Origin: Sphingobium fontiphilum
GTDB lineage: Bacteria; Pseudomonadota; Alphaproteobacteria; Sphingomonadales; Sphingomonadaceae
Length of the DNA: 64,000 bases
NCBI RefSeq assembly: GCF_014196635.1
Contig: NZ_JACIEB010000005.1
Location: 1-64,000 of the forward strand
Reading direction: 5' to 3'
The translations under genes and the position numbers were made by a program. Positions 1 through 64,000 of this stretch are shown here, one piece after another. Under the pieces are notes generated by a model. It was not told the origin of the DNA, ran no database searches, and was given only the letters and a program-made list of their open reading frames with translations. Each line of letters starts with the position of its first letter. The first letter of the stretch is position 1.

Positions 1-2
1 GC

Positions 3-77
3 AAGCAGGTCAGGAACGGAATGCTGTCACCTCTCGAGTTCGAACGGCAGCAGATTTTGAAAGCGGAAGGCGTCTAG
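3..77 (+). CDS. IS3-family transposase (OrfB/DDE type), C-terminal end only
   Basis: Reading from base 3, the frame gives 24 residues ending in LEFERQQILKAEGV and then a TAG stop. This is a familiar C-terminal tail of IS3-family OrfB integrases, where a LSP-x-EFE motif precedes the stop. The rest of the gene lies to the left of the window, so intactness cannot be judged. No terminal inverted repeat is recognised in the following 100 bp. It marks an insertion-sequence boundary beside the CRISPR-Cas locus. The assignment rests on a short stretch and the family subgroup is not decided. Confidence 0.65.
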   Translation, partial: KQVRNGMLSPLEFERQQILKAEGV

Positions 78-687
78 AAAACTAGGGGCTACTCAGTGTA
101 GCAAAGCGGAACAAACGCCGCACTGGAAGCCTTGAAGGTTTTTTGTCGCCTGGGAGCGATCGTTTGCTTTCGTTTCCAAGCGGTTCAGAGCTCAACCGAG
201 CAAGTGATTGGTTTTGGGATGGGCCATCTTGATGCTGACGGACCGATTATATGGCGCACTGTTTCCGGCCTGCTCATGGACGCACGAATAGCGGGTTTTG
301 GCAACGGCAGCCGTTCGGGCACGGGTTAGGAACGTCTTGAGTTGGTCGGCAGCCGCCGGCTCGGCCAGACGAGCAGAGCCGCCAACAGAGTCGCCATTAG
401 CTGCGCCGAATCTGGTCTTCAGAACCGGCCGTTCATTAAGTATTATTGCATAGTCACTGTATGAGCGTAGACTGGGATGTCTAGCACCAGCCTCGTCGGC
501 TACTTCCTCGGGGAATTCAGCTCGTCGCGTTGCCTATCCTTGACGCGCTACGCGGGCCCACGCGACCCTCCCGCGAAAGCGTTCGTGCTGGGGTCGCGAA
601 GAGACATTCAGGTTCCGGGAGGCCGACACAGATAGCCATGCTTCGCGACCAGGACTACGCTGTCATGACAAAGCCGATTGCTAAATA
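78..687. other. Gene-poor stretch between the IS end and cas3
   Basis: About 640 bp, up to the cas3 start, without a convincing gene. One open frame at 132-329 (+) codes for 65 residues with no recognisable domain and no Shine-Dalgarno. No clear promoter for cas3 was found. A TTGACG at 540-545 has no matching -10 box, and an AT-richer patch near 430-470 (TATTAT) is the only other candidate. The sequence may be IS flank or decayed DNA. Confidence 0.5.
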
Positions 688-714
688 GTGTTCGTTGCGA
701 TTACCAAGCACGAG

Positions 715-3273
715 ATGGATCAATTTCGGGCTGCAACACCTTACGCCTGGGCCAAGCTCGATGAAACCGGTGCTCTCCCGTTATCCGATCATGGGGCGGA
801 CGTCGGCGCGACGCTGGGTGCCCTGCTAGAACAACCGCACTGGATCGCGCTTCTCGAACATGCGGCGCAGCGCCCGCTTTCGCCGCTCGATCTGGAACGA
901 CTGCGTGTGCTGGCCTATCTGCATGATCTTGGAAAAGCCAACCGGGGGTTCTGGGCCCGTCAGTTCGCCGGATCGCCCATTGTGGGACACACTAACGAAA
1001 CGGGTGCGTTGTTCTTTTCCCGCCTTGCTCGTGAGCCCGCTGTCGTCCCGCTCAATGCGCTGATCGACGATTGGGGGTGCTGGGAGCATTTCGTGGCGGT
1101 GATGGCGCACCACGGCACGCCCTTGCGCATCTATACTTCGGAAACGAAAAATCTCGAACCGGGCAATCGGTCCCAAAACTGGCAAGCCGATGCGCATTAT
1201 GACCCAATGGCGCAGCTAGCTGCGCTTATGGGCGACGTCGGGCAGCGGTTTCCGGCAGCGTTCGGGCCGGGACGGCACCTGCCCGACAATCCCGCCTTCG
1301 TCGCGCTGCTGGGTGGGATGGTGACGCTGACCGACTGGCTCGGCTCGGACCCCACCTTGTTCCCCGTTGGCGAGCCGCATCTGGAAATGCGGGAACGCCT
1401 GCGCGCGGTCTCGGCACCGGCGGCGATCCACTCACGCGGGCTGGCTCACGAATCAATCGTGGTTCGCAATTTCCACGAAGCATTCGGCTTTGGACCGCGC
1501 GGCGCACAAGCGGAGGCGAGCGATCCGGCGCTGGGGCGCATCGCCCTGCTGGAAGCGGAGACAGGTTCCGGCAAGACAGAGGCCGCGATCTGGCGCTGGC
1601 TGGCCCTGCGCGAGGCGGGAGCCGTCGACGGCCTCTACTTTGCCTTACCCACCCGCGCGGCGGCGGTACAGTTGCACGGCCGAATCAACGCGGTGCTCGA
1701 ACGATTGACTGGCGGCGCCGTCAACGCCGTTCTTGCCGTTCCTGGCTATATCCGCTCAGGCAGGGATGAGGCGGACCGTGTGCGCGACGATGAGGAGCGC
1801 TTGCTGCCCGGCTTCGATGTCGTCTGGCCGGATGGACAGGCGAACGACGGACGTTGGGCCGCCGAACATCCGAAGCGCTTCCTTGCCGCGCGCGTGGCGG
1901 TGGGAACGATCGATCAGGCGCTCATGGCTGGCCTGCAATTGCGCCACGCGCACTTCAGGGCGACGATGCTGGCCCGCAGCCTGCTGGTTGTCGATGAAGT
2001 GCACAGTTCCGATCATTTCATGGGCGAGGTGCTGCGCGCGGTCTTGCGCAATCACACCACGCTCGGCGGTCACGCCTTGCTGCTTTCCGCGACGCTCACC
2101 GCCGAGATGCGCGCAAGATTGCTCGATCCGTTCGCCCCCGCGCTCGAATTTCCTGCGCTCGATGAAGCAGTGGCGACGCCTTATCCCGCGCTTTCGGGAT
2201 CCCACGCCCCGCCCCGCCCAGTCGGAAGCGATAAGAGGCGGGAAAAGCCTGTAAAGCTGACGCTGCTCGGCGCGATCGACGATCCCCAAGGAATCGCGGC
2301 ACGGGCGGTCGAGGCAGCGCGAAAGGGAGCCTCGGTACTGATCGTGCGCAACAGCGTGAATGGCGCTGTCGCGGTCGCGCAAGCTGTGGAAGCGCTGGCT
2401 CCCGAACTAGCATTTCGGGCCGGGCACGTCGCCACGCTTCACCACAGCCGCTTCGCCCCCGATGATCGGCGGCTGCTGGATGCGGCAGTGGAAACGGCGT
2501 TCGGCAAGGGACGCAGCGCGCAGGGTCGCATCTTGTGCGGCACCCAGACGCTCGAACAAAGCCTCGACATCGACGCTGACTTGCTGCTGACCGACCTTGC
2601 CCCGATGGATGTGCTGTTGCAGCGGATTGGCCGCCTGCATCGGCATGACCGGCATGACCGGGGTACGTTCCTGAACGCTGAAGCCATCGTCCTCGCCCCA
2701 AAAGAGCGCGATCTTTCCCTATATCTCGGCCGAGTGCGCGATCGACACGGGCTTGGCCCCATGGCCGATGGTGGTGGCGTCTATCCCGACATGCTGGCGA
2801 TCGAGGCCACATGGCGGCTGATCGAAACCAATTCCGAAATCGCCATCCCAGCAGACAATCGCCGCCTTGTGGAAGAGGCGCTTCATCCGGATCGGGCCGA
2901 TGCGCTCCAGCAGGAACTGGGTACCGACTGGATGAACCACCTTGCCCAGCAACAGGGTATCGCCATAGCAGACCGACAAACCGCTCAAGCTGCAGCGCTG
3001 GACGTGCGGATACCATTCAGTGAGCTAGTCTTCCCCAAGGACATGGCAATCGCGACTAGGCTTGGCGCGCGGGACAGGCTGGCTATGTTCGATTCGCCGG
3101 TGCCAGGGCCGTTTGGGACGCAAGTCGAGCGCTTGACCGTACCCGATTGGATGGCTCGGGGCATTTCGACGGAGGCGGTCCCAGAAGTTTTGATATCCGG
3201 CGACGTCTTGCGCTTTGCTTGGGATGACGCCAGCTTCATCTATGACCGCTTCGGTTTGCGGCGAAGCACATGA
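715..3273 (+). CDS. cas3: CRISPR-associated helicase/nuclease Cas3 (type I-E)
   Basis: Cas3 is recruited by target-bound Cascade, unwinds DNA with its SF2 helicase and cuts the displaced strand with its HD nuclease. From the ATG at 715 the product is 852 aa. The HD domain shows H26, the H70-D71 pair in LHDLGKAN, H132-H133 and D207. Helicase motifs follow: Walker A ETGSGKT (282-288), DEVH (427-430), SAT (458-460) and motif VI QRIGRLHRH (636-644). All expected catalytic residues are present. A GTG at 688 would add nine residues. Neither start has a strong Shine-Dalgarno, and 715 fits family N-termini better. A strong terminator follows directly, so cas3 is a separate transcription unit from cse1-cas2. 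Confidence 0.96.
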   Translation: MDQFRAATPYAWAKLDETGALPLSDHGADVGATLGALLEQPHWIALLEHAAQRPLSPLDLERLRVLAYLHDLGKANRGFWARQFAGSPIVGHTNETGALFFSRLAREPAVVPLNALIDDWGCWEHFVAVMAHHGTPLRIYTSETKNLEPGNRSQNWQADAHYDPMAQLAALMGDVGQRFPAAFGPGRHLPDNPAFVALLGGMVTLTDWLGSDPTLFPVGEPHLEMRERLRAVSAPAAIHSRGLAHESIVVRNFHEAFGFGPRGAQAEASDPALGRIALLEAETGSGKTEAAIWRWLALREAGAVDGLYFALPTRAAAVQLHGRINAVLERLTGGAVNAVLAVPGYIRSGRDEADRVRDDEERLLPGFDVVWPDGQANDGRWAAEHPKRFLAARVAVGTIDQALMAGLQLRHAHFRATMLARSLLVVDEVHSSDHFMGEVLRAVLRNHTTLGGHALLLSATLTAEMRARLLDPFAPALEFPALDEAVATPYPALSGSHAPPRPVGSDKRREKPVKLTLLGAIDDPQGIAARAVEAARKGASVLIVRNSVNGAVAVAQAVEALAPELAFRAGHVATLHHSRFAPDDRRLLDAAVETAFGKGRSAQGRILCGTQTLEQSLDIDADLLLTDLAPMDVLLQRIGRLHRHDRHDRGTFLNAEAIVLAPKERDLSLYLGRVRDRHGLGPMADGGGVYPDMLAIEATWRLIETNSEIAIPADNRRLVEEALHPDRADALQQELGTDWMNHLAQQQGIAIADRQTAQAAALDVRIPFSELVFPKDMAIATRLGARDRLAMFDSPVPGPFGTQVERLTVPDWMARGISTEAVPEVLISGDVLRFAWDDASFIYDRFGLRRST

Positions 3274-3277
3274 TGCG

Positions 3278-3320
3278 GGCCAGAGCGGAGCCTGCATGCC
3301 AGACTCCGCTCTGGCCTTTT
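3278..3320 (+). terminator. Rho-independent terminator of cas3
   Basis: A perfect 13-bp stem begins four bases after the cas3 stop: GGCCAGAGCGGAG (3278-3290) pairs with 3304-3316 across a 13-nt loop. It is followed by TTTT at 3317-3320. It separates cas3 transcription from the downstream cas operon. Confidence 0.88.
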
Positions 3321-3415
3321 CATGATGAGCATGCCATTAGCAACATGGCACAATTCTCCTTTCTCCCTAGGCTGGGAAACGAGGCTGTGTCGCACAGGCG
3401 GCGCCGTCAGCGCCC

Positions 3416-3451
3416 CTCGACTGAGTGGGATCACACTCCCACTCAGTCGAG
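3416..3451. repeat. Perfect 15-bp palindrome in the cas3-cse1 gap
   Basis: Bases 3416-3430 (CTCGACTGAGTGGGA) are exactly complementary in reverse to 3437-3451, with a 6-nt loop TCACAC. No T-tract follows on either strand, so it is not a standard terminator. It lies upstream of the putative cascade promoter at 3521 and could be a protein operator, an mRNA hairpin or an element remnant. The function is unknown. Confidence 0.7.
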
Positions 3452-3483
3452 ATATCGAAAGCAACGCGGCAGATCAAGAAGAA

Positions 3484-3515
3484 AGATCACAACAAAGTCC
3501 GACTTCAATAAAAGG
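3484..3515 (-). promoter_or_regulatory. Putative Cascade target of the mini-CRISPR RNA, beside the cse1 promoter
   Basis: The minus-strand sequence read from 3515 down to 3484 matches the 32-nt spacer at 3584-3615 at 22 of 32 positions. In the first 23 positions only 2, 6 and 18 differ, and beyond that the match collapses. Positions 6 and 18 are flipped out of the Cascade R-loop in characterised I-E systems. The flanking bases read CAA in this register. In a register shifted by one the PAM reads AAC and the first six positions match, with a 1-nt indel next. The site ends 5 bp before the TTGACA box, so bound Cascade would obstruct RNA polymerase. Confidence 0.6.
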
Positions 3516-3520
3516 TTGTA

Positions 3521-3548
3521 TTGACAATTGACCTCCTTGCGCTACCAC
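3521..3548 (+). promoter_or_regulatory. Candidate promoter of the mini-CRISPR and cse1-cas2 operon
   Basis: A perfect -35 box TTGACA lies at 3521-3526, followed after 16 bp by the weak -10 TACCAC at 3543-3548. Transcription would begin near 3555, almost exactly at the first base of the degenerate repeat (3556). The -10 is poor, so the assignment depends mainly on the -35 box and the position. Confidence 0.45.
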
Positions 3549-3555
3549 TGCTCCG

Positions 3556-3644
3556 CATTCCACGTCTTTGCGTGGATAGCCCCCTTTTAATTGAAGTCGG
3601 CCTTTGGGGGATTAAGGTTCCCCCGCACTCGCGGGGATAGTGAT
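3556..3644 (+). ncRNA. CreR-like mini-CRISPR encoding a crRNA-like RNA upstream of cse1
   Basis: A degenerate 28-nt repeat lies at 3556-3583. It keeps the TTCC start, the GGATAG and CCC end, and a hairpin in which CCCCG/CGGGG has become CCACG/CGTGG, a compensated change. A spacer of exactly 32 nt follows (3584-3615). A second repeat at 3616-3641 matches the array consensus at 25 of 26 positions; the one change is in the hairpin loop and the last three bases diverge. Cas6e cleavage after the two hairpins would release a 61-nt RNA (3576-3636): an 8-nt ATAGCCCC handle, the guide and a 3' hairpin. The spacer partly matches DNA at 3484-3515. The cse1 Shine-Dalgarno (3648-3651) lies downstream of the cut and would be retained. 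The architecture is seen directly; the regulatory role is inferred from CreR-type guides known in other type I systems. Confidence 0.7.
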
Positions 3645-3656
3645 GGTGGAGAAAGC

Positions 3657-5144
3657 ATGCTTCGCTGGATCGGGCCAAGAATGGAGGAACAAGGCGATCT
3701 GTTCGCCTTGTTCGCTGCGCTTTCGCGGAGCGAAGTGGAGAGCTTTCCCGCGCTGCGTCCGCATCAGCGGCAGGCATGGCATTCATTTCTGGTGCAATGC
3801 GCGGCGATGGCGCTCATCCGAGCGGGGCAAGCCTCCTTGCCAGCCGACCCGGCGGCATGGCGCGCGTTGCTGATCGGCCTGACCCCTGAGTGGCCGGAAG
3901 GCGAGGCGTGGGAACTGGTGAGCCAGGACTGGCTGAAGCCCGCCCTGCTCCAGCCCCCGCTCGAAACGGCTGAAGATCGCAAGGATTTCAAGACGACCAT
4001 CGAAACCGCCGATGAACTCGACATGCTCGTCACCTCGCGCAACCACGATGTGAAGGCGGCGCGGATCAGCGCCGGGCGCGATGACGACTGGCTGTTCGCG
4101 CTGGTCACTTTGCAAACGATGGAGGGCTTTCTCGGCGCGGGCAATTACGGCATTTCGCGCATGAACGGAGGCTTTGCCAACAGGATGGCCTTGGGCATCC
4201 AACCTGCGGGCAACCTCTCCGCCGCTTTCGCACGCGATGTGAAGAGGCTGGTCGAGGTTGCGGCAAGCAACGCCCGGTCGGGCAAGGGAATCGCCGTGCT
4301 CTGGGCCATGCCGTGGGACGGGACGCGACAGTTGTCATTTGCGCAGCTCGATCCCCTGTACGTCGATATCTGCCGCCGGGTGCGCCTGAAACGCGACGCG
4401 GACGGCGCGCTTTGCGCGATGACGGCGGGTTCGAAAGTAACGCGCGTGGCAGCGGCGGGGCTGAACGGCAATACCGGCGATCCGTGGGCGCCGATCCGCT
4501 TGTCGGACAACGCCAGCATCTCTGCTTCGCCTGGCACATTCGGCTACCGCAAATTCACGGAATTGCTCGACCGGGCAAAAACCGGACGGCCCTTGCTCTC
4601 CCTCCCCACTGAAAGCGACGCTGCCGAAGGGCTGGCCATCTTTGCCACCGCTCTGGTGCGCGGACAGGGCAAGACCGAGGGCCTTCATCGCCGCGTTATC
4701 CCGGTTTCCCGGTCCCGAAAGGGAGGGCGTCTTGGCGATGCGTTTCTCGACCGCATGGGGCAGGTGGCCCAGGTTCGTGCGGTCGAAGCGGGAGAAGTCC
4801 GCAAGCGGCTGCGGATGGCGACAATGTCGCTGATGCAGGGTGGTCCGACATCGCTGAGGCTGGACGACGATTCCAGTGCGCGCAAGTGCGAGACGTGGCT
4901 GCAATCCTTTGAGCTTGGCGTTGATCGCGTCTTTTTCGATCCGGCTTTCTGGGACGAATTCGAAGAGGCGGAAGGCAATCACCGTCTTGTCTGGCGCACC
5001 ATGCTGACTGGTCTTGCCAACGACGTTTTCGAACAGGCCGCCGAAGCCGCGCCGCGCACCGACGTTCGCCGGGTCCGCGCCCAAGCGATTGCTCGCAACA
5101 TGCTGGACGCCACACTGGCGGCCTATATCAGGGAGGTTCGCTGA
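3657..5144 (+). CDS. casA: Type I-E Cascade large subunit Cse1 (CasA/Cas8e)
   Basis: Cse1 recognises the PAM and docks Cas3 in the Cascade complex. The product is 495 aa, close to the roughly 500 aa of known Cse1 proteins. The ATG at 3657 has a good GGAG Shine-Dalgarno at 3648-3651, 5 nt upstream. An upstream in-frame TTG at 3591 would lie inside the mini-CRISPR spacer and is rejected. The N-terminus (LRWIGPRMEEQGDLFALFAA) lacks the usual NLL-x-D-x-WIPV opening of E. coli-type Cse1, so this is a divergent form. Identification rests on position between cas3 and cse2, size and general Cse1 character. It overlaps cse2 by one base and leads the Cascade/adaptation operon. Confidence 0.9.
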   Translation: MLRWIGPRMEEQGDLFALFAALSRSEVESFPALRPHQRQAWHSFLVQCAAMALIRAGQASLPADPAAWRALLIGLTPEWPEGEAWELVSQDWLKPALLQPPLETAEDRKDFKTTIETADELDMLVTSRNHDVKAARISAGRDDDWLFALVTLQTMEGFLGAGNYGISRMNGGFANRMALGIQPAGNLSAAFARDVKRLVEVAASNARSGKGIAVLWAMPWDGTRQLSFAQLDPLYVDICRRVRLKRDADGALCAMTAGSKVTRVAAAGLNGNTGDPWAPIRLSDNASISASPGTFGYRKFTELLDRAKTGRPLLSLPTESDAAEGLAIFATALVRGQGKTEGLHRRVIPVSRSRKGGRLGDAFLDRMGQVAQVRAVEAGEVRKRLRMATMSLMQGGPTSLRLDDDSSARKCETWLQSFELGVDRVFFDPAFWDEFEEAEGNHRLVWRTMLTGLANDVFEQAAEAAPRTDVRRVRAQAIARNMLDATLAAYIREVR

Positions 5145-5683
5145 TGGACGTTGACGGCCACGAAGGCGGCGCCACGCCAAAAGACCCCGTCGCATCCATC
5201 GGCGGCCAGCTGCCGCACCTTTCCACCGGCAACCGTGCCGCGTTGCGCCGCATATTCCTGACCAGATCCGCCGACGCGGACGGTGTAGTCATGGGTCTGC
5301 TCAGCGCGGCTGAGGTCCCCGAGGCCGAATGGCGCGGGCCCGCATCGTTGAAGCGATGGCGGCTGATCGCGCATGTCGCAGCAACCTTGTCGGGCACGGC
5401 GGGCGTGAATCCCCATTCGCCCATGCGTCCGCTGGGGCAAGCGCTCCAAGCCGCCGGTTTCTCCGAAAACCGGCTGATGCGGCTTACCACCGCCCGTGGC
5501 CCTGCGCTCATCGATCAAATCGTTCACGCCGCGCGGTATCTGGCGCAGGCCGGGCAAGTGCAGATCGATCTGCGCACCGTCCGCGCGCTTGTCAGTGACC
5601 GCGCGGATATTGCCGAGGATGCGCGCCTGCGCATCGCTCGCGACTACTATTCGGCTGCCTACAAAGCCAAGGAGAAGCCATGA
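5144..5683 (+). CDS. casB: Type I-E Cascade small subunit Cse2 (CasB)
   Basis: Cse2 forms the small-subunit dimer along the Cascade belly that stabilises the R-loop. The 179-aa product has the family size and an Arg-rich helical character (for example RAALRRIFLTRSAD and LKRWRLIAHVAATL). The ATG shares a base with the cse1 stop (TGATG), and the 3' end overlaps cas7e by 4 bp, so translation is probably coupled. The family is poorly conserved, and the assignment leans on gene order. Confidence 0.9.
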   Translation: MDVDGHEGGATPKDPVASIGGQLPHLSTGNRAALRRIFLTRSADADGVVMGLLSAAEVPEAEWRGPASLKRWRLIAHVAATLSGTAGVNPHSPMRPLGQALQAAGFSENRLMRLTTARGPALIDQIVHAARYLAQAGQVQIDLRTVRALVSDRADIAEDARLRIARDYYSAAYKAKEKP

Positions 5684-6867
5684 CACCGCGGTTCTTACAG
5701 ATCCACTTCCTCAGCGCATGGCCGGGCGCACTGCTCAACCGTGACGATGCGGGGCTCGCCAAGCGCCTGCCGTTCGGCCCGGCAACCCGCACGCGAATTT
5801 CCTCGCAGTGCCTCAAGCGGCACTGGCGCATGGCTGACGATCCGCGAGGGCTTCACGCGCTAGCGATGGAAAACGGCGTCGCAGGCGAACGCAGCAAAGT
5901 CGCCATCGAGCGGCTGGTCACAGGGCCACTGCGCGACAAGTTCGCGACCGATCTTGTCGATGCGGTAGAGGCTGAATTCATCGCGAAATACTACGGCAAG
6001 AAGGCGATCGACCCCAAGCAGCGGCAGGCGCTGCTGTTTGGGCAGCCGGAAGTGTCATTCCTGCGTGACGAAGCCGAAAGAATACTGGCCGAAAGCACGA
6101 CCGCAAAGGAAGCCGCCGCCGCCGCGCAGGCCTTTGCGAAGGAGCAGCGGGCCAATCTTTCCGCGCTCGGCGATCAAGTCGCGCTGGCGCCGGGGCTTGA
6201 GGCCGCCCTGTTCGGTCGGATGATGACGTCCGATGTGCGCGCCAACACCGATGCGGCCATTCACGTCGCCCACGCCTTCACCGTCCACGACGAACAGCCC
6301 GAACTTGATTACTTCACCGTGGTTGACGATTTGCGGAGCCGCGAGGACGATGGTGATTCCGGCGCCGCCGGCGTGTTCGACACCGAACTCACCTCCGGGC
6401 TTTATTACGGCTACGTCGTAGTCGACGTGCCGCAGCTGGTTTCCAACCTGACTGGCTGCCACCGCAAGCATTGGGACAGCGAAGAAGACCGCGAATTGGC
6501 CGCCCGCGTGGTCGAGAACCTCGTTTGGCTGATCGCGGAAATTTCGCCGGGAGCCAAGAAGGGCTCAACCGCGCCATACAGCCGCGCCGAATTCATCCTG
6601 ATCGAGGCTGGAGAACGTCAACCGCGCACACTGGCCAACGCCTTCCGAGAGCCGGTGTCACTGGCGTCGCACCACAACGAAAGCCTGGGACGTCGCAGCG
6701 CCGATGCGCTTGCCCGCCACCTTGCCGATCTCGATGAAACATACGCCACGGGCGAGGTGCGCAGGCAGATGGCGTTGCCCGACATGGCCTTGGGTGGGGT
6801 CGAGCGCCAGCCTCTCGCTGCCATCGCAAGCTGGGCCGGCGGACTGGTGCGGGATGCCCGCTGCTGA
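5680..6867 (+). CDS. casC: Type I-E Cascade backbone protein Cas7e (CasC/Cse4)
   Basis: Cas7e polymerises along the crRNA to form the Cascade backbone and nicks R-loop contacts into 6-nt steps. The 395-aa product starts with a typical Cas7e segment: QIHFLSAWPGALLNRDDAGL, then RLPFGPATRTRISSQCLKRHWR. Later it carries the RAMP-like FDTELTSGLYYGYVVVDVPQL strand. It overlaps cse2 by 4 bp (ATGA) and shares one base with cas5e (TGATG). Length is slightly above the E. coli protein (363 aa). Confidence 0.95.
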   Translation: MTPRFLQIHFLSAWPGALLNRDDAGLAKRLPFGPATRTRISSQCLKRHWRMADDPRGLHALAMENGVAGERSKVAIERLVTGPLRDKFATDLVDAVEAEFIAKYYGKKAIDPKQRQALLFGQPEVSFLRDEAERILAESTTAKEAAAAAQAFAKEQRANLSALGDQVALAPGLEAALFGRMMTSDVRANTDAAIHVAHAFTVHDEQPELDYFTVVDDLRSREDDGDSGAAGVFDTELTSGLYYGYVVVDVPQLVSNLTGCHRKHWDSEEDRELAARVVENLVWLIAEISPGAKKGSTAPYSRAEFILIEAGERQPRTLANAFREPVSLASHHNESLGRRSADALARHLADLDETYATGEVRRQMALPDMALGGVERQPLAAIASWAGGLVRDARC

Positions 6868-7583
6868 TGTCCGCACATCTCGTCCTGCGACTTGAAGCGC
6901 CGCTGATGAGCTTTGGCGGCGACATGGTCGATGCCTTCGGCGTCGTGCGCGATTTTCCGTCGCGATCCATGATCACCGGCCTTATCGCCAATGCGCTGGG
7001 CTGGGACCGTGCGGAGGCGGATCGACATGAGGCGCTGCAGGCGCGCCTCGTCATGGGATCGGTCCGCCTTCGCGAAGGGCGCCGGGTGCGGGATTTTCAG
7101 ACTGCGCAACTCGGGGCTGCGGACAAGGGCTGGACAACTCGGGGCAGGCCCGAAGGACGGTCAGGCGGGGCGGGAACTTACAACTCGCCTCACATCCGCT
7201 ATCGCGATGCCGATGCCGATGCACTGGTTCTTGTCGTCCTCCGCCTCGGTCCGGCAGACGGCGCGCCCGATTTGGGCACCGTTGCTGCGGCGCTGAACAT
7301 GCCGGAACGACCTCTTTTCATCGGCCGTAAGCCGTTCCTGCCATCCACCCCCGTCGTTGCCGGACACGTCGAGGCCGAAACCGTGCTAGATGCCTTGCGC
7401 GCCGTGGTCGCGCGCTTCGCCCCCGCTCCGACCGGAAGCTACGCTGCGCAGTGGCCCATCGGCGAAGGCAACGCGGAGCAGGCGCGGATCGAGGAGTTGA
7501 CCGACGGGCGCAGCTGGCCTTCGGGCGTCCATGCCGGTCTGCGCCGCACGATGAATGCCCGGATCAGCGGAGAAGTCGCATGA
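6867..7583 (+). CDS. casD: Type I-E Cascade protein Cas5e (CasD)
   Basis: Cas5e caps the crRNA 5' handle at the base of Cascade. The 238-aa product opens with MSAHLVLRLEAPLMSFGG, a clear Cas5 N-terminal RAMP strand, followed by VRDFPSRSMITGLIANALGW. The C-terminus carries YAAQWPIGEG and RTMNARISGEVA. The start overlaps the cas7e stop by one base, and the end overlaps cas6e by 4 bp. No catalytic residue is expected, as pre-crRNA cutting in I-E is done by Cas6e. Confidence 0.94.
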   Translation: MSAHLVLRLEAPLMSFGGDMVDAFGVVRDFPSRSMITGLIANALGWDRAEADRHEALQARLVMGSVRLREGRRVRDFQTAQLGAADKGWTTRGRPEGRSGGAGTYNSPHIRYRDADADALVLVVLRLGPADGAPDLGTVAAALNMPERPLFIGRKPFLPSTPVVAGHVEAETVLDALRAVVARFAPAPTGSYAAQWPIGEGNAEQARIEELTDGRSWPSGVHAGLRRTMNARISGEVA

Positions 7584-8350
7584 GCGGGCTGCACCTCGTC
7601 CGCATCGCGCTCGATCGCCCGGCGCTGATGGCTTTCGCCGTCGCCCGCCACCGGTCCGACGATGATTTGGGATACGCGCTACACCTGGCGTTGCGGCTGC
7701 GCTTTGGCGATGCCGCGCCGCAGCCGTTTCGCCTGGAAGAGCCGCCGGGGCGCGCGCCGTTCTTGATCGGCTATACTGCAAACGGTGTTGCGCTTAACGC
7801 AGCCCACGCGCTCCCGCCGGTGGATGCAGCGTTGGAGGCGATCTTTCCCTCGGCTCCCGAATGCCGCCCGATGCCCGAATTGTGGCAGCCGGGCGCACGG
7901 TTCCGCTTCAAGGTCCGCGTCCGGCCGGTGGTGCGTTACGGCACCCGCATCCGCGCGGAGCGTGCGAGATCGACGACGGCTCTATTGCCGAAAGCGGGAG
8001 AGGTGGATGCCTTCGTTGCTGCCTGTAGCAAAGCCGACCCCAGCACACCGCTCGACCGCAAAACAGTCTATCGCGACTGGCTGAAGCGTCGCTTTTCGCC
8101 CGCAGCCCTCCTGGAAGACGCGCGGATTGAGCGGATGCAGCGGGTCCGCACCCGCCGATCGCGCCACGACGGGAACGGTACGCGCCTCACGGAATCTTAT
8201 GAAGTTGTCTTTGTCGGCACACTGGAAGTTGCCGATCCCGGAAGGTTCGCCGATCTTCTTGCGCGCGGCGTCGGCCGACATGGCGCATTCGGCTTCGGAA
8301 TGCTGACGCTTGCCCCGCCAGGCCCCCAAAGCGTAGTGAAAGCGGGCTGA
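7580..8350 (+). CDS. casE: Type I-E pre-crRNA endoribonuclease Cas6e (CasE/Cse3)
   Basis: Cas6e cuts pre-crRNA at the 3' base of each repeat hairpin and stays bound to it as the Cascade head. The ATG at 7580 overlaps the cas5e stop (ATGA), giving 256 aa. The N-terminus MSGLHLVRIALDRPALMAFAV followed by RHRSDDDLGYALH supplies a candidate catalytic His at 24. The glycine-rich RNA-binding loop near the C-terminus reads LLARGVGRHGAFGFG. The same enzyme would process both the main array and the mini-CRISPR at 3556-3644, because the repeat hairpin CCCCGC/GCGGGG is shared. Confidence 0.94.
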   Translation: MSGLHLVRIALDRPALMAFAVARHRSDDDLGYALHLALRLRFGDAAPQPFRLEEPPGRAPFLIGYTANGVALNAAHALPPVDAALEAIFPSAPECRPMPELWQPGARFRFKVRVRPVVRYGTRIRAERARSTTALLPKAGEVDAFVAACSKADPSTPLDRKTVYRDWLKRRFSPAALLEDARIERMQRVRTRRSRHDGNGTRLTESYEVVFVGTLEVADPGRFADLLARGVGRHGAFGFGMLTLAPPGPQSVVKAG

Positions 8351-9216
8351 TGCTGCACGGCCGTCTCGGTCTGGAAAAGGCGCGAATTCCGCACGCCGAC
8401 CGGCACGGCCTTGTCTGGCTAGATCGCGGGCGTCTGGAAGTGGAAGACGGGTGCCTGCGCTTCGTGACTGCGGGTGGCGGCGATCTTGCGCCCGGCGACT
8501 ACCAGATACCGCATCAGTCCATCTCCATTGTACTGCTCGGCCCCGGATCCAGTGTGACCCACGATGCCTTGCGGCTTCTCGCACGTCATGGCTGCGCGCT
8601 TGCGGCGATCGGCACGGGGGCGGTGAGGTTCTACACGGCGCCCCCGCTGATGCCAGACACTTCTGCCATCGCCCGCAACCAGGTGCGCCTGTGGAGCAGC
8701 CCACAAAAGCGCATGGACGTGGCGCGCGCAATGTACGCGCTGCGTTTCGGCGAAATCGTGCGCACGCGCGACATCGAAGTGTTGCGCGGGCAGGAAGGCG
8801 CACGCATCAAGCGTGCCTATGTTCTGGCCGCCGAACGCCATGGCATCCGCTGGTCCGGCCGCAATTATGATCGCGCCAGCCCGGAAGCGGGCGACCTTGC
8901 CAATCAGGCCATCAACCACGCCGGCTCAGCCATGACCGCCGCCGCCAGCGTGGCGGTGGCGTCGGTGGGCGCCATCCCGCAGCTGGGCTTCGTGCATGAG
9001 GATAGCGGCCAGTCATTCGTGCTGGACATCGCCGACCTCTATCGACACGATGTGCTACTCGATATCGCATTCGGCGCGGTGAAAACCGCGAAAGGCGAGC
9101 CGATAGAGCGCGTCGTGCGTCGCCACGCGGCACAGTTGTTCCGTCAGCGGGAAGTCATTTCCGGCATGATCGACAGGATCAAGCAGCTGCTCGCGCCTGA
9201 CGCTCAGGCCGATTGA
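8350..9216 (+). CDS. cas1: Type I-E CRISPR integrase Cas1
   Basis: Cas1 with Cas2 inserts new spacers at the leader end of the array. The 288-aa product shows the metal-binding active site: E149 in LRGQEGARIKRAY, H216 in LGFVHEDSG, and D226/D229 in VLDIADLYRHD. All are intact. The start shares one base with the cas6e stop. Adaptation therefore looks functional at the protein level, consistent with a long and well-conserved array. Confidence 0.96.
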   Translation: MLHGRLGLEKARIPHADRHGLVWLDRGRLEVEDGCLRFVTAGGGDLAPGDYQIPHQSISIVLLGPGSSVTHDALRLLARHGCALAAIGTGAVRFYTAPPLMPDTSAIARNQVRLWSSPQKRMDVARAMYALRFGEIVRTRDIEVLRGQEGARIKRAYVLAAERHGIRWSGRNYDRASPEAGDLANQAINHAGSAMTAAASVAVASVGAIPQLGFVHEDSGQSFVLDIADLYRHDVLLDIAFGAVKTAKGEPIERVVRRHAAQLFRQREVISGMIDRIKQLLAPDAQAD

Positions 9217-9233
9217 CGGTCCGATCGAAAGCC

Positions 9234-9581
9234 ATGCCCCTTGTCGTCGTCATTACCCGCGATGTCGAAAGCCGGTACAGGGGCTTTCTCGGCTCGGCTA
9301 TGCTGGAACTGGCCCCCGGAGTATATGCGCAACCGCGCATGTCGGCAGGCGTGCGCACGCGCATTGCGGACGTCCTGTCCGACTGGCACGGCCGCCTGCA
9401 ACGCGGCAGTATCGTGATGTGCTGGGCCGAACCGAAAGCGCACGGCGGTCTCGGCCTGCAAACTTGGGGAACCCCGCCCCGGGACATCGTGACACACGAT
9501 GCCATGCTGTTGGTGCGCCGCGCTTGCCAAAGCCCGAGAAACGGTGAAGATGCGAGGCAAACCGATCTTTCCAAGTGTTAA
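9234..9581 (+). CDS. cas2: Type I-E adaptation protein Cas2 (CasI-e)
   Basis: Cas2e is the structural dimer bridging two Cas1 dimers. From the ATG at 9234 the product is 115 aa and begins MPLVVVITRDVESRYRGFLG, aligning with E. coli Cas2 starts. A TTG at 9213 overlapping the cas1 stop would add seven residues. The body has LELAPGVYAQPRMSAGVRTRI and IVMCW. It is about 20 residues longer than E. coli Cas2e (94 aa). The extra C-terminal part (about from ACQSPRNG on) is encoded by DNA that must also serve as array leader, since the first repeat begins only 19 bp after the stop. Confidence 0.93.
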   Translation: MPLVVVITRDVESRYRGFLGSAMLELAPGVYAQPRMSAGVRTRIADVLSDWHGRLQRGSIVMCWAEPKAHGGLGLQTWGTPPRDIVTHDAMLLVRRACQSPRNGEDARQTDLSKC

Positions 9582-9600
9582 TAATGCGTTAGAATGCAGA
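9582..9600 (+). promoter_or_regulatory. Very short leader between cas2 and the array
   Basis: Only 19 bp separate the cas2 stop from repeat 1. TAGAAT at 9590-9595 resembles a -10 box but has no good -35 at the right distance. No clear IHF site was seen. Leader functions must reach into the cas2 3' end. Confidence 0.4.
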
Positions 9601-12190
9601 GGTTCCCCCGCACCCGCGGGGATAGTCCCAGGACGAAGGTTTCGCTGTCCTCGCCCACGGTGGTTCCCCCGCACCCGCGGGGATAGTCCCACCATAAGCC
9701 GGTCTATCTCACCGCGTTCCACGGTTCCCCCGCACCCGCGGGGATAGTCCCTCGATGGCTGATTTCTCCTGCCGGAAAACGCCGGTTCCCCCGCACCCGC
9801 GGGGATAGTCCCCAGTCAGGCATCGGGCGTTCCTTCGGTCGGTAGGTTCCCCCGCACCCGCGGGGATAGTCCCATAAGGGCATGTCATATGTGCCCGAAC
9901 ATCACGGTTCCCCCGCACCCGCGGGGATAGTCCCCGCTTCACGCTCAGCATCACTGTCTAAGGAGCGGTTCCCCCGCACCCGCGGGGATAGTCCCGCCAT
10001 CGGCACGGGGATCAGCGCGGCAAGCACGGTTCCCCCGCACCCGCGGGGATAGTCCCGCCCTGACCGTCGCTGGCGCGTTGATTTTGGAGGTTCCCCCGCA
10101 CCCGCGGGGATAGTCCCAACGGCGTCGTCGCTGTCGATCATCGCGCCTAGGTTCCCCCGCACCCGCGGGGATAGTCCCCTGCCCGAACGATTCTTCGGCG
10201 GTGACCGGCAGGTTCCCCCGCACCCGCGGGGATAGTCCCGCCCGATCAGGCGGCGCAGCTCGCCGCATACGGGTTCCCCCGCACCCGCGGGGATAGTCCC
10301 GCCCTCACTGATTTGAACGGCGCACCATAGACGGTTCCCCCGCACCCGCGGGGATAGTCCCTGGAAGGATGGCGGCGCGCGCCCCAGGGCCATGGTTCCC
10401 CCGCACCCGCGGGGATAGTCCCTTGCGCAATTGGCTTTTGGAAAGCCATTCGCAGGTTCCCCCGCACCCGCGGGGATAGTCCCCACCTCGACCGTATTCT
10501 GTTCCTCGTTGAAGGGTTCCCCCGCACCCGCGGGGATAGTCCCCCCCGAAGCCCGCGCGCTGCTGACCGATTGCGGGTTCCCCCGCACCCGCGGGGATAG
10601 TCCCGCCAAGGCGCGCGATTTCCGCAGCCAGACCGAGGTTCCCCCGCACCCGCGGGGATAGTCCCGATATTCGCAATGAGCTTGATGTTGTGGATGAGGT
10701 TCCCCCGCACCCGCGGGGATAGTCCCTGCGGCCATGGCTCGATGACAAGGAAGTGCAGGGTTCCCCCGCACCCGCGGGGATAGTCCCTCATCCGTATCGG
10801 CGTGATCGCCTCGGTCGATGGTTCCCCCGCACCCGCGGGGATAGTCCCCCAACCCGCTGTTCGATGATGATCTGGGCTTTGGTTCCCCCGCACCCGCGGG
10901 GATAGTCCGCATTCCAGCATCGCCCAGTAGCGATAATGGACGGTTCCCCCGCACCCGCGGGGATAGTCCCTGGGATCCAGAAAGCATCTGCGGAACACTG
11001 GGGGTTCCCCCGCACCCGCGGGGATAGTCCCTGATCAGCAAGGGGCTGGCCGAACGGGGCATCGGTTCCCCCGCACCCGCGGGGATAGTCCCCAATGCTG
11101 GATCGTCGCGGCGTCTGGCGTTGTGGTTCCCCCGCACCCGCGGGGATAGTCCCAAGGCCACGCTCTACGCCGCGCATTTCCTCGGGGTTCCCCCGCACCC
11201 GCGGGGATAGTCCCCTGTTTGTTGATGGCGTCGCCCTGTTCGACCCGGTTCCCCCGCACCCGCGGGGATAGTCCCTATGCCCAGGCGCAGGCGCAGGCCG
11301 CTGCTGAGGTTCCCCCGCACCCGCGGGGATAGTCCCCCGATCGTCGAACTCATCAACACGATCGAATTGGTTCCCCCGCACCCGCGGGGATAGTCCCTCG
11401 CGCTGGGCTTCCTCACGCGGCGACAGAACGGTTCCCCCGCACCCGCGGGGATAGTCCCAACTTATCCACTGACCGACAGCGACGTGGCCGGGTTCCCCCG
11501 CACCCGCGGGGATAGTCCCGCTTGCCAGACCGGCCGTGGCTTCTCCAGTTCGGTTCCCCCGCACCCGCGGGGATAGTCCCCCCATGCCGGGCCGCGTCAG
11601 CGTGTCCGAAGGGGTTCCCCCGCACCCGCGGGGATAGTCCCCTGGGTGCCATGGCGTCAGTCGCGGCGGCGACGGTTCCCCCGCACCCGCGGGGATAGTC
11701 CCAAGCAGGCGGAAATCAACATCCAGCCCGGCGAGGTTCCCCCGCACCCGCGGGGATAGTCCCTTGACCTTGTCGCGGAAGATGTTCTCAGCGGAGGTTC
11801 CCCCGCACCCGCGGGGATAGTCCCATCGCGGGCCAGATCGATCACGACTGGAACGAGGTTCCCCCGCACCCGCGGAGATAGTCCCAATACGCTGACCGAC
11901 TGGAGCGGCGGCCTCACGGTTCCCCCGCACCCGCGGGGATAGTCCCATGGCCGCCACTTTCGGCCCCATGTTGACGCCGGTTCCCCCGCACCCGCGGGGA
12001 TAGTCCCATGGTCAGGTGCGCTTGAACCAGCGCGAGAGGGGTTCCCCCGCACCCGCGGGGATAGTCCTTTCGTCCGCGCGATTGCCGACGCGGCCGAAGC
12101 GGTTCCCCCGCACCCGCGGGGATAGTCCCAAGGCCACGCTCTACGCCGCGCATTTCCTCGGGGTTCCCCCGCACCCGCGGGGATAGTCCC
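9601..12190 (+). CRISPR. Type I-E CRISPR array, 43 repeats and 42 spacers
   Basis: The 29-nt repeat begins GGTTCCCCCGCACCCG and ends CGGGGATAGTCCC, with a 6-bp hairpin CCCCGC/GCGGGG around ACCC. It resembles the E. coli I-E repeat in the same orientation, so crRNAs are read left to right from the cas2 side. The period is 61 bp (32-nt spacers), except that spacer 15 (10484-10514) is 31 nt. Repeat variants are few: last base G at 10909, last base T at 12068, and a G-to-A at 11876 that breaks the hairpin of repeat 38. Spacer 26 (11154-11185) and the last spacer 42 (12130-12161) are identical. Spacer targets cannot be named from the sequence alone. Confidence 0.99.
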
Positions 12191-12414
12191 AGGTGATCGC
12201 ATACAAAGCCCATCTGGCAGCTCGTGCCCTCGCGAGCCAGTAAATGAAGCGGTGAGAGGGCCAGGCAGCGATCGCGGCGCATGAATCGACTAGGGATCTT
12301 TACTTCCCAGCCCCCTGACTTACCAGCCGAGGTGATTGCCAGGTGATTGCTACAGAATGACCTCAGCACCGCGGAGAGGTGCTCCGACATTCGTTAAGTC
12401 ATTGATATCGTTTC
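12191..12414. other. Array trailer up to the tRNA gene, no gene seen
   Basis: These 224 bp after the last repeat hold no convincing gene. A direct repeat AGGTGATTGC occurs twice with one base between, near 12331-12352. A 6-bp hairpin AGCACC/GGTGCT lies at 12365-12383 without a T-tract. No copy of the tRNA 3' end was found that would mark an attachment site. Confidence 0.5.
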
Positions 12415-12488
12415 TGGAGCGGGTAGCGGGGATCGAACCCGCATCACAAGCTTGGAAGGCTAGTGCTCTACCATTGAGCTATACCCGC
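12415..12488 (-). tRNA. tRNA-Gly (anticodon TCC)
   Basis: The minus strand folds as a tRNA. The acceptor stem is GCGGGTA/TACCCGC (12482-12488 with 12419-12425). The D-loop AGCTCAATGGTAGAGC, the anticodon loop CTTCCAA with anticodon TCC, and the T-loop GGTTCGATCCC are all present. The discriminator is T and the 3' CCA is encoded at 12415-12417. The gene lies between the CRISPR trailer and trpE, with its 3' end facing the array. Confidence 0.95.
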
Positions 12489-12571
12489 GCGCCGATGGAG
12501 GAATTGCGCCCTGCCACGACAGGGCCGGGGCCGTCAACCGGGGAAATGCGAAGGCCGCCGCGCGGGCGGGC

Positions 12572-14092
12572 TTACTGGCCGAAGCCGCCCTCGCGCGCGA
12601 TGGCGACGGCTTCGCGCGCGGCGGCGAGAAGCGCTCCGCTTTTCGCCTCGCATTCGCGCTGTTCATAGGCGGGGTCGCTGTCGGCGACGATGCCCGCGCC
12701 CGCCTGAACATGCATGACGCCATCCTTCAGCACGGCGGTGCGCAGCACGATGCAGCTGTCCATATTGCCGTCAGGCCCGAAATAGCCGACCCCGCCGGCA
12801 TAGGCGCCGCGCGTTTCGGGTTCGAGTTCCGCGATGATTTCGCACGCGCGCACTTTCGGTGCGCCCGACACGGTGCCAGCCGGGAAGCCCGCGAACAGGG
12901 CGTCGAGCGCATCCTTGCCCGGCGCAAGGTCGCCCACCACGTTCGACACGATGTGCATGACATGGCTGTAGAATTCGACGGTGTAGCTGTCGGTCACGGT
13001 GACGCTGCCCGCGCTCGCCACCCGGCCGACATCGTTGCGGCCCAGGTCGAGCAGCATCAGATGTTCGGCCCGCTCCTTGGGATCGGCGAGCAGGCTTTCG
13101 CGGTTGGCGGCGTCCTCCACCGCTGTCTTGCCGCGCGGGCGGGTGCCGGCGATCGGCCGGATGGTGACCTCGCCATCGCGGGCCCGCACCAGGATCTCGG
13201 GGCTGGAGCCGATGAGCGAGAAACCGGGCAAGTCGAGATAATAGAGGAAGGGCGAGGGATTGATCCGCCGCAGCGCGCGATAAAGCGCGATGGGCGGCAG
13301 GGTGAAGGGGCTGGTGAAACGCTGCGCCAGCACGACCTGAAAAATGTCGCCCGCGACGATATAGTCCTTGGCCCGGCCGACCATGGCGGCATAGCGGCCG
13401 GGTTCCAGCACCGGCGTCACCGCGACATCGGCAATGTCGACGGGCGCATCGGCGCCGGGAATCGGCGCGGCGAGGCGCGCGGCGACGGCGTCGATCCGCT
13501 CCAGCGCGCCTTCGATCGCCTTATCGGCGTCGGTAAAGCCGCCCTTCCACACCGGCGCGACGAGGAACAGCGCATCGGCCAGCCGGTCGAACACCAGGAT
13601 GACCGTGGGCCGCACGAACAGCATGTCGGGCAGGCCGATGGGATTGGGCGCGGGGCGCGGCAGCTTTTCGACCAGGCCCACCGTCTCATAACCGAAATAG
13701 CCGACGAGGCAGGCGAGCGCAGGCGGCAGCGCCGGGTCCATCTCCGCCCGGCATTCAGCGACCAGCGCGCGCAGCGCGGACAGGGCGTCGCCATCCTGCT
13801 GCACAAAGGCGTCGCGGTCCGTGGCCCATAAGCGGTTGATGCTGGCGCGCGCGCCATCGGCGAGGAAAACGAGGTCGGGCGCGAGGCCGATGAGGCTGTA
13901 CCGGCCGCGCACAGCCCCGCCCTCCACCGATTCGAGCAGATAATCGCCCCGGTCGGGCTGAAACAGCTTGAGCGCCGCCGAAATGGGCGTGTCGGTGTCG
14001 GCGATCTGGCGCCGCCACACCAGCGCCGACCGGCCAGCGGCCAGCGCCGCGCGCGCGCCATCCAGCATGTCCCCCCCGGCCGTCATGCTCAT
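12572..14092 (-). CDS. trpE: Anthranilate synthase component I
   Basis: TrpE converts chorismate to anthranilate, the first step of tryptophan synthesis, using ammonia from TrpG. The 506-aa product has the N-terminal LLES element (DYLLESVEGGAVRGRYSLIGL), which forms part of the tryptophan feedback site. The chorismate-binding core includes IAGTRPRGKT, ERAEHLMLLDLGRNDVGRVA and GAPKVRACEIIAELEP. Its ATG overlaps the ppiD stop by 4 bp (ATGA), so the two are translationally coupled. No trpG, trpD or trpC follows; downstream are tRNA-Gly and the CRISPR array. Confidence 0.97.
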   Translation of the reverse strand: MSMTAGGDMLDGARAALAAGRSALVWRRQIADTDTPISAALKLFQPDRGDYLLESVEGGAVRGRYSLIGLAPDLVFLADGARASINRLWATDRDAFVQQDGDALSALRALVAECRAEMDPALPPALACLVGYFGYETVGLVEKLPRPAPNPIGLPDMLFVRPTVILVFDRLADALFLVAPVWKGGFTDADKAIEGALERIDAVAARLAAPIPGADAPVDIADVAVTPVLEPGRYAAMVGRAKDYIVAGDIFQVVLAQRFTSPFTLPPIALYRALRRINPSPFLYYLDLPGFSLIGSSPEILVRARDGEVTIRPIAGTRPRGKTAVEDAANRESLLADPKERAEHLMLLDLGRNDVGRVASAGSVTVTDSYTVEFYSHVMHIVSNVVGDLAPGKDALDALFAGFPAGTVSGAPKVRACEIIAELEPETRGAYAGGVGYFGPDGNMDSCIVLRTAVLKDGVMHVQAGAGIVADSDPAYEQRECEAKSGALLAAAREAVAIAREGGFGQ

Positions 14093-16038
14093 TCCCCGAC
14101 GGCGTTGGCGGACAGCGCCTTTTGCGCACGGGCCACGGCCCCGGCGTCGCGCGTCGTGCCGACATGGGCGGCGACGGCGCGCTGGAACTGGCGGCCATAT
14201 TCCTCGCCGGTCACGGGCGCGAGCTGCTCGCGCACCTGGTCGACGAGGGCGGGCTGCGCGCCCGCGTCGCCCGCCTTCACCCCATCGAGGCGGATGACGA
14301 AATAGCCGCGATCCTGACCCATGGGCAGGGTTTTCACCGATCCCGTCGCCATGGAGAACATCATGGCGAGCGGCGGCGGCAATTGCCGTTGCCCCTGCAT
14401 CAGTTCGGCGCGGCGGCCGCCTACTGTCTGCGGCGTGGGCAGTTTCACCTTGGCCTGCGCGACGGCGTCGGCGAGCTTTGCGCCCTTGGCCACCTTCGCG
14501 CGGATCTGTTCGGCCAGCGCCTTCGCCTTCTGATTGCCCTGGTTGAGCTTATACTGGGCGACGATGGCGGGCTTCACCTTAGCGAGAGGCGGCGGCGCGG
14601 CGGCGATGATGTCGCCGGGCGCAGCCAGCGCAAAACGCTTGTCGGGGACGATGGGGATCATCTGCGCATCGTCGTCCGCGCCCATGGCGAAGACCGGCTG
14701 CAACAGCGGCTTCACATCGTCGGGCAGGACATAGGCAGAATCGTCGACATTCTGGCCAGTGGCGATGATCGGCGCGGTCGTTTCCAGCTTCAGGCCGTTA
14801 TCCTTCACCACTTCCTCGAAGGTGCCGCCCTCGGCGATCTGGTCCTCGATCTTGCCGGTGAAGTCGGCGAGCAGCGCCTTTTCCTTCTGCTCCTTGAGCG
14901 CGGCGGTGATTTCGGGCGTCACCTGCGCCAGCGTGCGTGCGGGAATGGTGTTGATGGCAACGACCTTCACCAGTACCCAGCCGAGCGACCCGCGCACCGG
15001 CCCGGCGAGCGCGCCCGGCGCCGCGCCGAACGCGGCCGAGGCGACCGCTTCGGACGATTGGGCCGCGAGCGCGGCGCGGCTCTGGTCCTTGATCGTCGCG
15101 ACGGCAAGGCCAGCGCCCTTCGCCGCGTCGGCCAGCGACTTACCGCCCTTCACCTGATCGGCGATGGCCTTGGCCCCGGCCTGCGTCGGCAGCACCAGTT
15201 GTTCGATGGTGCGGGTCTCGCTGGCGGCGTAGCGCGCCTTGTTCTGGTTATAATAGGCCGCGATTTCCGCCGCCGTGGGGGCCGCCGCTTGCGCGAAGCG
15301 GGCAAGGTCGATGACGGCGTAGCGGATGCGGCGCTGTTCGGGGACGGTGAACCGGTCGGCGTTCGCCTTGTAATAATCTGCGAGCTGCGCGTCGGTAGGA
15401 TCTTGGATGTCGGTGAAGGCGGCCGCGGGAATGGCCGCGATCGTGCCCTGGCGCGCTTCGAGCAGCAGCGAGGCATAGGGCAGCACCAGCGAATCGGGCA
15501 GCTTGGGCCCCAGCGTCGCGGGCAGCACCATCTGCCGCGCCAGCAACACGCGGGTGATGTCGTCGCGCAGCGATTGTTCGCTGAACCGCTCCCGCGCCAG
15601 CCATGACCGGAACGTCTGTTCGTTGAAATTGCCCGATGCGTCCTGGAAAGCCGGAATCCGCGCGATTTCCGCGTCGACCAGCCGCTTGGAGATATGCACG
15701 CCTTCATCCCCGGCGAATTCGCCCAGCGCCAGCGCCGACACCAGCTCGTCGAACACCGCCGCGGCCCCGCCCTGTTCGAAGAAAGCGGCGCTGGTCAGCC
15801 CCGGATTGTCGCGACGAGTCGATTCAAAGGCGCGCTGGATGCGCGATTCCAGTTCGGCCTGGCTGAGCTTCGCGCCGCCCGCCTTCGCCGCCGAAGCGCC
15901 GCCGCCGCCCAGGGCGCTGAGCCCCCCGCTGCCCGTCACATCGCCCAGCACGAAAGCGAGCGCGATCAGGCCCAGGAACAGCAGGGCGAAGGCCGCGCCG
16001 AATTTGGATTGGACGAAACGACGAAAGGCAGGAAGCAT
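14089..16038 (-). CDS. ppiD: Membrane-anchored peptidylprolyl isomerase (PpiD/SurA_N-parvulin type)
   Basis: A periplasmic foldase anchored by one N-terminal membrane segment, likely helping outer-membrane and secreted proteins fold. The start is set at MLPAFRRFVQSKFGAAFALL (ATG 16038), giving 649 aa. The single membrane helix spans about residues 13-33 (GAAFALLFLGLIALAFVLGD). A SurA_N-like helical part and parvulin-like domains follow. The parvulin domain may be inactive, as in E. coli PpiD; this cannot be judged by eye. Longer upstream frames into the tpiA promoter region are not supported. It is coupled to trpE by a 4-bp overlap and divergent from tpiA. Confidence 0.88.
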   Translation of the reverse strand: MLPAFRRFVQSKFGAAFALLFLGLIALAFVLGDVTGSGGLSALGGGGASAAKAGGAKLSQAELESRIQRAFESTRRDNPGLTSAAFFEQGGAAAVFDELVSALALGEFAGDEGVHISKRLVDAEIARIPAFQDASGNFNEQTFRSWLARERFSEQSLRDDITRVLLARQMVLPATLGPKLPDSLVLPYASLLLEARQGTIAAIPAAAFTDIQDPTDAQLADYYKANADRFTVPEQRRIRYAVIDLARFAQAAAPTAAEIAAYYNQNKARYAASETRTIEQLVLPTQAGAKAIADQVKGGKSLADAAKGAGLAVATIKDQSRAALAAQSSEAVASAAFGAAPGALAGPVRGSLGWVLVKVVAINTIPARTLAQVTPEITAALKEQKEKALLADFTGKIEDQIAEGGTFEEVVKDNGLKLETTAPIIATGQNVDDSAYVLPDDVKPLLQPVFAMGADDDAQMIPIVPDKRFALAAPGDIIAAAPPPLAKVKPAIVAQYKLNQGNQKAKALAEQIRAKVAKGAKLADAVAQAKVKLPTPQTVGGRRAELMQGQRQLPPPLAMMFSMATGSVKTLPMGQDRGYFVIRLDGVKAGDAGAQPALVDQVREQLAPVTGEEYGRQFQRAVAAHVGTTRDAGAVARAQKALSANAVGE

Positions 16039-16232
16039 GGCGTATCCCGAAAAACAGGCTTTATGCGTTGGACCCTTTAGGGGCCAAGGGGGCTGGCGGC
16101 AAGTGCGACCACCCCCGGAGAGCCCGGCAGCCGCCGTCACGCGCCCCATCCCCTCGCCGGTCTGGACAAATGCGCCTCGCCCGTCCATCGGCTGCATGAC
16201 ATCCACATGACGACAGGGGCAGCGACGGGACG

Positions 16233-16973
16233 ATGAGCAGGCGCAAGCTGGTAGTGGGCAACTGGAAGATGAACGGGCTGCGCGCGCAATTGCCGCAGGT
16301 GGAAGCGATCGGCGCGCTGGCCGCCGCGCATCCGGCGGCCGAGGTTGGCCTGTGCCTGCCCGCGACACTGATCGCCGCCGCCGATGCGGTCAAGGGCGCG
16401 GCCTTTGTCGGCGCGCAGGATTGCCACATGAAGGACAGCGGCGCCCATACCGGATGCCTGTCCGCCGCGATGCTGGCGGAGGCGGGCGCGACATGGACCA
16501 TCGTGGGCCACAGCGAACGGCGGCAGGACCAGGGCGAAAGCGACGCCGACATCGCGGCCAAGGCGCTGGCGGCGAAGGCGGCGGGCCTGAAAGTCATCCT
16601 GTGCGTGGGCGAAAGCCTGGACGTGCGCGATTCGGGCGACGCGGAAGCGGTCGTATCGGCGCAATTGCTGGCGTCGTTGCCGGAGGGCGCGGCGGCCGAC
16701 TGGCTGGCCATCGCCTATGAACCGATCTGGGCGATCGGCACCGGCCGCATCCCGACCATGGACGCCGTGGCGGCGATGCACGCCGCCCTGCGCGGCGCGC
16801 TCGCCAGTCGCATCGGCGCGGAAGCCGACGGCATGCGCATCCTCTATGGCGGGTCGATGAACGGCGACAATGCCGCCGACCTCATGGCCATTGCCGACGT
16901 CGACGGCGGGCTCGTGGGCGGCGCGAGCCTGTCCGCCGACAAGTTCGCGCCGGTGATTGCCGCGGCGGGGTAG
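16233..16973 (+). CDS. tpiA: Triose-phosphate isomerase
   Basis: Interconverts dihydroxyacetone phosphate and glyceraldehyde 3-phosphate. The 246-aa TIM barrel shows the N-terminal NWKMN (K12), the catalytic His in VGHSERR (H93), the catalytic Glu within AYEPIWAIGTG, and the phosphate loop LYGGSMN near the C-terminus. GGGACG precedes the ATG. It is divergent from ppiD with a 194-bp shared intergenic region. Confidence 0.97.
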   Translation: MSRRKLVVGNWKMNGLRAQLPQVEAIGALAAAHPAAEVGLCLPATLIAAADAVKGAAFVGAQDCHMKDSGAHTGCLSAAMLAEAGATWTIVGHSERRQDQGESDADIAAKALAAKAAGLKVILCVGESLDVRDSGDAEAVVSAQLLASLPEGAAADWLAIAYEPIWAIGTGRIPTMDAVAAMHAALRGALASRIGAEADGMRILYGGSMNGDNAADLMAIADVDGGLVGGASLSADKFAPVIAAAG

Positions 16974-17040
16974 TGGGGGCCTTTGCAAGCGGGATGAAAA
17001 TAAGGGGCGGTTTCAAACAGCAAGAGACATTTGCCTCTTT

Positions 17041-17130
17041 GTCATGCTGGACTTGGCTCAGCATCCTTCGCGCCTCCGGAGACGGCTGTTGATGGGGAGA
17101 AATGGACCCTGAAACAGGTTCAGGGTGACG
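17041..17130. repeat. Bipartite REP-like palindromic element (sphingomonad type)
   Basis: In the 306-bp tpiA-secG gap, two imperfect palindromes stand about 40 bp apart. The first is ATGCTGGACTTGGCTCAGCA, at 17044-17063. The second, 17104-17126, is built on ACCCTGAA and TTCAGGGT. I recall paired motifs of this kind as dispersed repeats in sphingomonad genomes. It may end tpiA transcription. The rest of the gap holds no gene. Confidence 0.55.
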
Positions 17131-17279
17131 AAGGCGGAAGGTGACTTCAACCCACCCGAAGCGGACTTGCGCGCTGTCGAGGGGGCGCCACCGGAATCCC
17201 ACAGGTTGCCCCCGCGCGGCTTCGTCGCTATGTGCGCGCGCAGGTCTTTATTCCAAAATAGTCTGGACAGTCGCAGCCC

Positions 17280-17654
17280 ATGTTCACCTTCCTCCTTGTC
17301 GTGCAGGCCATTATCGCCGCCTGTCTCGTGACCGTCATCCTGATGCAGCGGTCGGAAGGCGGCGGCCTGGGCATGGGCGGCAGCCCGTCGGGCTTCATGT
17401 CGGCGCGCGGCGCGGCGGATTTCCTGACGCGCTCGACCACGGTGCTGGCGACCGTCTTCGTCCTGCTGTCGATCGCGCTGGCGGTGATCGCTTCGGTGCG
17501 CCATGCGCCCGGCAGCATCGACACGTCGCTGGTGAAGCAGGCGACGCCCGCGACATCCGGCCCCGTCCCCGCCGGCGACGATCCGCTGGCCGGTGCGGCG
17601 CAGGCCGTCGGCAACGGCGCGGCCAGCAACGGCGCGGTCCCGCTCGCCAACTGA
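17280..17654 (+). CDS. secG: Sec translocon subunit SecG
   Basis: SecG is the small accessory membrane subunit of SecYEG that assists SecA-driven export. The 124-aa product has two membrane segments (about 2-20 and 55-77). The typical first-helix end and loop reads LMQRSEGGGLGMGGSPSGFM. The Ala/Gly/Pro-rich tail (SGPVPAGDDPLAGAAQAVGN) is common in alphaproteobacterial SecG. It sits 86 bp before pyrG, an arrangement usual in this group. Confidence 0.93.
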   Translation: MFTFLLVVQAIIAACLVTVILMQRSEGGGLGMGGSPSGFMSARGAADFLTRSTTVLATVFVLLSIALAVIASVRHAPGSIDTSLVKQATPATSGPVPAGDDPLAGAAQAVGNGAASNGAVPLAN

Positions 17655-17740
17655 TTTTATCGTCAATTCATCTTTTTTTGAGCGTGCGGGGCTTCGCGCG
17701 CTTGCCCTTTGTTGTTCCGAAAGGCTAAGCCTCCTCTCCC

Positions 17741-19375
17741 ATGGCGCGGTATATTTTCATCACCGGCGGCGTGGTCTCCTCGCTCGGCAAGGGCCTTATG
17801 GCCGCATCGCTCGCAGCCCTGCTGCAGGCGCGGGGTTTCCGTGTTCGCATTCGGAAGTTCGACCCTTATCTGAACGTCGATCCGGGGACGATGAGCCCCT
17901 ATCAGCATGGCGAAGTCTATGTGACCGACGACGGGGCCGAAACCGACCTCGACCTGGGCCATTATGAACGCTTTACCGGCGTTTCGGCGCGGCAGGCGGA
18001 CAATGTGACGCAGGGCCGCATCTACCAGACGATCATCACCAAGGAACGGCGCGGCGATTATCTGGGCGCGACGGTGCAGGTTATCCCGCACGTCACCGAC
18101 GAGATCAAGGCGTTCGCCATGGCGGAGACGGACGATCTGGACTTCGTGCTGTGCGAGATCGGCGGCACCGTCGGCGACATCGAATCGCTGCCCTTCATGG
18201 AGGCGATCCGCCAGCTCCACAACGATCTGGGCCGGGGCCAGTCGATCTTCGTCCATGTGACGCTGGTTCCCTATATCGCTGCGGCGGGCGAGCTGAAGAC
18301 CAAGCCGACGCAGCACAGCGTGCGCGAACTCACCTCGCTGGGCATCCAGCCCGACATATTGCTGTGCCGGTGCGAACAGCCGTTGCCAGAGGGCGAGCGG
18401 CGCAAGATCGCGCTGTTCTGCAACGTGCGGCCCGAAGCCGTCATCCCGGCGCTGGACGCGAAGAGCATCTATGCCGTGCCCCAGCAATATCATGCCGAGG
18501 GGCTGGACGCCGAAGTGTTGCGCGCCTTCGGCATCGAAGGGTCGCCGCAGCCCTCGCTCGACCGCTGGGCCGACATCATGGACCGGCAGCAGAACCCCGA
18601 AGGCGAAGTGACCATCGGCGTGGTCGGCAAATATGTCGGCCTGCCCGACGCCTATAAATCGCTGCACGAGGCGCTGACCCATGGCGGCTTCGCCAATCGG
18701 GTGAAGGTGAACATCAAGTGGCTGGACGCCGAGCTGTTCGAGGCAGAGGGCGCGGACATCGCCGCCCGGCTGGAGCCGATGCACGGCATCCTCGTCCCCG
18801 GCGGCTTCGGCGTGCGCGGTTCGGAGGGCAAGATCGCATCGGTACGCTTCGCGCGTGAACGCAACGTCCCCTTCTTTGGCATCTGCCTGGGGATGCAGAT
18901 GGCCTGCATCGAGGGCGCGCGCAACACGGCGGGCATCGCGGCGGCGTCGACCACCGAATTTGGCGACACCAGCGAGCCCGTCGTCGGCCTGATCACCGAA
19001 TGGATGAGCAAGGAAGGGTTGCAGAAGCGCACGGCGCAGACCGATCTGGGCGGCACGATGCGGCTGGGCGCCTATCCCGCCAAGCTGGACGGCAACAGCG
19101 TCGTTTCGGGCATTTATGGCGCGACCGAAATCAGCGAACGCCACCGCCACCGTTATGAGGTGAATGCGGGCTATCGCGAACCTTTGGAAAAGGGCGGCCT
19201 CATCTTCTCGGGCATGTCGCCCGACGGCACGCTGCCCGAAATCGTCGAGCGGCCCGACCATCCCTGGTTCGTGGGCGTGCAGTTCCACCCGGAACTCAAG
19301 TCCAAGCCTTTCGACCCGCACCCGCTGTTCGCCAGCTTCATCGCGGCCGCGGTCAAGCAGAGCCGCCTTGTCTGA
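17741..19375 (+). CDS. pyrG: CTP synthase
   Basis: Aminates UTP to CTP using glutamine. The 544-aa product has the N-terminal synthetase domain: [17 protein letters not shown] with its P-loop-like motif, then [15 protein letters not shown] and [21 protein letters not shown]. The C-terminal class I glutaminase has C382 in [18 protein letters not shown], and the His-x-Glu in [10 protein letters not shown]. All catalytic elements are present at full length. Confidence 0.98.
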
Positions 19376-19383
19376 AACCTCTC

Positions 19384-19420
19384 GATGACGGTTATGATGC
19401 GGCGCAATAGAACCGTCATC
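19384..19420 (+). terminator. Hairpin after pyrG, terminator-like
   Basis: GATGACGGTT (19384-19393) pairs perfectly with AACCGTCATC (19411-19420) across a 17-nt loop, 8 bp after the pyrG stop. There is no T-tract, so intrinsic termination would be weak. Confidence 0.4.
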
Positions 19421-19509
19421 CGGCCGTCATTACGGCTTCATCGCCGCGCCATGGCGACGTAGCGCGCGCGCCCTAGGCGCTTCCCCGACCATCAGGGGAA
19501 AATCCGACC

Positions 19510-19689
19510 ATGCGCCTGCTGGACGCCAAGGTCGCGGTTGACCTGACCCGCAATATCCGCCTGTTTGCCGAAGGACAGAATCTGACCGATGAGCCGACCC
19601 GGCAATATCAGGGCGGCGTACGCAACTGGGTGACGCAGGATGAACGCTATGGCCGCACCTTCTATATTGGCGCATCGCTGAAATGGTAA
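19510..19689 (+). pseudogene. TonB-dependent receptor, C-terminal remnant
   Basis: The 59-codon frame reads LDAKVAVDLTRNIRLFAEGQ, then NLTDEPTRQYQGG, and ends DERYGRTFYIGASLKW before the stop. This is the hallmark last two beta-strands of a TonB-dependent outer-membrane receptor, including the terminal aromatic. The rest of the receptor (normally 700-1000 aa) is missing, since the region up to pyrG holds only 134 bp. It is therefore a truncated relic. Its last codons overlap the start of the next gene, so that gene was probably once coupled to the intact receptor. Confidence 0.8.
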
Positions 19690-20498
19690 GCGGCATCGCG
19701 CTGCTGCTGGCGCTGGCGGCGGGAGGGACGCAGGCGGACCTGCCCCCTTCCCCGCCGCCCGCGCCGGTGACATTGCGGATGCCCGCCCCCGAAGCGCGGC
19801 AGGGCGCGGCGTCCGACGGCGAATTTGTCTATGCCATCGACAATGACCGGATCGGCAAATATCGCATCGCCGACGGCCAGCGCGTGGCGCAATGGCAGGG
19901 CGAGCGGCGGCTGTTCCCGCACATGAACAGTTGCACGGTGGTTGAGGCGCAGTTGGTATGCGCCGCGTCCAACTATCCCGCCGTGCCGCAGACCAGCGCC
20001 ATCGAGTTTTTCGACACCGCAACGCTGCGCCACGTCCGCACCGTCAGCCTGGGCTTCGGCCCCGGATCGCTGACCGCGCTCGACCGGCATGCCGGCAAAT
20101 GGTGGGCGGTCTTCGCCCATTATGACGGCAAGGGCGGCGAGCCGGGCCGCGACCATCGCTATACGATGCTGGCGCGGATGGACGATGATTTCCGCGTCGA
20201 ACAAAGCTGGGCCTTTCCCGCGCCGGTGCTGGAGCGGATGGCCCCCTATAGCTGTTCAGGGCTGAGCTGGGGCGCGGACGGGCTGATCTACGCCACCGGG
20301 CACGACCGGCCGGAACTCTATGCGCTGAAACTGCCCGAAGCGGGATCGGCGCTGGAACTGGTGACGACGCTGGGCATCGCGTCGCCCGGACAGGCGATCG
20401 ACTGGGATCCCAGGGCGCCGCGCCGCATCTGGTCCATCGACCGCGCGGCATCGGCCATGGTGGCGAGCGAGATGCACCGACCTAAGGACAAGCCCTGA
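19683..20498 (+). CDS. Exported beta-propeller-like protein of unknown function
   Basis: The 271-aa product begins with a signal peptide (MVSGIALLLALAAGGTQA). Repeating blade-like segments follow: ASDGEFVYAIDNDRIGKYRI, LSWGADGLIYATGHDRPELY and IDWDPRAPRRIWSIDR. These suggest a small propeller, perhaps related to SMP-30/NHL or YncE-like proteins, but no enzyme motif is certain. The start overlaps the stop of the TonB-receptor remnant by 7 bp. In sphingomonads such exported proteins often follow a TonB receptor, so it may have lost its transport partner. Confidence 0.7.
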   Translation: MVSGIALLLALAAGGTQADLPPSPPPAPVTLRMPAPEARQGAASDGEFVYAIDNDRIGKYRIADGQRVAQWQGERRLFPHMNSCTVVEAQLVCAASNYPAVPQTSAIEFFDTATLRHVRTVSLGFGPGSLTALDRHAGKWWAVFAHYDGKGGEPGRDHRYTMLARMDDDFRVEQSWAFPAPVLERMAPYSCSGLSWGADGLIYATGHDRPELYALKLPEAGSALELVTTLGIASPGQAIDWDPRAPRRIWSIDRAASAMVASEMHRPKDKP

Positions 20499-20549
20499 TA
20501 GACGATTTGCCCATGGCGCAGGGCGTCACAGGCCTCTAAAAGGGGCGAC

Positions 20550-21053
20550 ATGAGCCCTGTCGTCCTCATCCTGATCTTCATCGCCACGGTCGCGTCGATG
20601 GAGGGTTTCGCCTATGTCATGCATCGCTGGGTGATGCACGGGCCGGGCTGGTTCCTGCACGCCAGCCATCACCGCCCGCGCAAGGGCGCGTGGGAGTGGA
20701 ACGACCTGTATTTCGTCATCTTCGCCCTGCCCTCCATCCTGATGCTGCTGGGCGGGGTGCAATGGGGCTGGGGCGCATGGGCGACGGCGATGGGCGCGGG
20801 GATCGCGGCCTATGGCGCCATATATCTCGGCTTTCACGACATCATCGTCCATCGCCGGGTGGCGCACCGCTATGTGCCCCGGTCTCGCTACATGAAGCGG
20901 ATCGTGCAGGCGCACCGGCTGCACCATGCGGTCGAGACAAAGGCGGGCACGGTCAGCTTCGGCTTTCTGGTCGCGCCCCACCCCGCCGCGCTCAAGGCGC
21001 AACTCGCGCGTGGCGGGCGGGCGGGCGTGCGCAAGAGCGCCGCTTCCTCCTGA
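20550..21053 (+). CDS. crtZ: Beta-carotene 3-hydroxylase
   Basis: A membrane di-iron hydroxylase that adds hydroxyls to the beta rings of carotenoids (beta-carotene to zeaxanthin). The 167-aa product carries the His clusters of the fatty-acid-hydroxylase superfamily: HRWVMHG, HASHH, HDIIVHRR and HRLHHA. Hydrophobic helices lie between them. It is consistent with the yellow pigments of sphingomonads. It is isolated from other carotenoid genes here. Confidence 0.93.
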   Translation: MSPVVLILIFIATVASMEGFAYVMHRWVMHGPGWFLHASHHRPRKGAWEWNDLYFVIFALPSILMLLGGVQWGWGAWATAMGAGIAAYGAIYLGFHDIIVHRRVAHRYVPRSRYMKRIVQAHRLHHAVETKAGTVSFGFLVAPHPAALKAQLARGGRAGVRKSAASS

Positions 21054-21118
21054 ACCCCCTTGGGTTTGGGCGGCAATCCCATTATGGAGGCTGCGCTTAG
21101 CCGCGAAGGAAACGCATT

Positions 21119-22003
21119 TTGATCCTGGACATCGCCGCCGCCGCTTCGGGCGCCATCAGTTTCAAGGATCTGGGGCTGGACCCGGTCGCCATCGACCTCG
21201 GCTTCTTCACCATCAAATGGTATAGCCTCGCCTATCTGGCCGGGATCATCATCGGCTACTGGTATCTGCTGAAGCTGATTGCGCAGCCCGGCGCGCCGAT
21301 GGCCCGCCGCCATGCCGACGACATGATCTTTTATGCGACGCTGGGCATCATCATCGGCGGGCGCATGGCCTATGTCATCTTCTACCAGCCCGAAATATTG
21401 CAACGTCCGGCCGACATCTTCAAATTGTGGAATGGCGGCATGTCGTTTCACGGCGGCGCGATCGGCATGTTCGCGGCGGTGCTGTACCTTTCGTGGAAGG
21501 ACAAGCTCAGCTGGATGCGGGTGGGCGACTATATCGCCTGTTGCGCGCCCTTTGGCCTGTTCTTCGGCCGCCTCGCCAATTTCGTGAACGGCGAATTGTG
21601 GGGCAAGGAAACCGATGTGGCCTGGGCCATACGCTTTCCTGAGCATGTCGCGGGCGTTTGGATCGAAGGGCCGCCGCGCCACCCGAGCCAGCTTTACGAA
21701 GCCGGGCTGGAGGGGCTGGCGCTCGGCCTGATCCTGGCCTTCGCCTTCTGGAAGACGAAGGCGCGCTATGAGCCCGGCAAGCTGGGCGGCATCTTCATGC
21801 TGGGCTATGGCCTGTTCCGCTTTTTCGTGGAATATTTCCGCGAGGCGGACGCGCAACTGATGGAATTCGCCGAGCGCACCGGGCTGCACATGGGCCAGTG
21901 GCTATGCGTGCCGATGATCCTGGGCGGCGCATGGCTGATCGCGACCGCCAAGGGGCGGCGGACCCGGGTGGAGCCGACCGCCGGCAACGCCAGTGTCGGC
22001 TGA
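21119..22003 (+). CDS. lgt: Prolipoprotein diacylglyceryl transferase
   Basis: Transfers diacylglycerol from phosphatidylglycerol to the lipobox cysteine of prelipoproteins in the inner membrane. The 294-aa multi-pass protein has the family motifs [30 protein letters not shown] and [12 protein letters not shown]. The start is a TTG at 21119 with GAAGGA upstream, and no ATG fits better. The 3' end overlaps the next gene by 11 bp. Confidence 0.95.
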
Positions 22004-23084
22004 CCGCTCGTCGGTTGATCCGGGCGCACTGCCCCTGCCGCAACGGCTGGCGCGGCAGATCGAGGCGGGCGGCCCCATTTCCATCGCCCATTATATGGCG
22101 GAGGCGAACGCCCATTATTATGGCGGCCGCGACCCGCTGGGCCAGGATGGCGACTTCACCACCGCGCCGGAAATCAGCCAGATGTTCGGCGAACTGGTGG
22201 GCCTTGCGCTGGCCGACATGTGGATGCGCTCGGGCCGTCGTCCTAACCCGCTTTATGTCGAACTGGGGCCGGGCCGGGGCACGCTGGCCGCCGACGCATT
22301 GCGCGCGATGGAGGGGGCGGCGCTTGCCCCGCGCGTCCATTTCGTCGAGACGAGCGAAGCGCTCAAATCCCGGCAGAGGGTGCTGCTGCCCCACATCACC
22401 CATCATGATTCCATCGACGGGCTGCCCACCGAAGGGCCTTTGCTGGTCGTCGCCAATGAATTTTTCGACGCCCTGCCGATCCGCCAGATCGTCCGCACCG
22501 GATCGGAATGGCGCGAGCGGGTCGTCATTCGCCGGGAAAGCGGCGAGGGCATCCAGTTCCTCCCCATGCCCGGCTACCGCCAGATCACATCCGGCCTGCC
22601 GGCGCTGGCCGAGCAGGCGCAGGACGGCGCAGTGATCGAAACGCCGCCCGCCGGGGCCGCCATCGCCCTGACGCTGGCCAACCGCATCGCGCGGCAGGGC
22701 GGCGGCGCGATCATCATCGACTATGGCTATGAAGGCCCGGCCATTGGCGACACGTTGCAGGCGGTGCGCCGCCACCGCTTCGTCGATCCCTTCCGCGATC
22801 CGGGCGAGGTCGACCTGACCGCCCATGTCGACTTCGCCGTGATCGGCAACATGGCGCGTCAGGCGGGGCTGCGGGTATTGGGTCCGGTCGGCCAAGGCGA
22901 TTTCCTGCGGCGGCTGGGCATCGACGTGCGCGCCGCGCAACTGGCCGCCGCCCGGCCCGACCATGCGCAGGCGCTGGAAATCGCGCGCCAGCGGCTGACC
23001 GCCGACGATCAGATGGGAACCCTATTCAAGGTGATGGCCTTTGTGCATCCCGACTGGGCCGAACCGGCCGGGTTCGAGGGCTGA
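21993..23084 (+). CDS. MidA/NDUFAF7-family SAM-dependent methyltransferase
   Basis: A class I methyltransferase of the family whose mitochondrial member methylates a complex I subunit during assembly; the bacterial substrate is less certain. The 363-aa product shows [20 protein letters not shown], then [17 protein letters not shown], the SAM-binding [17 protein letters not shown], and [12 protein letters not shown]. The C-terminal part contains [13 protein letters not shown]. It starts within the last codons of lgt, indicating coupled translation. Confidence 0.88.
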
Positions 23085-23088
23085 GCGC

Positions 23089-23955
23089 CTAGGCCAGGAA
23101 ATCCCGCAGTTCGGTAACGAAATCGTCGAAACGGTCATGCTGCACCCAGTGGCCCGCCCGTTCAAAACTGGTGACGCGCGGATCGCGGAACTGCGCCAGC
23201 CGATTTCCCTCTGAAGGGTGGCGGGCCCAGCTATCCGCGCCATGGACAAGCCAGACCGGGCAATCGATCCGCCGCCACAGGACAAAGCGTTCCTGATCGC
23301 TCAGATCGTCGGGATAGAAGGCGGTGAAATAGGGATCATATTTCCAGCGGAAGCCGCCATCCTCATCGCCGGTCACGCCATGAATAGCGAGGTGACGGGC
23401 CAAATCCTCGTCCAGATGCGGATGGGCCTGCCGCATCCGCGCCAGCGCATCATCCAGCCGGGGATAATGACGGGGCGTCAGCCTATGCAGCCTGATCCGC
23501 CGGTCGAGGAAATTGCCCCAGCGGCTTTCCACCGGTTCGCGCCCGGAGAAACTATCGAGCCCGATGCCTTCGATTGCAGCAAGGCGTCGCACATTCTCGG
23601 GGAATACCCCGGCATAGCGAAGCGACAGGGCGGCCCCCAGGGAGTGGGCCACGATGGCGACCGGACCATCGCCCAGATGTCGCATCAACGCCAGCAGGTC
23701 GCCCACCATATAGGCGGAGGCATAGGCGCCGTCGGGCGACCAGGCGCTGTCGCCATGGCCGCGCAGGTCGAGCGCCACGACATGCCAGTTCGCCCGGAAG
23801 GCGCGCGCCACCCGGTCCCAGCTGCGCGCATGGTCGCGCCCGCCATGGACCAGCACCAGCAAAGGCGCGCCTTCATTGCCCCAGTCGACATAATGCATCT
23901 GGAGCCGTTGCGACGCAAAATAATGGGACGCGGGTTCGTCCGTCCCGTCAGCCAT
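23089..23955 (-). CDS. Alpha/beta hydrolase
   Basis: The 288-aa product has the alpha/beta-hydrolase fold: oxyanion-hole HG in LVLVHGGRDHARSWD, nucleophile Ser in IVAHSLGAALSLRY, and a final His in FERAGHWVQHDRF. The substrate is not predictable. The ATG at 23955 lies inside the end of the tetR gene (8-bp overlap), so both are made from one leftward transcript. The efflux operon is transcribed away from tetR. The hydrolase may act on the same compound that the regulator senses, but that is inference. Confidence 0.85.
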   Translation of the reverse strand: MADGTDEPASHYFASQRLQMHYVDWGNEGAPLLVLVHGGRDHARSWDRVARAFRANWHVVALDLRGHGDSAWSPDGAYASAYMVGDLLALMRHLGDGPVAIVAHSLGAALSLRYAGVFPENVRRLAAIEGIGLDSFSGREPVESRWGNFLDRRIRLHRLTPRHYPRLDDALARMRQAHPHLDEDLARHLAIHGVTGDEDGGFRWKYDPYFTAFYPDDLSDQERFVLWRRIDCPVWLVHGADSWARHPSEGNRLAQFRDPRVTSFERAGHWVQHDRFDDFVTELRDFLA

Positions 23956-24616
23956 GCTGTGCAACCTCCGCCGTCGGGGCGTAAGCACGCAGAAAGGTCG
24001 CAACCGCAAAGCTGGTATCGGCCTCGATCTGTTCGTCGGTCATGCCGTGGATGATGCCGACGAGCACCTGTTGATAATCATTGGCCTGGCACAGGCTGAC
24101 CAGACAGCGGGCCGCAAATAGCGGGTCGTCGCGGCGCAGCACCCCGCGATCCATCGCCTTGACCAGATAGTCGGCGAGCAGCAATTTCATGCGACCAGGC
24201 GCGCGCTCGTAAAAGATGCGGCCGATTTCCGGGAAGCGCCCGGCTTCGCCAACAATCAGCCGGTGCAAAGCGATTGCTTCGGGAGACGCGATTCGCACGA
24301 GCAGGGCGCGACAGACGTTGCGCAGCGTCGCTTCAATGTCGGCGCAAGGGTTGAACAGACGCATGATCTGGCCTTGCAAAACACCCGTCGCCTGATCGAG
24401 CACCGCCGCGAACAGCGCCTCCTTGGAGGGAAAATAGCTCCACAAAGTGCCTTTCGATCCACCCAGTTCCGCAGCGACGGCGGACATGCTGGTGGCGGCA
24501 TAACCCTGATCCAGAAAGGTGCGGCTGGCGATGCGCACGATTTCGTCGCGCCGCTGCTGACGGCGCGCTTCCCTTCTGCTCGCAGTGGAGCCACAAGAGG
24601 AGGAACTGCAATTCAT
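23948..24616 (-). CDS. TetR/AcrR-family repressor of the adjacent efflux operon
   Basis: The 222-aa product has an N-terminal TetR helix-turn-helix (DEIVRIASRTFLDQGYAATS, then GGSKGTLWSYFPSKEALFAAV). A ligand-binding C-terminal part follows, with the TetR_C-like SLCQANDYQQVLVGII. The start at 24616 is the best in-frame ATG before the domain; the first 17 residues are Ser/Arg-rich. The gene is divergent from the NodT-EmrAB operon, with two matching operators in the 88-bp gap, so it most likely represses both directions. Confidence 0.88.
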   Translation of the reverse strand: MNCSSSSCGSTASRREARRQQRRDEIVRIASRTFLDQGYAATSMSAVAAELGGSKGTLWSYFPSKEALFAAVLDQATGVLQGQIMRLFNPCADIEATLRNVCRALLVRIASPEAIALHRLIVGEAGRFPEIGRIFYERAPGRMKLLLADYLVKAMDRGVLRRDDPLFAARCLVSLCQANDYQQVLVGIIHGMTDEQIEADTSFAVATFLRAYAPTAEVAQHG

Positions 24617-24621
24617 ATTGC

Positions 24622-24637
24622 CGTACCATATAGTACG
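24622..24637. promoter_or_regulatory. TetR operator 1 (proximal to tetR)
   Basis: CGTACCATATAGTACG has inverted CGTAC/GTACG half-sites. It is also found, in reverse orientation and with 13 of 16 bases identical, at 24683-24698. It overlaps the likely tetR promoter on the minus strand (a TTGTCA-like box at 24647-24652 and TATATG within the operator). Confidence 0.6.
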
Positions 24638-24682
24638 TTTTTTCTGTTGACAAGCGACCGGCAGCGGCGGCAAAGGCGCATT

Positions 24683-24698
24683 CATACTGGATGGTACG
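24683..24698. promoter_or_regulatory. TetR operator 2 (proximal to the efflux operon)
   Basis: CATACTGGATGGTACG is the reverse-complement relative of operator 1 (13/16). It lies just before the start of the outer-membrane channel gene at 24705, where binding would block transcription or initiation. Confidence 0.55.
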
Positions 24699-24704
24699 GT
24701 TTTA

Positions 24705-26207
24705 ATGCAATTGAGTCGACACATCGCTCCCCTGTTGATGCTGGCGCTGGGCGCCTGTGCGGCAGTTCCCGATCTGGGGCCCGTCCCGACGCCGCTTGCG
24801 GGCCAGGATGTCGCCGCCAGCCAGAGCCTGCCTGCGAGCGAAGGCGTGTGGCCGGTTGATCGCTGGTGGACGGTCTATGGCGATCCGCAGCTGGACGCGC
24901 TGATGCAGGAAGGGCTGCGCGGCGATCCCGACCTGAAAGCGGCGATGGCGCGCTTCCGCAAGGCGACAGGCATGGCGCAAAGCGCGGGCGCGGCGCTTGC
25001 GCCCTCCGTTGACGCCAATCTCGACGTCAAGGCGAGCAAGCAGAGCTATAACAACGGGTTTCCCTCCGATTTCGTGCCGCAGGGCTGGCTGGGTCAGGGG
25101 CAGGCGACGCTGAACGTCGGTTTCGATCTCGACCTGTGGGGCCGCAATCGCGCGGCGCTCGCCGCCGCCACTTCCGAAGCGCAGGCCGCACAGATCGAAG
25201 CTGCGCAGGCCCGGTTGACGCTGACCACCGGCATTGCGCAGGCCTATGCCGATCTGGCGCGGCTGCACGACGAACGCGCCATCCGCGCGGCCACGCTGGA
25301 GTTGCGCGAATCCACCCGCAAGCTGGTGAACAACCGCCTGAAAAGCGGGCTCGATACGCGGGGCGATCTGCGTCAGGCGGATGCCGGGGTCGCAGCCGCC
25401 CGCGCCGACCTCGGCGCGATCGACGAATCCATCGCGCTGCGCCGGAACCAGATCGCCGCATTGGTCGGCGCCGGGCCCGACCGCGCCCTGTCGATCAGCG
25501 CGCCGCACGCAGCCGCGCTGGCCGCCCGGCCACTGCCCGGCGATGTCACCACCAACCTGATCGCCCGCCGCCCCGACGTGGCCGCCGCCCTGGCCCGCAC
25601 ACAAGCGGCCGCCAGCCGGATCAAGGTCGCCCGCGCCGATTTCTTCCCGGCGGTCAGCCTGGGCGCGATGGTCGGTTTCCAGGCGCTGGGCTATCAGACC
25701 AGTTTCAGCGATGCGGGCATATCGGGGCAGGCCAGCCCGCTGGCCAACCTCTTGTTCGACAAAGGATCCTTCATTGGCGGCGTCGGCCCGGCGATCAACC
25801 TGCCGATCTTTCATGGCGGGGCGCTGAAGGGCCAGTATCGCAGCGCCCGCGCGACCTTTGACGAGGCCGTCGCGCTCTATGACCGCACAGTGATCGACGC
25901 CTATCGCGACGTTGCCGACGCGGTGACCAGCCAGGCGTCGCTGGCCCGCCAGATCGCCGACGCCCGCATCGCCCTGGCCGCGTCGGAAGACGCCTACGCC
26001 ATTGCCCGCAAACGCTATGAGGGCGGGCTTTCCACCTATCTCGACGTGCTGGTCGTGGAAGAAAAGCTGTTGCAGGCGCGCCAGATGGTGGCCGAACTCG
26101 ACAGCCGCGCACTCAGCATCGACATCGCTCTTATTCGCGCGCTCGGCGGCGGCTTCGCCTCCAGCCCGGCCCAAGACCCCGCTGCCAAGGATCCCTCGCA
26201 TGGCTGA
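24705..26207 (+). CDS. NodT-family outer-membrane efflux lipoprotein
   Basis: TolC-like outer-membrane channel for a tripartite pump. The 500-aa product has a lipoprotein signal with lipobox LALGAC (Cys18), the opening WPVDRWWTVYGDPQLDALM, and NodT-type repeats with YADLARLHDERAIRA, NLIARRPDVAAALARTQAA and YEGGLSTYLDVLVVEEKLL. It overlaps the membrane-fusion gene by 8 bp. It is the first gene of the operon repressed by the divergent TetR protein. Confidence 0.94.
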   Translation: MQLSRHIAPLLMLALGACAAVPDLGPVPTPLAGQDVAASQSLPASEGVWPVDRWWTVYGDPQLDALMQEGLRGDPDLKAAMARFRKATGMAQSAGAALAPSVDANLDVKASKQSYNNGFPSDFVPQGWLGQGQATLNVGFDLDLWGRNRAALAAATSEAQAAQIEAAQARLTLTTGIAQAYADLARLHDERAIRAATLELRESTRKLVNNRLKSGLDTRGDLRQADAGVAAARADLGAIDESIALRRNQIAALVGAGPDRALSISAPHAAALAARPLPGDVTTNLIARRPDVAAALARTQAAASRIKVARADFFPAVSLGAMVGFQALGYQTSFSDAGISGQASPLANLLFDKGSFIGGVGPAINLPIFHGGALKGQYRSARATFDEAVALYDRTVIDAYRDVADAVTSQASLARQIADARIALAASEDAYAIARKRYEGGLSTYLDVLVVEEKLLQARQMVAELDSRALSIDIALIRALGGGFASSPAQDPAAKDPSHG

Positions 26208-27351
26208 CATTGCCGTCCCCGTTGAACAGCCCGAGACACAGGACGACGCGGCGCAGGCCCGGCGCGCCATGCGCCGACTGTGGCTGACGCGCCTGGCCGT
26301 GATCGTCGCCCTCGGTCTTGCCCTGTGGGGCGGATGGTATCTGCTGGTCGGCCGCAACCATGTGAGCACCGACAATGCCTATGTGAACGCCGAAGTGGCG
26401 CAGGTCACGCCCCTGCTCTCCGCGCAGGTCGTTGAGGTGCTGGTCAGCGATACGCAGACGGTGAAGAAGGGCGACGTGCTCGTGCGGCTCGACAGCGCCA
26501 ATGCGCGCATCGCCTTTGCCCAGGCGGAAGCCGACCTTGCCGAGGCCCGCCGCCGGTTTCGTCAGGCCGTCGCCACGAGCGGCGCATTGTCGGCCCAGGT
26601 CGACGCCCGCGCCGCCGAAATAGCCCGCGCCCGCGCGCAGATGGTGAGCGCGCAGGCCGACTTCGACAAAGCGCGAATCGACCTGCAACGGCGCGAGGCG
26701 CTGGCGCCCAGCGGCGCCGTATCGGGCGATGAACTGACCAGCGCGCGCAAGGCCTATACCGCCGCGCGGGCCGCCTTCGACCTGGCCCGCGCCGGCGTGG
26801 CCCAGGCCGAATCGACCCGCGGCGCGGCATCGGGCGAACTGGCCGCCAACGACGCGCTGGTGCGCGGATCGACGGTGGAAAGCGACCCGGCGGTGATGGC
26901 CGCCAAGGCAAAGCTCGATTCCGCGCGGCTCGACCTGGATCGCACGGTCATCCGCGCGCCGATCGACGGCATCGTCGCCAAGCGACAGGTGCAGGTCGGC
27001 CAGCGCGTGGCGCAAGGCGTGCCCATCATGATCATCGTTCCCATCGATCGCCTCTATGTCGACGCCAATTTCAAGGAGCGCCAGTTGCGCGACGTGAAGG
27101 TGGGAATGCCCGCCACGCTGACCGCCGACATCTATGGCGGCGACGTCGTCTATCACGGGCGGGTTGCCGGCCTGTCCGGCGGCACCGGCGCGTCCTTTGC
27201 ACTGATCCCCGCCCAGAACGCCACCGGCAACTGGATCAAGGTGGTCCAGCGCCTGCCCGTGCGCATCGACCTCGACCCCAGGGAACTGACCGCCCACCCT
27301 TTGCGCGTTGGCCTGTCCATGGAAGTCGAGATAGACCTGGCGGGCGATTGA
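26200..27351 (+). CDS. emrA: EmrA/HlyD-type membrane fusion protein
   Basis: Periplasmic adaptor linking the inner-membrane pump to the NodT channel. The 383-aa product has a single N-terminal membrane helix (about residues 30-48, LAVIVALGLALWGGWYLLVG), then HVSTDNAYVNAEVAQVTPLL. A long coiled coil and LDLDRTVIRAPIDGIVAKRQ with VGQRVAQG follow. The start at 26200 lies within the end of the channel gene, and the next gene begins 7 bp later. Confidence 0.94.
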   Translation: MADIAVPVEQPETQDDAAQARRAMRRLWLTRLAVIVALGLALWGGWYLLVGRNHVSTDNAYVNAEVAQVTPLLSAQVVEVLVSDTQTVKKGDVLVRLDSANARIAFAQAEADLAEARRRFRQAVATSGALSAQVDARAAEIARARAQMVSAQADFDKARIDLQRREALAPSGAVSGDELTSARKAYTAARAAFDLARAGVAQAESTRGAASGELAANDALVRGSTVESDPAVMAAKAKLDSARLDLDRTVIRAPIDGIVAKRQVQVGQRVAQGVPIMIIVPIDRLYVDANFKERQLRDVKVGMPATLTADIYGGDVVYHGRVAGLSGGTGASFALIPAQNATGNWIKVVQRLPVRIDLDPRELTAHPLRVGLSMEVEIDLAGD

Positions 27352-27358
27352 ACCGACC

Positions 27359-28888
27359 ATGGCGAATACTGACGGTTTTCAGGGGCAGATCCCTCCATCA
27401 GGGCGGATGATCGCCGGGTTGATCCTGGCGCTCAGCAACTTCATGGTCGTGCTGGACATGACCGTGGCGAATGTGTCCGTGCCCCATATTGCCGGCAGCC
27501 TGGGCATCACCATGGAACAGGGCACCTGGATCATCACATCCTATGCCGTGGCGGAAGCGATCTGCGTACCGTTGACCGGATGGCTGGCGCAGCGGTTCGG
27601 CACGGTCAGGATGTTCATTGCCTGCATGATCGGTTTCGGGCTCTTCTCGGTGCTGTGCGGCCTTTCGCTGACCCTGGGCATGATCGTGGTCGCGCGCATC
27701 GGCCAGGGATTGTGCGGCGGCCCGCTGATGCCGCTCAGCCAGACATTGCTCTTGCAGGTCTTTCCGCCCGAACAGCGCGGTCGGGCCATGGGCCTGTGGG
27801 CGATGACGACGCTGCTCGGCCCCGCCATGGGGCCGATCGTCGGCGGCTCTATCAGCGACAACTGGAGCTGGCACTGGATCTTCTTCATCAACGTGCCGGT
27901 GGCGGCGATTTGCGTTTTCGGCGCGATCGCCACCTTGCGGCCGCTGGAAACGCCCATCCGCCGGGTGCCGATCGACCGCATTGGCCTTGTCCTGCTGATC
28001 TTCTGGATCGGCTGCCTCCAGATCATGCTGGACATCGGCCGGGACCATGACTGGTTCGCCGATCCGATGATCCTTGCGCTGGCGATCACGGCCCTTGTCG
28101 GCTTTCTGGCGTTTATCATCTGGGAATTGACCGAGGAACATCCGGTCGTCGACCTGCGGGTGTTCCGCCATCGCGGCTTCTCCTTTGGCGTCATGTCGCT
28201 GACGCTGACCTTCGGCGCCTATTTCGCCAGCATCGTCGTCATCCCGCAATGGCTGCAATCATCCCTTGGCTATCCCGCGGCGGACGCGGGCCTCGCCACG
28301 GCGTTGACCGCCATCGCATCGCTCTCCACGTCGATGATTGCCGCGCGCCTGATGATGCGGTTTGATCCGCGCCTGATGATATCGCTGGGCGTCGCCTGGA
28401 TCGGCGTGATGGCCATCGTGCGCAGCCACTGGACCAGTGGCGCGGATTTCTGGACTTTGGCCCTGCCCCAACTCTATCAGGGGTTTGCCGTGCCGTTTTT
28501 CTTCGTGCCGCTGACCGCCGTCACGCTGGGCGCTGTCCTGCCCGAAGAAACGGCGTCCGCCGCGGGTTTGCAGAGCTTCCTGCGCACTCTGGCATCCGCG
28601 ATCGCGACATCGCTGGTGCTGACGGCATGGGGAAATTCCCAGCGGGTGGCCCAGAGCGAGATGGCCGGGAGGCTGAACCCCGCCGACGCACAGCGTCAGC
28701 TAGCGCAGATCGGCGCCGATCCCGAAGCCAGCCGCCATATCATCAACAGCATCGTCGGACAGGAAGCGATGGTCGTCGCACTCGACCATATTTTCCTGTT
28801 GACGGCGGTCTTGCTGTTTACGGCGTCCTTGCTGGTTTGGATTACGCCGCGGCCGACCCGGTCGATCGATCCGTCGGTTGCCCACTGA
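27359..28888 (+). CDS. emrB: EmrB/QacA-type DHA2 major facilitator exporter
   Basis: Proton-driven drug exporter, expected 14 membrane helices. The 509-aa product shows the DHA2 motif LDMTVANVSVPHIAGSLG, then ITSYAVAEAICVPLTGWLAQ, motif A RFGTVRMF, and GPAMGPIVGGSISDNWSWHW, all typical of EmrB. With the upstream NodT and EmrA proteins it forms a complete tripartite pump. Its last 47 bp overlap the 3' end of the convergent oxidoreductase gene. Confidence 0.95.
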   Translation: MANTDGFQGQIPPSGRMIAGLILALSNFMVVLDMTVANVSVPHIAGSLGITMEQGTWIITSYAVAEAICVPLTGWLAQRFGTVRMFIACMIGFGLFSVLCGLSLTLGMIVVARIGQGLCGGPLMPLSQTLLLQVFPPEQRGRAMGLWAMTTLLGPAMGPIVGGSISDNWSWHWIFFINVPVAAICVFGAIATLRPLETPIRRVPIDRIGLVLLIFWIGCLQIMLDIGRDHDWFADPMILALAITALVGFLAFIIWELTEEHPVVDLRVFRHRGFSFGVMSLTLTFGAYFASIVVIPQWLQSSLGYPAADAGLATALTAIASLSTSMIAARLMMRFDPRLMISLGVAWIGVMAIVRSHWTSGADFWTLALPQLYQGFAVPFFFVPLTAVTLGAVLPEETASAAGLQSFLRTLASAIATSLVLTAWGNSQRVAQSEMAGRLNPADAQRQLAQIGADPEASRHIINSIVGQEAMVVALDHIFLLTAVLLFTASLLVWITPRPTRSIDPSVAH

Positions 28889-29822
28889 TCGCGCCTGTCA
28901 TTTGCCGGGCAAGGGCGCGGCCGGTGTCCCAGGCCAGTTCGACAAAGCCGTGGGACAGCCAGTCACCGCAGGCGCCCAGGGCAATCGCCGGGTTCCACAG
29001 CGCCTGAGCAAAGCTGCCCGACGGCGTGGCATAAAGCCAGCGATGGGCGGCGGCGGCGACAACGGGCGGCAACGCCGCGCCGGACAGGCGCGCCAACTGC
29101 CCCAGCAATGTATCGATCACGGCTTCGGGCGGCGCCTCGCCATGCTGTTGCGACCAGGCGGCGCTGCCCTGCAACACCCATGATTCCGGCCCCGTTCGGC
29201 CGGGTTTGGCGCTGTTGCGTACGGCGCAGGCGATCATGCCGCGGTCCCGGATAAGGTCGGGCAATGCTGCGACCGGGGCTTCAAACGCGGCCATCACCGA
29301 CCAGCATAGCGACGATTGCACCGCCATCGCCGCGCGCGCCATCGGAAAATCCTGAAGGCACAGCATCGTCGCCGCCTGCTCGGCCGGTATGGCGAGCACC
29401 AGCGCATCGAATCCGCAAAACACGCCCTGGTCGCTCAGGCAGGTCCAGCCCGCGCCCTCCCGGATCATGCCGGTCACGCGCGTCGCCCAGCGCACATTAT
29501 GTCCGGCCGCCATGGCGCGCACCGGCGCGTTCATGCCGGGCACGCCGACCCAGGCGTCGCGGCCGGCAACGGGCCATGGCGCGGCGCAGCCCGCCGCCCG
29601 CCATGTCTCCACCTGGGCCCTGAACGCGCGGCCGCGCGCGGTGAAATGGGTCGCGCCATGGTCGAAGGACAACTCGCCCGATGCCGTCGCGATCCGGCGG
29701 GTGGACATGCGCCCGCCCGGCCCCCGCCCCTTGTCGAACAGGGTCACGCCATGGCCCTGATCCCGCAGCCCATCGGCGCAGGCCAACCCCGCTATCCCCG
29801 CCCCGATGATCGCCACTTGCAT
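28842..29822 (-). CDS. FAD/NAD(P)-dependent oxidoreductase (renalase/amine-oxidase-like)
   Basis: The 326-aa product starts with a Rossmann FAD-binding motif (MQVAIIGAGIAGLACADGLR) followed by DKGRGPGGRMSTRR, as in renalase-like flavoproteins. Another conserved segment is SFDHGATHFTARGRAFRAQV. Substrate unknown. It is divergent from a LOV-domain regulator 147 bp away; in many bacteria such flavoproteins accompany light-responsive genes. Convergent 47-bp overlap with the emrB 3' end. Confidence 0.86.
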   Translation of the reverse strand: MQVAIIGAGIAGLACADGLRDQGHGVTLFDKGRGPGGRMSTRRIATASGELSFDHGATHFTARGRAFRAQVETWRAAGCAAPWPVAGRDAWVGVPGMNAPVRAMAAGHNVRWATRVTGMIREGAGWTCLSDQGVFCGFDALVLAIPAEQAATMLCLQDFPMARAAMAVQSSLCWSVMAAFEAPVAALPDLIRDRGMIACAVRNSAKPGRTGPESWVLQGSAAWSQQHGEAPPEAVIDTLLGQLARLSGAALPPVVAAAAHRWLYATPSGSFAQALWNPAIALGACGDWLSHGFVELAWDTGRALARQMTGAISGQPTDRSTGSAAA

Positions 29823-29969
29823 TCGCGCCACCCGTTGCAACAGTTCATGGAGCGAACGTCACGCTCCGGCTCTTGCGGGTCTTGCGTCCGCTGCCCCTTT
29901 TCGCGCAACATGACCTATCGGCCATCGGGGCTTTCAGCGCCCCGAAAAACAGTGCAAAGAAGCGCAGCC

Positions 29970-30557
29970 ATGTCTATCCATCACATGATCGCCAACAGCC
30001 CGATCGCGGCCATCATCACCGACCCGCTTCAGACTGACAATCCAATCATCGAATGCAATGAAGCGTTCCTCGCGCTGACCGGCTATGCGCGCGAGGAGAT
30101 TGTGGGGCGCAATTGCCGGTTTCTGACCGGACCGGGCACCGAGCCCGCGCTGACGGCGGTGCTGCGCGACGCCGTGCGCGAACATCGGCCGGTGCTGGTG
30201 GAAATCCTGAATTATCGCAAGGACGGCACGCCGTTCCGCAACGCGGTGATGGTCGCGCCGATCTTCGACGCCGACGGGGCCATCGAATATTATCTGGGGT
30301 CGCAGGTCGAGGTGGAGGAACCCGGCGCCGCCGATTCCACCCGCAAGGCCGCCGCACGCGCGCTGATCGACTCTTTATCCGATCGCCAGCGCGCGGTGCT
30401 GATCGCGATGGCGGCGGGCCAGCTCAACAAGCAGATCGCCTGGCAACTGGGGCTGACCGAACGGACGGTGAAGATGCACCGCGCGGCGCTGTTCCAGTCG
30501 CTGGGCGTCACGACATCGGCCGACGCGATCCGCATCGCGGTGGAGGCGGGTTACTAA
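29970..30557 (+). CDS. LOV-HTH blue-light-responsive transcription regulator
   Basis: The 195-aa product is an N-terminal LOV (PAS) domain joined to a C-terminal LuxR-type helix-turn-helix. The LOV core reads GRNCRFLTG with the flavin-adduct cysteine C49, and the later strand YYLGSQVEVE holds the flavin-contact Gln. The HTH is LSDRQRAVLIAMAAGQLNKQ, then LTERTVKMHRAALFQSLGV. Size and order match EL222-type proteins, in which blue light forms a Cys-flavin adduct and frees the HTH to dimerise on DNA. The FLTG in place of the usual FLQG is a small variation. Start ATG 29970; longer frames overlap the divergent gene. Confidence 0.93.
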   Translation: MSIHHMIANSPIAAIITDPLQTDNPIIECNEAFLALTGYAREEIVGRNCRFLTGPGTEPALTAVLRDAVREHRPVLVEILNYRKDGTPFRNAVMVAPIFDADGAIEYYLGSQVEVEEPGAADSTRKAAARALIDSLSDRQRAVLIAMAAGQLNKQIAWQLGLTERTVKMHRAALFQSLGVTTSADAIRIAVEAGY

Positions 30558-30590
30558 AATAAGGTGCGAAACCCGCACGATGCCCGTCAG

Positions 30591-30947
30591 CTATATCTTG
30601 CCAAGATAGTCGGAGGGCAAGCCTGGCTCCGCGCCGTAGTTATTATCCCCTCTTGTTCCCGGCAGGATGCAGAGGAAAATCGCGGCAATCACATTCACGC
30701 CCGGAATAAGCACGCCAACAAGTACCAGAAAGCCGGGAAGATTGAGATCATGCCATCGCCTGATCGTGACTGTCCACAAGGGTATGATAAACACGATCAG
30801 CGCAACAATCGCAAAGACGCCAATAAACGGCACCATACCCACTAGGATTGCCGCAATCATCGAACCGACAGCAGCAATATATTCGCGACGCTCCGACCTG
30901 CCCGATGTGTCGCTCCACCTCTTTAAGAACAATCTAACCCAGTCCAT
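30591..30947 (-). CDS. DUF805 family membrane protein
   Basis: The 118-aa product begins MDWVRLFLKRWSDTSGRSER and has several hydrophobic helices (about 25-65 and 82-105). The family motif RRWHDLNLPGFLVL marks DUF805. A GGGGGG run before the ATG at 30947 is a strong Shine-Dalgarno, while a longer upstream start is less likely. Local base composition is lower in GC than the neighbours, which may indicate separate ancestry. No function is known for the family. Confidence 0.85.
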   Translation of the reverse strand: MDWVRLFLKRWSDTSGRSERREYIAAVGSMIAAILVGMVPFIGVFAIVALIVFIIPLWTVTIRRWHDLNLPGFLVLVGVLIPGVNVIAAIFLCILPGTRGDNNYGAEPGLPSDYLGKI

Positions 30948-31078
30948 GTGCCCCCCAAACAACATTGATGGGAATGCTTGATCCAAGACGCACTTGAGGT
31001 CAACGGCCCCCAAGGCCGATATGGTTTTGGATAAGGTCGAATATTATGGTAGCCATTTTGTGTATACCGCACCGCCTT

Positions 31079-31101
31079 CCCGCGCCAGCAACATGCGCGG
31101 G
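31079..31101 (-). terminator. GC-rich hairpin after typA
   Basis: CCCGCGC (31079-31085) pairs with GCGCGGG (31095-31101) across 9 nt, 22 bp beyond the typA stop. No T-tract, so terminator strength is uncertain. Confidence 0.35.
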
Positions 31102-31123
31102 GAGGTTCGGCATCGGTCCTGCT

Positions 31124-32944
31124 TCAGGCGGCGGCCTTGGCCCGGCTCATCCGCTTGCGTTCATTGGGATCGAGGTAGCGCTTGCGCAGACGCACGGTCT
31201 TGGGCGTCACTTCGACCATTTCATCGTCGTCGATATAGGCGATGGCCTGTTCCAGCGTCATCTTCTTGGGCGGGGTCAGGCGGATGCTGTCGTCCTTGCC
31301 GCTGGCGCGGAAGTTGGTCAGCGCCTTCGACTTCATCGGGTTGACTTCGAGGTCTTCGGGCTTGGCGTTTTCGCCGATGACCATGCCTTCATACAACGCT
31401 TCGCCCACGCCCACGAACAGGATGCCGCGATCTTCCAGCGGGCCCAGCGCATAGGCATTGGCTTCGCCCGCGCCGTTGGAGATCAGCACGCCATTCTTGC
31501 GGCCTTCGATCTTGCCCTTGTGGGGGCCATATTTCTCGAACAGGCGGTTCATGATGCCGGTGCCGCGCGTGTCGGACAGGAATTCGCCATGATAGCCGAT
31601 CAGGCCGCGCGACGGCGCGGAGAAGGTGATGCGGGTCTTGCCGCCGCCCGAAGGACGCATGTCGGTCATCTCGGCCTTGCGGATGTTCATCTTGTCGACG
31701 ACGGTGCCGGAAAATTCATCGTCCACGTCGATGACGACGGTTTCATAGGGCTCGGTCCGGTTGCCCGCTTCATCTTCACCGAACAGCACGCGGGGGCGCG
31801 AAATGCCCAGTTCAAAGCCTTCGCGGCGCATGGTTTCGATCAGCACGCCCAACTGAAGTTCGCCACGACCGGCGACTTCGAAACTGTCCTTGTCGGCGCT
31901 TTCGGTGACCTTGATGGCGACGTTGGATTCCGCTTCGCGCATCAGGCGGTCACGGATCATGCGGCTGGTCACCTTGGTGCCTTCGCGGCCCGCCATGGGC
32001 GAATCATTGACCGAAAAACGCATCGACAGGGTCGGCGGATCGATCGGCTGGGCCTGAATCGGCACAGACACCGACGTGTCGCAAATGGTGTTGGCGACGG
32101 TCGCGACGGTCAGGCCGGCAAGGCTGATGATGTCGCCGGCCCTGGCTTCATCGACAGGCACGCGGTCCAGCCCCTGGAAGGACATGATCTTCGACGCGCG
32201 GCCGGTTTCGATCACATTGCCATCCATGTCGAGCGCGTGGATCGGCTGGTTGACCTTCACCGTGCCCGACTGGACCCGGCCGGTCAGGATACGGCCGAGG
32301 AAATTGTCGCGGTCGAGCAGGGTCACGAGGAAGCTGAAGGGCGCGTCCTGATCCAGCGCCGGTGGCGGCACATGGTCGACGATCTTCTGGAACAGCGGCT
32401 CCAGCGTGCCTTCGCGGCGCTGCGGATCTTCGCTGGCATAGCCATTGCGGCCCGACGCGTAGAGCACGGGGAAGTCGAGCTGCTCGTCGCTGGCGTCCAG
32501 GGTCACGAACAGGTCGAACACTTCGTCCAGCACTTCCTGAATGCGTTCGTCCGGGCGGTCGACCTTGTTGACGACGACGATGGGCTTGAGGCCGAGCGCC
32601 AGCGCCTTGCCGGTCACGAACTTGGTCTGCGGCATCGCGCCTTCCGACGAATCGACCAGCAGGATGACGCCGTCGACCATGGAGAGGATGCGCTCCACCT
32701 CGCCGCCGAAGTCGGCGTGGCCGGGCGTGTCGACGATGTTGATGCGGGTGCCGTTCCATTCGACCGAGGTGGGCTTCGCCAGAATGGTGATGCCGCGCTC
32801 CTTTTCCAGGTCGTTGGAATCCATGGCGCGTTCCTCGACGCGCTGGTTGTCGCGGAAGGTGCCGGACTGGCGGAAAAGCTGGTCGACAAGGGTAGTCTTG
32901 CCATGGTCGACGTGCGCGATGATCGCGATATTACGCAGGGACAT
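31124..32944 (-). CDS. typA: Ribosome-associated GTPase TypA/BipA
   Basis: A translational GTPase related to EF-G that acts in ribosome assembly and stress growth. The 606-aa product has the P-loop AHVDHGKT (10-17), the switch region [16 protein letters not shown], the G3 motif [14 protein letters not shown], and [10 protein letters not shown]. The BipA C-terminal domain shows [20 protein letters not shown]. Full length. It is divergent from the TelA-family gene. Confidence 0.97.
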
Positions 32945-33163
32945 GTTATGCCTTCGGGATATGGGGTCCCCCGGTCGACACCATGCCGCGCAGAGGTTTC
33001 GGGCGCGCCCCTACAGGAAATGATGCGCCGCGGCAAGAGTGGCGCGGGAAAGGCCAAGCGGGACTGATTGCATCGCAGGCGGTGTCGGGCCATAGCTGGG
33101 GGCGGATCGAAGCCCTTGCGACCGGACTGTGTTGTTCTCATATAGCAGTCCAGAGGAGACGAT

Positions 33164-34381
33164 ATGGCCAGCACCGCGCCCACGACGACCGCAACCGCCG
33201 ATACGCTCAACCTGACGCCGCCCGATCCGGTGCCCGCCGTCGCGCCGGAAAAGGCGGCCGGGCTGGTGCCGATCGACGAGGAGAAGAAGTCGAAGCTGGA
33301 CCAGAAGGTCGACGCCTTCATCGACGATCTGGTGGCGCAGGACGCCAATTCGCCCGAATTCGGCGCCCGGGTGGACCAATTGACCAATATGGGCCGCAAG
33401 GAGATCGCCGAGGCCGCAGGGCACTCCAACCGCTTCCTCGACCGGCCGGTGCGTGCGATGGACAGCGACAGCAAGGTCGGCGCGGACCTCGCCGAACTGC
33501 GCCGCACTGTGGAGGATCTTGACCCCGGCAAGCGCGGCAGCCTGCTGGCGCCGAAAAAGCTGTTCGGCATCATCCCCTTCGGCAACAGGATGCGCGATTA
33601 TTTCGACGGCTACAAAAGCGCGCAGAGCCACATCAATTCGATCCTGGGGAGCCTTGCCAGCGGCAAGGACACGCTGATCAAGGATAATGCCGCGATCGAC
33701 GTGGAGCGGCAGAATATGTGGGCGACCATGGGCCGCCTGGAACAGATGATCCACATTTCCAAGACCATGGACGCCCGGCTGGAGGCCAAGGCGCTGGAAC
33801 TGGATGCGACCGATCCGGCCAAGGCGAAGGCGATCCGCGACAGTGCCTTGTTCTATATCCGCCAGCGCACGCAGGATTTGCTGACGCAGATGGCGGTGAC
33901 AGTGCAGGGCTATCTGGCGCTCGACCTCGTCAAGAAGAATAATGTCGAACTGGTGAAGGGCGTCGACCGCGCCAGCACGACGACCGTGGCGGCGCTGCGC
34001 ACGGCGGTGACGGTGGCGCAGGCGCTGGTCGGCCAGAAACTGGTGCTGGAACAGATCACCGCGCTCAACACCACCACCGCCAACATGATCGACAGCACCG
34101 GCGAGATGCTGAAGACCCAGACGGCGCAGATTCACGAACAGGCCGCATCCAGCACCATCCCAATCGAAACGCTGCAACGCGCATTCCAGAACATCTATGA
34201 CACGATGGACAATATCGACACGTTCAAGCTGAAGGCGCTGGAGAATATGAAGACGACGGTGAACACGCTGTCGAACGAGGTCGAAAAGTCCAAGGGCTAT
34301 ATCGCCCGCGCCGAAGGACAGGCGCAGGCCGCCGCGCAGGCCCGGGTCGAAAACCCGCTGCTAAGCAGCATCGAGGGGTAG
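33164..34381 (+). CDS. TelA/KlaA-family toxic-anion-resistance protein
   Basis: The 405-aa product is a largely alpha-helical TelA-family protein. Segments typical of the family are QLTNMGRKEIAEAAGHSNRF, VEDLDPGKRG and GNRMRDYFDGYKSAQSHI. Plasmid homologues are linked to tellurite resistance, but chromosomal members have no settled function and may act on envelope or stress. It is followed 4 bp later by an XpaC-like gene, the same pairing as xpaC-yaaN in Bacillus. Confidence 0.88.
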   Translation: MASTAPTTTATADTLNLTPPDPVPAVAPEKAAGLVPIDEEKKSKLDQKVDAFIDDLVAQDANSPEFGARVDQLTNMGRKEIAEAAGHSNRFLDRPVRAMDSDSKVGADLAELRRTVEDLDPGKRGSLLAPKKLFGIIPFGNRMRDYFDGYKSAQSHINSILGSLASGKDTLIKDNAAIDVERQNMWATMGRLEQMIHISKTMDARLEAKALELDATDPAKAKAIRDSALFYIRQRTQDLLTQMAVTVQGYLALDLVKKNNVELVKGVDRASTTTVAALRTAVTVAQALVGQKLVLEQITALNTTTANMIDSTGEMLKTQTAQIHEQAASSTIPIETLQRAFQNIYDTMDNIDTFKLKALENMKTTVNTLSNEVEKSKGYIARAEGQAQAAAQARVENPLLSSIEG

Positions 34382-34385
34382 GGAC

Positions 34386-35102
34386 ATGTCCACCGATGTC
34401 GATCGCTATATTCGGGATCGTGTCAGCCCGACCCTGCGCCGACAGGAGGAACGCTATCAAAGCCTGTCGGCGCGCGCGCGGCAAAGGCGCAACGCCGGGC
34501 TGTTGCGGAAAGTGCGGCTGGCGCTGGGGGCCTTGCTGGCGATTATCATCGCCAGCGCGGCGACAGGCTTCATCATGCCGCTGGGCACGACCGGGGTGAT
34601 GGTGGCGCTGGGCGTGATGATCGCCGCCGTGCTGCTGATCGCGGTAGCGCCCACCGAGAAGCGTGTGCGGACGGAGGCGCTGGCGACGACGGAACTCAAG
34701 GCCCTGCCACTCCAGACCGAAATATGGCTGGAAAACCAGCGCAGGGCGCTGCCCGCCCCGGCCGTGACTTTGGTCGACAGCATCGGCGTGAAGCTGGAGA
34801 CGTTGGCGCCGCAACTGGAGCGACTGAACCCGCAGGAACCGGCCGCGCAGGAAGTTCGCCGCTTGCTGGCCGACCATCTGCCCGAACTGGTCAACGGCTA
34901 TCAATCCATTCCCGCGCCGCTGCGGCGGGAGGAGCGCAACGGCCGCGTGCCCGAAAAGCAACTGGTCGAGGGGCTGTCGGTGATCGACGCGGAAATCGGC
35001 CGGATGAGCGAGGCGATGGCGTCCGGCGACCTTGACAAGCTGGCGACGCAGAACCGCTTTCTGGAACTCAAATATCAGGAAGCAAGGGAATTGGGGCAAT
35101 AA
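34386..35102 (+). CDS. XpaC-like membrane protein paired with TelA
   Basis: The 238-aa product has an Arg-rich N-terminus (TLRRQEERYQSLSARARQRR), two adjacent membrane helices (about 44-64 and 68-86), and a helical cytoplasmic C-terminus. Order and context match the 5-bromo-4-chloroindolyl phosphate hydrolysis (XpaC) family that accompanies TelA. No catalytic motif is apparent. The start lies 4 bp after the telA-like stop. Confidence 0.65.
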   Translation: MSTDVDRYIRDRVSPTLRRQEERYQSLSARARQRRNAGLLRKVRLALGALLAIIIASAATGFIMPLGTTGVMVALGVMIAAVLLIAVAPTEKRVRTEALATTELKALPLQTEIWLENQRRALPAPAVTLVDSIGVKLETLAPQLERLNPQEPAAQEVRRLLADHLPELVNGYQSIPAPLRREERNGRVPEKQLVEGLSVIDAEIGRMSEAMASGDLDKLATQNRFLELKYQEARELGQ

Positions 35103-35118
35103 CCGCCCCTGCCCCGGC

Positions 35119-35271
35119 ATGATCCACCTGACCCGCATCATCGTCGACCTGCTGACCGGGTTGCTGGCGGCGGGCGGATGGGCATTGTTGATGGTGGGCG
35201 GCGCGCTGACCGCGATTGTCGGCGGCGGCGCGGGCGCGCTGATGCTTATCCGGGTCTGGAAACGGCGTTGA
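35119..35271 (+). CDS. Small membrane protein of the TelA/XpaC operon
   Basis: A 50-aa product with one or two hydrophobic helices (IIVDLLTGLLAAGGWALLMV, then GGALTAIVGGGAGALMLIRV) and a basic tail WKRR. It begins 16 bp after the XpaC-like stop in the same direction. The 3' end overlaps the convergent PilZ gene by 26 bp. No family is recognised. Confidence 0.5.
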   Translation: MIHLTRIIVDLLTGLLAAGGWALLMVGGALTAIVGGGAGALMLIRVWKRR

Positions 35272-35584
35272 CAACGGTTTCGATCAGCCCCTGCAACAGC
35301 GGATCGGGCAGCGCCTGATCGAAGCGGATGCCGAAACGGCAGGCCTTTTCCCAGATCACCCGGCCGCGCAGCAGCAGACCGAACAGCTCAACCTCCACCC
35401 ATTGATCAACATGCGGCGGCAGGTCGGCATGAAGCCGCGCGCCCGTGCGCGAAAGATCGAGCAGATGCGCGCGCCAAGTTTCGCCATCCCGGTGCAGCCG
35501 CACCGGTTCAAACATCTTGTGACGGGCGGCCATGCGTCGCGAGGGCCCTGAAGCCCCCGCCGTGATGGCGGTCATGTGGGTCAT
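35246..35584 (-). CDS. PilZ-domain protein
   Basis: The 112-aa product has a PilZ fold: RHKMFEPVRLHRDG, then LDLSRTGARLHADLP (the D/N-x-S-x-x-G motif of c-di-GMP binding), and GRVIWEKACRFGIRFDQALP. The upstream RxxxR part is weak (MAARHKMFEP), so c-di-GMP affinity is uncertain. The ATG at 35584 has GGGGAG four bases upstream and is preferred over a start nine codons earlier. Convergent overlap with the small membrane gene. Confidence 0.82.
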   Translation of the reverse strand: MTHMTAITAGASGPSRRMAARHKMFEPVRLHRDGETWRAHLLDLSRTGARLHADLPPHVDQWVEVELFGLLLRGRVIWEKACRFGIRFDQALPDPLLQGLIETVVNAVSRPG

Positions 35585-35753
35585 TCCGCTCCCCTCTCGC
35601 CGGCGCAGCATAGCCGCAAGATTCGGGTCGATTCGCGCTTTTTCGTCACCAACGCGGCATTAACCGCGATTTTCCCGACGAACGCCCTTGTTTTGGCCGC
35701 GAATCGGAAAGGGCGCGCCCGCTCCCATGCAGCTCAGCCATCGGCCGGGGCTG

Positions 35754-36881
35754 TCAGTCGACATCCTCGACATCGACCTTTTCGCCCGTCACCTTCTGCG
35801 ACAGGGCGGCGGCCATGAACGGATCAAGCGCGCCGTCCAGCACATCGTCGGGCGCGGTGGAGGTGACGCCGGTGCGCAGGTCCTTCACCAGCTGATAGGG
35901 TTGCAGGACGTAGGAGCGGATCTGATGGCCCCAGCCGATCTCGGTCTTGGCCTGGTAATCGCTCGACGCCGCTTCCTCGCGCTTGCGCAGTTCCGCTTCA
36001 TAGAGGCGCGCCTTCAGCATGTTCATCGCGGTGGCGCGGTTCTTGTGCTGGGACCGGTCGTTCTGCGACGCGACGATGATGCCCGAAGGGACGTGGGTGA
36101 TGCGAACGGCGGAGTCGGTCGTGTTGACGTGCTGCCCGCCCGCGCCAGACGCGCGATAGGTGTCGATCTTGAGGTCGCTTTCCTTGACCTCGATGTCGAT
36201 GTCATCGTCGATCACCGGATAAACCCAGACCGACGAAAAGCTGGTGTGGCGGCGCGCGCTGCTGTCATAGGGGCTGATGCGGACCAGGCGGTGGACGCCG
36301 CTTTCGGTCTTGGCATAGCCATAGGCGTTCTCGCCCTTGATGAGGAAGGTGGCGGACTTGATCCCCGCCTGGTCGCCCGCCTGATAATCGACCAGATCGA
36401 CCTTGTAACCGCGCCGTTCGGCCCAGCGGCGATACATGCGGCTCAGCATCTCGGCCCAGTCCTGGCTCTCCGTGCCGCCCGCGCCGGCGTGGATTTCGAG
36501 ATAAGTGTCGTAGCCGTCGGCCTCGCCCGCCAGCAGCGCCTTGATCTTGTCTTCGTCGGCCCGCTCGGCCAGCGCCTTCAGGGACGCGATGGCTTCGGTC
36601 ACCATCTCTTCGTCGCCTTCCGCCTCGGCCATTTCGATAAGGTCGGCGGTGTCGGTCTTTTCCGTGTCGATGGCGCGGGTGGCGCCGATCGCGCTGTCAA
36701 GCCGGGTGCGCTCGCGCATCACCTCCTGCGCCTGTTTGGCGTTGTCCCACAGGGTCGGATCCTCGACGCGCGCGTTCAGCTCGTCCAGACGGCGCAGCGC
36801 CACGTCCCAGTCGAGGAAGCGACGCAACAGGCTGAGCGCGGCGTCGATGCGGTCGATATATTGCTGCGCTTCGGCGCGCAT
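35754..36881 (-). CDS. prfB: Peptide chain release factor 2
   Basis: Terminates translation at UGA and UAA codons. The 375-aa product begins MRAEAQQYIDRIDAALSLLR and contains the GGQ peptide-release loop (RASGAGGQHVNTTDSAVRIT) and the upstream HAGAGGTESQDWAEML. The frame is continuous without an internal UGA, so the programmed +1 frameshift that autoregulates prfB in E. coli is absent here. It lies 131 bp downstream of the PBP1A gene, in the same direction. Confidence 0.97.
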   Translation of the reverse strand: MRAEAQQYIDRIDAALSLLRRFLDWDVALRRLDELNARVEDPTLWDNAKQAQEVMRERTRLDSAIGATRAIDTEKTDTADLIEMAEAEGDEEMVTEAIASLKALAERADEDKIKALLAGEADGYDTYLEIHAGAGGTESQDWAEMLSRMYRRWAERRGYKVDLVDYQAGDQAGIKSATFLIKGENAYGYAKTESGVHRLVRISPYDSSARRHTSFSSVWVYPVIDDDIDIEVKESDLKIDTYRASGAGGQHVNTTDSAVRITHVPSGIIVASQNDRSQHKNRATAMNMLKARLYEAELRKREEAASSDYQAKTEIGWGHQIRSYVLQPYQLVKDLRTGVTSTAPDDVLDGALDPFMAAALSQKVTGEKVDVEDVD

Positions 36882-37012
36882 GGGCCTTCTCCAGAATAGT
36901 CGCGTGCGCCTCAACGCATCAAGCGACCGCCCCTATCCCAGACCGAGAGGCTTGGAAAGATTCAATCCTGCGCCGGGAAAGGAAGGCGGCGGGGCTGTAA
37001 CGCCCGTCCGCC

Positions 37013-39541
37013 TCAATAAATCCCGCCCTGATCCTGCAGGAAATCGGCGTCGCTGCGCTGGCGGCGCTGGGTGGAGGCGGCGCGCGCGGCGGCTTTTTCC
37101 TGCGCTTCCACTTCCTCGGTGCGGATGGTGCGGCGCGGTTCGGTTTCGGGCTTGAACGCTTCCCAAATGACGGCGGCCTTGGGCTCGTGCGTCGGCCATG
37201 CGCCATAGACGCGCTTGCCCGAGCGACGGTCGATGGCGACCATGCGGATGCCCGCAGGCGCGACGAAGGGCGTTTTGGGCATGTTTTCGAGGATCGGGGC
37301 CATCGCCGCTTTCCAGATCGGCGCGGCGATGCGGCCGCCCTGCGCCCAGCCGCCCAGGCTGCGCGGCTGGTCGTAGCCGATATAGACGCCGGCGACGAGG
37401 TCGGGCGAACCGCCGACGAACCAGACATTGGTCGGACCATTGGTGGTGCCGGTCTTGCCGAACAGCGGGCGATCAAGGTCGGCCAGCACCGTCGCGGTGC
37501 CGCGCTGGACGACGCCTTCGGCAATATGGACGACCTGGTAGGCGGTCATCGGGTTCATCACCTGCCGCCCTTCGAACCCGAAACGGGGCATCGGTTTGCC
37601 GTCCCAATTGGCCATATTGCACCCGTCGCAGGCGCGCCAGCGGTCGGGCCAGATCACCTTGCCGCGCCGGTCCTGAACATAGTCCATCACCTTGGGCGCG
37701 AATTGCTTGCCGTGGTTGGCGAGCGTCGCATAGGCGTTGACCATGCGTTCGACGGTGGTTTCGCCCGCGCCCAGCGCAAAGGACAGATAGGGCTGATAAT
37801 CGCCGATGCCCATATTTTTGATGGTGCGCACGACACGGTCCATGCCGGTCTGGCTGGCGGCGCGCACGGTCATCAGGTTGCGCGACTGTTCGACGCCCCA
37901 GCGCATCGTCTGCGGCCCGGCGCTGCCGCCCGAGAAGTTGCGAAAGCATTTCTGCCCCAGCCCCGCGCCCTGATAGACGCAGAGCGGCCCGTCGACGATG
38001 ATCGACGCGGGCGTCATGCCATTGTCGAGCGCGGCGGCATAGACGAAGGGCTTGATCGTGGAGCCGGGCTGACGCTGGGCCTGGGTCGCGCGGTTATAGG
38101 CGGACAGGCGCGCGTCGAAGCCGCCCTGCATGGCGTGGATGCGGCCGCCATGGGTGTCTTCGATCACCATGCCGCCCGACACTTCGGGGATGGAGCGCAG
38201 CGCATAGCTGGAGCCGTTGGCGACGACGACGATCAGGTCGCCGGGTTTGAGCGCGGCGAAAGCCGTGCCGCCCGTTTTGCGCGCGGGCATCTGCGCCGCG
38301 TCGGCGGGCAATGTGCCGGTGGCGCCGTCGGCAAAGCCGATGCTGGCGCTGGTCGCGCTCTTGTCGATCACGGCGGCGACGCGCCAGCCGCTATAGTCGA
38401 CATCGACATAGCTGGCGGCCAGTTCGCGTTTCCAGCCATTGGCGATGTTGATCCTGCCCACCGGGCCGGACCAGCCGCGCCCGGCGTCGAACCGAAGCAG
38501 CCCGCCGCGCAGCGCATTTTGCGCCTGTTCCTGCATCATCGGGTCATAGGGGCTGCGCACCCACAGCCCCCCGGCATAGACGCTGTTGGGACCATCGGCC
38601 GCCTTTTCGCCGAAGCGTTCGATCAGGCGGCGGCGCACCTCTTCCATATAATAGCCGCCCGCGCGAGCGTCGAAGCCGGAACCATGAGCGGTGACGGCGC
38701 CCAGCGGCTGGGCGCGGGCCGCATCGCGCTGCGCCGCGCTGATCCAGCCATTTTTCTCCATCTCGCCCAGCGCCCAGTTGCGCCGGTCGAGCGCGCGTTC
38801 ATGACCGGTCGCGCTTTCCGGGCGGTAATTGGCCGGCCCCTTGGGCAGGATCGCCAGATAGGCCATTTCATGGAGCTTCAGGTCGGCCACATCCTTGTCG
38901 AAATAGGCGCGCGCCGCCGCCTGAACGCCATAGGCGTTGCGCCCCAGGAATATCTGGTTGAGGTAGAGTTCAAGGATCTGCTGCTTGGTCAGCACCTGTT
39001 CCATGCGATAGGCAAGGATCATTTCCTTCACCTTGCGCGTGGGAGAGTAGGCGTCGCCGATCAGCAGGTTCTTCGCCACCTGCTGGGTGATGGTGGAGCC
39101 GCCGCGCGCACGCTGGCCCGATCCCAATTTGCTGGCGTAATCGACCACGGCGCCAAAGAAGCCGGGAATGTCGACGCCATGATGTTCGAAAAAGGTCTTG
39201 TCCTCCGCCGCCAGATAGGCGCGGATCAGCAACGGCGGATAATCGCTATATTGCAACTGCACGCGCCGTTCGCGGGCATAGCTGTGCACCGGTGAGCCAT
39301 TGACGTCGCGCACGATGGTGGGCAGCGGCGGCTCATATTCCAGCAGTGACGTAGCATCAGGCAGGTCGCGCGCAAATATCAGCCAGAAGATCGCGCAAAA
39401 GGCGATGAAGCCGCCGCCCAGGATCGACAGCCAGCGGAACCAGCGGCGGCCCCACAGGCTGCGCAGACGGGCGAAAATGCCGCGCGCGTCCCGCCGGAGG
39501 CGAAAGGCGGTGGTCGGCGATGTCGAAGCGGCCTCTTCCAT
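37013..39541 (-). CDS. ponA: Penicillin-binding protein 1A (bifunctional transglycosylase/transpeptidase)
   Basis: Class A PBP that polymerises glycan strands and cross-links peptides. From ATG 39541 it is 842 aa. A membrane anchor lies at about residues 37-57. The glycosyltransferase catalytic Glu is E113 in AAEDKTFFEHHGVDIPG, with RGGSTITQQVAKNLL after it. The transpeptidase nucleophile is in QPGSTIKPFVYAA, then SRN and KTGTTNGPTNVWF. An OB-like insert lies between the domains, as in proteobacterial PBP1A. The start was chosen because upstream codons run into the intergenic hairpin. Confidence 0.95.
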   Translation of the reverse strand: MEEAASTSPTTAFRLRRDARGIFARLRSLWGRRWFRWLSILGGGFIAFCAIFWLIFARDLPDATSLLEYEPPLPTIVRDVNGSPVHSYARERRVQLQYSDYPPLLIRAYLAAEDKTFFEHHGVDIPGFFGAVVDYASKLGSGQRARGGSTITQQVAKNLLIGDAYSPTRKVKEMILAYRMEQVLTKQQILELYLNQIFLGRNAYGVQAAARAYFDKDVADLKLHEMAYLAILPKGPANYRPESATGHERALDRRNWALGEMEKNGWISAAQRDAARAQPLGAVTAHGSGFDARAGGYYMEEVRRRLIERFGEKAADGPNSVYAGGLWVRSPYDPMMQEQAQNALRGGLLRFDAGRGWSGPVGRINIANGWKRELAASYVDVDYSGWRVAAVIDKSATSASIGFADGATGTLPADAAQMPARKTGGTAFAALKPGDLIVVVANGSSYALRSIPEVSGGMVIEDTHGGRIHAMQGGFDARLSAYNRATQAQRQPGSTIKPFVYAAALDNGMTPASIIVDGPLCVYQGAGLGQKCFRNFSGGSAGPQTMRWGVEQSRNLMTVRAASQTGMDRVVRTIKNMGIGDYQPYLSFALGAGETTVERMVNAYATLANHGKQFAPKVMDYVQDRRGKVIWPDRWRACDGCNMANWDGKPMPRFGFEGRQVMNPMTAYQVVHIAEGVVQRGTATVLADLDRPLFGKTGTTNGPTNVWFVGGSPDLVAGVYIGYDQPRSLGGWAQGGRIAAPIWKAAMAPILENMPKTPFVAPAGIRMVAIDRRSGKRVYGAWPTHEPKAAVIWEAFKPETEPRRTIRTEEVEAQEKAAARAASTQRRQRSDADFLQDQGGIY

Positions 39542-39639
39542 TCTGGGAAGAGGCTCTAGGGTCAAAAACCAGCGCTGTCGAGGCGGCCCGCGCCGGTCGG
39601 AGGTCATTTGGGAAATGCGCGTGGCCCATTTCCGATTCG

Positions 39640-39715
39640 GCGCCGGCCCGCTCCCCCACCCGGCCACCCAACGGCAGTATCATTTGGGCGGCCGGGTGGG
39701 GGCGCGGGCCGGTGC
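39640..39715. repeat. 30-bp inverted repeat between amiC and ponA
   Basis: Arms 39640-39669 and 39686-39715 pair at 27 of 30 positions, with a 16-nt loop. The core is CTCCCCCACCCGGCC. The element is too long for a simple terminator and resembles a mobile REP/MITE-like hairpin. It lies between the amiC terminator and ponA, with no coding potential. Confidence 0.6.
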
Positions 39716-39720
39716 GACAC

Positions 39721-39746
39721 AAAAAGTCCGGCCTTCGCCGGATTTT
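39721..39746 (-). terminator. Terminator of amiC
   Basis: On the minus strand TCCGGC-GAAG-GCCGGA (39727-39742) forms a compact hairpin, followed by CTTTTT. It lies 14 bp after the amiC stop. The plus strand also has TTTT after the stem, so it could work both ways. Confidence 0.65.
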
Positions 39747-39756
39747 CTCACAACGC

Positions 39757-41025
39757 TCAGTTCATCGCCAGCTTGCGGGCGAAGTGGATTTCGATGGCGC
39801 TGGCGACGCCGCGGGCGATCTGGGCCTGGCCCTCGCGCGAACTCAGGAAGGCGGCGTCATGGGCGTTGCTGATATAGCCGGTTTCGAACAGGACCGATGG
39901 AATATCGGGCGCTTTCAGCACCATCAGCGAGGCGAAGCGGTGATAGGCGCTGCGGAAGGGCACATAGGGCGCGGCCGATCGTTGCAGCAGGCGGGCGAAA
40001 TTGGCCGAGATGTTCATCGATTCGCGCTGCGTCAGGTCGATAAGGATCGACGACACCTCGCCAGACTGGTTGCCCAGGTTGACGCCGTTGATGATGTCGG
40101 CCTTGTTCTCGCGCGCGGCAAGCCGGGCGGCCTCGCGGTCCGACGCGGTTTCGGACAGGGTATAGACGGTGGCCCCCTGCGCCTCGCGATTTTCAGCCGA
40201 GTCGGCATGGATGGAAATGAACAGATCGGCATTCATGCGCCGGGCGATGCCATAGCGTTCCTGCAGCACCAGAAAACGATCATCATCGCGGGTCAGCGCC
40301 ACCCGCACCCGACCCGACTTGACCAGCCGGTCGCGGATCGCCTGGGCGATGGCCAGCGTCACATCCTTTTCGCGGCGGCCGTTATCGGGGTCGATCGCGC
40401 CCGGATCATGGCCGCCATGGCCCGCGTCGATGACGACGAGCGGACGCCCTGCGTCTCGCGGTCCTTCGACCTGGGGCAGGGCGAGCGCCTTGGACGCTGC
40501 GGGAATGGGCACGGTGATGCTATGCACACGATGGGGCGGGCGCGCTGCGTTGGCGGGCGCGTCGAACCGCATCCGGCCCTGACCCAGGGCGGAACGGAAC
40601 GCGCCCGACGATACGTCCTGCAGGGTGAAACTCAATGAGCGGCCGTCTTCGGAGAAGCGCGCGCCGGTGGGCACGGCCGGGCTGGCGAGGTCGAGCACGA
40701 CGCGGGCGGTCTGCGCATCCACCTGCCCCTGGCGAACGGCGGCGACGGCGGGGGCCGATCCGGCAAAGCCCCGCCCGGCCTGCGCGCCGCTGATGTCGAG
40801 GGCGATGCGCTGCGGCCCGTCGAGCAGGAAGGCCGACGCGCCGTCGACCGGCTCGTCAAAGCGCAACGTCACCTGGTTGGCGGTCATATCGACGCCGGCA
40901 ATTCCGCCCGCCGATCCGGGGGTCGTCGCGAACAGCGCGCCCGCCAGTGCCATGCCGTAAACCATGCGCCGCTTTTGCAACGCGAGCGATCCGGGCGTCC
41001 AGCCGAATTTCATATAGGACAACAT
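39757..41025 (-). CDS. amiC: N-acetylmuramoyl-L-alanine amidase (AMIN plus Amidase_3)
   Basis: Periplasmic zinc amidase that splits septal peptidoglycan during daughter-cell separation. The 422-aa product has an N-terminal signal (about residues 20-40, VYGMALAGALFATTPGSAGG), an AMIN domain (about 45-130), and a C-terminal Amidase_3 domain. The zinc site and catalytic Glu appear in VIDAGHGGHDPGAIDPDNGR, FISIHADSAENREAQGATVY and VLFETGYISNAHDAAFL. A start five codons downstream (MKFGWTPG) is also possible. Functionally linked to the neighbouring PBP1A. Confidence 0.94.
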   Translation of the reverse strand: MLSYMKFGWTPGSLALQKRRMVYGMALAGALFATTPGSAGGIAGVDMTANQVTLRFDEPVDGASAFLLDGPQRIALDISGAQAGRGFAGSAPAVAAVRQGQVDAQTARVVLDLASPAVPTGARFSEDGRSLSFTLQDVSSGAFRSALGQGRMRFDAPANAARPPHRVHSITVPIPAASKALALPQVEGPRDAGRPLVVIDAGHGGHDPGAIDPDNGRREKDVTLAIAQAIRDRLVKSGRVRVALTRDDDRFLVLQERYGIARRMNADLFISIHADSAENREAQGATVYTLSETASDREAARLAARENKADIINGVNLGNQSGEVSSILIDLTQRESMNISANFARLLQRSAAPYVPFRSAYHRFASLMVLKAPDIPSVLFETGYISNAHDAAFLSSREGQAQIARGVASAIEIHFARKLAMN

Positions 41026-41546
41026 CCATCCAGCGTCCCCACGCTGAATGCCTGATTAAGGATGCTTCCCTTTTCCGCCGCTGAAAGGATGGGGTTAACA
41101 TGATCTTCAGCACGTTTCGATCATGGCGGCCCTATGCGGCATTATTTGGCGGCAGGCGTTGCCCGTTGCCTATTTGGCTGCTACCCCTCTTCATTCCCGC
41201 AAGGTGGGCTCTTATCTCAAGTGCCCGAACCCCAACGGAACCATAGGTACTATTTTGCGCGATCCGGCCCCTATGTCCGCATCGCACATGACAACAGGTT
41301 GACGCTGCATGTGGCATTTTTCCCATCCTTCGCATTGCCCGGTTCCGGGCGAGGCGACGTTGATGGGCGTTTACGGGGCCGGCGCAAAGCCCGCCCATGC
41401 CCGCGCAGCAGACGCGATCTTCACCCCTCAATCCGGAACAGGCGCGCCCATGGCGTCCCCATGGACGCCCCCAGGCGCGCCGTTCCGCCTTTATCGCGTG
41501 GCCCGGCGGCCCCTGGCCCCCGCGCGTCCACGCCGGAGAATCATCA
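41026..41546 (+). promoter_or_regulatory. Long intergenic region, probable rne 5' leader
   Basis: About 520 bp lie between the divergent amiC and rne starts with no gene of conviction. In other bacteria rne mRNA has a long autoregulatory leader cut by RNase E itself. A U-rich patch (GGCATTTTTCCC near 41311-41322) would be a natural RNase E site. The promoter itself was not located. The part nearest amiC must hold that gene's promoter as well. Confidence 0.35.
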
Positions 41547-44279
41547 ATGACCATGCGTATGCTGATCGATGCGCGCCACCGGGAAGAAACCCGGGTCGCC
41601 GTCGTCAAGGGAAACCGGATCGAGGAATTTGACTTCGAATCCGCCGAGCACAAACAGCTCAAGGGAAATATCTATCTCGCCAAGGTGACCCGCGTCGAAC
41701 CGTCGCTGCAGGCGGCGTTCGTCGATTATGGCGGCAACCGCCACGGCTTCCTGGCCTTTTCCGAAATCCACCCCGATTATTACCAGATCCCGCGCGAGGA
41801 CCGCGAGGCGTTGCTGCGCGAAGAACGCGCCCATGCCGAGGAAGAAGCCGCGCTGCGCGCCGAAGCCGACGAGGACGATGACGAGGGCGTGGAAGCGGCC
41901 GAAGGCGGCGTCGAGGATGTCGATGCGCCCGATCTGGACGACGAGGAAGGCGAAGCCGCCGAAACCGCCGAGGGCGAGGAACGCCCGGCCAGAGGCGGCC
42001 GCCGCAAGCGCGACAAGGGCGGCGACGACGCCGCCGACGAACTGCGCCGCAAGCGCATGGCGCTGCGCCGCCGTTACAAGATTCAGGACGTCATCAAGCG
42101 CCGCCAGGTGCTGCTGGTGCAGGTCGTCAAGGAAGAACGCGGCAACAAGGGCGCGGCGCTGACCACTTACCTGTCGCTGGCCGGCCGTTATTGCGTGCTG
42201 ATGCCCAACACCAGCCATGGCGGCGGCATTTCGCGCAAGATTTCGAACGCGGCCGACCGCAAGCGGCTGAAGTCGATCATTGCGGAAATGGCCCTGCCCT
42301 CGTCGATGGGCTGCATCGTCCGCACCGCCGGGCTTCAGCGCACCAAGCCGGAGATCAAGCGCGATTTCGACTATCTCGCCCGCCTGTGGGACGAGATTCG
42401 CGAACAGACGCTGAAATCGGCCGCGCCCGCGCTGATCCACAATGACAGCGACCTCATCAAACGCGCCATCCGCGACATCTACAACAAGGATATCGAGGAA
42501 GTCATTGTCGAGGGCGAGGAGGGATATCGCGCCGCGAAGGACTTCATGAAGCTGCTGATGCCCAGCCACGCGCGGCGGGTGAAGCAATATGCCGACGCCG
42601 TATCGCTGTTCCAGCGCGCCAGCGTCGAGGATCAACTGGCGGCGATGTACAACCCGGTCGTGCAACTGAAATCGGGCGGCTATCTGGTCATCAACCCGAC
42701 CGAGGCGCTGGTGTCGATCGACATCAACTCGGGCCGGTCGACCCGCGAACATGGCATCGAACAGACCGCCGTCGCCACCAACCTGGAGGCCGCGCGCGAG
42801 ATCGCCCGCCAGTTGCGCCTGCGCGACATGGCCGGCCTTGTCGTCATCGACTTCATCGACATGGAGGTGAACTCCAACATCCGCAAGGTCGAGAAGGCGA
42901 TGAAGGAGGCGCTGAAGGACGATCGCGCCCGCATCCAGGTGGGCCGCATTTCGGGCTTTGGCCTGATGGAAATGAGCCGCCAGCGGCTGCGCACCGGCGT
43001 GCTGGAGGCATCGACCCGCGAATGCCCGCATTGCGAGGGCACGGGCCTTGTCCGCACGGCGTCGTCGGCGGGCCTGTCGGCGCTGCGCATGCTGGAAGAG
43101 GAAGCCGCGCGCGGTCGCGGCAGCCTGATCACCCTGCGCGCCAGTCAGGAAGCGGCCTTCTACGTCCTCAACAACAAGCGCCGGGAGCTGGACGAGATCG
43201 AACAGCGTTATGGCGTGCGCATCGCCATCCTGCCCGATGGCGAGGTGGAAGGCGCGCGCATGTCGGTGGAGGCCAGCGGCCCCCGCCCCGAGCGAGTCGT
43301 CCACTATGCCCCGCTGCCGCAGGACGATGAAGACGACCTGCCGGAAGAGGATGAACTGCTCGACGAGGTCGAAGAGGCCGAGGAAGCCCATGCTGGCGAA
43401 GCGCAGGCCGATCGTGGCGAGGATCGCGAAGGCGGCCGCCGTCGCCGCCGCCGCCGCCGCCGCCGGGGCGGCAACCGCGAGGGCGGAACCGATGCCCCCG
43501 TCACCACCGCCGAAGAGGGCGAGGACGGGACCGGGCCTGATGAATCGTCGGATGAGGGCGAGGAAGCCGGGCCGGTCGAAGAGGCGGCAGACGGTGAAAG
43601 CGGCGAAGGCCGTCGTCGCAATCGTCGTGGTCGCCGTGGCGGTCGCCGCCGGCGCGAAGGCATGAGCGATGTCGCGGGCGAAGCGACGGAAGGCGCGGAA
43701 GCGACCGAGGGCGCCGCCGCGGCTGCTGCCGAAGAACCGGTCGCCGAGGCCCCTGTCGAGGAGCCTGTCGCGGAGGAAGCGCCCAAGACTCGCCGCCGCC
43801 CGCGCGCGCGCAAGAAGGTGGAAGCGGCCGAAGAGGCCGCCTCTGAACCAGCGACCGAGGCCAGCGAAGCGCAAGCAGCCGCCCCGGTTGCCGAGGAAGC
43901 GCCCGCCAAGCCCAAGCGCACCCGCCGCAAGAAAGCCGAGCCAAGCGAGGCGGCAACCGCCGAAGCGGCCGAGGCTGCCCCGGAGGCCGAGGCCCCCGCC
44001 AAGCCCAAGCGCACTCGCCGCAAAAAGGCCGAGCCAAGCGTGGTTGAAGCTGTCGAGGCCGAAGTTCCGGCTGCTGAAGCCGCCGCGGCCGTCGAACCGG
44101 CGAGCGCCACCGCCGAAGACGCCGTCGCCCCGCCCGTTGAAACGCCGGTTGCCGAACAGCCGGTGATGGTGGAGGCCGTTGAGGCCGCTGAAGCCCCCGC
44201 CGAAGCGGAAGCGGAAGGCGACACCGAAAGCGATGGCGAGCCGCGCCGCGGCTGGTGGCAGCGCACCTTCGGTCAGTAA
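41547..44279 (+). CDS. rne: Ribonuclease E/G
   Basis: Single-strand endoribonuclease and degradosome scaffold for mRNA decay and rRNA/tRNA processing. From ATG 41547 (GGAGA upstream) it is 910 aa. The S1 domain (GNIYLAKVTRVEPSLQAAFV, then DYGGNRHGFLAFSEI) is split by a strongly acidic insertion at about residues 90-165, as in other alphaproteobacterial RNase E. The catalytic core includes LVVIDFIDMEVNSNIRKVEK. The zinc-link is C493-PH-C496 (CPHCEGTG). From about residue 590 to the end the protein is a low-complexity Arg-, Glu- and Ala-rich scaffold with repeated KPKRTRRKKAEPS units, ending GWWQRTFGQ. Confidence 0.97.
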   Translation: MTMRMLIDARHREETRVAVVKGNRIEEFDFESAEHKQLKGNIYLAKVTRVEPSLQAAFVDYGGNRHGFLAFSEIHPDYYQIPREDREALLREERAHAEEEAALRAEADEDDDEGVEAAEGGVEDVDAPDLDDEEGEAAETAEGEERPARGGRRKRDKGGDDAADELRRKRMALRRRYKIQDVIKRRQVLLVQVVKEERGNKGAALTTYLSLAGRYCVLMPNTSHGGGISRKISNAADRKRLKSIIAEMALPSSMGCIVRTAGLQRTKPEIKRDFDYLARLWDEIREQTLKSAAPALIHNDSDLIKRAIRDIYNKDIEEVIVEGEEGYRAAKDFMKLLMPSHARRVKQYADAVSLFQRASVEDQLAAMYNPVVQLKSGGYLVINPTEALVSIDINSGRSTREHGIEQTAVATNLEAAREIARQLRLRDMAGLVVIDFIDMEVNSNIRKVEKAMKEALKDDRARIQVGRISGFGLMEMSRQRLRTGVLEASTRECPHCEGTGLVRTASSAGLSALRMLEEEAARGRGSLITLRASQEAAFYVLNNKRRELDEIEQRYGVRIAILPDGEVEGARMSVEASGPRPERVVHYAPLPQDDEDDLPEEDELLDEVEEAEEAHAGEAQADRGEDREGGRRRRRRRRRRGGNREGGTDAPVTTAEEGEDGTGPDESSDEGEEAGPVEEAADGESGEGRRRNRRGRRGGRRRREGMSDVAGEATEGAEATEGAAAAAAEEPVAEAPVEEPVAEEAPKTRRRPRARKKVEAAEEAASEPATEASEAQAAAPVAEEAPAKPKRTRRKKAEPSEAATAEAAEAAPEAEAPAKPKRTRRKKAEPSVVEAVEAEVPAAEAAAAVEPASATAEDAVAPPVETPVAEQPVMVEAVEAAEAPAEAEAEGDTESDGEPRRGWWQRTFGQ

Positions 44280-44286
44280 GAAAGCA

Positions 44287-44333
44287 AGGGGGCGTTTCCG
44301 GCATGGCCCGGCCCGCTGGCGACGCCCCCCTTT
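44287..44333 (+). terminator. Terminator of rne
   Basis: AGGGGGCGT (44287-44295) pairs with ACGCCCCCCT (44322-44331), followed by TT at 44332-44333 within a TTT run. The loop holds further GC pairs. It starts 8 bp after the rne stop and overlaps potential upstream starts of the next gene, arguing for a later start there. Confidence 0.65.
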
Positions 44334-44371
44334 CACCCCCGGTTCATCACCGCCATGGCAAGCCCCGGCGC

Positions 44372-45757
44372 GTGATCCGGCCTGCGAACAATCCCTCCGG
44401 CCGCGCCCTGCGCCGCATGGCCCGCGCCGCATCCATGGCGATGCTGGCGCTGGCGGCCTTTGCCCAGACCGGCCATGCCCAGTCGGTGCTGCGCGATGCG
44501 GAAACCGAGGCCTTCATGGCCGACATGTCGGCGCCGCTGGTCAAGGCGGCGGGCATGGAGCCGCGCAATGTACAGGTGCTGGTCATCAACGACCCGGAAA
44601 TCAACGCCTTCGTCGCGGGCGGCCAATATGTCTGGGTGCATAGCGGACTGATCGCGCAGGCCGACAATGTCAATCAGGTGCAGGGCGTTGTCGCCCATGA
44701 ACTGGGCCATATCGAGGGCGGCCATATCATCCGCTCGTCCGAGGGGATCAAGGCGGCGACGGGCATCACCCTGCTCAGCCTGATCGTCGGCGCCGCGGCG
44801 ATCGCGGCGGGCGGCGGCGAAGCGGGCATGGGCATCATGGGACTGGGCCAGCAAGCGGCGATGAGCAGTTTCCTGGCCTTTTCCCGCGCACAGGAAAGTT
44901 CGGCGGACCTTGCCGGCGCGCGTTACCTGTCGGCGGCGGGCATTTCGGGCAAGGGCAGCCTGGAGTTCTTCAAGAAGCTGCAGAATCAGGAATATCGCCT
45001 CGCGATCCCGCAGGACAATAGCTACGGCCGCACCCATCCGCTGTCGGGCGAGCGCATCAACGTGCTGCGCGAGGTCTATGAGGTCGACCCGGCGTGGAAC
45101 AGGCCGGTCGACCCGGCGCTGGAGGCGCGGTTCGAACGGATCAAGGCGAAGCTCGTCGGTTTCGTGTCCGAACCCGCCCAGACACTCATCAAATATCCCG
45201 AGAGCGACCAATCGATCCCGGCCCATTACGCCAGAGCCTATGCCTGGCACAAAAGCGCCTATCCGCAAAAGGCGCTGGCGGAGGTTGATGCCCTTTTGAA
45301 GGCCGCGCCGCACGACCCCTATTTTCTGGAGTTGGAAGGTCAGATCCTGCTGGAAAGCGGGCGACCGCGTGAAGCCATTCCACCCTTGCGCGAAGCGGTG
45401 GCGAAGACCAGCCAGCCGCTGATCGCCACCCTGCTGGGCCACGCCCTGATCGCCAGCGAGGATGAAGCGAATTTTGCCGAAGCCGAACAGGTTTTGCGTA
45501 ACGCCGTTGCCCGCGACCGCGAAAACCCCTTTGCCTGGTATCAGCTTGGCGTCGTTTATGAACGGCGGGGGGACACGGCGCGCGCCGCGCTCGCCACCGC
45601 CGAACGCTATGCCATGATGGGTCAGGACATGCTGGCGCTGCGCAGCGCCGACATGGCTGTGCAGGGCCTGAAACCGGGCACGGTCGATTATCTGCGCGCG
45701 CAGGACATCGCCATGGTATCGCGCGCGGCCGTGGAACAACAGCGGAAGAAGAAATGA
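44372..45757 (+). CDS. BepA-like periplasmic M48 metalloprotease with TPR repeats
   Basis: The 461-aa product (GTG 44372) has a signal peptide (RRMARAASMAMLALAAFAQT, then GHAQ), a zinc protease domain with HELGH at 109-113 (VVAHELGHIEGGHIIRSSEG) and the third-ligand region QESSADLAGARYLSAAG. TPR repeats follow from about residue 270 (FLELEGQILLESGRPREAIP; NPFAWYQLGVVYERRGDTAR). E. coli BepA has the same layout and controls outer-membrane protein assembly. An ATG at 44303 lies inside the rne terminator and an ATG at 44417 would shorten the signal. The 3' end overlaps the DsbA-like gene by 4 bp. Confidence 0.87.
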   Translation: MIRPANNPSGRALRRMARAASMAMLALAAFAQTGHAQSVLRDAETEAFMADMSAPLVKAAGMEPRNVQVLVINDPEINAFVAGGQYVWVHSGLIAQADNVNQVQGVVAHELGHIEGGHIIRSSEGIKAATGITLLSLIVGAAAIAAGGGEAGMGIMGLGQQAAMSSFLAFSRAQESSADLAGARYLSAAGISGKGSLEFFKKLQNQEYRLAIPQDNSYGRTHPLSGERINVLREVYEVDPAWNRPVDPALEARFERIKAKLVGFVSEPAQTLIKYPESDQSIPAHYARAYAWHKSAYPQKALAEVDALLKAAPHDPYFLELEGQILLESGRPREAIPPLREAVAKTSQPLIATLLGHALIASEDEANFAEAEQVLRNAVARDRENPFAWYQLGVVYERRGDTARAALATAERYAMMGQDMLALRSADMAVQGLKPGTVDYLRAQDIAMVSRAAVEQQRKKK

Positions 45758-46521
45758 CCGACCAGAGCAGACCCGATTTCCGATCCGCCCTCTCCAACAG
45801 AAAGATTCAGATGACGCTCGGCTTCCTTATCGCCACCACCGCAGCGGCAGGCACGGCTCTGGCCGTCCAGTCGCCCACCGCCGTAGGCGCTGCTGACAAG
45901 GTCGCGATCGAGCAGATCGTCCATGACTATATCATGGAGCATCCCGAAATCATTCCGCAGGCGATCGAGAAATTGCAGGCCAGGCGCCTGTCGGGCACGA
46001 TCAACGCCCATCGCAGCGCGCTGGAAACCCCTTATGCCGGCGCATGGGAGGGCGCGGCGCAGGCCGATGTCGTGCTGGTCGAATTTTTCGATTATGCCTG
46101 CGGCTATTGCCGGTCTTCGCTGCCCGACCTTGCCAAGCTGGTGGCGGCGGACAGGGGGCTGAAGATCGTCTATCGCGAATTGCCGATCCTGTCGGAACAA
46201 AGCGGCGACGCGGCAAAGGTGTCGTTGCTGGCGGCCGAACGGGGCCGTTATATGGGCTTTCACAAGGCGCTTTATGGCGCGGGCAAGGTGACGCGGGACA
46301 CGATCTTTGCCGCCGCCCAATCCGTCGGCATCGATCGCAAGGCGGCCGAGGCGGCGATGGTCGACAGCAAATATGAAGCCGAGGTCCAGTCGAACATCGC
46401 GCTCGCCCAGAAAATCCAGGCCACCGGCACGCCGACCTTCATCGTCGGGGATCAGGTGTTTTCCGGCGCCGTCGGCTATGATGCGTTGAAAGACGCGATC
46501 GCAGCCGCGCGCAAGCGTTAA
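45754..46521 (+). CDS. DsbA-family thioredoxin-fold protein
   Basis: The 255-aa product has an N-terminal signal or anchor (about 17-40, IQMTLGFLIATTAAAGTALA) and a DsbA-like thioredoxin fold. The redox site is C116-GY-C119 in EFFDYACGYCRSSLPDLAKL, and the cis-Pro loop is TGTPTFIVGDQVFSGAVGYD. A helical N-terminal part (QIVHDYIMEHPEIIPQAIEK) marks the ScsC/BdbD-like subgroup, which may act as isomerase or copper-related oxidoreductase. Coupled to the BepA-like protease (ATGA), suggesting a shared role in periplasmic quality control. Confidence 0.9.
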   Translation: MTDQSRPDFRSALSNRKIQMTLGFLIATTAAAGTALAVQSPTAVGAADKVAIEQIVHDYIMEHPEIIPQAIEKLQARRLSGTINAHRSALETPYAGAWEGAAQADVVLVEFFDYACGYCRSSLPDLAKLVAADRGLKIVYRELPILSEQSGDAAKVSLLAAERGRYMGFHKALYGAGKVTRDTIFAAAQSVGIDRKAAEAAMVDSKYEAEVQSNIALAQKIQATGTPTFIVGDQVFSGAVGYDALKDAIAAARKR

Positions 46522-46533
46522 GGGGCGACCGCC

Positions 46534-46758
46534 ATGGCCCGCCCCCATGCCCGCTACATCGTCGTGCCCCATGAGGGCGTATGGAAGATCAACCTCGACA
46601 ACCGCTATTTCGGACCGTTCGACAGTCAGGAAAAGGCGACGGAAGCGGCCGTGGCGACCGCGCGCAAGGCTGCTGACGCGGGTTTCCCGGCCAGCGTCCT
46701 GCTGATGCGGGACGGCGAATTCGATACGGTCTGGACCAGCCAGACCGACGAGAATTGA
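46534..46758 (+). CDS. DUF2188 domain protein
   Basis: A 74-aa protein with the short DUF2188 fold: YIVVPHEGVWKINLDNRYFG, then FDSQEKATEAAVATARKAAD. It begins 12 bp after the DsbA-like gene and is probably cotranscribed. The family occurs widely as small cytosolic proteins of unknown role. Confidence 0.78.
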   Translation: MARPHARYIVVPHEGVWKINLDNRYFGPFDSQEKATEAAVATARKAADAGFPASVLLMRDGEFDTVWTSQTDEN

Positions 46759-46788
46759 CCGTTGCTGAAAATTTTTCCTCTCCGCGCA

Positions 46789-46813
46789 GGAACCTGTTGA
46801 CCCATCCGGCATT
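46789..46813 (+). promoter_or_regulatory. Possible EcfG-type (general stress) promoter before the receiver gene
   Basis: GGAAC at 46789-46793 is followed after 16 bp by CATT (46810-46813). Alphaproteobacterial EcfG promoters read GGAAC-N16/17-CGTT, so the -35 is perfect and the -10 has one mismatch. It lies 50 bp before the receiver gene. Weak but positioned as expected. Confidence 0.35.
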
Positions 46814-46862
46814 AAAAACCTTCAATCGCCATTACAGATGAAGGGATTTCGGGTCAGTTGCG

Positions 46863-47297
46863 ATGTCTAAGCGGGTTTTGATTGTCGAAGACGAGATTTT
46901 CGTGGCGCTCGAAATCGAACAGGCGGTCGAGGCGGCATCTTTCGATGTCGTCGCCATCGCCGCCGACAGGGCGTCAGCTCTGGCTGTCGCTGACCAGTGC
47001 GATATCGCTCTGGTCGACCTCAACCTGCGCGACGGGCCAACGGGCACGGTCATCGGCACCACCCTGGCGCAAAGCCACGGCGTTCGCGTCATCTATGTCA
47101 CCGCCAATCCCGCCCAGATCGGCGGCGCGTCGTCATCCGCGCTGGGCGTTGTGGTAAAGCCGTTCCGCGAAGCAAGCATCATCGCAGCGCTCAAGCTGGC
47201 GGCGACCGACAATGGCGATCCGCTGGCCGCCGACATCAGCGGCTTTACGCCATTTCCACCGCCCGGCTCATTGAGCGGGATGGGATCGTCAGCCTGA
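46863..47297 (+). CDS. Single-domain response regulator (receiver only)
   Basis: A 144-aa protein consisting of one receiver domain: acidic pair VEDE (8-11), phospho-acceptor D52 in IALVDLNLRDG, T80 in VIYVTANPAQ, and K99 in VVVKPFREAS. No output domain follows, only a short Pro/Gly tail. Such proteins serve as phosphate sinks or intermediates, often with HWE/HisKA2 kinases. The gene converges on an HWE kinase with a 53-bp 3' overlap, so the two are probably partners. Confidence 0.9.
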   Translation: MSKRVLIVEDEIFVALEIEQAVEAASFDVVAIAADRASALAVADQCDIALVDLNLRDGPTGTVIGTTLAQSHGVRVIYVTANPAQIGGASSSALGVVVKPFREASIIAALKLAATDNGDPLAADISGFTPFPPPGSLSGMGSSA

Positions 47298-48760
47298 CGA
47301 CCAGCCCTTCGGCCAGCCATTGCCGGTCGACCTTTCCGCCCAGCTGCCGTTCCGCGCTGAGCGCCATCAGGCGGGTGCCAAAACCGGTTGACCCTGTCTC
47401 TACCGGCGCAGGGCCGCCCAGTTCGCGCCATTCCACAATCCAGCCATCGATATCATCGGCGGGCGACAAGGCCAGTTCGACGCGCCCCTCCGGCACGGAC
47501 AGCGCCCCATATTTGGCGGCGTTGGTCGCCAGTTCATGGAATATCAGCGCCAGCGGCGTGGCCGATCGGTCGTCAATGCGGGGATCATCGCCGCTCACCA
47601 GCACGCGATCGCCATAGGGGGCAAAAAGCTGGTGCAGCAGACCCTGCAGGCTGCTCTGTTCGAAATCCAGCCCACGCCGGGATTCCGCGCTATGCGGACG
47701 GACGAAATCATGGGCGCGGCCCAGCGCCAACACCCGGTCGCGCAGATCGTCGGCTGCGTCGCGGAGCTCCGGGCGCTCGCGCGCGGACAGGCCGATGAGC
47801 CCGGCAATAACCGAAAATATGTTTTTGATGCGATGCGAAAGTTCATGCGCGATCATTTCGCGCTCCTCGATCATCAGCGCCTGTTCGTGAATGTCGGTGC
47901 AACTGCCGATCCAGCGGGTGATGCGCCCGGCGCTGTCCCGGATAGGCAAGGCCCGTCCCAGCGCGCTGCGATATTCGCCGCTGCGATGCCGCAACCGATA
48001 TTCGATCTCATAGGGCTGGCCCGTTTCCAGACTGCGTCCCCACACCCGCCCTGCCCGTTCGCGATCATCGGGATGGACCACATCGACCCAGCCATCGCCG
48101 TTCGACGCCCCTTCGGTTACGCCGGTAAATTCATACCAGCGTTCGTTGAAATAATCGACATGACCATCGACCGACGCCGACCACACCATTTGCGGAATGG
48201 CGTCGGCCAGCGCGCGAAAGCGCGTTTCGCTGTCGATCATCGCCTCGCGCTTGCGCTTCAGCCGCGCCTCGACCTCGCGACCATAACGGCGATCGTGAAG
48301 AAAGGTCATGACCTGCTTGGACAGCAGCACCAGGCCCTGCCTTTGCAACGGCGTCAGGTCGACGCGCGGCTCTCGGTCGATAACGCACAGGGCCCCCAGT
48401 TGCGCCCCATCGGTGTCGACCAGCGGCGCGCCGGCGTAAAAGCGGATATGCGGTTCGCCAGTGACCAGCGGGTTGTCGGCAAAGCGCGGATCCCGACGCG
48501 CGTCGGGAACCAGCATCAGTTCGGAATGACGCATGGCATGGTTACAGAAGGACATGGACCGGGGCGTGCCATCGGCATCCAGCCCGGTGCGCGACACGAA
48601 ACGCTGGCTGTCCTGGTCCACCAGACTGACGACGCAGATCGGCGCTTCGCACAGGGCGGCGCCAAACGCCGTCATCTCGTCCAGCGCCTCAAAACCACCA
48701 GCGTCGATGTCGTAAAGCGCAAGCAGGGCCGCGCGGTCGATGGCGCCGTCGGGGAGGAGT

Positions 48761-48768
<8 letters not shown>
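47245..48768 (-). CDS. GAF-PAS HWE-family sensor histidine kinase
   Basis: The 507-aa soluble kinase has a GAF domain (about 25-155, with [20 protein letters not shown]), a PAS domain (about 180-300, [20 protein letters not shown], then [10 protein letters not shown]), and a C-terminal HWE kinase with phospho-acceptor H312 in [17 protein letters not shown] and the N-box [17 protein letters not shown]. No membrane segment. The ATG at 48768 overlaps the murA stop by 8 bp, so it is read on from murA. Its signal is unknown; HWE/PAS kinases in this order often feed the general stress response. Confidence 0.92.
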
Positions 48769-50044
<1,276 letters not shown>

Positions 50045-50127
50045 GGCCTGTCTCAATAACGGTTAATGCGCGGCGCGCAAGGCGGCCACGCTGTCAGGCG
50101 CATGGAAATCCGTCGCATTTTCACCGC

Positions 50128-50694
50128 TCAGGCGAGCAGTTCCACATCCCAGTACAGCCAGTCGTGCCAGCTTTCGTGCAGATAGCCGGGCGGGAAGGCG
50201 CGGCCATGATCCTGCAACTGCCAGCTGGTCGGGCGGATGGGCGCGACATGGATGTGCATCCCCGCCTCCTTCGGCGTCCGGCCCCCTTTTTTGAGGTTGC
50301 AGGGCGAACAGGCGGTGGTGACATTTTCCCATGTCGTGCGGCCGCCCGCGCGGCGCGGAATGACATGGTCGAAGGTCAGGTCGCTGAGCGATCCGCAATA
50401 TTGGCAGGTGAACTTGTCGCGCAGGAACAGGTTGAAACGGGTGAAGGCGGGATGTTCCGAAGGCTTTACATATTGTTTGAGCGCGATGACCGACGGGATT
50501 TTGATGTTCAGGCTGGGGCTGTGGACTTCGCGTTCATAGCTGGCGACGATGTCCACCCGGTCAAGGAACACCGCCTTGATCGCGGTTTGCCAGGGCCACA
50601 GGCTGAGCGGATAATAGCTGAGCGGCGTATAATCTGCATTCAACACCAGCGCCGGACAATTTTCCGGATGCCGTATCAGGTCTGGGTGATACAT
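50128..50694 (-). CDS. HNH endonuclease family protein
   Basis: The 188-aa product starts MYHPDLIRHPENCPALVLNA and ends with an HNH domain: C97 and C100 (DKFTCQYCGSLSDLTFDHVI), H110, N124, and C129/C132 (ACSPCNLKKGGRT). Four Cys form a structural zinc site. This single-domain, chromosomal type is widely conserved in alphaproteobacteria and is not clearly linked to restriction. Longer upstream starts run into a promoter-like gap. Confidence 0.88.
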   Translation of the reverse strand: MYHPDLIRHPENCPALVLNADYTPLSYYPLSLWPWQTAIKAVFLDRVDIVASYEREVHSPSLNIKIPSVIALKQYVKPSEHPAFTRFNLFLRDKFTCQYCGSLSDLTFDHVIPRRAGGRTTWENVTTACSPCNLKKGGRTPKEAGMHIHVAPIRPTSWQLQDHGRAFPPGYLHESWHDWLYWDVELLA

Positions 50695-50791
50695 GGATCT
50701 TCTCAACCCCCCTTCGCCACCCCCGCTGATTTGACCATGAGCGTGACAAGCGCATGACAGCATTAACGAATATGCCCCGTCAAGAGTCTGT

Positions 50792-51703
50792 ATGATGCCA
50801 CCCGACCCGCTACAGCATATGGTGACCCGCTTCGCCCCCAGCCCGACCGGCCGCCTGCATATCGGCCATGGCTGGTCGGCGCTGATGGCGATGGACATGG
50901 CGCGCGCGGCGGGCGGCGCGTTTCGCCTGCGGATCGAGGATATCGACGGCGCGCGCAGCCGGCCGGAGCATGTCGCGGGAATTGTTGAGGATCTGCGCTG
51001 GCTGGGCGTCGCATGGGACGGCGCGATGATGGCGCAATCAGAACGTCTCGCCCATTATGAATCGGCGCTGGACCGGCTGCGCGCCATGGGCCTGCTCTAT
51101 CCCTGTTTCTGCACGCGCGCCGACATTCAGGCGCAATGGGCCGCGAGCGCAAGCGCCCCCCATGGGTCGGAAGGGCCGGTCTATCCCGGCGCGTGCCGGG
51201 GGATGCCCGCCGCCGAGCGAGCGGAAAAGCTGGCCGCCCTGCCCCATGCCTGGCGGCTGGACATGGCCGCGGCCATCGCCATGGCCGGGCCGCTCGACTG
51301 GCGGGACGCGCCCTTTCCCTATGAGGGCGGCGGCGGGCGCGCGCTCGCCGCCGATCCCGGAACGGCGGGCGACGTGGTGCTGGCGCGCAAGGATGCGCCG
51401 GCCAGCTATCACCTGTCCTGCACGCTGGACGACGCCGCCATGGGGGTCACCCATGTGCTGCGCGGCGCGGACCTGCGCAGCGCGACCCCTGTCCACCGGC
51501 TGTTGCAGGCGCTGCTCGATCTGCCCTCCCCGCTCTATATCCACCATCCGCTGCTGATAGGACCGGATGGCAAGCGGCTGGCGAAGCGGGCCGGCTCCAT
51601 CGCGCTGGCGGAGCTGCGCGCGGCGGGCGTGGCGGCCGATGCGCTGGCCGCCGATCTGCGTGCGGCGCGCTTTCCGGTTGGCATTTCGCTGGGTCAGGCA
51701 TAG
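50792..51703 (+). CDS. gluQ: Glutamyl-queuosine tRNA(Asp) synthetase
   Basis: A truncated glutamyl-tRNA synthetase paralogue that attaches glutamate to queuosine in tRNA-Asp. The 303-aa product has TRFAPSPTGRLHIGHGWSAL with the HIGH motif, the zinc site CFC...Y...C (YPCFCTRADI; VYPGACRG), and a KMSKS-like GKRLAKRAGSIAL. No anticodon-binding domain follows. ATG at 50792 or 50795 are near-equivalent starts. It is divergent from the HNH gene. Confidence 0.93.
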   Translation: MMPPDPLQHMVTRFAPSPTGRLHIGHGWSALMAMDMARAAGGAFRLRIEDIDGARSRPEHVAGIVEDLRWLGVAWDGAMMAQSERLAHYESALDRLRAMGLLYPCFCTRADIQAQWAASASAPHGSEGPVYPGACRGMPAAERAEKLAALPHAWRLDMAAAIAMAGPLDWRDAPFPYEGGGGRALAADPGTAGDVVLARKDAPASYHLSCTLDDAAMGVTHVLRGADLRSATPVHRLLQALLDLPSPLYIHHPLLIGPDGKRLAKRAGSIALAELRAAGVAADALAADLRAARFPVGISLGQA

Positions 51704-51712
51704 ATAGGGGAC

Positions 51713-51949
51713 ATGAACGTCGTCCTGATCCTCGCCCTGCTGGCGGCCATGGCCGCGACCCTGTTCGCGCTGATCCGCGGCATCGTCGCCTTCCTGCAAA
51801 CCACCAAGGAAGAACTCAACTCGCCCGACGGCGGGCCGAGCCCGTCGAGCCTCAAACAGAACAAGATGATGTTCAACCGCATCCTGTTTCAGGCGCTGGC
51901 GATCATTATCGTCGTGCTGATCCTGTTGATGAGCGGCGGCGGCAAATAA
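51713..51949 (+). CDS. HIG1-domain small membrane protein
   Basis: The 78-aa product has two membrane helices (about 3-25 and 55-74) joined by a polar loop with NKMMFNRILFQ, the pattern of HIG1/twin-transmembrane proteins linked to respiratory complexes. It starts 9 bp after gluQ and ends 3 bp before the adenosyltransferase gene, so all three are probably one transcript. Confidence 0.78.
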   Translation: MNVVLILALLAAMAATLFALIRGIVAFLQTTKEELNSPDGGPSPSSLKQNKMMFNRILFQALAIIIVVLILLMSGGGK

Positions 51950-51952
51950 GCC

Positions 51953-52522
51953 TTGGTCAAGCTCAACAAGATTTACACGCGCACCGGTGACGACGGCACG
52001 ACCGGCCTCGTCGACGGATCGCGCCTGCCCAAATATGCCGCGCGGATGCGGGCGGTGGGCGATGTCGACGAAGCCAACAGCGCGCTGGGGCTCGCCGTCC
52101 TCGCCATGGGCGATTGCGCCGAGGCGGCGTGGGCGCGAACGATCCAAAACGACCTGTTCGACCTGGGCGCGGACCTGGCGACGCCGGTGCCAGAAGGCCA
52201 GGACGAACCCTGGGCGCTGCGCATCGTGGCGAGTCAGGTCGGACGGCTGGAAGCCCAGATCGACGCGATGAACGCGCGCCTCACCCCGCTCGACAGCTTC
52301 ATCCTGCCCGGCGGATCGGCGGCGGCGGCGGCCGTCCACCTTGCTCGCGCCATCACGCGCCGCGCCGAACGCAGCGCGGTGGAGGCGGCGGCGGGCGTGG
52401 CGATCAACCCGCAGGCGCTCGCCTACCTCAACCGCCTGTCCGACTGGCTGTTCGTGCTCGCCCGCTGCCTGAACGACGACGGGCGCGCCGACATCAAATG
52501 GGTGCCCGGCGCGTCGCGATAA
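51953..52522 (+). CDS. Cob(I)yrinic acid a,c-diamide adenosyltransferase (PduO type)
   Basis: Transfers adenosine from ATP to cob(I)alamin to make coenzyme B12. The 189-aa product has the PduO ATP motif YTRTGDDGTTGLVDGSRLPK, then VGDVDEANSALGLA, the ARAITRRAERSAVEAAAG substrate site and NRLSDWLFVLARCLN. The start is a TTG at 51953 immediately after the HIG1 gene; no ATG is available before the conserved part. Confidence 0.93.
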   Translation: MVKLNKIYTRTGDDGTTGLVDGSRLPKYAARMRAVGDVDEANSALGLAVLAMGDCAEAAWARTIQNDLFDLGADLATPVPEGQDEPWALRIVASQVGRLEAQIDAMNARLTPLDSFILPGGSAAAAAVHLARAITRRAERSAVEAAAGVAINPQALAYLNRLSDWLFVLARCLNDDGRADIKWVPGASR

Positions 52523-52529
52523 ACGCGGT

Positions 52530-54611
52530 TCAGCCCGGCGTCCGCTTACCCAGATAGCGCGACAGCACCGCATCGCTGCCCTGGAAACGCGCCGCCGACG
52601 GGTTCATCGCGTCATAGACGACGGCGTTTTCCAGCACGCGCTGCACATAGTTGCGCGTTTCGAAAATCGGGATCTGCTCGATCCAGCGCAGCATGTCGGC
52701 GCCGGGCAGGCGCGGGTCGCCATTGGCGCGGATCCACTTGTTAACATTGCCCGCCCCGGCATTATAGGCGGCGACGGCCAGCGGATAGCTGCCCCCGAAA
52801 TATTTGAGCATCCGCTGAAAATAGCTCGAACCCAGCATGATGTTGTAGCTCGGGTCATTGAGCGAGGCAGCGCTATAGCCCATGCCCAATATGCCCGCCT
52901 GTTCGCGCGCGGTGCCGGGCATCAACTGCATCAGGCCGCGCGCGCCCGCATGGCTGACGATCTGCTTGTCAAACTGGCTTTCCTGCCGGGCGATGGCATG
53001 GATCATAGTCCAGTCGGCCTGATATTCCGATGGCACGGGCACGCGCGGGAAGGCGCTTTCGCCATAGCCGCTCAGCCCGCTGGACAGCGCCCGTCGCCCG
53101 ACCATCACGCCCATGTCGGGGCGACCGAGCGATCGGGCCAGTTCGACCGCCAATATATGATCGGCATCGCTGTCGGCGTTGGACGCGATGGCGCGGGCGA
53201 ATTTGCTCTGGTCCTCCCAATAGCCCATCTGGCCCAGCGCGCGGGCGGCGCGGACCACCGAGCGGGCGTTGAAGGCGGCGCGATCGGCGTCGGCAATGGC
53301 GACCGGCTGTTCGGCTGCCGGCGGCGGCACCGGTCGGCTCAGCCGTTCAAGCGCCAACTGGCCGTAAAACTGGTCGGCATATTGCCCGGCCTGCGCGAAA
53401 TAGCTGTTGGCGCTGGCGATGTCGTTGGCGGCGAGCGCGGCGCGTCCGGCCCAATAATAGCCCTTGGACTGGGTCTGCGGCGACTTCGCCCCTTGCGCAT
53501 AGCGGCGGAACATCGTCACCGCATCGGCGGGGCGGTTGAGGTTGTAGAAGGCCGTCGTGCCCGCCAGCCAGGCGAGGCTGGTATAATCGTCGCGCTCGCC
53601 GATCGGCCGTTCCCGCACATCGACGCCCGGCGCATAGGCGTCGTCAATCTTGCTGGCGATGCCCCAGGCGAAGCTCCACTGGCTGTCATTGGCGGCGGCG
53701 CGCGCCTGCCCCAGCAGCAACTCATACCATTTTTCGACATTGGTCGGGCGGAAAACGGCGGTCGCGCGGTTGGCGAGCAGTTGCCGCGCCGCGATCCAGT
53801 TGCCAGTGTCGCGCAGCCACAGCGCCTTGTCGGCAATGAACCCGACGTCGGAGGCCGCGCCGGCCGCTTCGGCCGCCTGCATCAATGCCGGCGCGGTCGC
53901 GGCTTTGCGCCGGAAAGCGAAGCGCGCTTCATAAACCGGGCGGCGGGCGGCGGGAACATAGGCCAGCATCCGTTCGGCCCCCGCCACATCGCCCGCCCAC
54001 AGCAGCGCGTCGGCCCGCTGGTCATGATCGGCGGGCGTCAGGGTCGATCCGAACAGGCCGAGCATCCGCGCCTCGTCGGTCGGCGACAGCGGCCCGGAAG
54101 TCCAGGCCGCGCGGGCGGCGGCGCGGGCCTCGTCCATCCGGCCCAGTTGCGTCAGCGCGATGGCGTGGCGCGCCTTGCCCACCGACGTGCGGGCGGGAAA
54201 GCGGGTGAAGAAGGCGACGACCTGCGCGGGATCATAGCTGTCGGGGTTGATGCCGCTTTCCGCGAGGCGGCGCATCCTGTCCTCCCCCGGCCAGCCGGGG
54301 TTGGCGGTGATGAAATTTGCATAGGCGGAAAAGCCCAGGCCATCGCTTTGCTGAAGCGTGCGCCACTGGCTGATCGCGGCGGCGACGCTGCTGTCCGACG
54401 CAACGCCGATGCGGCTGCTCGCCTGTCGCCAGGGGCTGGGATGATCCTGTCCGCCGCCGGGCAGTTGCTGCACCACCGCGCCGGGCGGGTCGGCGGGCAT
54501 CTGGGTCATGTCCTGCGCGCTCGCCCCGGCGGTCGACGCCAGCAGGGCGATCAGCGTCATTCGGATCGCTGGTGATTTTTGCGCGGGCAGAAACGTCACC
54601 ATGCTGGACAT
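52530..54611 (-). CDS. slt: Soluble lytic murein transglycosylase
   Basis: A periplasmic enzyme that cleaves glycan strands to 1,6-anhydromuropeptides. From ATG 54611 it is 693 aa. A signal peptide (about 15-32, MTLIALLASTAGASAQ) precedes a long superhelical part (about 90-500). The C-terminal lysozyme-like domain has catalytic Glu in HAIARQESQFDKQIVSHAGA, then RGLMQLMPGTAREQAG and AAYNAGAGNVNKW. ATG 54602 is an alternative. It is divergent from dapA. Confidence 0.92.
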   Translation of the reverse strand: MSSMVTFLPAQKSPAIRMTLIALLASTAGASAQDMTQMPADPPGAVVQQLPGGGQDHPSPWRQASSRIGVASDSSVAAAISQWRTLQQSDGLGFSAYANFITANPGWPGEDRMRRLAESGINPDSYDPAQVVAFFTRFPARTSVGKARHAIALTQLGRMDEARAAARAAWTSGPLSPTDEARMLGLFGSTLTPADHDQRADALLWAGDVAGAERMLAYVPAARRPVYEARFAFRRKAATAPALMQAAEAAGAASDVGFIADKALWLRDTGNWIAARQLLANRATAVFRPTNVEKWYELLLGQARAAANDSQWSFAWGIASKIDDAYAPGVDVRERPIGERDDYTSLAWLAGTTAFYNLNRPADAVTMFRRYAQGAKSPQTQSKGYYWAGRAALAANDIASANSYFAQAGQYADQFYGQLALERLSRPVPPPAAEQPVAIADADRAAFNARSVVRAARALGQMGYWEDQSKFARAIASNADSDADHILAVELARSLGRPDMGVMVGRRALSSGLSGYGESAFPRVPVPSEYQADWTMIHAIARQESQFDKQIVSHAGARGLMQLMPGTAREQAGILGMGYSAASLNDPSYNIMLGSSYFQRMLKYFGGSYPLAVAAYNAGAGNVNKWIRANGDPRLPGADMLRWIEQIPIFETRNYVQRVLENAVVYDAMNPSAARFQGSDAVLSRYLGKRTPG

Positions 54612-54709
54612 TATCGCAATTGCATCCTTATCAGGCCGTGAATGACGCGCTATAGCGCGCCTTTTCCGCATCATGCCCCGGAACCCCGGCGAATTGAAGG
54701 AGTTTGTGC

Positions 54710-55588
54710 ATGTTTTCCGGGTCGATTCCGGCTCTGGTGACGCCCTTTCGCGACGGAGCGATTGACGAGGCGGCGTTTCGCGCCTTCGTCGACTGGCAGA
54801 TCGCGGAAGGATCGAGCGCGCTCGTCCCCTGCGGCACCACCGGCGAAAGCGCGACCATGACGGTCGAGGAGCATAATCGCGTCATCGCCATCTGCGTCGA
54901 TCAGGCGGGGGGCCGCGTGCCGGTGATCGCGGGATGCGGATCCAACGATACGCGAATCGCGCTGGAGCACATGTATGCGGCGCAGGGCGCGGGCGCGGAC
55001 GCCGCGCTGGTCGTCGCGCCTTATTACAACAAGCCCAATCAGGAGGGCGTCTACCGGCATTTCGCCTATCTCGCCGAACGATGCGACCTGCCCATCATCC
55101 TCTATAATGTGCCCGGCCGCACCATCACCGACATTGGCGTGCCGGTGATGTATCGTCTGGCCGAGGAATATCAGAGCATTGTCGGCATCAAGGACGCGAC
55201 CGGCAATCTGGGCCGGGTGACGGCGCAGCGTCTGGCCTGCGGCCCCGATTTCTGTCAGCTTTCGGGCAATGACGAAACCGCGCTGGGCTTCAACGCGATG
55301 GGCGGCGTCGGCTGCATTTCCGTGACCGCCAATGTCGCCCCGCGCCTGTGCGCCGAATTTCAGGCGGCGATGGCCGCGCATGACTGGGATGGCGCATTGC
55401 TGCTTCAGGATCGTCTCTATCCCCTGCATGACGCCCTGTTCAGCGATTCTTCACCCGGCCCCGTTAAATATGCGCTGTCGCGCGTACGGCCCGACATGCC
55501 CGGCGAAGTCCGCCTGCCCATCACATGGCCGTCGGAAGCCAGCCGCATGGCGGTCGACCGCGCACTGGAGATTGCGGGACTGGTTTAA
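54710..55588 (+). CDS. dapA: 4-Hydroxy-tetrahydrodipicolinate synthase
   Basis: Condenses pyruvate and aspartate semialdehyde on the lysine/diaminopimelate route. From ATG 54710 (AAGGAG seven bases upstream) it is 292 aa. It has T44-T45 in [13 protein letters not shown]132 in LYNVPGRT, and the Schiff-base Lys K161 in [19 protein letters not shown] two codons upstream is unlikely. Confidence 0.97.
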
Positions 55589-55634
55589 CCGCCCCGCGAC
55601 CCCATATGGTGTCGACAGGAATGTAAGAAGAAAA

Positions 55635-56117
55635 ATGGCCCGCCCCCGCCCCGCAACCTTCGACAAGAAGAAAATCGTCGCCGAAAACCGGCGCGCGCGT
55701 TTCGATTATTTCATCGAGGACGTGTTCGAGGCGGGCATCGCGCTGCAAGGCACCGAGGTGAAGGCGCTGCGCGGGGGCGAGGGCAATATCGCCGAAAGCT
55801 ATGCCGAGGTGAAGGGGAACCAGGTGTTCCTGGTGAACAGCAACATCCCCGAATATAGCCATGGCAACCGCGAGAATCATGAGCCCAAGCGGCCCCGCAA
55901 GCTGTTGCTGCATGAGCGCGAGATCGAGAAGATGCACAGCGCCGTATCGCGTCAGGGCATGACGCTGGTGCCGTTGATGATCTATTTCAACTCGACCGGA
56001 CGGGCGAAGGTGGAACTGGCGCTGGCCAAGGGCAAGAAGACCCATGACAAGCGCGACACCATCAAGGAACGCGACTGGAAGCGCGACCAGCAGCGCATCA
56101 TGAAGGCGCATAGCTGA
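55635..56117 (+). CDS. smpB: SsrA-binding protein SmpB
   Basis: Binds tmRNA and delivers it to stalled ribosomes. The 160-aa product has [20 protein letters not shown], then [20 protein letters not shown]. The C-terminal basic tail ends [26 protein letters not shown] lies before the ATG at 55635. It is 46 bp after dapA and overlaps the next gene by one base. Confidence 0.97.
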
Positions 56118-56710
56118 TGAGCAATCGCCTGACCCGCTGGTGGAACGCCAATTGCCCGACCCGCGAATCGCTCGAACATAACCGTTTTCTGGCCCCCGTG
56201 GCGCACCGCGTGCTGGAGCCGTCGCTGTGGCGCTTCACCCGCCGGTCGGTGCCGCGCGGCGTGGCGCTGGGGCTGCTAGTCGGCATTTTCCTGCTGATCC
56301 CCGGCGTGCAGATCGCGGGCGCGGCGCTGCTGGCGCTGCCGTTCCGCGCCAATATCCCCGTCGCCGCCGCCATGACATTCCTGTCCAATCCCGCGTCGAC
56401 GCCGTTCATCCTGTGGGCGTCGGTCTATATCGGCAACTGGCTGCTGGGGCGCGCCGCCGACGCTTCGGGCTTCATGGCGCTGGTCGATCATCATGCCAGC
56501 ATCGGCCAATGGTGCGCCTGGCTGCTGTCCGACGCCGCGCCCGCCATGCTGCTGGGTCTGGCGCTGATTTCCATCGCTGCGGCGGTGGTCGGCTATGTGC
56601 TCGCCATCTGGTTCTGGCGCGATCGCATGGGCCGCAAATGGCGGTCGCGCAAATTGAGGATTGGCAATCGCGCCCAAAGCAGCGCATTGGAAGAGTCTGC
56701 GCCCGCCTGA
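56117..56710 (+). CDS. DUF2062 membrane protein
   Basis: The 197-aa product has several membrane helices and the DUF2062 core: FTRRSVPRGVALGLLVGIFL, IPGVQIAGAALLALPFRANI and TFLSNPASTPFILWASVYIG. Function unknown. The ATG overlaps the smpB stop by one base (TGATGA), so the pair is coupled, and cckA starts 52 bp later. Confidence 0.83.
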   Translation: MSNRLTRWWNANCPTRESLEHNRFLAPVAHRVLEPSLWRFTRRSVPRGVALGLLVGIFLLIPGVQIAGAALLALPFRANIPVAAAMTFLSNPASTPFILWASVYIGNWLLGRAADASGFMALVDHHASIGQWCAWLLSDAAPAMLLGLALISIAAAVVGYVLAIWFWRDRMGRKWRSRKLRIGNRAQSSALEESAPA

Positions 56711-56762
56711 CGCCGGCGGTTGCGGAACGTGCCAATTGCGAATGTGGGGGAACCGGCCAGCC

Positions 56763-59183
56763 ATGGCTGCGCGCAAGGACAGGCCATTGCCGGTGCTGGG
56801 CGAGGACCGTTCGGCCCGCTGGCTGCTGCCCGCGATCATCATCGCCGTCGCCGGGTCCGCGGCCATCATCTGGTGGATGGTGGGTTCCACCGTGCTGGCG
56901 GCGGGCTTTGGCGCGACAGTGCTGGCGCTGTGCGCGCTCGTCCTGCTGATCCGCACACTTTATCCGCAAGCCGCCGAACAGGGTGTTGACGGCCCCGACT
57001 GGACGGTCGCGCGCGCGACCGCCGATGCTGCGGGGCTTGCCATGGCGATCACCGATCGCGCCGGGCGGCTGGTGTGTGCCAGCGACCTGTTTGGCGAATG
57101 GTTCCCCGCCTATCCCACCCCGCCCGGCCTGTTCGCCGATCCCGCCGCCACCGATGCGCTGACCCGCGCCGGGCGCGCGGCCTGGCGCGACGGATCGGCC
57201 CGACTGGAGGGGTTGGCCCATGGCGCGATGCGGCTGGACGTGGAGGTCGGCCGCACGGGCCGCGCCGACGATTATCTGCTCTGGCGGCTGACCCCGGTGC
57301 GCCACCCCAATGCCGTCGACGACATATTGCGGCTGGTGACGGGCGAAGCGGGCCGCCACCTGACGGAAGGCGGCATCATGGCCGCGCTGGTCGGCGGAGA
57401 AGGTCGCATAAGGGCGGCCAACGGCGCTTTTCTGCTGCGCGCCGCCGGGCGGATCGACGCCAATATCACCGGCCGGGATTTCGCGGGGCATATGCGCGTC
57501 GACGACAAGGGGCGGCTGTTTTTCGCGCGGGAAGAGCGCGGCGGCCTGCCGCTGCGGCTGTTGCAGGTGCCCTTGCGTCGGCAAGGGCAGCAGGCGCCCG
57601 GCGCGGACGCCCCCATGCTGATCCTGATCGTCGACGAACCGGCTGCCGCCGCCAACGGCACGTCGGCGCTGGCGACGATCGAGACATTGCTGTCGCTGCT
57701 GCCCTTTGGCCTCGCCATGGCCGACCGCGACGGCCGGATGCTGTTCCTGAACGACGCCTTTGCCCGCGCCGCCGGACTGCGGCCCGAAGCGCGGCCGAGC
57801 TATCCCGGCGATCTCGTCGTGCGCGAGGATCAGGCGGCGGTGGCGGACGCGGTGCGCCGCTTTGCCGTCGGCCCGCAAATGTCGGGCGACATCGCGGTCA
57901 GGATGCGCGACCAGCCCGACGATCCGGTGGCGCTGAGCCTGGCTGGGGTGCGGGGCCTTGGCGAAGCGGCGGTGCTGTTGTCGCTCAAGGACAATAGCGA
58001 GGAGAGCAAGCTCAAGCGGCAGGTGGCGCAGGCGACCAAGATGCAGGCCATCGGCCAGCTGGCGGGCGGCGTGGCGCATGATTTCAACAACATCCTGACC
58101 GCCATCATCGGTCATTGCGACCTGATGCTGATGCGCCATACGCCGGGCGACAGCGATTATGACGACATCCAGCAGATCAAGTCGAACAGCAACCGCGCCG
58201 CCGGGCTCACCCGGCAATTGCTGGCCTTCTCCCGGCAGCAGACATTGCGGCCGCAAATCCTGCAACTGCCCGACATCGTCGCCGACGTGTCCAACCTGCT
58301 GAAGCGCCTGCTGGGCGAAAATGTGAAGCTGGAGGTCAGCCATGGTCGCAATCTGGGCGCGGTGCGCGCCGACCCCGGCCAGCTCGAACAGGTGATCGTC
58401 AATCTGGTCGTCAACGCCCGCGACGCCATGCCCCATGGCGGCACCGTCAATATCCAGACCTATGCCGTGCCCGCCGCCAAGGTGCGCGAGATGCGCCAGC
58501 AGATATTGCCGGTGGGCGACTATACCGCGCTGCGCGTGTCGGACACGGGGCTGGGCATTCCGCCCGACATATTGTCCAAGATTTTCGAACCGTTCTTCAC
58601 GACCAAGGAACTGGGCAAGGGCACGGGCCTGGGCCTGTCCACCGTCTATGGCATCGTCAAGCAATCGGGCGGCTTCATCTTTGCCGAATCGGAACTGGGC
58701 CGGGGCGCGAGCTTCATCCTCTATCTGCCCGTCCACACCGCCGAAGCCGCGCCCGAAAAGCGCAAGGCCGCGCCCAAGCGCAGCGAGACTTGGGGCACGG
58801 GCACCATATTGCTGGTCGAGGACGAGGACATGGTCCGCGCCGTCGCCGAACGCGCCTTGTCGCGACAGGGATACACCGTGCTGACGGCGGCGGACGGGGA
58901 ACAGGGGCTGGAGGTGCTGGCGCGCGGCGAGGACATCGACCTGCTGATTTCCGACGTCGTCATGCCGACGATGGACGGCCCCACCATGGTCGCCCATGCG
59001 CGGCAGGCGCGGCCCGACCTGCCGGTGCTGTTCATGTCCGGCTATGCCGAGGAACAGTTGCGCCGGTCCATCGACATTCCCCATGTCGCCTTCCTGCCCA
59101 AGCCCTTTTCGGTGAGCCAGCTCGCCGAAGCGGCGCGCGACGCGCTGGCCGGCGCGGCCAGCGACGCACCGCCCGCGCCGTGA
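56763..59183 (+). CDS. cckA: Cell-cycle hybrid histidine kinase CckA
   Basis: In alphaproteobacteria CckA phosphorylates ChpT, which feeds CtrA and CpdR to control the cell cycle. The 806-aa product has two N-terminal membrane helices (21-41 and 45-64), a divergent PAS-like middle, a clearer PAS domain (about 315-420), then HisKA with H439 in [20 protein letters not shown], a HATPase ([20 protein letters not shown], then [15 protein letters not shown]), and a C-terminal receiver with D731 in [16 protein letters not shown]. This layout matches CckA. ATG 56763 is preferred over upstream codons inside the DUF2062 gene. Confidence 0.94.
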
Positions 59184-59230
59184 GGCGAGCGGGGCTGGGC
59201 AAGGCTGCACGGATCGGCTAGCGATTGGCC

Positions 59231-59614
59231 ATGAACCCAGGCGTATCTGACGGCCCCGCCAGCGGCCGATCCATCTTGGTTGTCGAAGACGAAGCGATGA
59301 TCGGGATGATGCTGGAAGATTATCTCGACATGCTGGGCTATCGCCTGCACGCGCTCGCAACCTCGGTGGAGGAAGGATGCGCCATCGTCGCCCAGGGCGG
59401 TTTCGACGCGGCGCTGATGGATTGCAACCTGCGGGGGGAGAAGGCGTGGCCGATCGCCGACCTGCTGGCCGAACGCGGCATCCCCTTCCTGTTCGCCACC
59501 GGCGGTTCGGCCGACGACCTGCCGACACGCTTTGCCGACCGGCCGACTCTGGCCAAGCCGTTCACCATCGGCGCGGTCGAACGGGCGCTGGAGAGGATAT
59601 GGGCCGCCGGTTAA
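59231..59614 (+). CDS. Single-domain response regulator downstream of cckA
   Basis: The 127-aa receiver has VEDE (18-21), D64 in AALMDCNLRGEKAW and K109 in TLAKPFTIGAVERAL. It lacks an output domain. It begins 47 bp after cckA in the same direction and could be its transcript partner, but sequence features of CpdR are not evident. A TTG two codons upstream is an alternative start. Its phosphodonor is unknown. Confidence 0.88.
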   Translation: MNPGVSDGPASGRSILVVEDEAMIGMMLEDYLDMLGYRLHALATSVEEGCAIVAQGGFDAALMDCNLRGEKAWPIADLLAERGIPFLFATGGSADDLPTRFADRPTLAKPFTIGAVERALERIWAAG

Positions 59615-59629
59615 CGGCGACGGAAGCGA

Positions 59630-59857
59630 TCAGAGGCTGGCGCCCGAACTGATGTCGGGCCGGGCGCCGATTTCGGGCGTGTCGGCAGGGCCGCCGGTCA
59701 GCACGAAACGGCGGTCGCAATAGCCGCAATCGACATAGCCATGCTCGTCGATCTCCAGAAAGACGCGCGGATGGCCGAGCGCGGCGGGAATATCCCCCGA
59801 ACCGTCGCAGGACACGCGGGTTTTGGAGGTGCGGATGATTTCGGGCGGCTGGATCAT
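59630..59857 (-). CDS. zf-CHCC zinc-finger protein (NDUFS6-like)
   Basis: The 75-aa product carries the CHCC zinc motif: C17 in SCDGSGDIPAALGHPRVFLE with H29, and CGYC in YVDCGYCDRRFVLTGG. Family members accompany respiratory complex I in alphaproteobacteria and mitochondria (NDUFS6). It converges on the receiver gene, leaving 15 bp between the two stops. Confidence 0.85.
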   Translation of the reverse strand: MIQPPEIIRTSKTRVSCDGSGDIPAALGHPRVFLEIDEHGYVDCGYCDRRFVLTGGPADTPEIGARPDISSGASL

Positions 59858-59910
59858 GGCTCAGCGATCTAGCAGCGTCGCAGCGGCGCGGCAAGCCGCC
59901 GACGCGAGCG

Positions 59911-60108
59911 TCACATCAACATGAAGGGCGGCTGTTCGCAAGGCAGGTCGGCCGTCGCCCGCGCCGAACCGGCGGCGGCCTTGCGCGCCTTGGCCTCCGG
60001 TCGCCATTCCGGGCAATCGCGCACCAGCGCCACCGACACCACGGACAGCGGCGACAGCATGAGCAGAAGCGGGGCGAGCGCGTTGCTGATGAGAATGGTT
60101 ATCGACAT
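59911..60108 (-). CDS. Hypothetical small membrane protein
   Basis: A 65-aa product with one hydrophobic helix (MSITILISNALAPLLLMLSP, then LSVVSVALV) and an Ala/Arg-rich tail. No family is recognised. An upstream in-frame ATG would extend it by 25 residues. It lies between the zinc-finger gene and the cysQ terminator and could be spurious. Confidence 0.35.
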   Translation of the reverse strand: MSITILISNALAPLLLMLSPLSVVSVALVRDCPEWRPEAKARKAAAGSARATADLPCEQPPFMLM

Positions 60109-60186
60109 CGGCGCAGACCATGCCATCGCCAACCTTGCTGTCCGATGAATGTTGCGAACGCGTAATCGGAACAAATGCCGCAACGG

Positions 60187-60225
60187 GAAACGGCCCCGAC
60201 TCTCCTTGGCGGGAGGCGGGGCCGT
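60187..60225 (-). terminator. Terminator of cysQ
   Basis: ACGGCCCCG (60190-60198) pairs perfectly with CGGGGCCGT (60217-60225) across 18 nt. On the minus strand the stem is followed by TTTCC. It lies 19 bp after the cysQ stop. Confidence 0.6.
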
Positions 60226-60244
60226 CGAAAATGTGGCGGGACGC

Positions 60245-61006
60245 CTATTCGGCTAGTCCGGCGATCATCCCCAGAACTTTTTCGGCATGTTCCCGCCGGC
60301 AGATCAGCAGATCGGGCATGTAGACATCCTGCTGATTATAGACCAGCGGGCTGCCGTCGATGCGGCTTGCGTGCAGGCCATGGGCCAGTGCGACGGCGGC
60401 CGGGGCCATGCTGTCCCATTCATATTGGCCGCCCGAATGCAGATAGATGTCCGCCTGTCCCAGGATGATGGCCATCGCCTTCGCGCCGGCGCTGCCCATC
60501 GGCACCAGTTCGGCGTCCAGTTTTTCGGCGACCGCCACCGCCTCCTTCGCGGGGCGGGTGCGGCTGACCACCATGCGCAGCCTTTCGGGCGCGGGGGGCA
60601 CTGCGCGCGGCTGATCCGAACGCAGCACCGTGCCGCCGTCGAGGCCCGGCAAGGCGACCGCGCCCAGCACCGGCTGGCCGTCAATCGCCATGCCGACATG
60701 CACCGCCCAGTCGGCCCGCGCCTCGCCATATTCGCGGGTGCCGTCGACCGGGTCGACGATCCACACGCGGCTCTGGCCCAGGCGTTGGGCGCTGTCCTTT
60801 TCCTCTTCGGACAGCAAACCGTCATCGGGCCGCTGTTCGCGCAGGGCGTGGCACAGGAACTGGTTGGCGGTCTGGTCGCCCGCCTTGCCCAGCGCCTTGG
60901 CGCTGAACAGGCCGGACGAACGGACATCCAGCAGGATGCGCCCGGCGATCTCGGCCAGATGGGCGGCCAGATCGCCGTCGGTCATCGTTTCCACAGCGCC
61001 GCTCAT
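60245..61006 (-). CDS. cysQ: 3'(2'),5'-bisphosphate nucleotidase CysQ
   Basis: Hydrolyses PAP, a by-product of sulfate activation, to AMP. The 253-aa inositol-monophosphatase-family product has the metal motif [10 protein letters not shown], then [20 protein letters not shown] and the C-terminal [14 protein letters not shown]. The ATG overlaps the cysNC stop by 4 bp, placing it at the end of the sulfate-assimilation operon. Confidence 0.93.
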
Positions 61007-62916
61007 GGGATCAGCCTGCGCACGATTTCCTCGGCCGCCTCCTCGGCGGTCAGGCTGGTCGTGTCGATGCGGATTTCCGGGTCGTGCGGCGCTTCATAGG
61101 GGCTGTCGATGCCCGTGAAGTTCTTGAGCTCGCCCGCGCGCGCCTTCTTGTAGAGGCCCTTGACGTCGCGCGCTTCCGCCTCGGCGATCGGGGTGTCGAT
61201 ATGCACCTCGATAAACTCGCCCGGCGCCATCATCGAGCGCACCATGTCGCGTTCCGAACGGAAGGGGGAAATGAAGGCGGTGATGACGATCAGGCCCGCA
61301 TCGGTCATCAGCTTCGCGACCTCGCCCACCCGGCGGATATTTTCCACGCGGTCGGCGTCGGTAAAGCCCAGATCCTTGTTCAGGCCATGACGGACATTGT
61401 CGCCGTCGAGCAGGAAGGTGTGGCGGTTCATCCGCGCCAGCTTCTTTTCGACGATATTGGCGATGGTCGATTTGCCCGCGCCCGAAAGGCCGGTGAACCA
61501 CAGCACGGCCGGCTTCTGGTTCTTCATCGCCGCATGGCTTTCGCGGCTGACGTCGGTCGGCTGCCAATGGACGTTCTGCGCGCGCCGCAGCGAGAAGTGC
61601 AGCATCCCCGCCGCCACCGTGGCGTTGGTGATCTTGTCGATCAGGATGAAGCCGCCCAGCGCCCGGTTCGCTTCATAAGGTTCGAAGACGATCGGCTTGT
61701 CGGTCGACAGGTTGGCGACGCCGATGGCGTTGAGGTCCAGCGTCTTGGCCGCCAGATGCTCCATCGTATTGACGTTGACCTGATATTTGGGGTGCTGAAC
61801 CGTGGCGGACACGGTCTGAGCGCCGATCTTCAGCCAATAGGGACGGCCGGGCAGCATTTCCTCGTCCGCCATCCACACGATGGTCGCTTCGAACTGATCG
61901 GCGGCCTGCGGCGGATTGTCAGCCAGCGCGATCACGTCGCCGCGCGAACAGTCGATCTCGTCGGCAAAGCAGATCGTCACCGACTGGCCCGCGACCGCGA
62001 CGTCCAGATCGCCGTCCAGCGTGACGATGCGGCTGACCGTCGACGTCTTGCCCGAAGGCAGCACCCGCACCGCATCGCCCGGCTTCACCGTGCCGGTGGC
62101 GATCAGGCCCGAAAAGCCCCGGAAATCGAGATTGGGGCGATTCACCCATTGCACCGGCATACGGAAGGGCTTTTCCGCGTCGGTGGCGCTGTTGACCTCC
62201 ACCGTTTCCAGATGCTCGATCAGGCTCGGCCCGGTGTACCAGGGGGTGTTTTCCGAAAGAGTGGTGATATTGTCGCCCTTGAATCCCGAAATCGGGATGG
62301 GCGTGAAGGCGGTGATGCCAATCGACGTCGCGAATTCGGTATAGTCCTTCAGGATCGCGTCGTAGACCGACTGGTCATAATCGACGAGGTCCATCTTGTT
62401 GATGGCAAGGACGATGTTCTTGATGCCGATGAGGTGCGCCAGATAGCTGTGGCGGCGCGTCTGCACCAATACGCCCTTGCGCGCGTCGATCAGGATGACG
62501 GCAAGGTCGGCGGTCGATGCGCCGGTCACCATGTTGCGCGTATATTGTTCGTGGCCGGGCGTGTCGGCGACGATGAACTTGCGCTTTTCGGTGTTGAAGA
62601 AGCGATAGGCGACGTCGATGGTGATGCCCTGTTCGCGCTCCGCGGCGAGGCCGTCGACCAGCAGGGCGAAATCGATTTCCTGCCCCTGGGTGCCAACCTT
62701 CTTGCTGTCCGACTGCAAGGCTTCAAGCTGATCCTCGAAGATCATCTTGCTGTCATAGAGCAGGCGGCCGATCAGCGTCGACTTGCCGTCGTCCACCGAC
62801 CCGCAGGTGATGAAGCGCAGCATCGTCTTGTGCTGGTGGGTTTCAAGATAGGCGTCGATGTCCTCGGCGATGAGGGCGTCGGTCTTGTAGATGGGTTCGT
62901 CGATCATGTCGGTCAT
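61003..62916 (-). CDS. cysNC: Sulfate adenylyltransferase subunit 1 / adenylylsulfate kinase fusion
   Basis: The N-terminal CysN GTPase drives ATP sulfurylase; the C-terminal CysC phosphorylates APS to PAPS. The 637-aa fusion has the GTPase P-loop [49 protein letters not shown] and [10 protein letters not shown]. The kinase P-loop is [20 protein letters not shown], at about residue 465, with [15 protein letters not shown]. It lies between cysD and cysQ and completes ATP sulfurylase together with CysD. Confidence 0.97.
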
Positions 62917-62927
62917 GTTGTCTGTCC

Positions 62928-63041
62928 CGTCATCCCGGCCGGAACCGGGATCTCATTGATCTGGGGAGAGGGTTGAGCGGTCCGCCCAAGGCGCGAGACC
63001 CCGGCCTGCGCCGGGGCTGAGCCGGGCAAAGCCCGGCTCAG
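62928..63041. repeat. REP-like palindromes in the cysD-cysNC gap
   Basis: The 121-bp spacer holds CGTCATCCCGG with a nearby CCGGGATCTC, and GACCCCGGCC with GCCGGGGCTG, paired palindromes of a kind common in sphingomonads. They are followed by a perfect 11-bp stem CTGAGCCGGGC/GCCCGGCTCAG (63017-63041) with an AAA loop. The last stem covers the cysD stop codon (63038-63040). Confidence 0.55.
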
Positions 63042-63949
63042 AAATACCCCTCCTGCTTCTTCTTTTCCATGCCTGCGCCGCCGGCATCCTTGTCGATGGC
63101 GCGGCCCTGGCGTTCGCTGGTGGTGGTGAGCAATGTTTCCTGGATCACCTCCGGCAGCGTCTTCGCCTCGCTCTCCACCGCGCCGGTCAGCGGGTAGCAG
63201 CCCAAAGTGCGGAAACGGATGGAGCGCATCACCGGCTCTTCGCCGGGCAGCAGCGGGAAGCGGCCGTCATCGACCATCAGCAACATGCCGTCGCGTTCCA
63301 CCGTCGGGCGTTTGTCCGCGAAATAGAGCGGCACGATCGGCACGTCATTGAGGTGGATATATTGCCAGATGTCCAGCTCGGTCCAGTTGCTGATCGGGAA
63401 GACGCGAATCGATTCGCCCTTGTTCTTGCGGGCGTTGTAGAGGTTCCACAATTCCGGGCGCTGGTTCTTGGGGTCCCAGCCGTGCGAAGCGGTGCGGAAG
63501 GAGAAGATGCGCTCCTTCGCCCGGCTCTTTTCCTCGTCGCGGCGGGCGCCGCCAAAGGCCGCGTCAAAGCCGTAAAGGTCGAGCGCCTGCTTCAACCCTT
63601 CCGTCTTCCACATGTCGGTGTGCAGCGGGCCATGATCGAACGGGTTGATCCCGCGTTCGGCCGCTTCGGGATTTTGATAAACAAGCAGTTCCATGCCGCT
63701 TTCCTGCGCCATGCGGTCGCGCAGCTTGTACATTTCCTGAAATTTCCAGGTCGTGTCGACATGCAGCAGCGGAAAGGGCGGCGGCGAAGGATAAAAGGCC
63801 TTGCGCGCCAGGTGCAGCATTACGGCGCTGTCTTTGCCCACAGAATAGAGCATCACCGGCTTTTGCGCTTCGGACACCACTTCGCGCATGATGTGGATCG
63901 CTTCAGATTCCAGCCGCTCCAGATGAGTCAATGTTCGCGTATCAACCAT
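63038..63949 (-). CDS. cysD: Sulfate adenylyltransferase subunit 2
   Basis: The catalytic subunit of ATP sulfurylase that makes APS from sulfate and ATP. From ATG 63949 ([20 protein letters not shown]) it is 303 aa and aligns well with E. coli CysD. It has the PP-loop [20 protein letters not shown], then [20 protein letters not shown] and the C-terminal [17 protein letters not shown] at 63970 overlapping an upstream stop is a poorer start. Confidence 0.97.
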
Positions 63950-63966
63950 AGTCTTTTTTCCGCCTT

Positions 63967-64000
63967 TCAATCACCGATGTAGCGGACCACCTTGTCCATT
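63967..64000 (-). CDS. Possible C-terminal tail of the gene upstream of cysD
   Basis: From the window edge the minus strand reads [10 protein letters not shown] followed by TGA at 63967-63969. This could be the end of the preceding gene of the cys operon, coupled to cysD by an 18-bp gap. Too short to identify. Confidence 0.25.

What the first reader, a model, noticed from the sequence alone, without database searches (positions are those of the whole stretch)
3484..3644. CreR-like mini-CRISPR whose guide targets the promoter of its own Cascade operon (type I-E)
Seen: a degenerate repeat (3556-3583, hairpin kept by a compensated C-G to A-T change), a spacer of exactly 32 nt (3584-3615) and a 25/26 repeat (3616-3641) stand alone in front of cse1. 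The spacer matches the minus strand of 3515-3484: 20 of the first 23 positions agree, with mismatches at 2, 6 and 18, then the match is lost. Positions 6 and 18 are flipped out in Cascade R-loops. A one-base shift instead gives an AAC PAM, a perfect 6-nt seed and a single-base indel. The target ends 5 bp before TTGACA (3521-3526), and predicted transcription starts at the degenerate repeat. Processing by Cas6e would give a standard 61-nt crRNA (3576-3636). Established: in other type I systems, crRNA-like guides with partial complementarity let Cascade repress cas promoters without triggering Cas3 cutting. Inference: this is a negative-feedback guide, embedded in the operon's 5' leader. Repression should ease when Cascade is consumed by array crRNAs or inhibited, for example by an anti-CRISPR.
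Basis: partly seen in the sequence, partly recalled or inferred. Interest (0 to 1): 0.92.

Follow-up and report, generated by a model that had tools for sequence, protein, structure and literature searches.

The report
Guide RNA aimed at own CRISPR promoter
In front of its CRISPR defence genes this bacterium carries a tiny built-in CRISPR unit whose guide matches DNA beside the likely promoter of those same genes, so the defence complex probably turns itself down; this kind of feedback is already described elsewhere, and look-alikes with different guides in other bacteria support it here.

Summary
Between cas3 and cse1 of a type I-E locus stand a degenerate repeat (3555-3583), a 32-nt spacer (3584-3615) and a second repeat (3616-3644). 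The spacer matches the minus strand of 3515-3484 at 20 of 23 positions; 50,000 shuffled guides reached at most 19, and no other site in the 3.41-Mb genome lies within 3 mismatches. One base out of register, a deletion opposite guide position 6 (flipped out in Cascade) gives an AAC PAM and 15 of 15 contacted positions. Ten of 39 type I-E loci examined, this one included, carry a mini-CRISPR before cse1. Each guide has a local target; 8 of the 9 other PAMs are AAC, AAG or ATG, the ninth AAT; seven of the nine stand clearly above shuffled guides. In 8 of 10 the target lies within 10 bp of a top-scoring promoter-like site, 2.0 expected. Best reading: a CreR-type guide by which Cascade represses the creR-cse1 promoter. 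Type I-E CreR is already reported, so this is a new member of a known kind. Main rival: CreTA, with a doubtful toxin candidate on the minus strand. Nothing was tested in cells.

The parts
688..3273 (+). cas3
   Evidence: Pfam Cas3_HD, DEAD, Cas3-like_C_2; PADLOC Cas3e
3278..3320 (+). terminator-like 13-bp hairpin with TTTT directly after cas3, so that cse1 probably needs its own promoter
   Evidence: read by eye; inner part 3298-3315 reported as terminator-like
3320..3346 (-). candidate CreT mini-ORF ATG TTG CTA ATG GCA TGC TCA TCA TGA behind an AAGGAG Shine-Dalgarno (rival reading only)
   Evidence: but 60 of 200 shuffles of this strand also hold such a mini-ORF
3416..3451 (.). perfect 15-bp inverted repeat, possible 5' hairpin of a minus-strand transcript
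   Evidence: minus strand 3455-3310 folds with z = -4.36
3449..3477 (-). weak minus-strand promoter-like site TTGATC-17-TATCTC, 5 bp from the PAM-protospacer block (rival reading)
   Evidence: third-ranked in the gap
3483..3514 (-). target (protospacer), AAC register with one base missing opposite guide position 6; ungapped register is 3484-3515
3515..3517 (-). PAM AAC (ungapped register: CAA at 3516-3518)
3521..3548 (+). best-scoring promoter-like site of the gap, TTGACA-16-TACCAC, 3 bp from the PAM
   Evidence: below the threshold
3555..3583 (+). psiR1, degenerate repeat; last 8 nt ATAGCCCC are the predicted 5' handle
3584..3615 (+). guide (psi-spacer), 32 nt
3616..3644 (+). psiR2, near-intact repeat
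3576..3636 (+). predicted mature 61-nt crRNA-like RNA (CreR) if Cas6e cuts both hairpins as in arrays
   Evidence: inference from repeat anatomy
3657..5144 (+). cse1 (cas8e), first gene of the Cascade operon; GGAG at 3648-3651
   Evidence: PADLOC PDLC01386 Cas8e, E 6e-142; no Pfam match
5144..9581 (+). cse2, cas7e, cas5e, cas6e, cas1e, cas2e
9601..12191 (+). main CRISPR array, 43 repeats

Best explanation
A CreR-type mini-CRISPR. A transcript starting just downstream of TTGACA (3521-3526) would carry psiR1-guide-psiR2 as the 5' leader of the cse1 mRNA. Cas6e would cut both hairpins, releasing a 61-nt guide (3576-3636) and leaving cse1 its ribosome site. Cascade loaded with it would bind the minus-strand target at 3514-3483 next to the AAC PAM, 3 bp from the -35 box, and block that promoter. 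Pairing covers every contacted guide position up to 23 and is then largely lost; in E. coli, mismatches over 25-32 leave binding intact without detectable interference. Repression would ease when array crRNAs or an anti-CRISPR take Cascade away. Shown: anatomy, match, its uniqueness, look-alikes, nearness to promoter-like sites. Inferred: transcription, processing, binding, repression, relief.
For: Match beyond chance. Two repeats with kept hairpins and a standard 32-nt spacer in a type I-E locus. psiR1 more degenerate than psiR2, as described for CreTA repeats (PMC9458426 passage). Nine other loci with different guides and local targets; where no PAM was demanded the top local site of the 8 tested had AAC (L047, L048, L072, L074), AAT (L051), AAG (L062, L065) or ATG (L061); L076 (AAG) was tested only with a PAM demanded. 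Seven of the nine are equalled by at most 2 of 1,000 shuffled guides (ungapped). All six non-window guides cross-tested score higher, with a PAM demanded, in their own gap than in any of the others (without a PAM L051 ties). A best or tied-best promoter-like site lies within 10 bp of the PAM-target block in 8 of 10 loci against 2.0 expected for random placement. In L047 and L062 no Shine-Dalgarno-led ORF was found in the gap on either strand. E. coli Cascade binds with a PAM and about 5 seed pairs (PMC5904413 passages); mismatches at 25-32 or 19-32 did not reduce binding. CreA of type I-B represses with positions 1-5 and 7-11 alone (PMC8501985 passages).
Against: The plus-strand -10 is poor and no promoter passes the strict scan; the second-ranked promoter-like site lies inside the guide, away from the target. 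The AAC register needs a one-base deletion; ungapped with a PAM the window scores only 8 of 15 (676 of 1,000 shuffles as good), and two foreign gaps equal its PAM-flanked score. L047 (43 of 1,000) and L051 (304 of 1,000) are weak. A cited study found promoter repression by E. [quoted passage not shown] Three of the nine look-alikes (L048, L061, L065) have toxin-like mini-ORFs behind the targeted promoter, though such ORFs are common by chance. The predicted 61-nt RNA can fold its handle and first guide base onto guide bases 23-27. The closest relative lacks the cassette.
Confidence: 0.6

Rival explanations
1. CreTA: the guide is an antitoxin RNA (CreA) whose Cascade complex silences a divergent toxin RNA (CreT) on the minus strand, from TTGATC-17-TATCTC (3477-3449), with a 15-bp 5' hairpin, a Shine-Dalgarno, an 8-codon mini-ORF (3346-3320) and a stem-loop (3316-3278). 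Loss of Cascade would release the toxin.
For: Layout like that read by eye in L048, L061 and L065: promoter, hairpin, Shine-Dalgarno, short ORF. The PAM-target block ends 5 bp from the minus -35. A published type I-E CreTA in the cas3-casA gap of Citrobacter rodentium has creA on the strand opposite creT and a target over the creT UP element (PMC12055562 passages). A type I-F CreTA sits in the cas3-csy1 gap (PMC10097628 passages). Strong minus-strand folding, z -4.36, 0 of 200 shuffles.
Against: A Shine-Dalgarno-led mini-ORF of at most 20 codons occurs in 60 of 200 shuffles of this strand, so it is no evidence in itself. The minus promoter scores below the plus one (11.5 against 12.5). Codons CTA and TCA are only moderately rare (3.9 per 1000 in the cas genes), with no tandem AGA or AUA. 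The stem-loop carries its T run on the plus strand and already fits as the cas3 terminator. No relative of the stretch was found in plasmids (3276-3590) or phages.
Confidence: 0.15
2. Relic: a once-functional or never-functional duplicated repeat-spacer unit that no longer makes an active guide.
For: psiR1 is only 18 of 29 identical to the array repeat. The single-base deletion breaks the ungapped register. The closest relative lives without the cassette. Promoter repression with PAM-distal mismatches may be weak.
Against: The psiR1 hairpin is kept by a paired exchange, and all contacted positions up to 23 still pair while 6 and 18, which do not pair in Cascade, do not. Repeat degeneration is a common feature of such units.
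Confidence: 0.15
3. Ordinary self-targeting spacer or a chance inverted repeat with no regulatory role, for example a recent acquisition from the neighbouring DNA.
For: Guide and target are inverted copies about 70 bp apart.
Against: Two repeats stand alone before cse1 rather than in the array. A like arrangement with different guides is present in nine other loci. The match is lost after position 23, where a fresh self spacer would match throughout. No viral contig holds the first 19 nt of the guide.
Confidence: 0.05

Closest known systems
CreR (Cas-regulating RNA) in type I-B, I-E and V-A systems (primary 2023 paper not held; known here from passages of reviews PMC13131331, PMC12948488, PMC12737573)
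   Same: crRNA-like unit with partial complementarity to the cas promoter of its own system
   Different: guide sits in the cse1 leader; target lacks the base opposite flipped-out position 6 yet pairs to position 23. Whether the published I-E case shares this could not be read. No functional test here
CreTA, type I-E of Citrobacter rodentium (PMC12055562, passages)
   Same: crRNA-like unit in the cas3-casA gap with a PAM-flanked partial target at a promoter
   Different: regulated product is a translated toxin; in the window only a doubtful minus-strand candidate exists, while the plus promoter leads into cse1
CreTA, type I-F of Acinetobacter (PMC10097628, passages)
   Same: two degenerate repeats in the cas3 to first-effector-gene gap; non-pairing positions 6, 11 and 18
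   Different: type I-F, CC PAM, toxin RNA product
CreTA of H. hubeiense, type I-B, archaeal (PMC8501985, passages and one section)
   Same: two psi-repeats, seed 1-5 and 7-11, PAM beside a promoter element, CreA acting on the creTA promoter
   Different: type I-B, AUA-codon toxin RNA
Cas9 autorepression by a natural single-guide RNA (seen as a sentence and a reference title)
   Same: CRISPR effector represses its own promoter through a natural guide
   Different: class 2, no mini-CRISPR

Membership tests
CreR | mini-CRISPR with two repeat analogues beside the cas genes | tested here: met
CreR | guide partially complementary to the cas promoter, with PAM and seed | tested here: met
   target 3 bp from the best-scoring -35 of the gap; AAC PAM with 15 of 15 contacted positions and one missing base, or 20 of 23 ungapped with CAA. 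The promoter itself is only predicted
CreR | generally not coupled to a toxin gene (PMC12737573 passage) | tested here: inconclusive
   no Shine-Dalgarno-led mini-ORF on the plus strand; candidate on the minus strand, of a kind common by chance
CreR | guide RNA made and processed by Cas6 | not testable with these tools
   needs small-RNA sequencing
CreR | Cascade-dependent repression, relieved by crRNA competition or anti-CRISPR | not testable with these tools
   needs reporters
CreTA | toxin RNA with strong Shine-Dalgarno, start codon, tandem rare codons and stable stem-loop (as in PMC8501985) | tested here: inconclusive
   minus-strand Shine-Dalgarno, ATG, 8 codons and stem-loop present; no tandem rarest codons; mini-ORF not above chance
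CreTA | target at the toxin promoter | tested here: inconclusive
   weak minus promoter-like site 5 bp away
Type I-E CRISPR-Cas | cas3, cse1, cse2, cas7e, cas5e, cas6e, cas1e, cas2e with 29-nt repeats and 61-nt period | tested here: met
   Cse1 by PADLOC, not by Pfam

The most novel reading that the evidence does not exclude
One Cascade-binding site lies between two divergent promoters and would shut both: the plus-strand creR-cse1 promoter (feedback on Cascade) and a minus-strand toxin RNA (addiction). Losing Cascade would then both raise Cascade synthesis and release the toxin. In addition, the target lacks exactly the base opposite flipped-out guide position 6, which would show that a natural Cascade R-loop tolerates a missing base there.
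Probability: 0.12. Interest if true: 0.75.

Novelty: new member of a known kind. Interest (0 to 1): 0.5.

Why it matters
It offers a testable example of RNA-guided self-control in a bacterial type I-E system, plus a set of loci in which different guides keep matching a local promoter-side target, evidence that does not rest on one match. The same gap seems to be used with cse1 directly downstream in some lineages and perhaps with toxin-like products in others, so the set could show how one changes into the other. The AAC-flanked targets suggest the PAM of this Cas8e group (inference).

Tried and rejected
PAM from array spacers: the array (window 9601-12200) had no match in phages; in plasmids 100 records matched (40 listed), most of them Streptomyces, and the listed ones look like array-to-array matches through the repeats, so no protospacer was found. 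Relatives of the gap itself: none in plasmids (3276-3590) or phages (3276-3656). Guide of phage origin: first 19 nt absent from viral contigs. Rfam on 3200-3720: only two microRNA matches far below their gathering score, taken as chance. The palindrome arm of 3416-3451 occurs nowhere else in the window within 3 mismatches.

Blind scans for hairpin-guide-hairpin plus PAM-flanked target. First form (33 loci, 60 shuffles each): window, L048, L051 and L074 above all 60 shuffles, the window one base out of register; L065 (at a wrong register) and L073 equalled once. Second form (33 loci, 100 shuffles each): 4 of 33 (L065, L048, L074, L051) over a threshold passed by 1.2% of shuffles; the window was not found (its top hit was a different, spurious site), nor were L047, L061, L062, L072 and L076, probably because their stems, register or deletion break the rules; L063 and L073 gave sub-threshold hits. 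L073 is taken as chance. The ten loci were recognised by eye and tested afterwards, which is a selection.

Considered and dropped: chance match; the ungapped register (its position-2 mismatch falls in the seed and its PAM CAA occurs in none of the nine relatives); guides for the solitary repeat-like hairpins in L060 and L066 (none assigned). Between the first and this version of the report I ran; they lowered CreTA from 0.2 to 0.15 and the joint reading from 0.15 to 0.12, and raised the relic from 0.12 to 0.15.

Full report
What is there. The window holds a type I-E locus: cas3 688-3273, cse1 3657-5144, cse2, cas7e, cas5e, cas6e, cas1e and cas2e to 9581, then an array of 43 repeats at 9601-12191, spacing 61 with one 60. 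Cse1 has no Pfam match but is a clear PADLOC Cas8e (PDLC01386). In the 383-nt gap before cse1 lie psiR1 3555-3583 (18 of 29 identical to the array repeat), a 32-nt spacer 3584-3615 and psiR2 3616-3644 (25 of 29). A 13-bp hairpin followed by TTTT lies directly behind cas3 (3278-3320, by eye; one search reports its inner part), so cse1 probably needs its own promoter.

The match. The spacer pairs with the minus strand at 3515-3484: 20 of 23, mismatches at 2, 6 and 18. Of 50,000 shuffled guides none reached 20 and one reached 19. In the 3,410,606-base genome only the guide and this target lie within 3 mismatches of guide positions 1-23. The PAM in that register is CAA. Shifted by one base, the PAM is AAC and guide CTTTTAATTGAAGTCGG meets CTTTT-ATTGAAGTCGG: with a base missing opposite position 6, 15 of 15 contacted positions (1-5, 7-11, 13-17) match, 0 of 1,000 shuffled guides as good; positions 19-23 match too (output). 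Without the deletion the PAM-flanked score is only 8 of 15, no better than chance (676 of 1,000). Every sixth position is flipped out in Cascade (PMC5904413 passage); positions 6 and 12 of the type I-B CreA are dispensable (PMC8501985 passage).

Relatives. Cse1-bearing genomes are rare: 2 of 298 in the family sample, 1 of 94 in the genus, the window's own, 12 of 385 in the class sample, 7 of them over the family cut-off, 16 of 398 in the phylum sample, 5 of 149 and 3 of 43 in two further groups, 1 of 3, 1 of 7 and 1 of 9 in three small families, each only its own known member, and 6 plasmid records (5 opened). One named chromosomal relative was found. I examined the stretch before cse1 in 39 loci: 33. 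Left out: G519, where the cse1 start is not on the contig, and the sixth plasmid record, a partial match. Ten of the 39, the window included, carry a mini-CRISPR there. In all ten at least 156 nt separate the upstream ORF named and cse1. In 23 loci with a gap of about 100 nt or less none was recognised; for some of these I looked only with the scans, not by eye. The remaining six have intervening genes (L026, L027, L028), an array (L063), a solitary repeat-like hairpin (L066) or no upstream ORF found (L053). Stretches upstream of cas3 were not surveyed; L060 has a solitary repeat-like hairpin there.

Guides and targets. By eye the ten guides differ. With a PAM (AAN or ATG) demanded within 600 nt before cse1, targets are (contacted matches of 15; shuffled guides as good, of 1,000; ungapped): L047 AAC 10 (43), L048 AAC 13 (0), L051 AAT 9 (304), L072 AAC 13 (0), L074 AAC 13 (0), L061 ATG 13 (0), L062 AAG 14 (0), L065 AAG 12 (2), L076 AAG 13 (1) (coordinates in the orientation). 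Without a PAM demand the top local site of the window and of eight others is the same site, give or take the one-base shift in the window, and the eight carry AAN or ATG; the window's carries CAA. Over the whole fetched locus the local site is still the best in 8 of 9 tested (window, L047, L048, L051, L062, L065; L072, L074); in L061 a site with PAM AGG has a higher seed score; L076 was not ranked this way. Cross-pairing seven guides with one another's gaps, PAM demanded, gave lower scores for all six non-window guides; the window's ungapped PAM-flanked score (16) was equalled by two foreign gaps, and it exceeds them only without a PAM demand (24 against at most 18); without a PAM L051 ties with two foreign gaps.

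Geometry. In the window, L047, L048, L051 and L072 the target is on the minus strand with the PAM towards a plus-strand -35-like box: 3, 1, 7, overlapping and 10 bp away; for L051 the TTGATT box was read by eye and does not rank. In L061, L062, L065, L074 and L076 the target is on the plus strand. A best or tied-best promoter-like site lies within 10 bp of the PAM-target block in 8 of 10 loci (not L051 and L061; in L074 that site is on the minus strand), 2.0 expected if the block were placed at random in the gap; counting the next-ranked site, 9 of 10, 3.0 expected, P about 0.0001. These are consensus matches, not mapped promoters.

What the promoter drives. In L047 and L062 no Shine-Dalgarno-led ORF was found on either strand and in L051, L072 and L074 none of at most 20 codons. 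L051 and L072 have a 70-80-codon leader ORF that runs through the mini-CRISPR to the cse1 start. L048, L061 and L065 have a hairpin, a Shine-Dalgarno and a mini-ORF of 4 to 17 codons behind the targeted promoter; L076 has a hairpin and Shine-Dalgarno before a longer ORF (by eye). They resemble CreT (definition), but 63, 47 and 63 of 200 shuffles of L048, L061 and L065 hold such a mini-ORF on that strand, so the resemblance is weak evidence.

The rival in the window. On the minus strand the PAM-target block is followed after 5 bp by TTGATC-17-TATCTC, then a perfect 15-bp inverted repeat, AAGGAG, an 8-codon ORF and a stem-loop. The promoter is weaker than the plus one, the codons only moderately rare, and 60 of 200 shuffles hold such a mini-ORF. 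I give CreTA alone 0.15 and joint control of both promoters 0.12, the latter counted partly within the CreR reading.

Would it repress without cutting? In E. coli, mismatches over 25-32 or 19-32 left Cascade binding intact; those over 25-32 gave no detectable interference but did give primed adaptation, and those over 19-32 neither. The same paper cites work in which promoter repression fell greatly with 6 PAM-distal mismatches (PMC5904413 passages). The window's guide, paired to 23, lies between the two cases. Against that stand CreA RNAs, which repress with about 10 or 17 pairs (PMC8501985, PMC10097628, passages).

The closest relative. Novosphingobium sp. PC22D (L011) has Cse1 86% identical and a 41-copy array with the same 23-nt repeat core, but a 75-nt cas3-cse1 gap without a mini-CRISPR, and no further copy within 3 mismatches of that core in its genome. 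A psiR1-like copy would have escaped that search. The cassette is thus dispensable and was gained or lost; the direction is unknown.

Literature. CreR autorepression in I-B, I-E and V-A is stated in PMC13131331 (passage); CreR is described in PMC12948488 and PMC12737573 (passages). The primary CreR paper and the 2023 survey of CRISPR-derived regulatory RNAs are not held, so I cannot say whether this locus or its relatives are listed there. None of the titles listed by searches is on such an alphaproteobacterial case, and one search found no paper. Details of the 2023 papers beyond those passages are recalled.

Verdict. Real, well above chance, most likely a CreR-type autorepression guide; a new member of a known kind, function untested.

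Noticed in passing
window 3278-3477, minus strand: Promoter-like site, hairpin, Shine-Dalgarno, 8-codon ORF and stem-loop that together resemble a CreT toxin RNA; the mini-ORF alone is common by chance.
   Followed up: partly
L065 5714-5830, L061 2660-2790, L048 5100-5300 (orientation): Toxin-like mini-ORFs (for example Met-Thr-Ile-Arg-Ile with AGG-ATA in L065) behind targeted promoters in the cas3-cse1 gap.
   Followed up: partly
L076 1240-1500 (flipped orientation): Hairpin and AAAGGAGG before a GTG ORF longer than 20 codons, behind the targeted promoter-like site.
   Followed up: no
L051 about 4730-4955 and L072 about 1287-1502 (flipped orientation): Leader ORFs of about 70-80 codons read through the mini-CRISPR and overlap the cse1 start codon.
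   Followed up: no
L026 8084-8836: Salinibacter ruber plasmid: DUF6364 and PIN-domain genes, toxin-antitoxin-like, sit between cas3 and cse1.
   Followed up: no
L062 about 5196-5438 (flipped orientation): A short ORF that resembles a Phd/YefM-type antitoxin (recalled resemblance, not searched) lies between the upstream long ORF and the mini-CRISPR.
   Followed up: no
window 12415-12488; L011 about 811-886: A tRNA-Gly lies behind the array; in PC22D a tRNA-like sequence (by eye) lies upstream of cas3, so the cas islands sit by different tRNA genes.
   Followed up: no
window 3580-3610: Guide bases 23-27 (GGGGG) can pair with the handle and first guide base of the predicted 61-nt RNA.
   Followed up: no
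L066 2318-2345 (flipped orientation) and L060 2490-2518: Solitary repeat-like hairpins, on the minus strand in the L066 gap and upstream of cas3 in L060, without an assigned guide.
   Followed up: no
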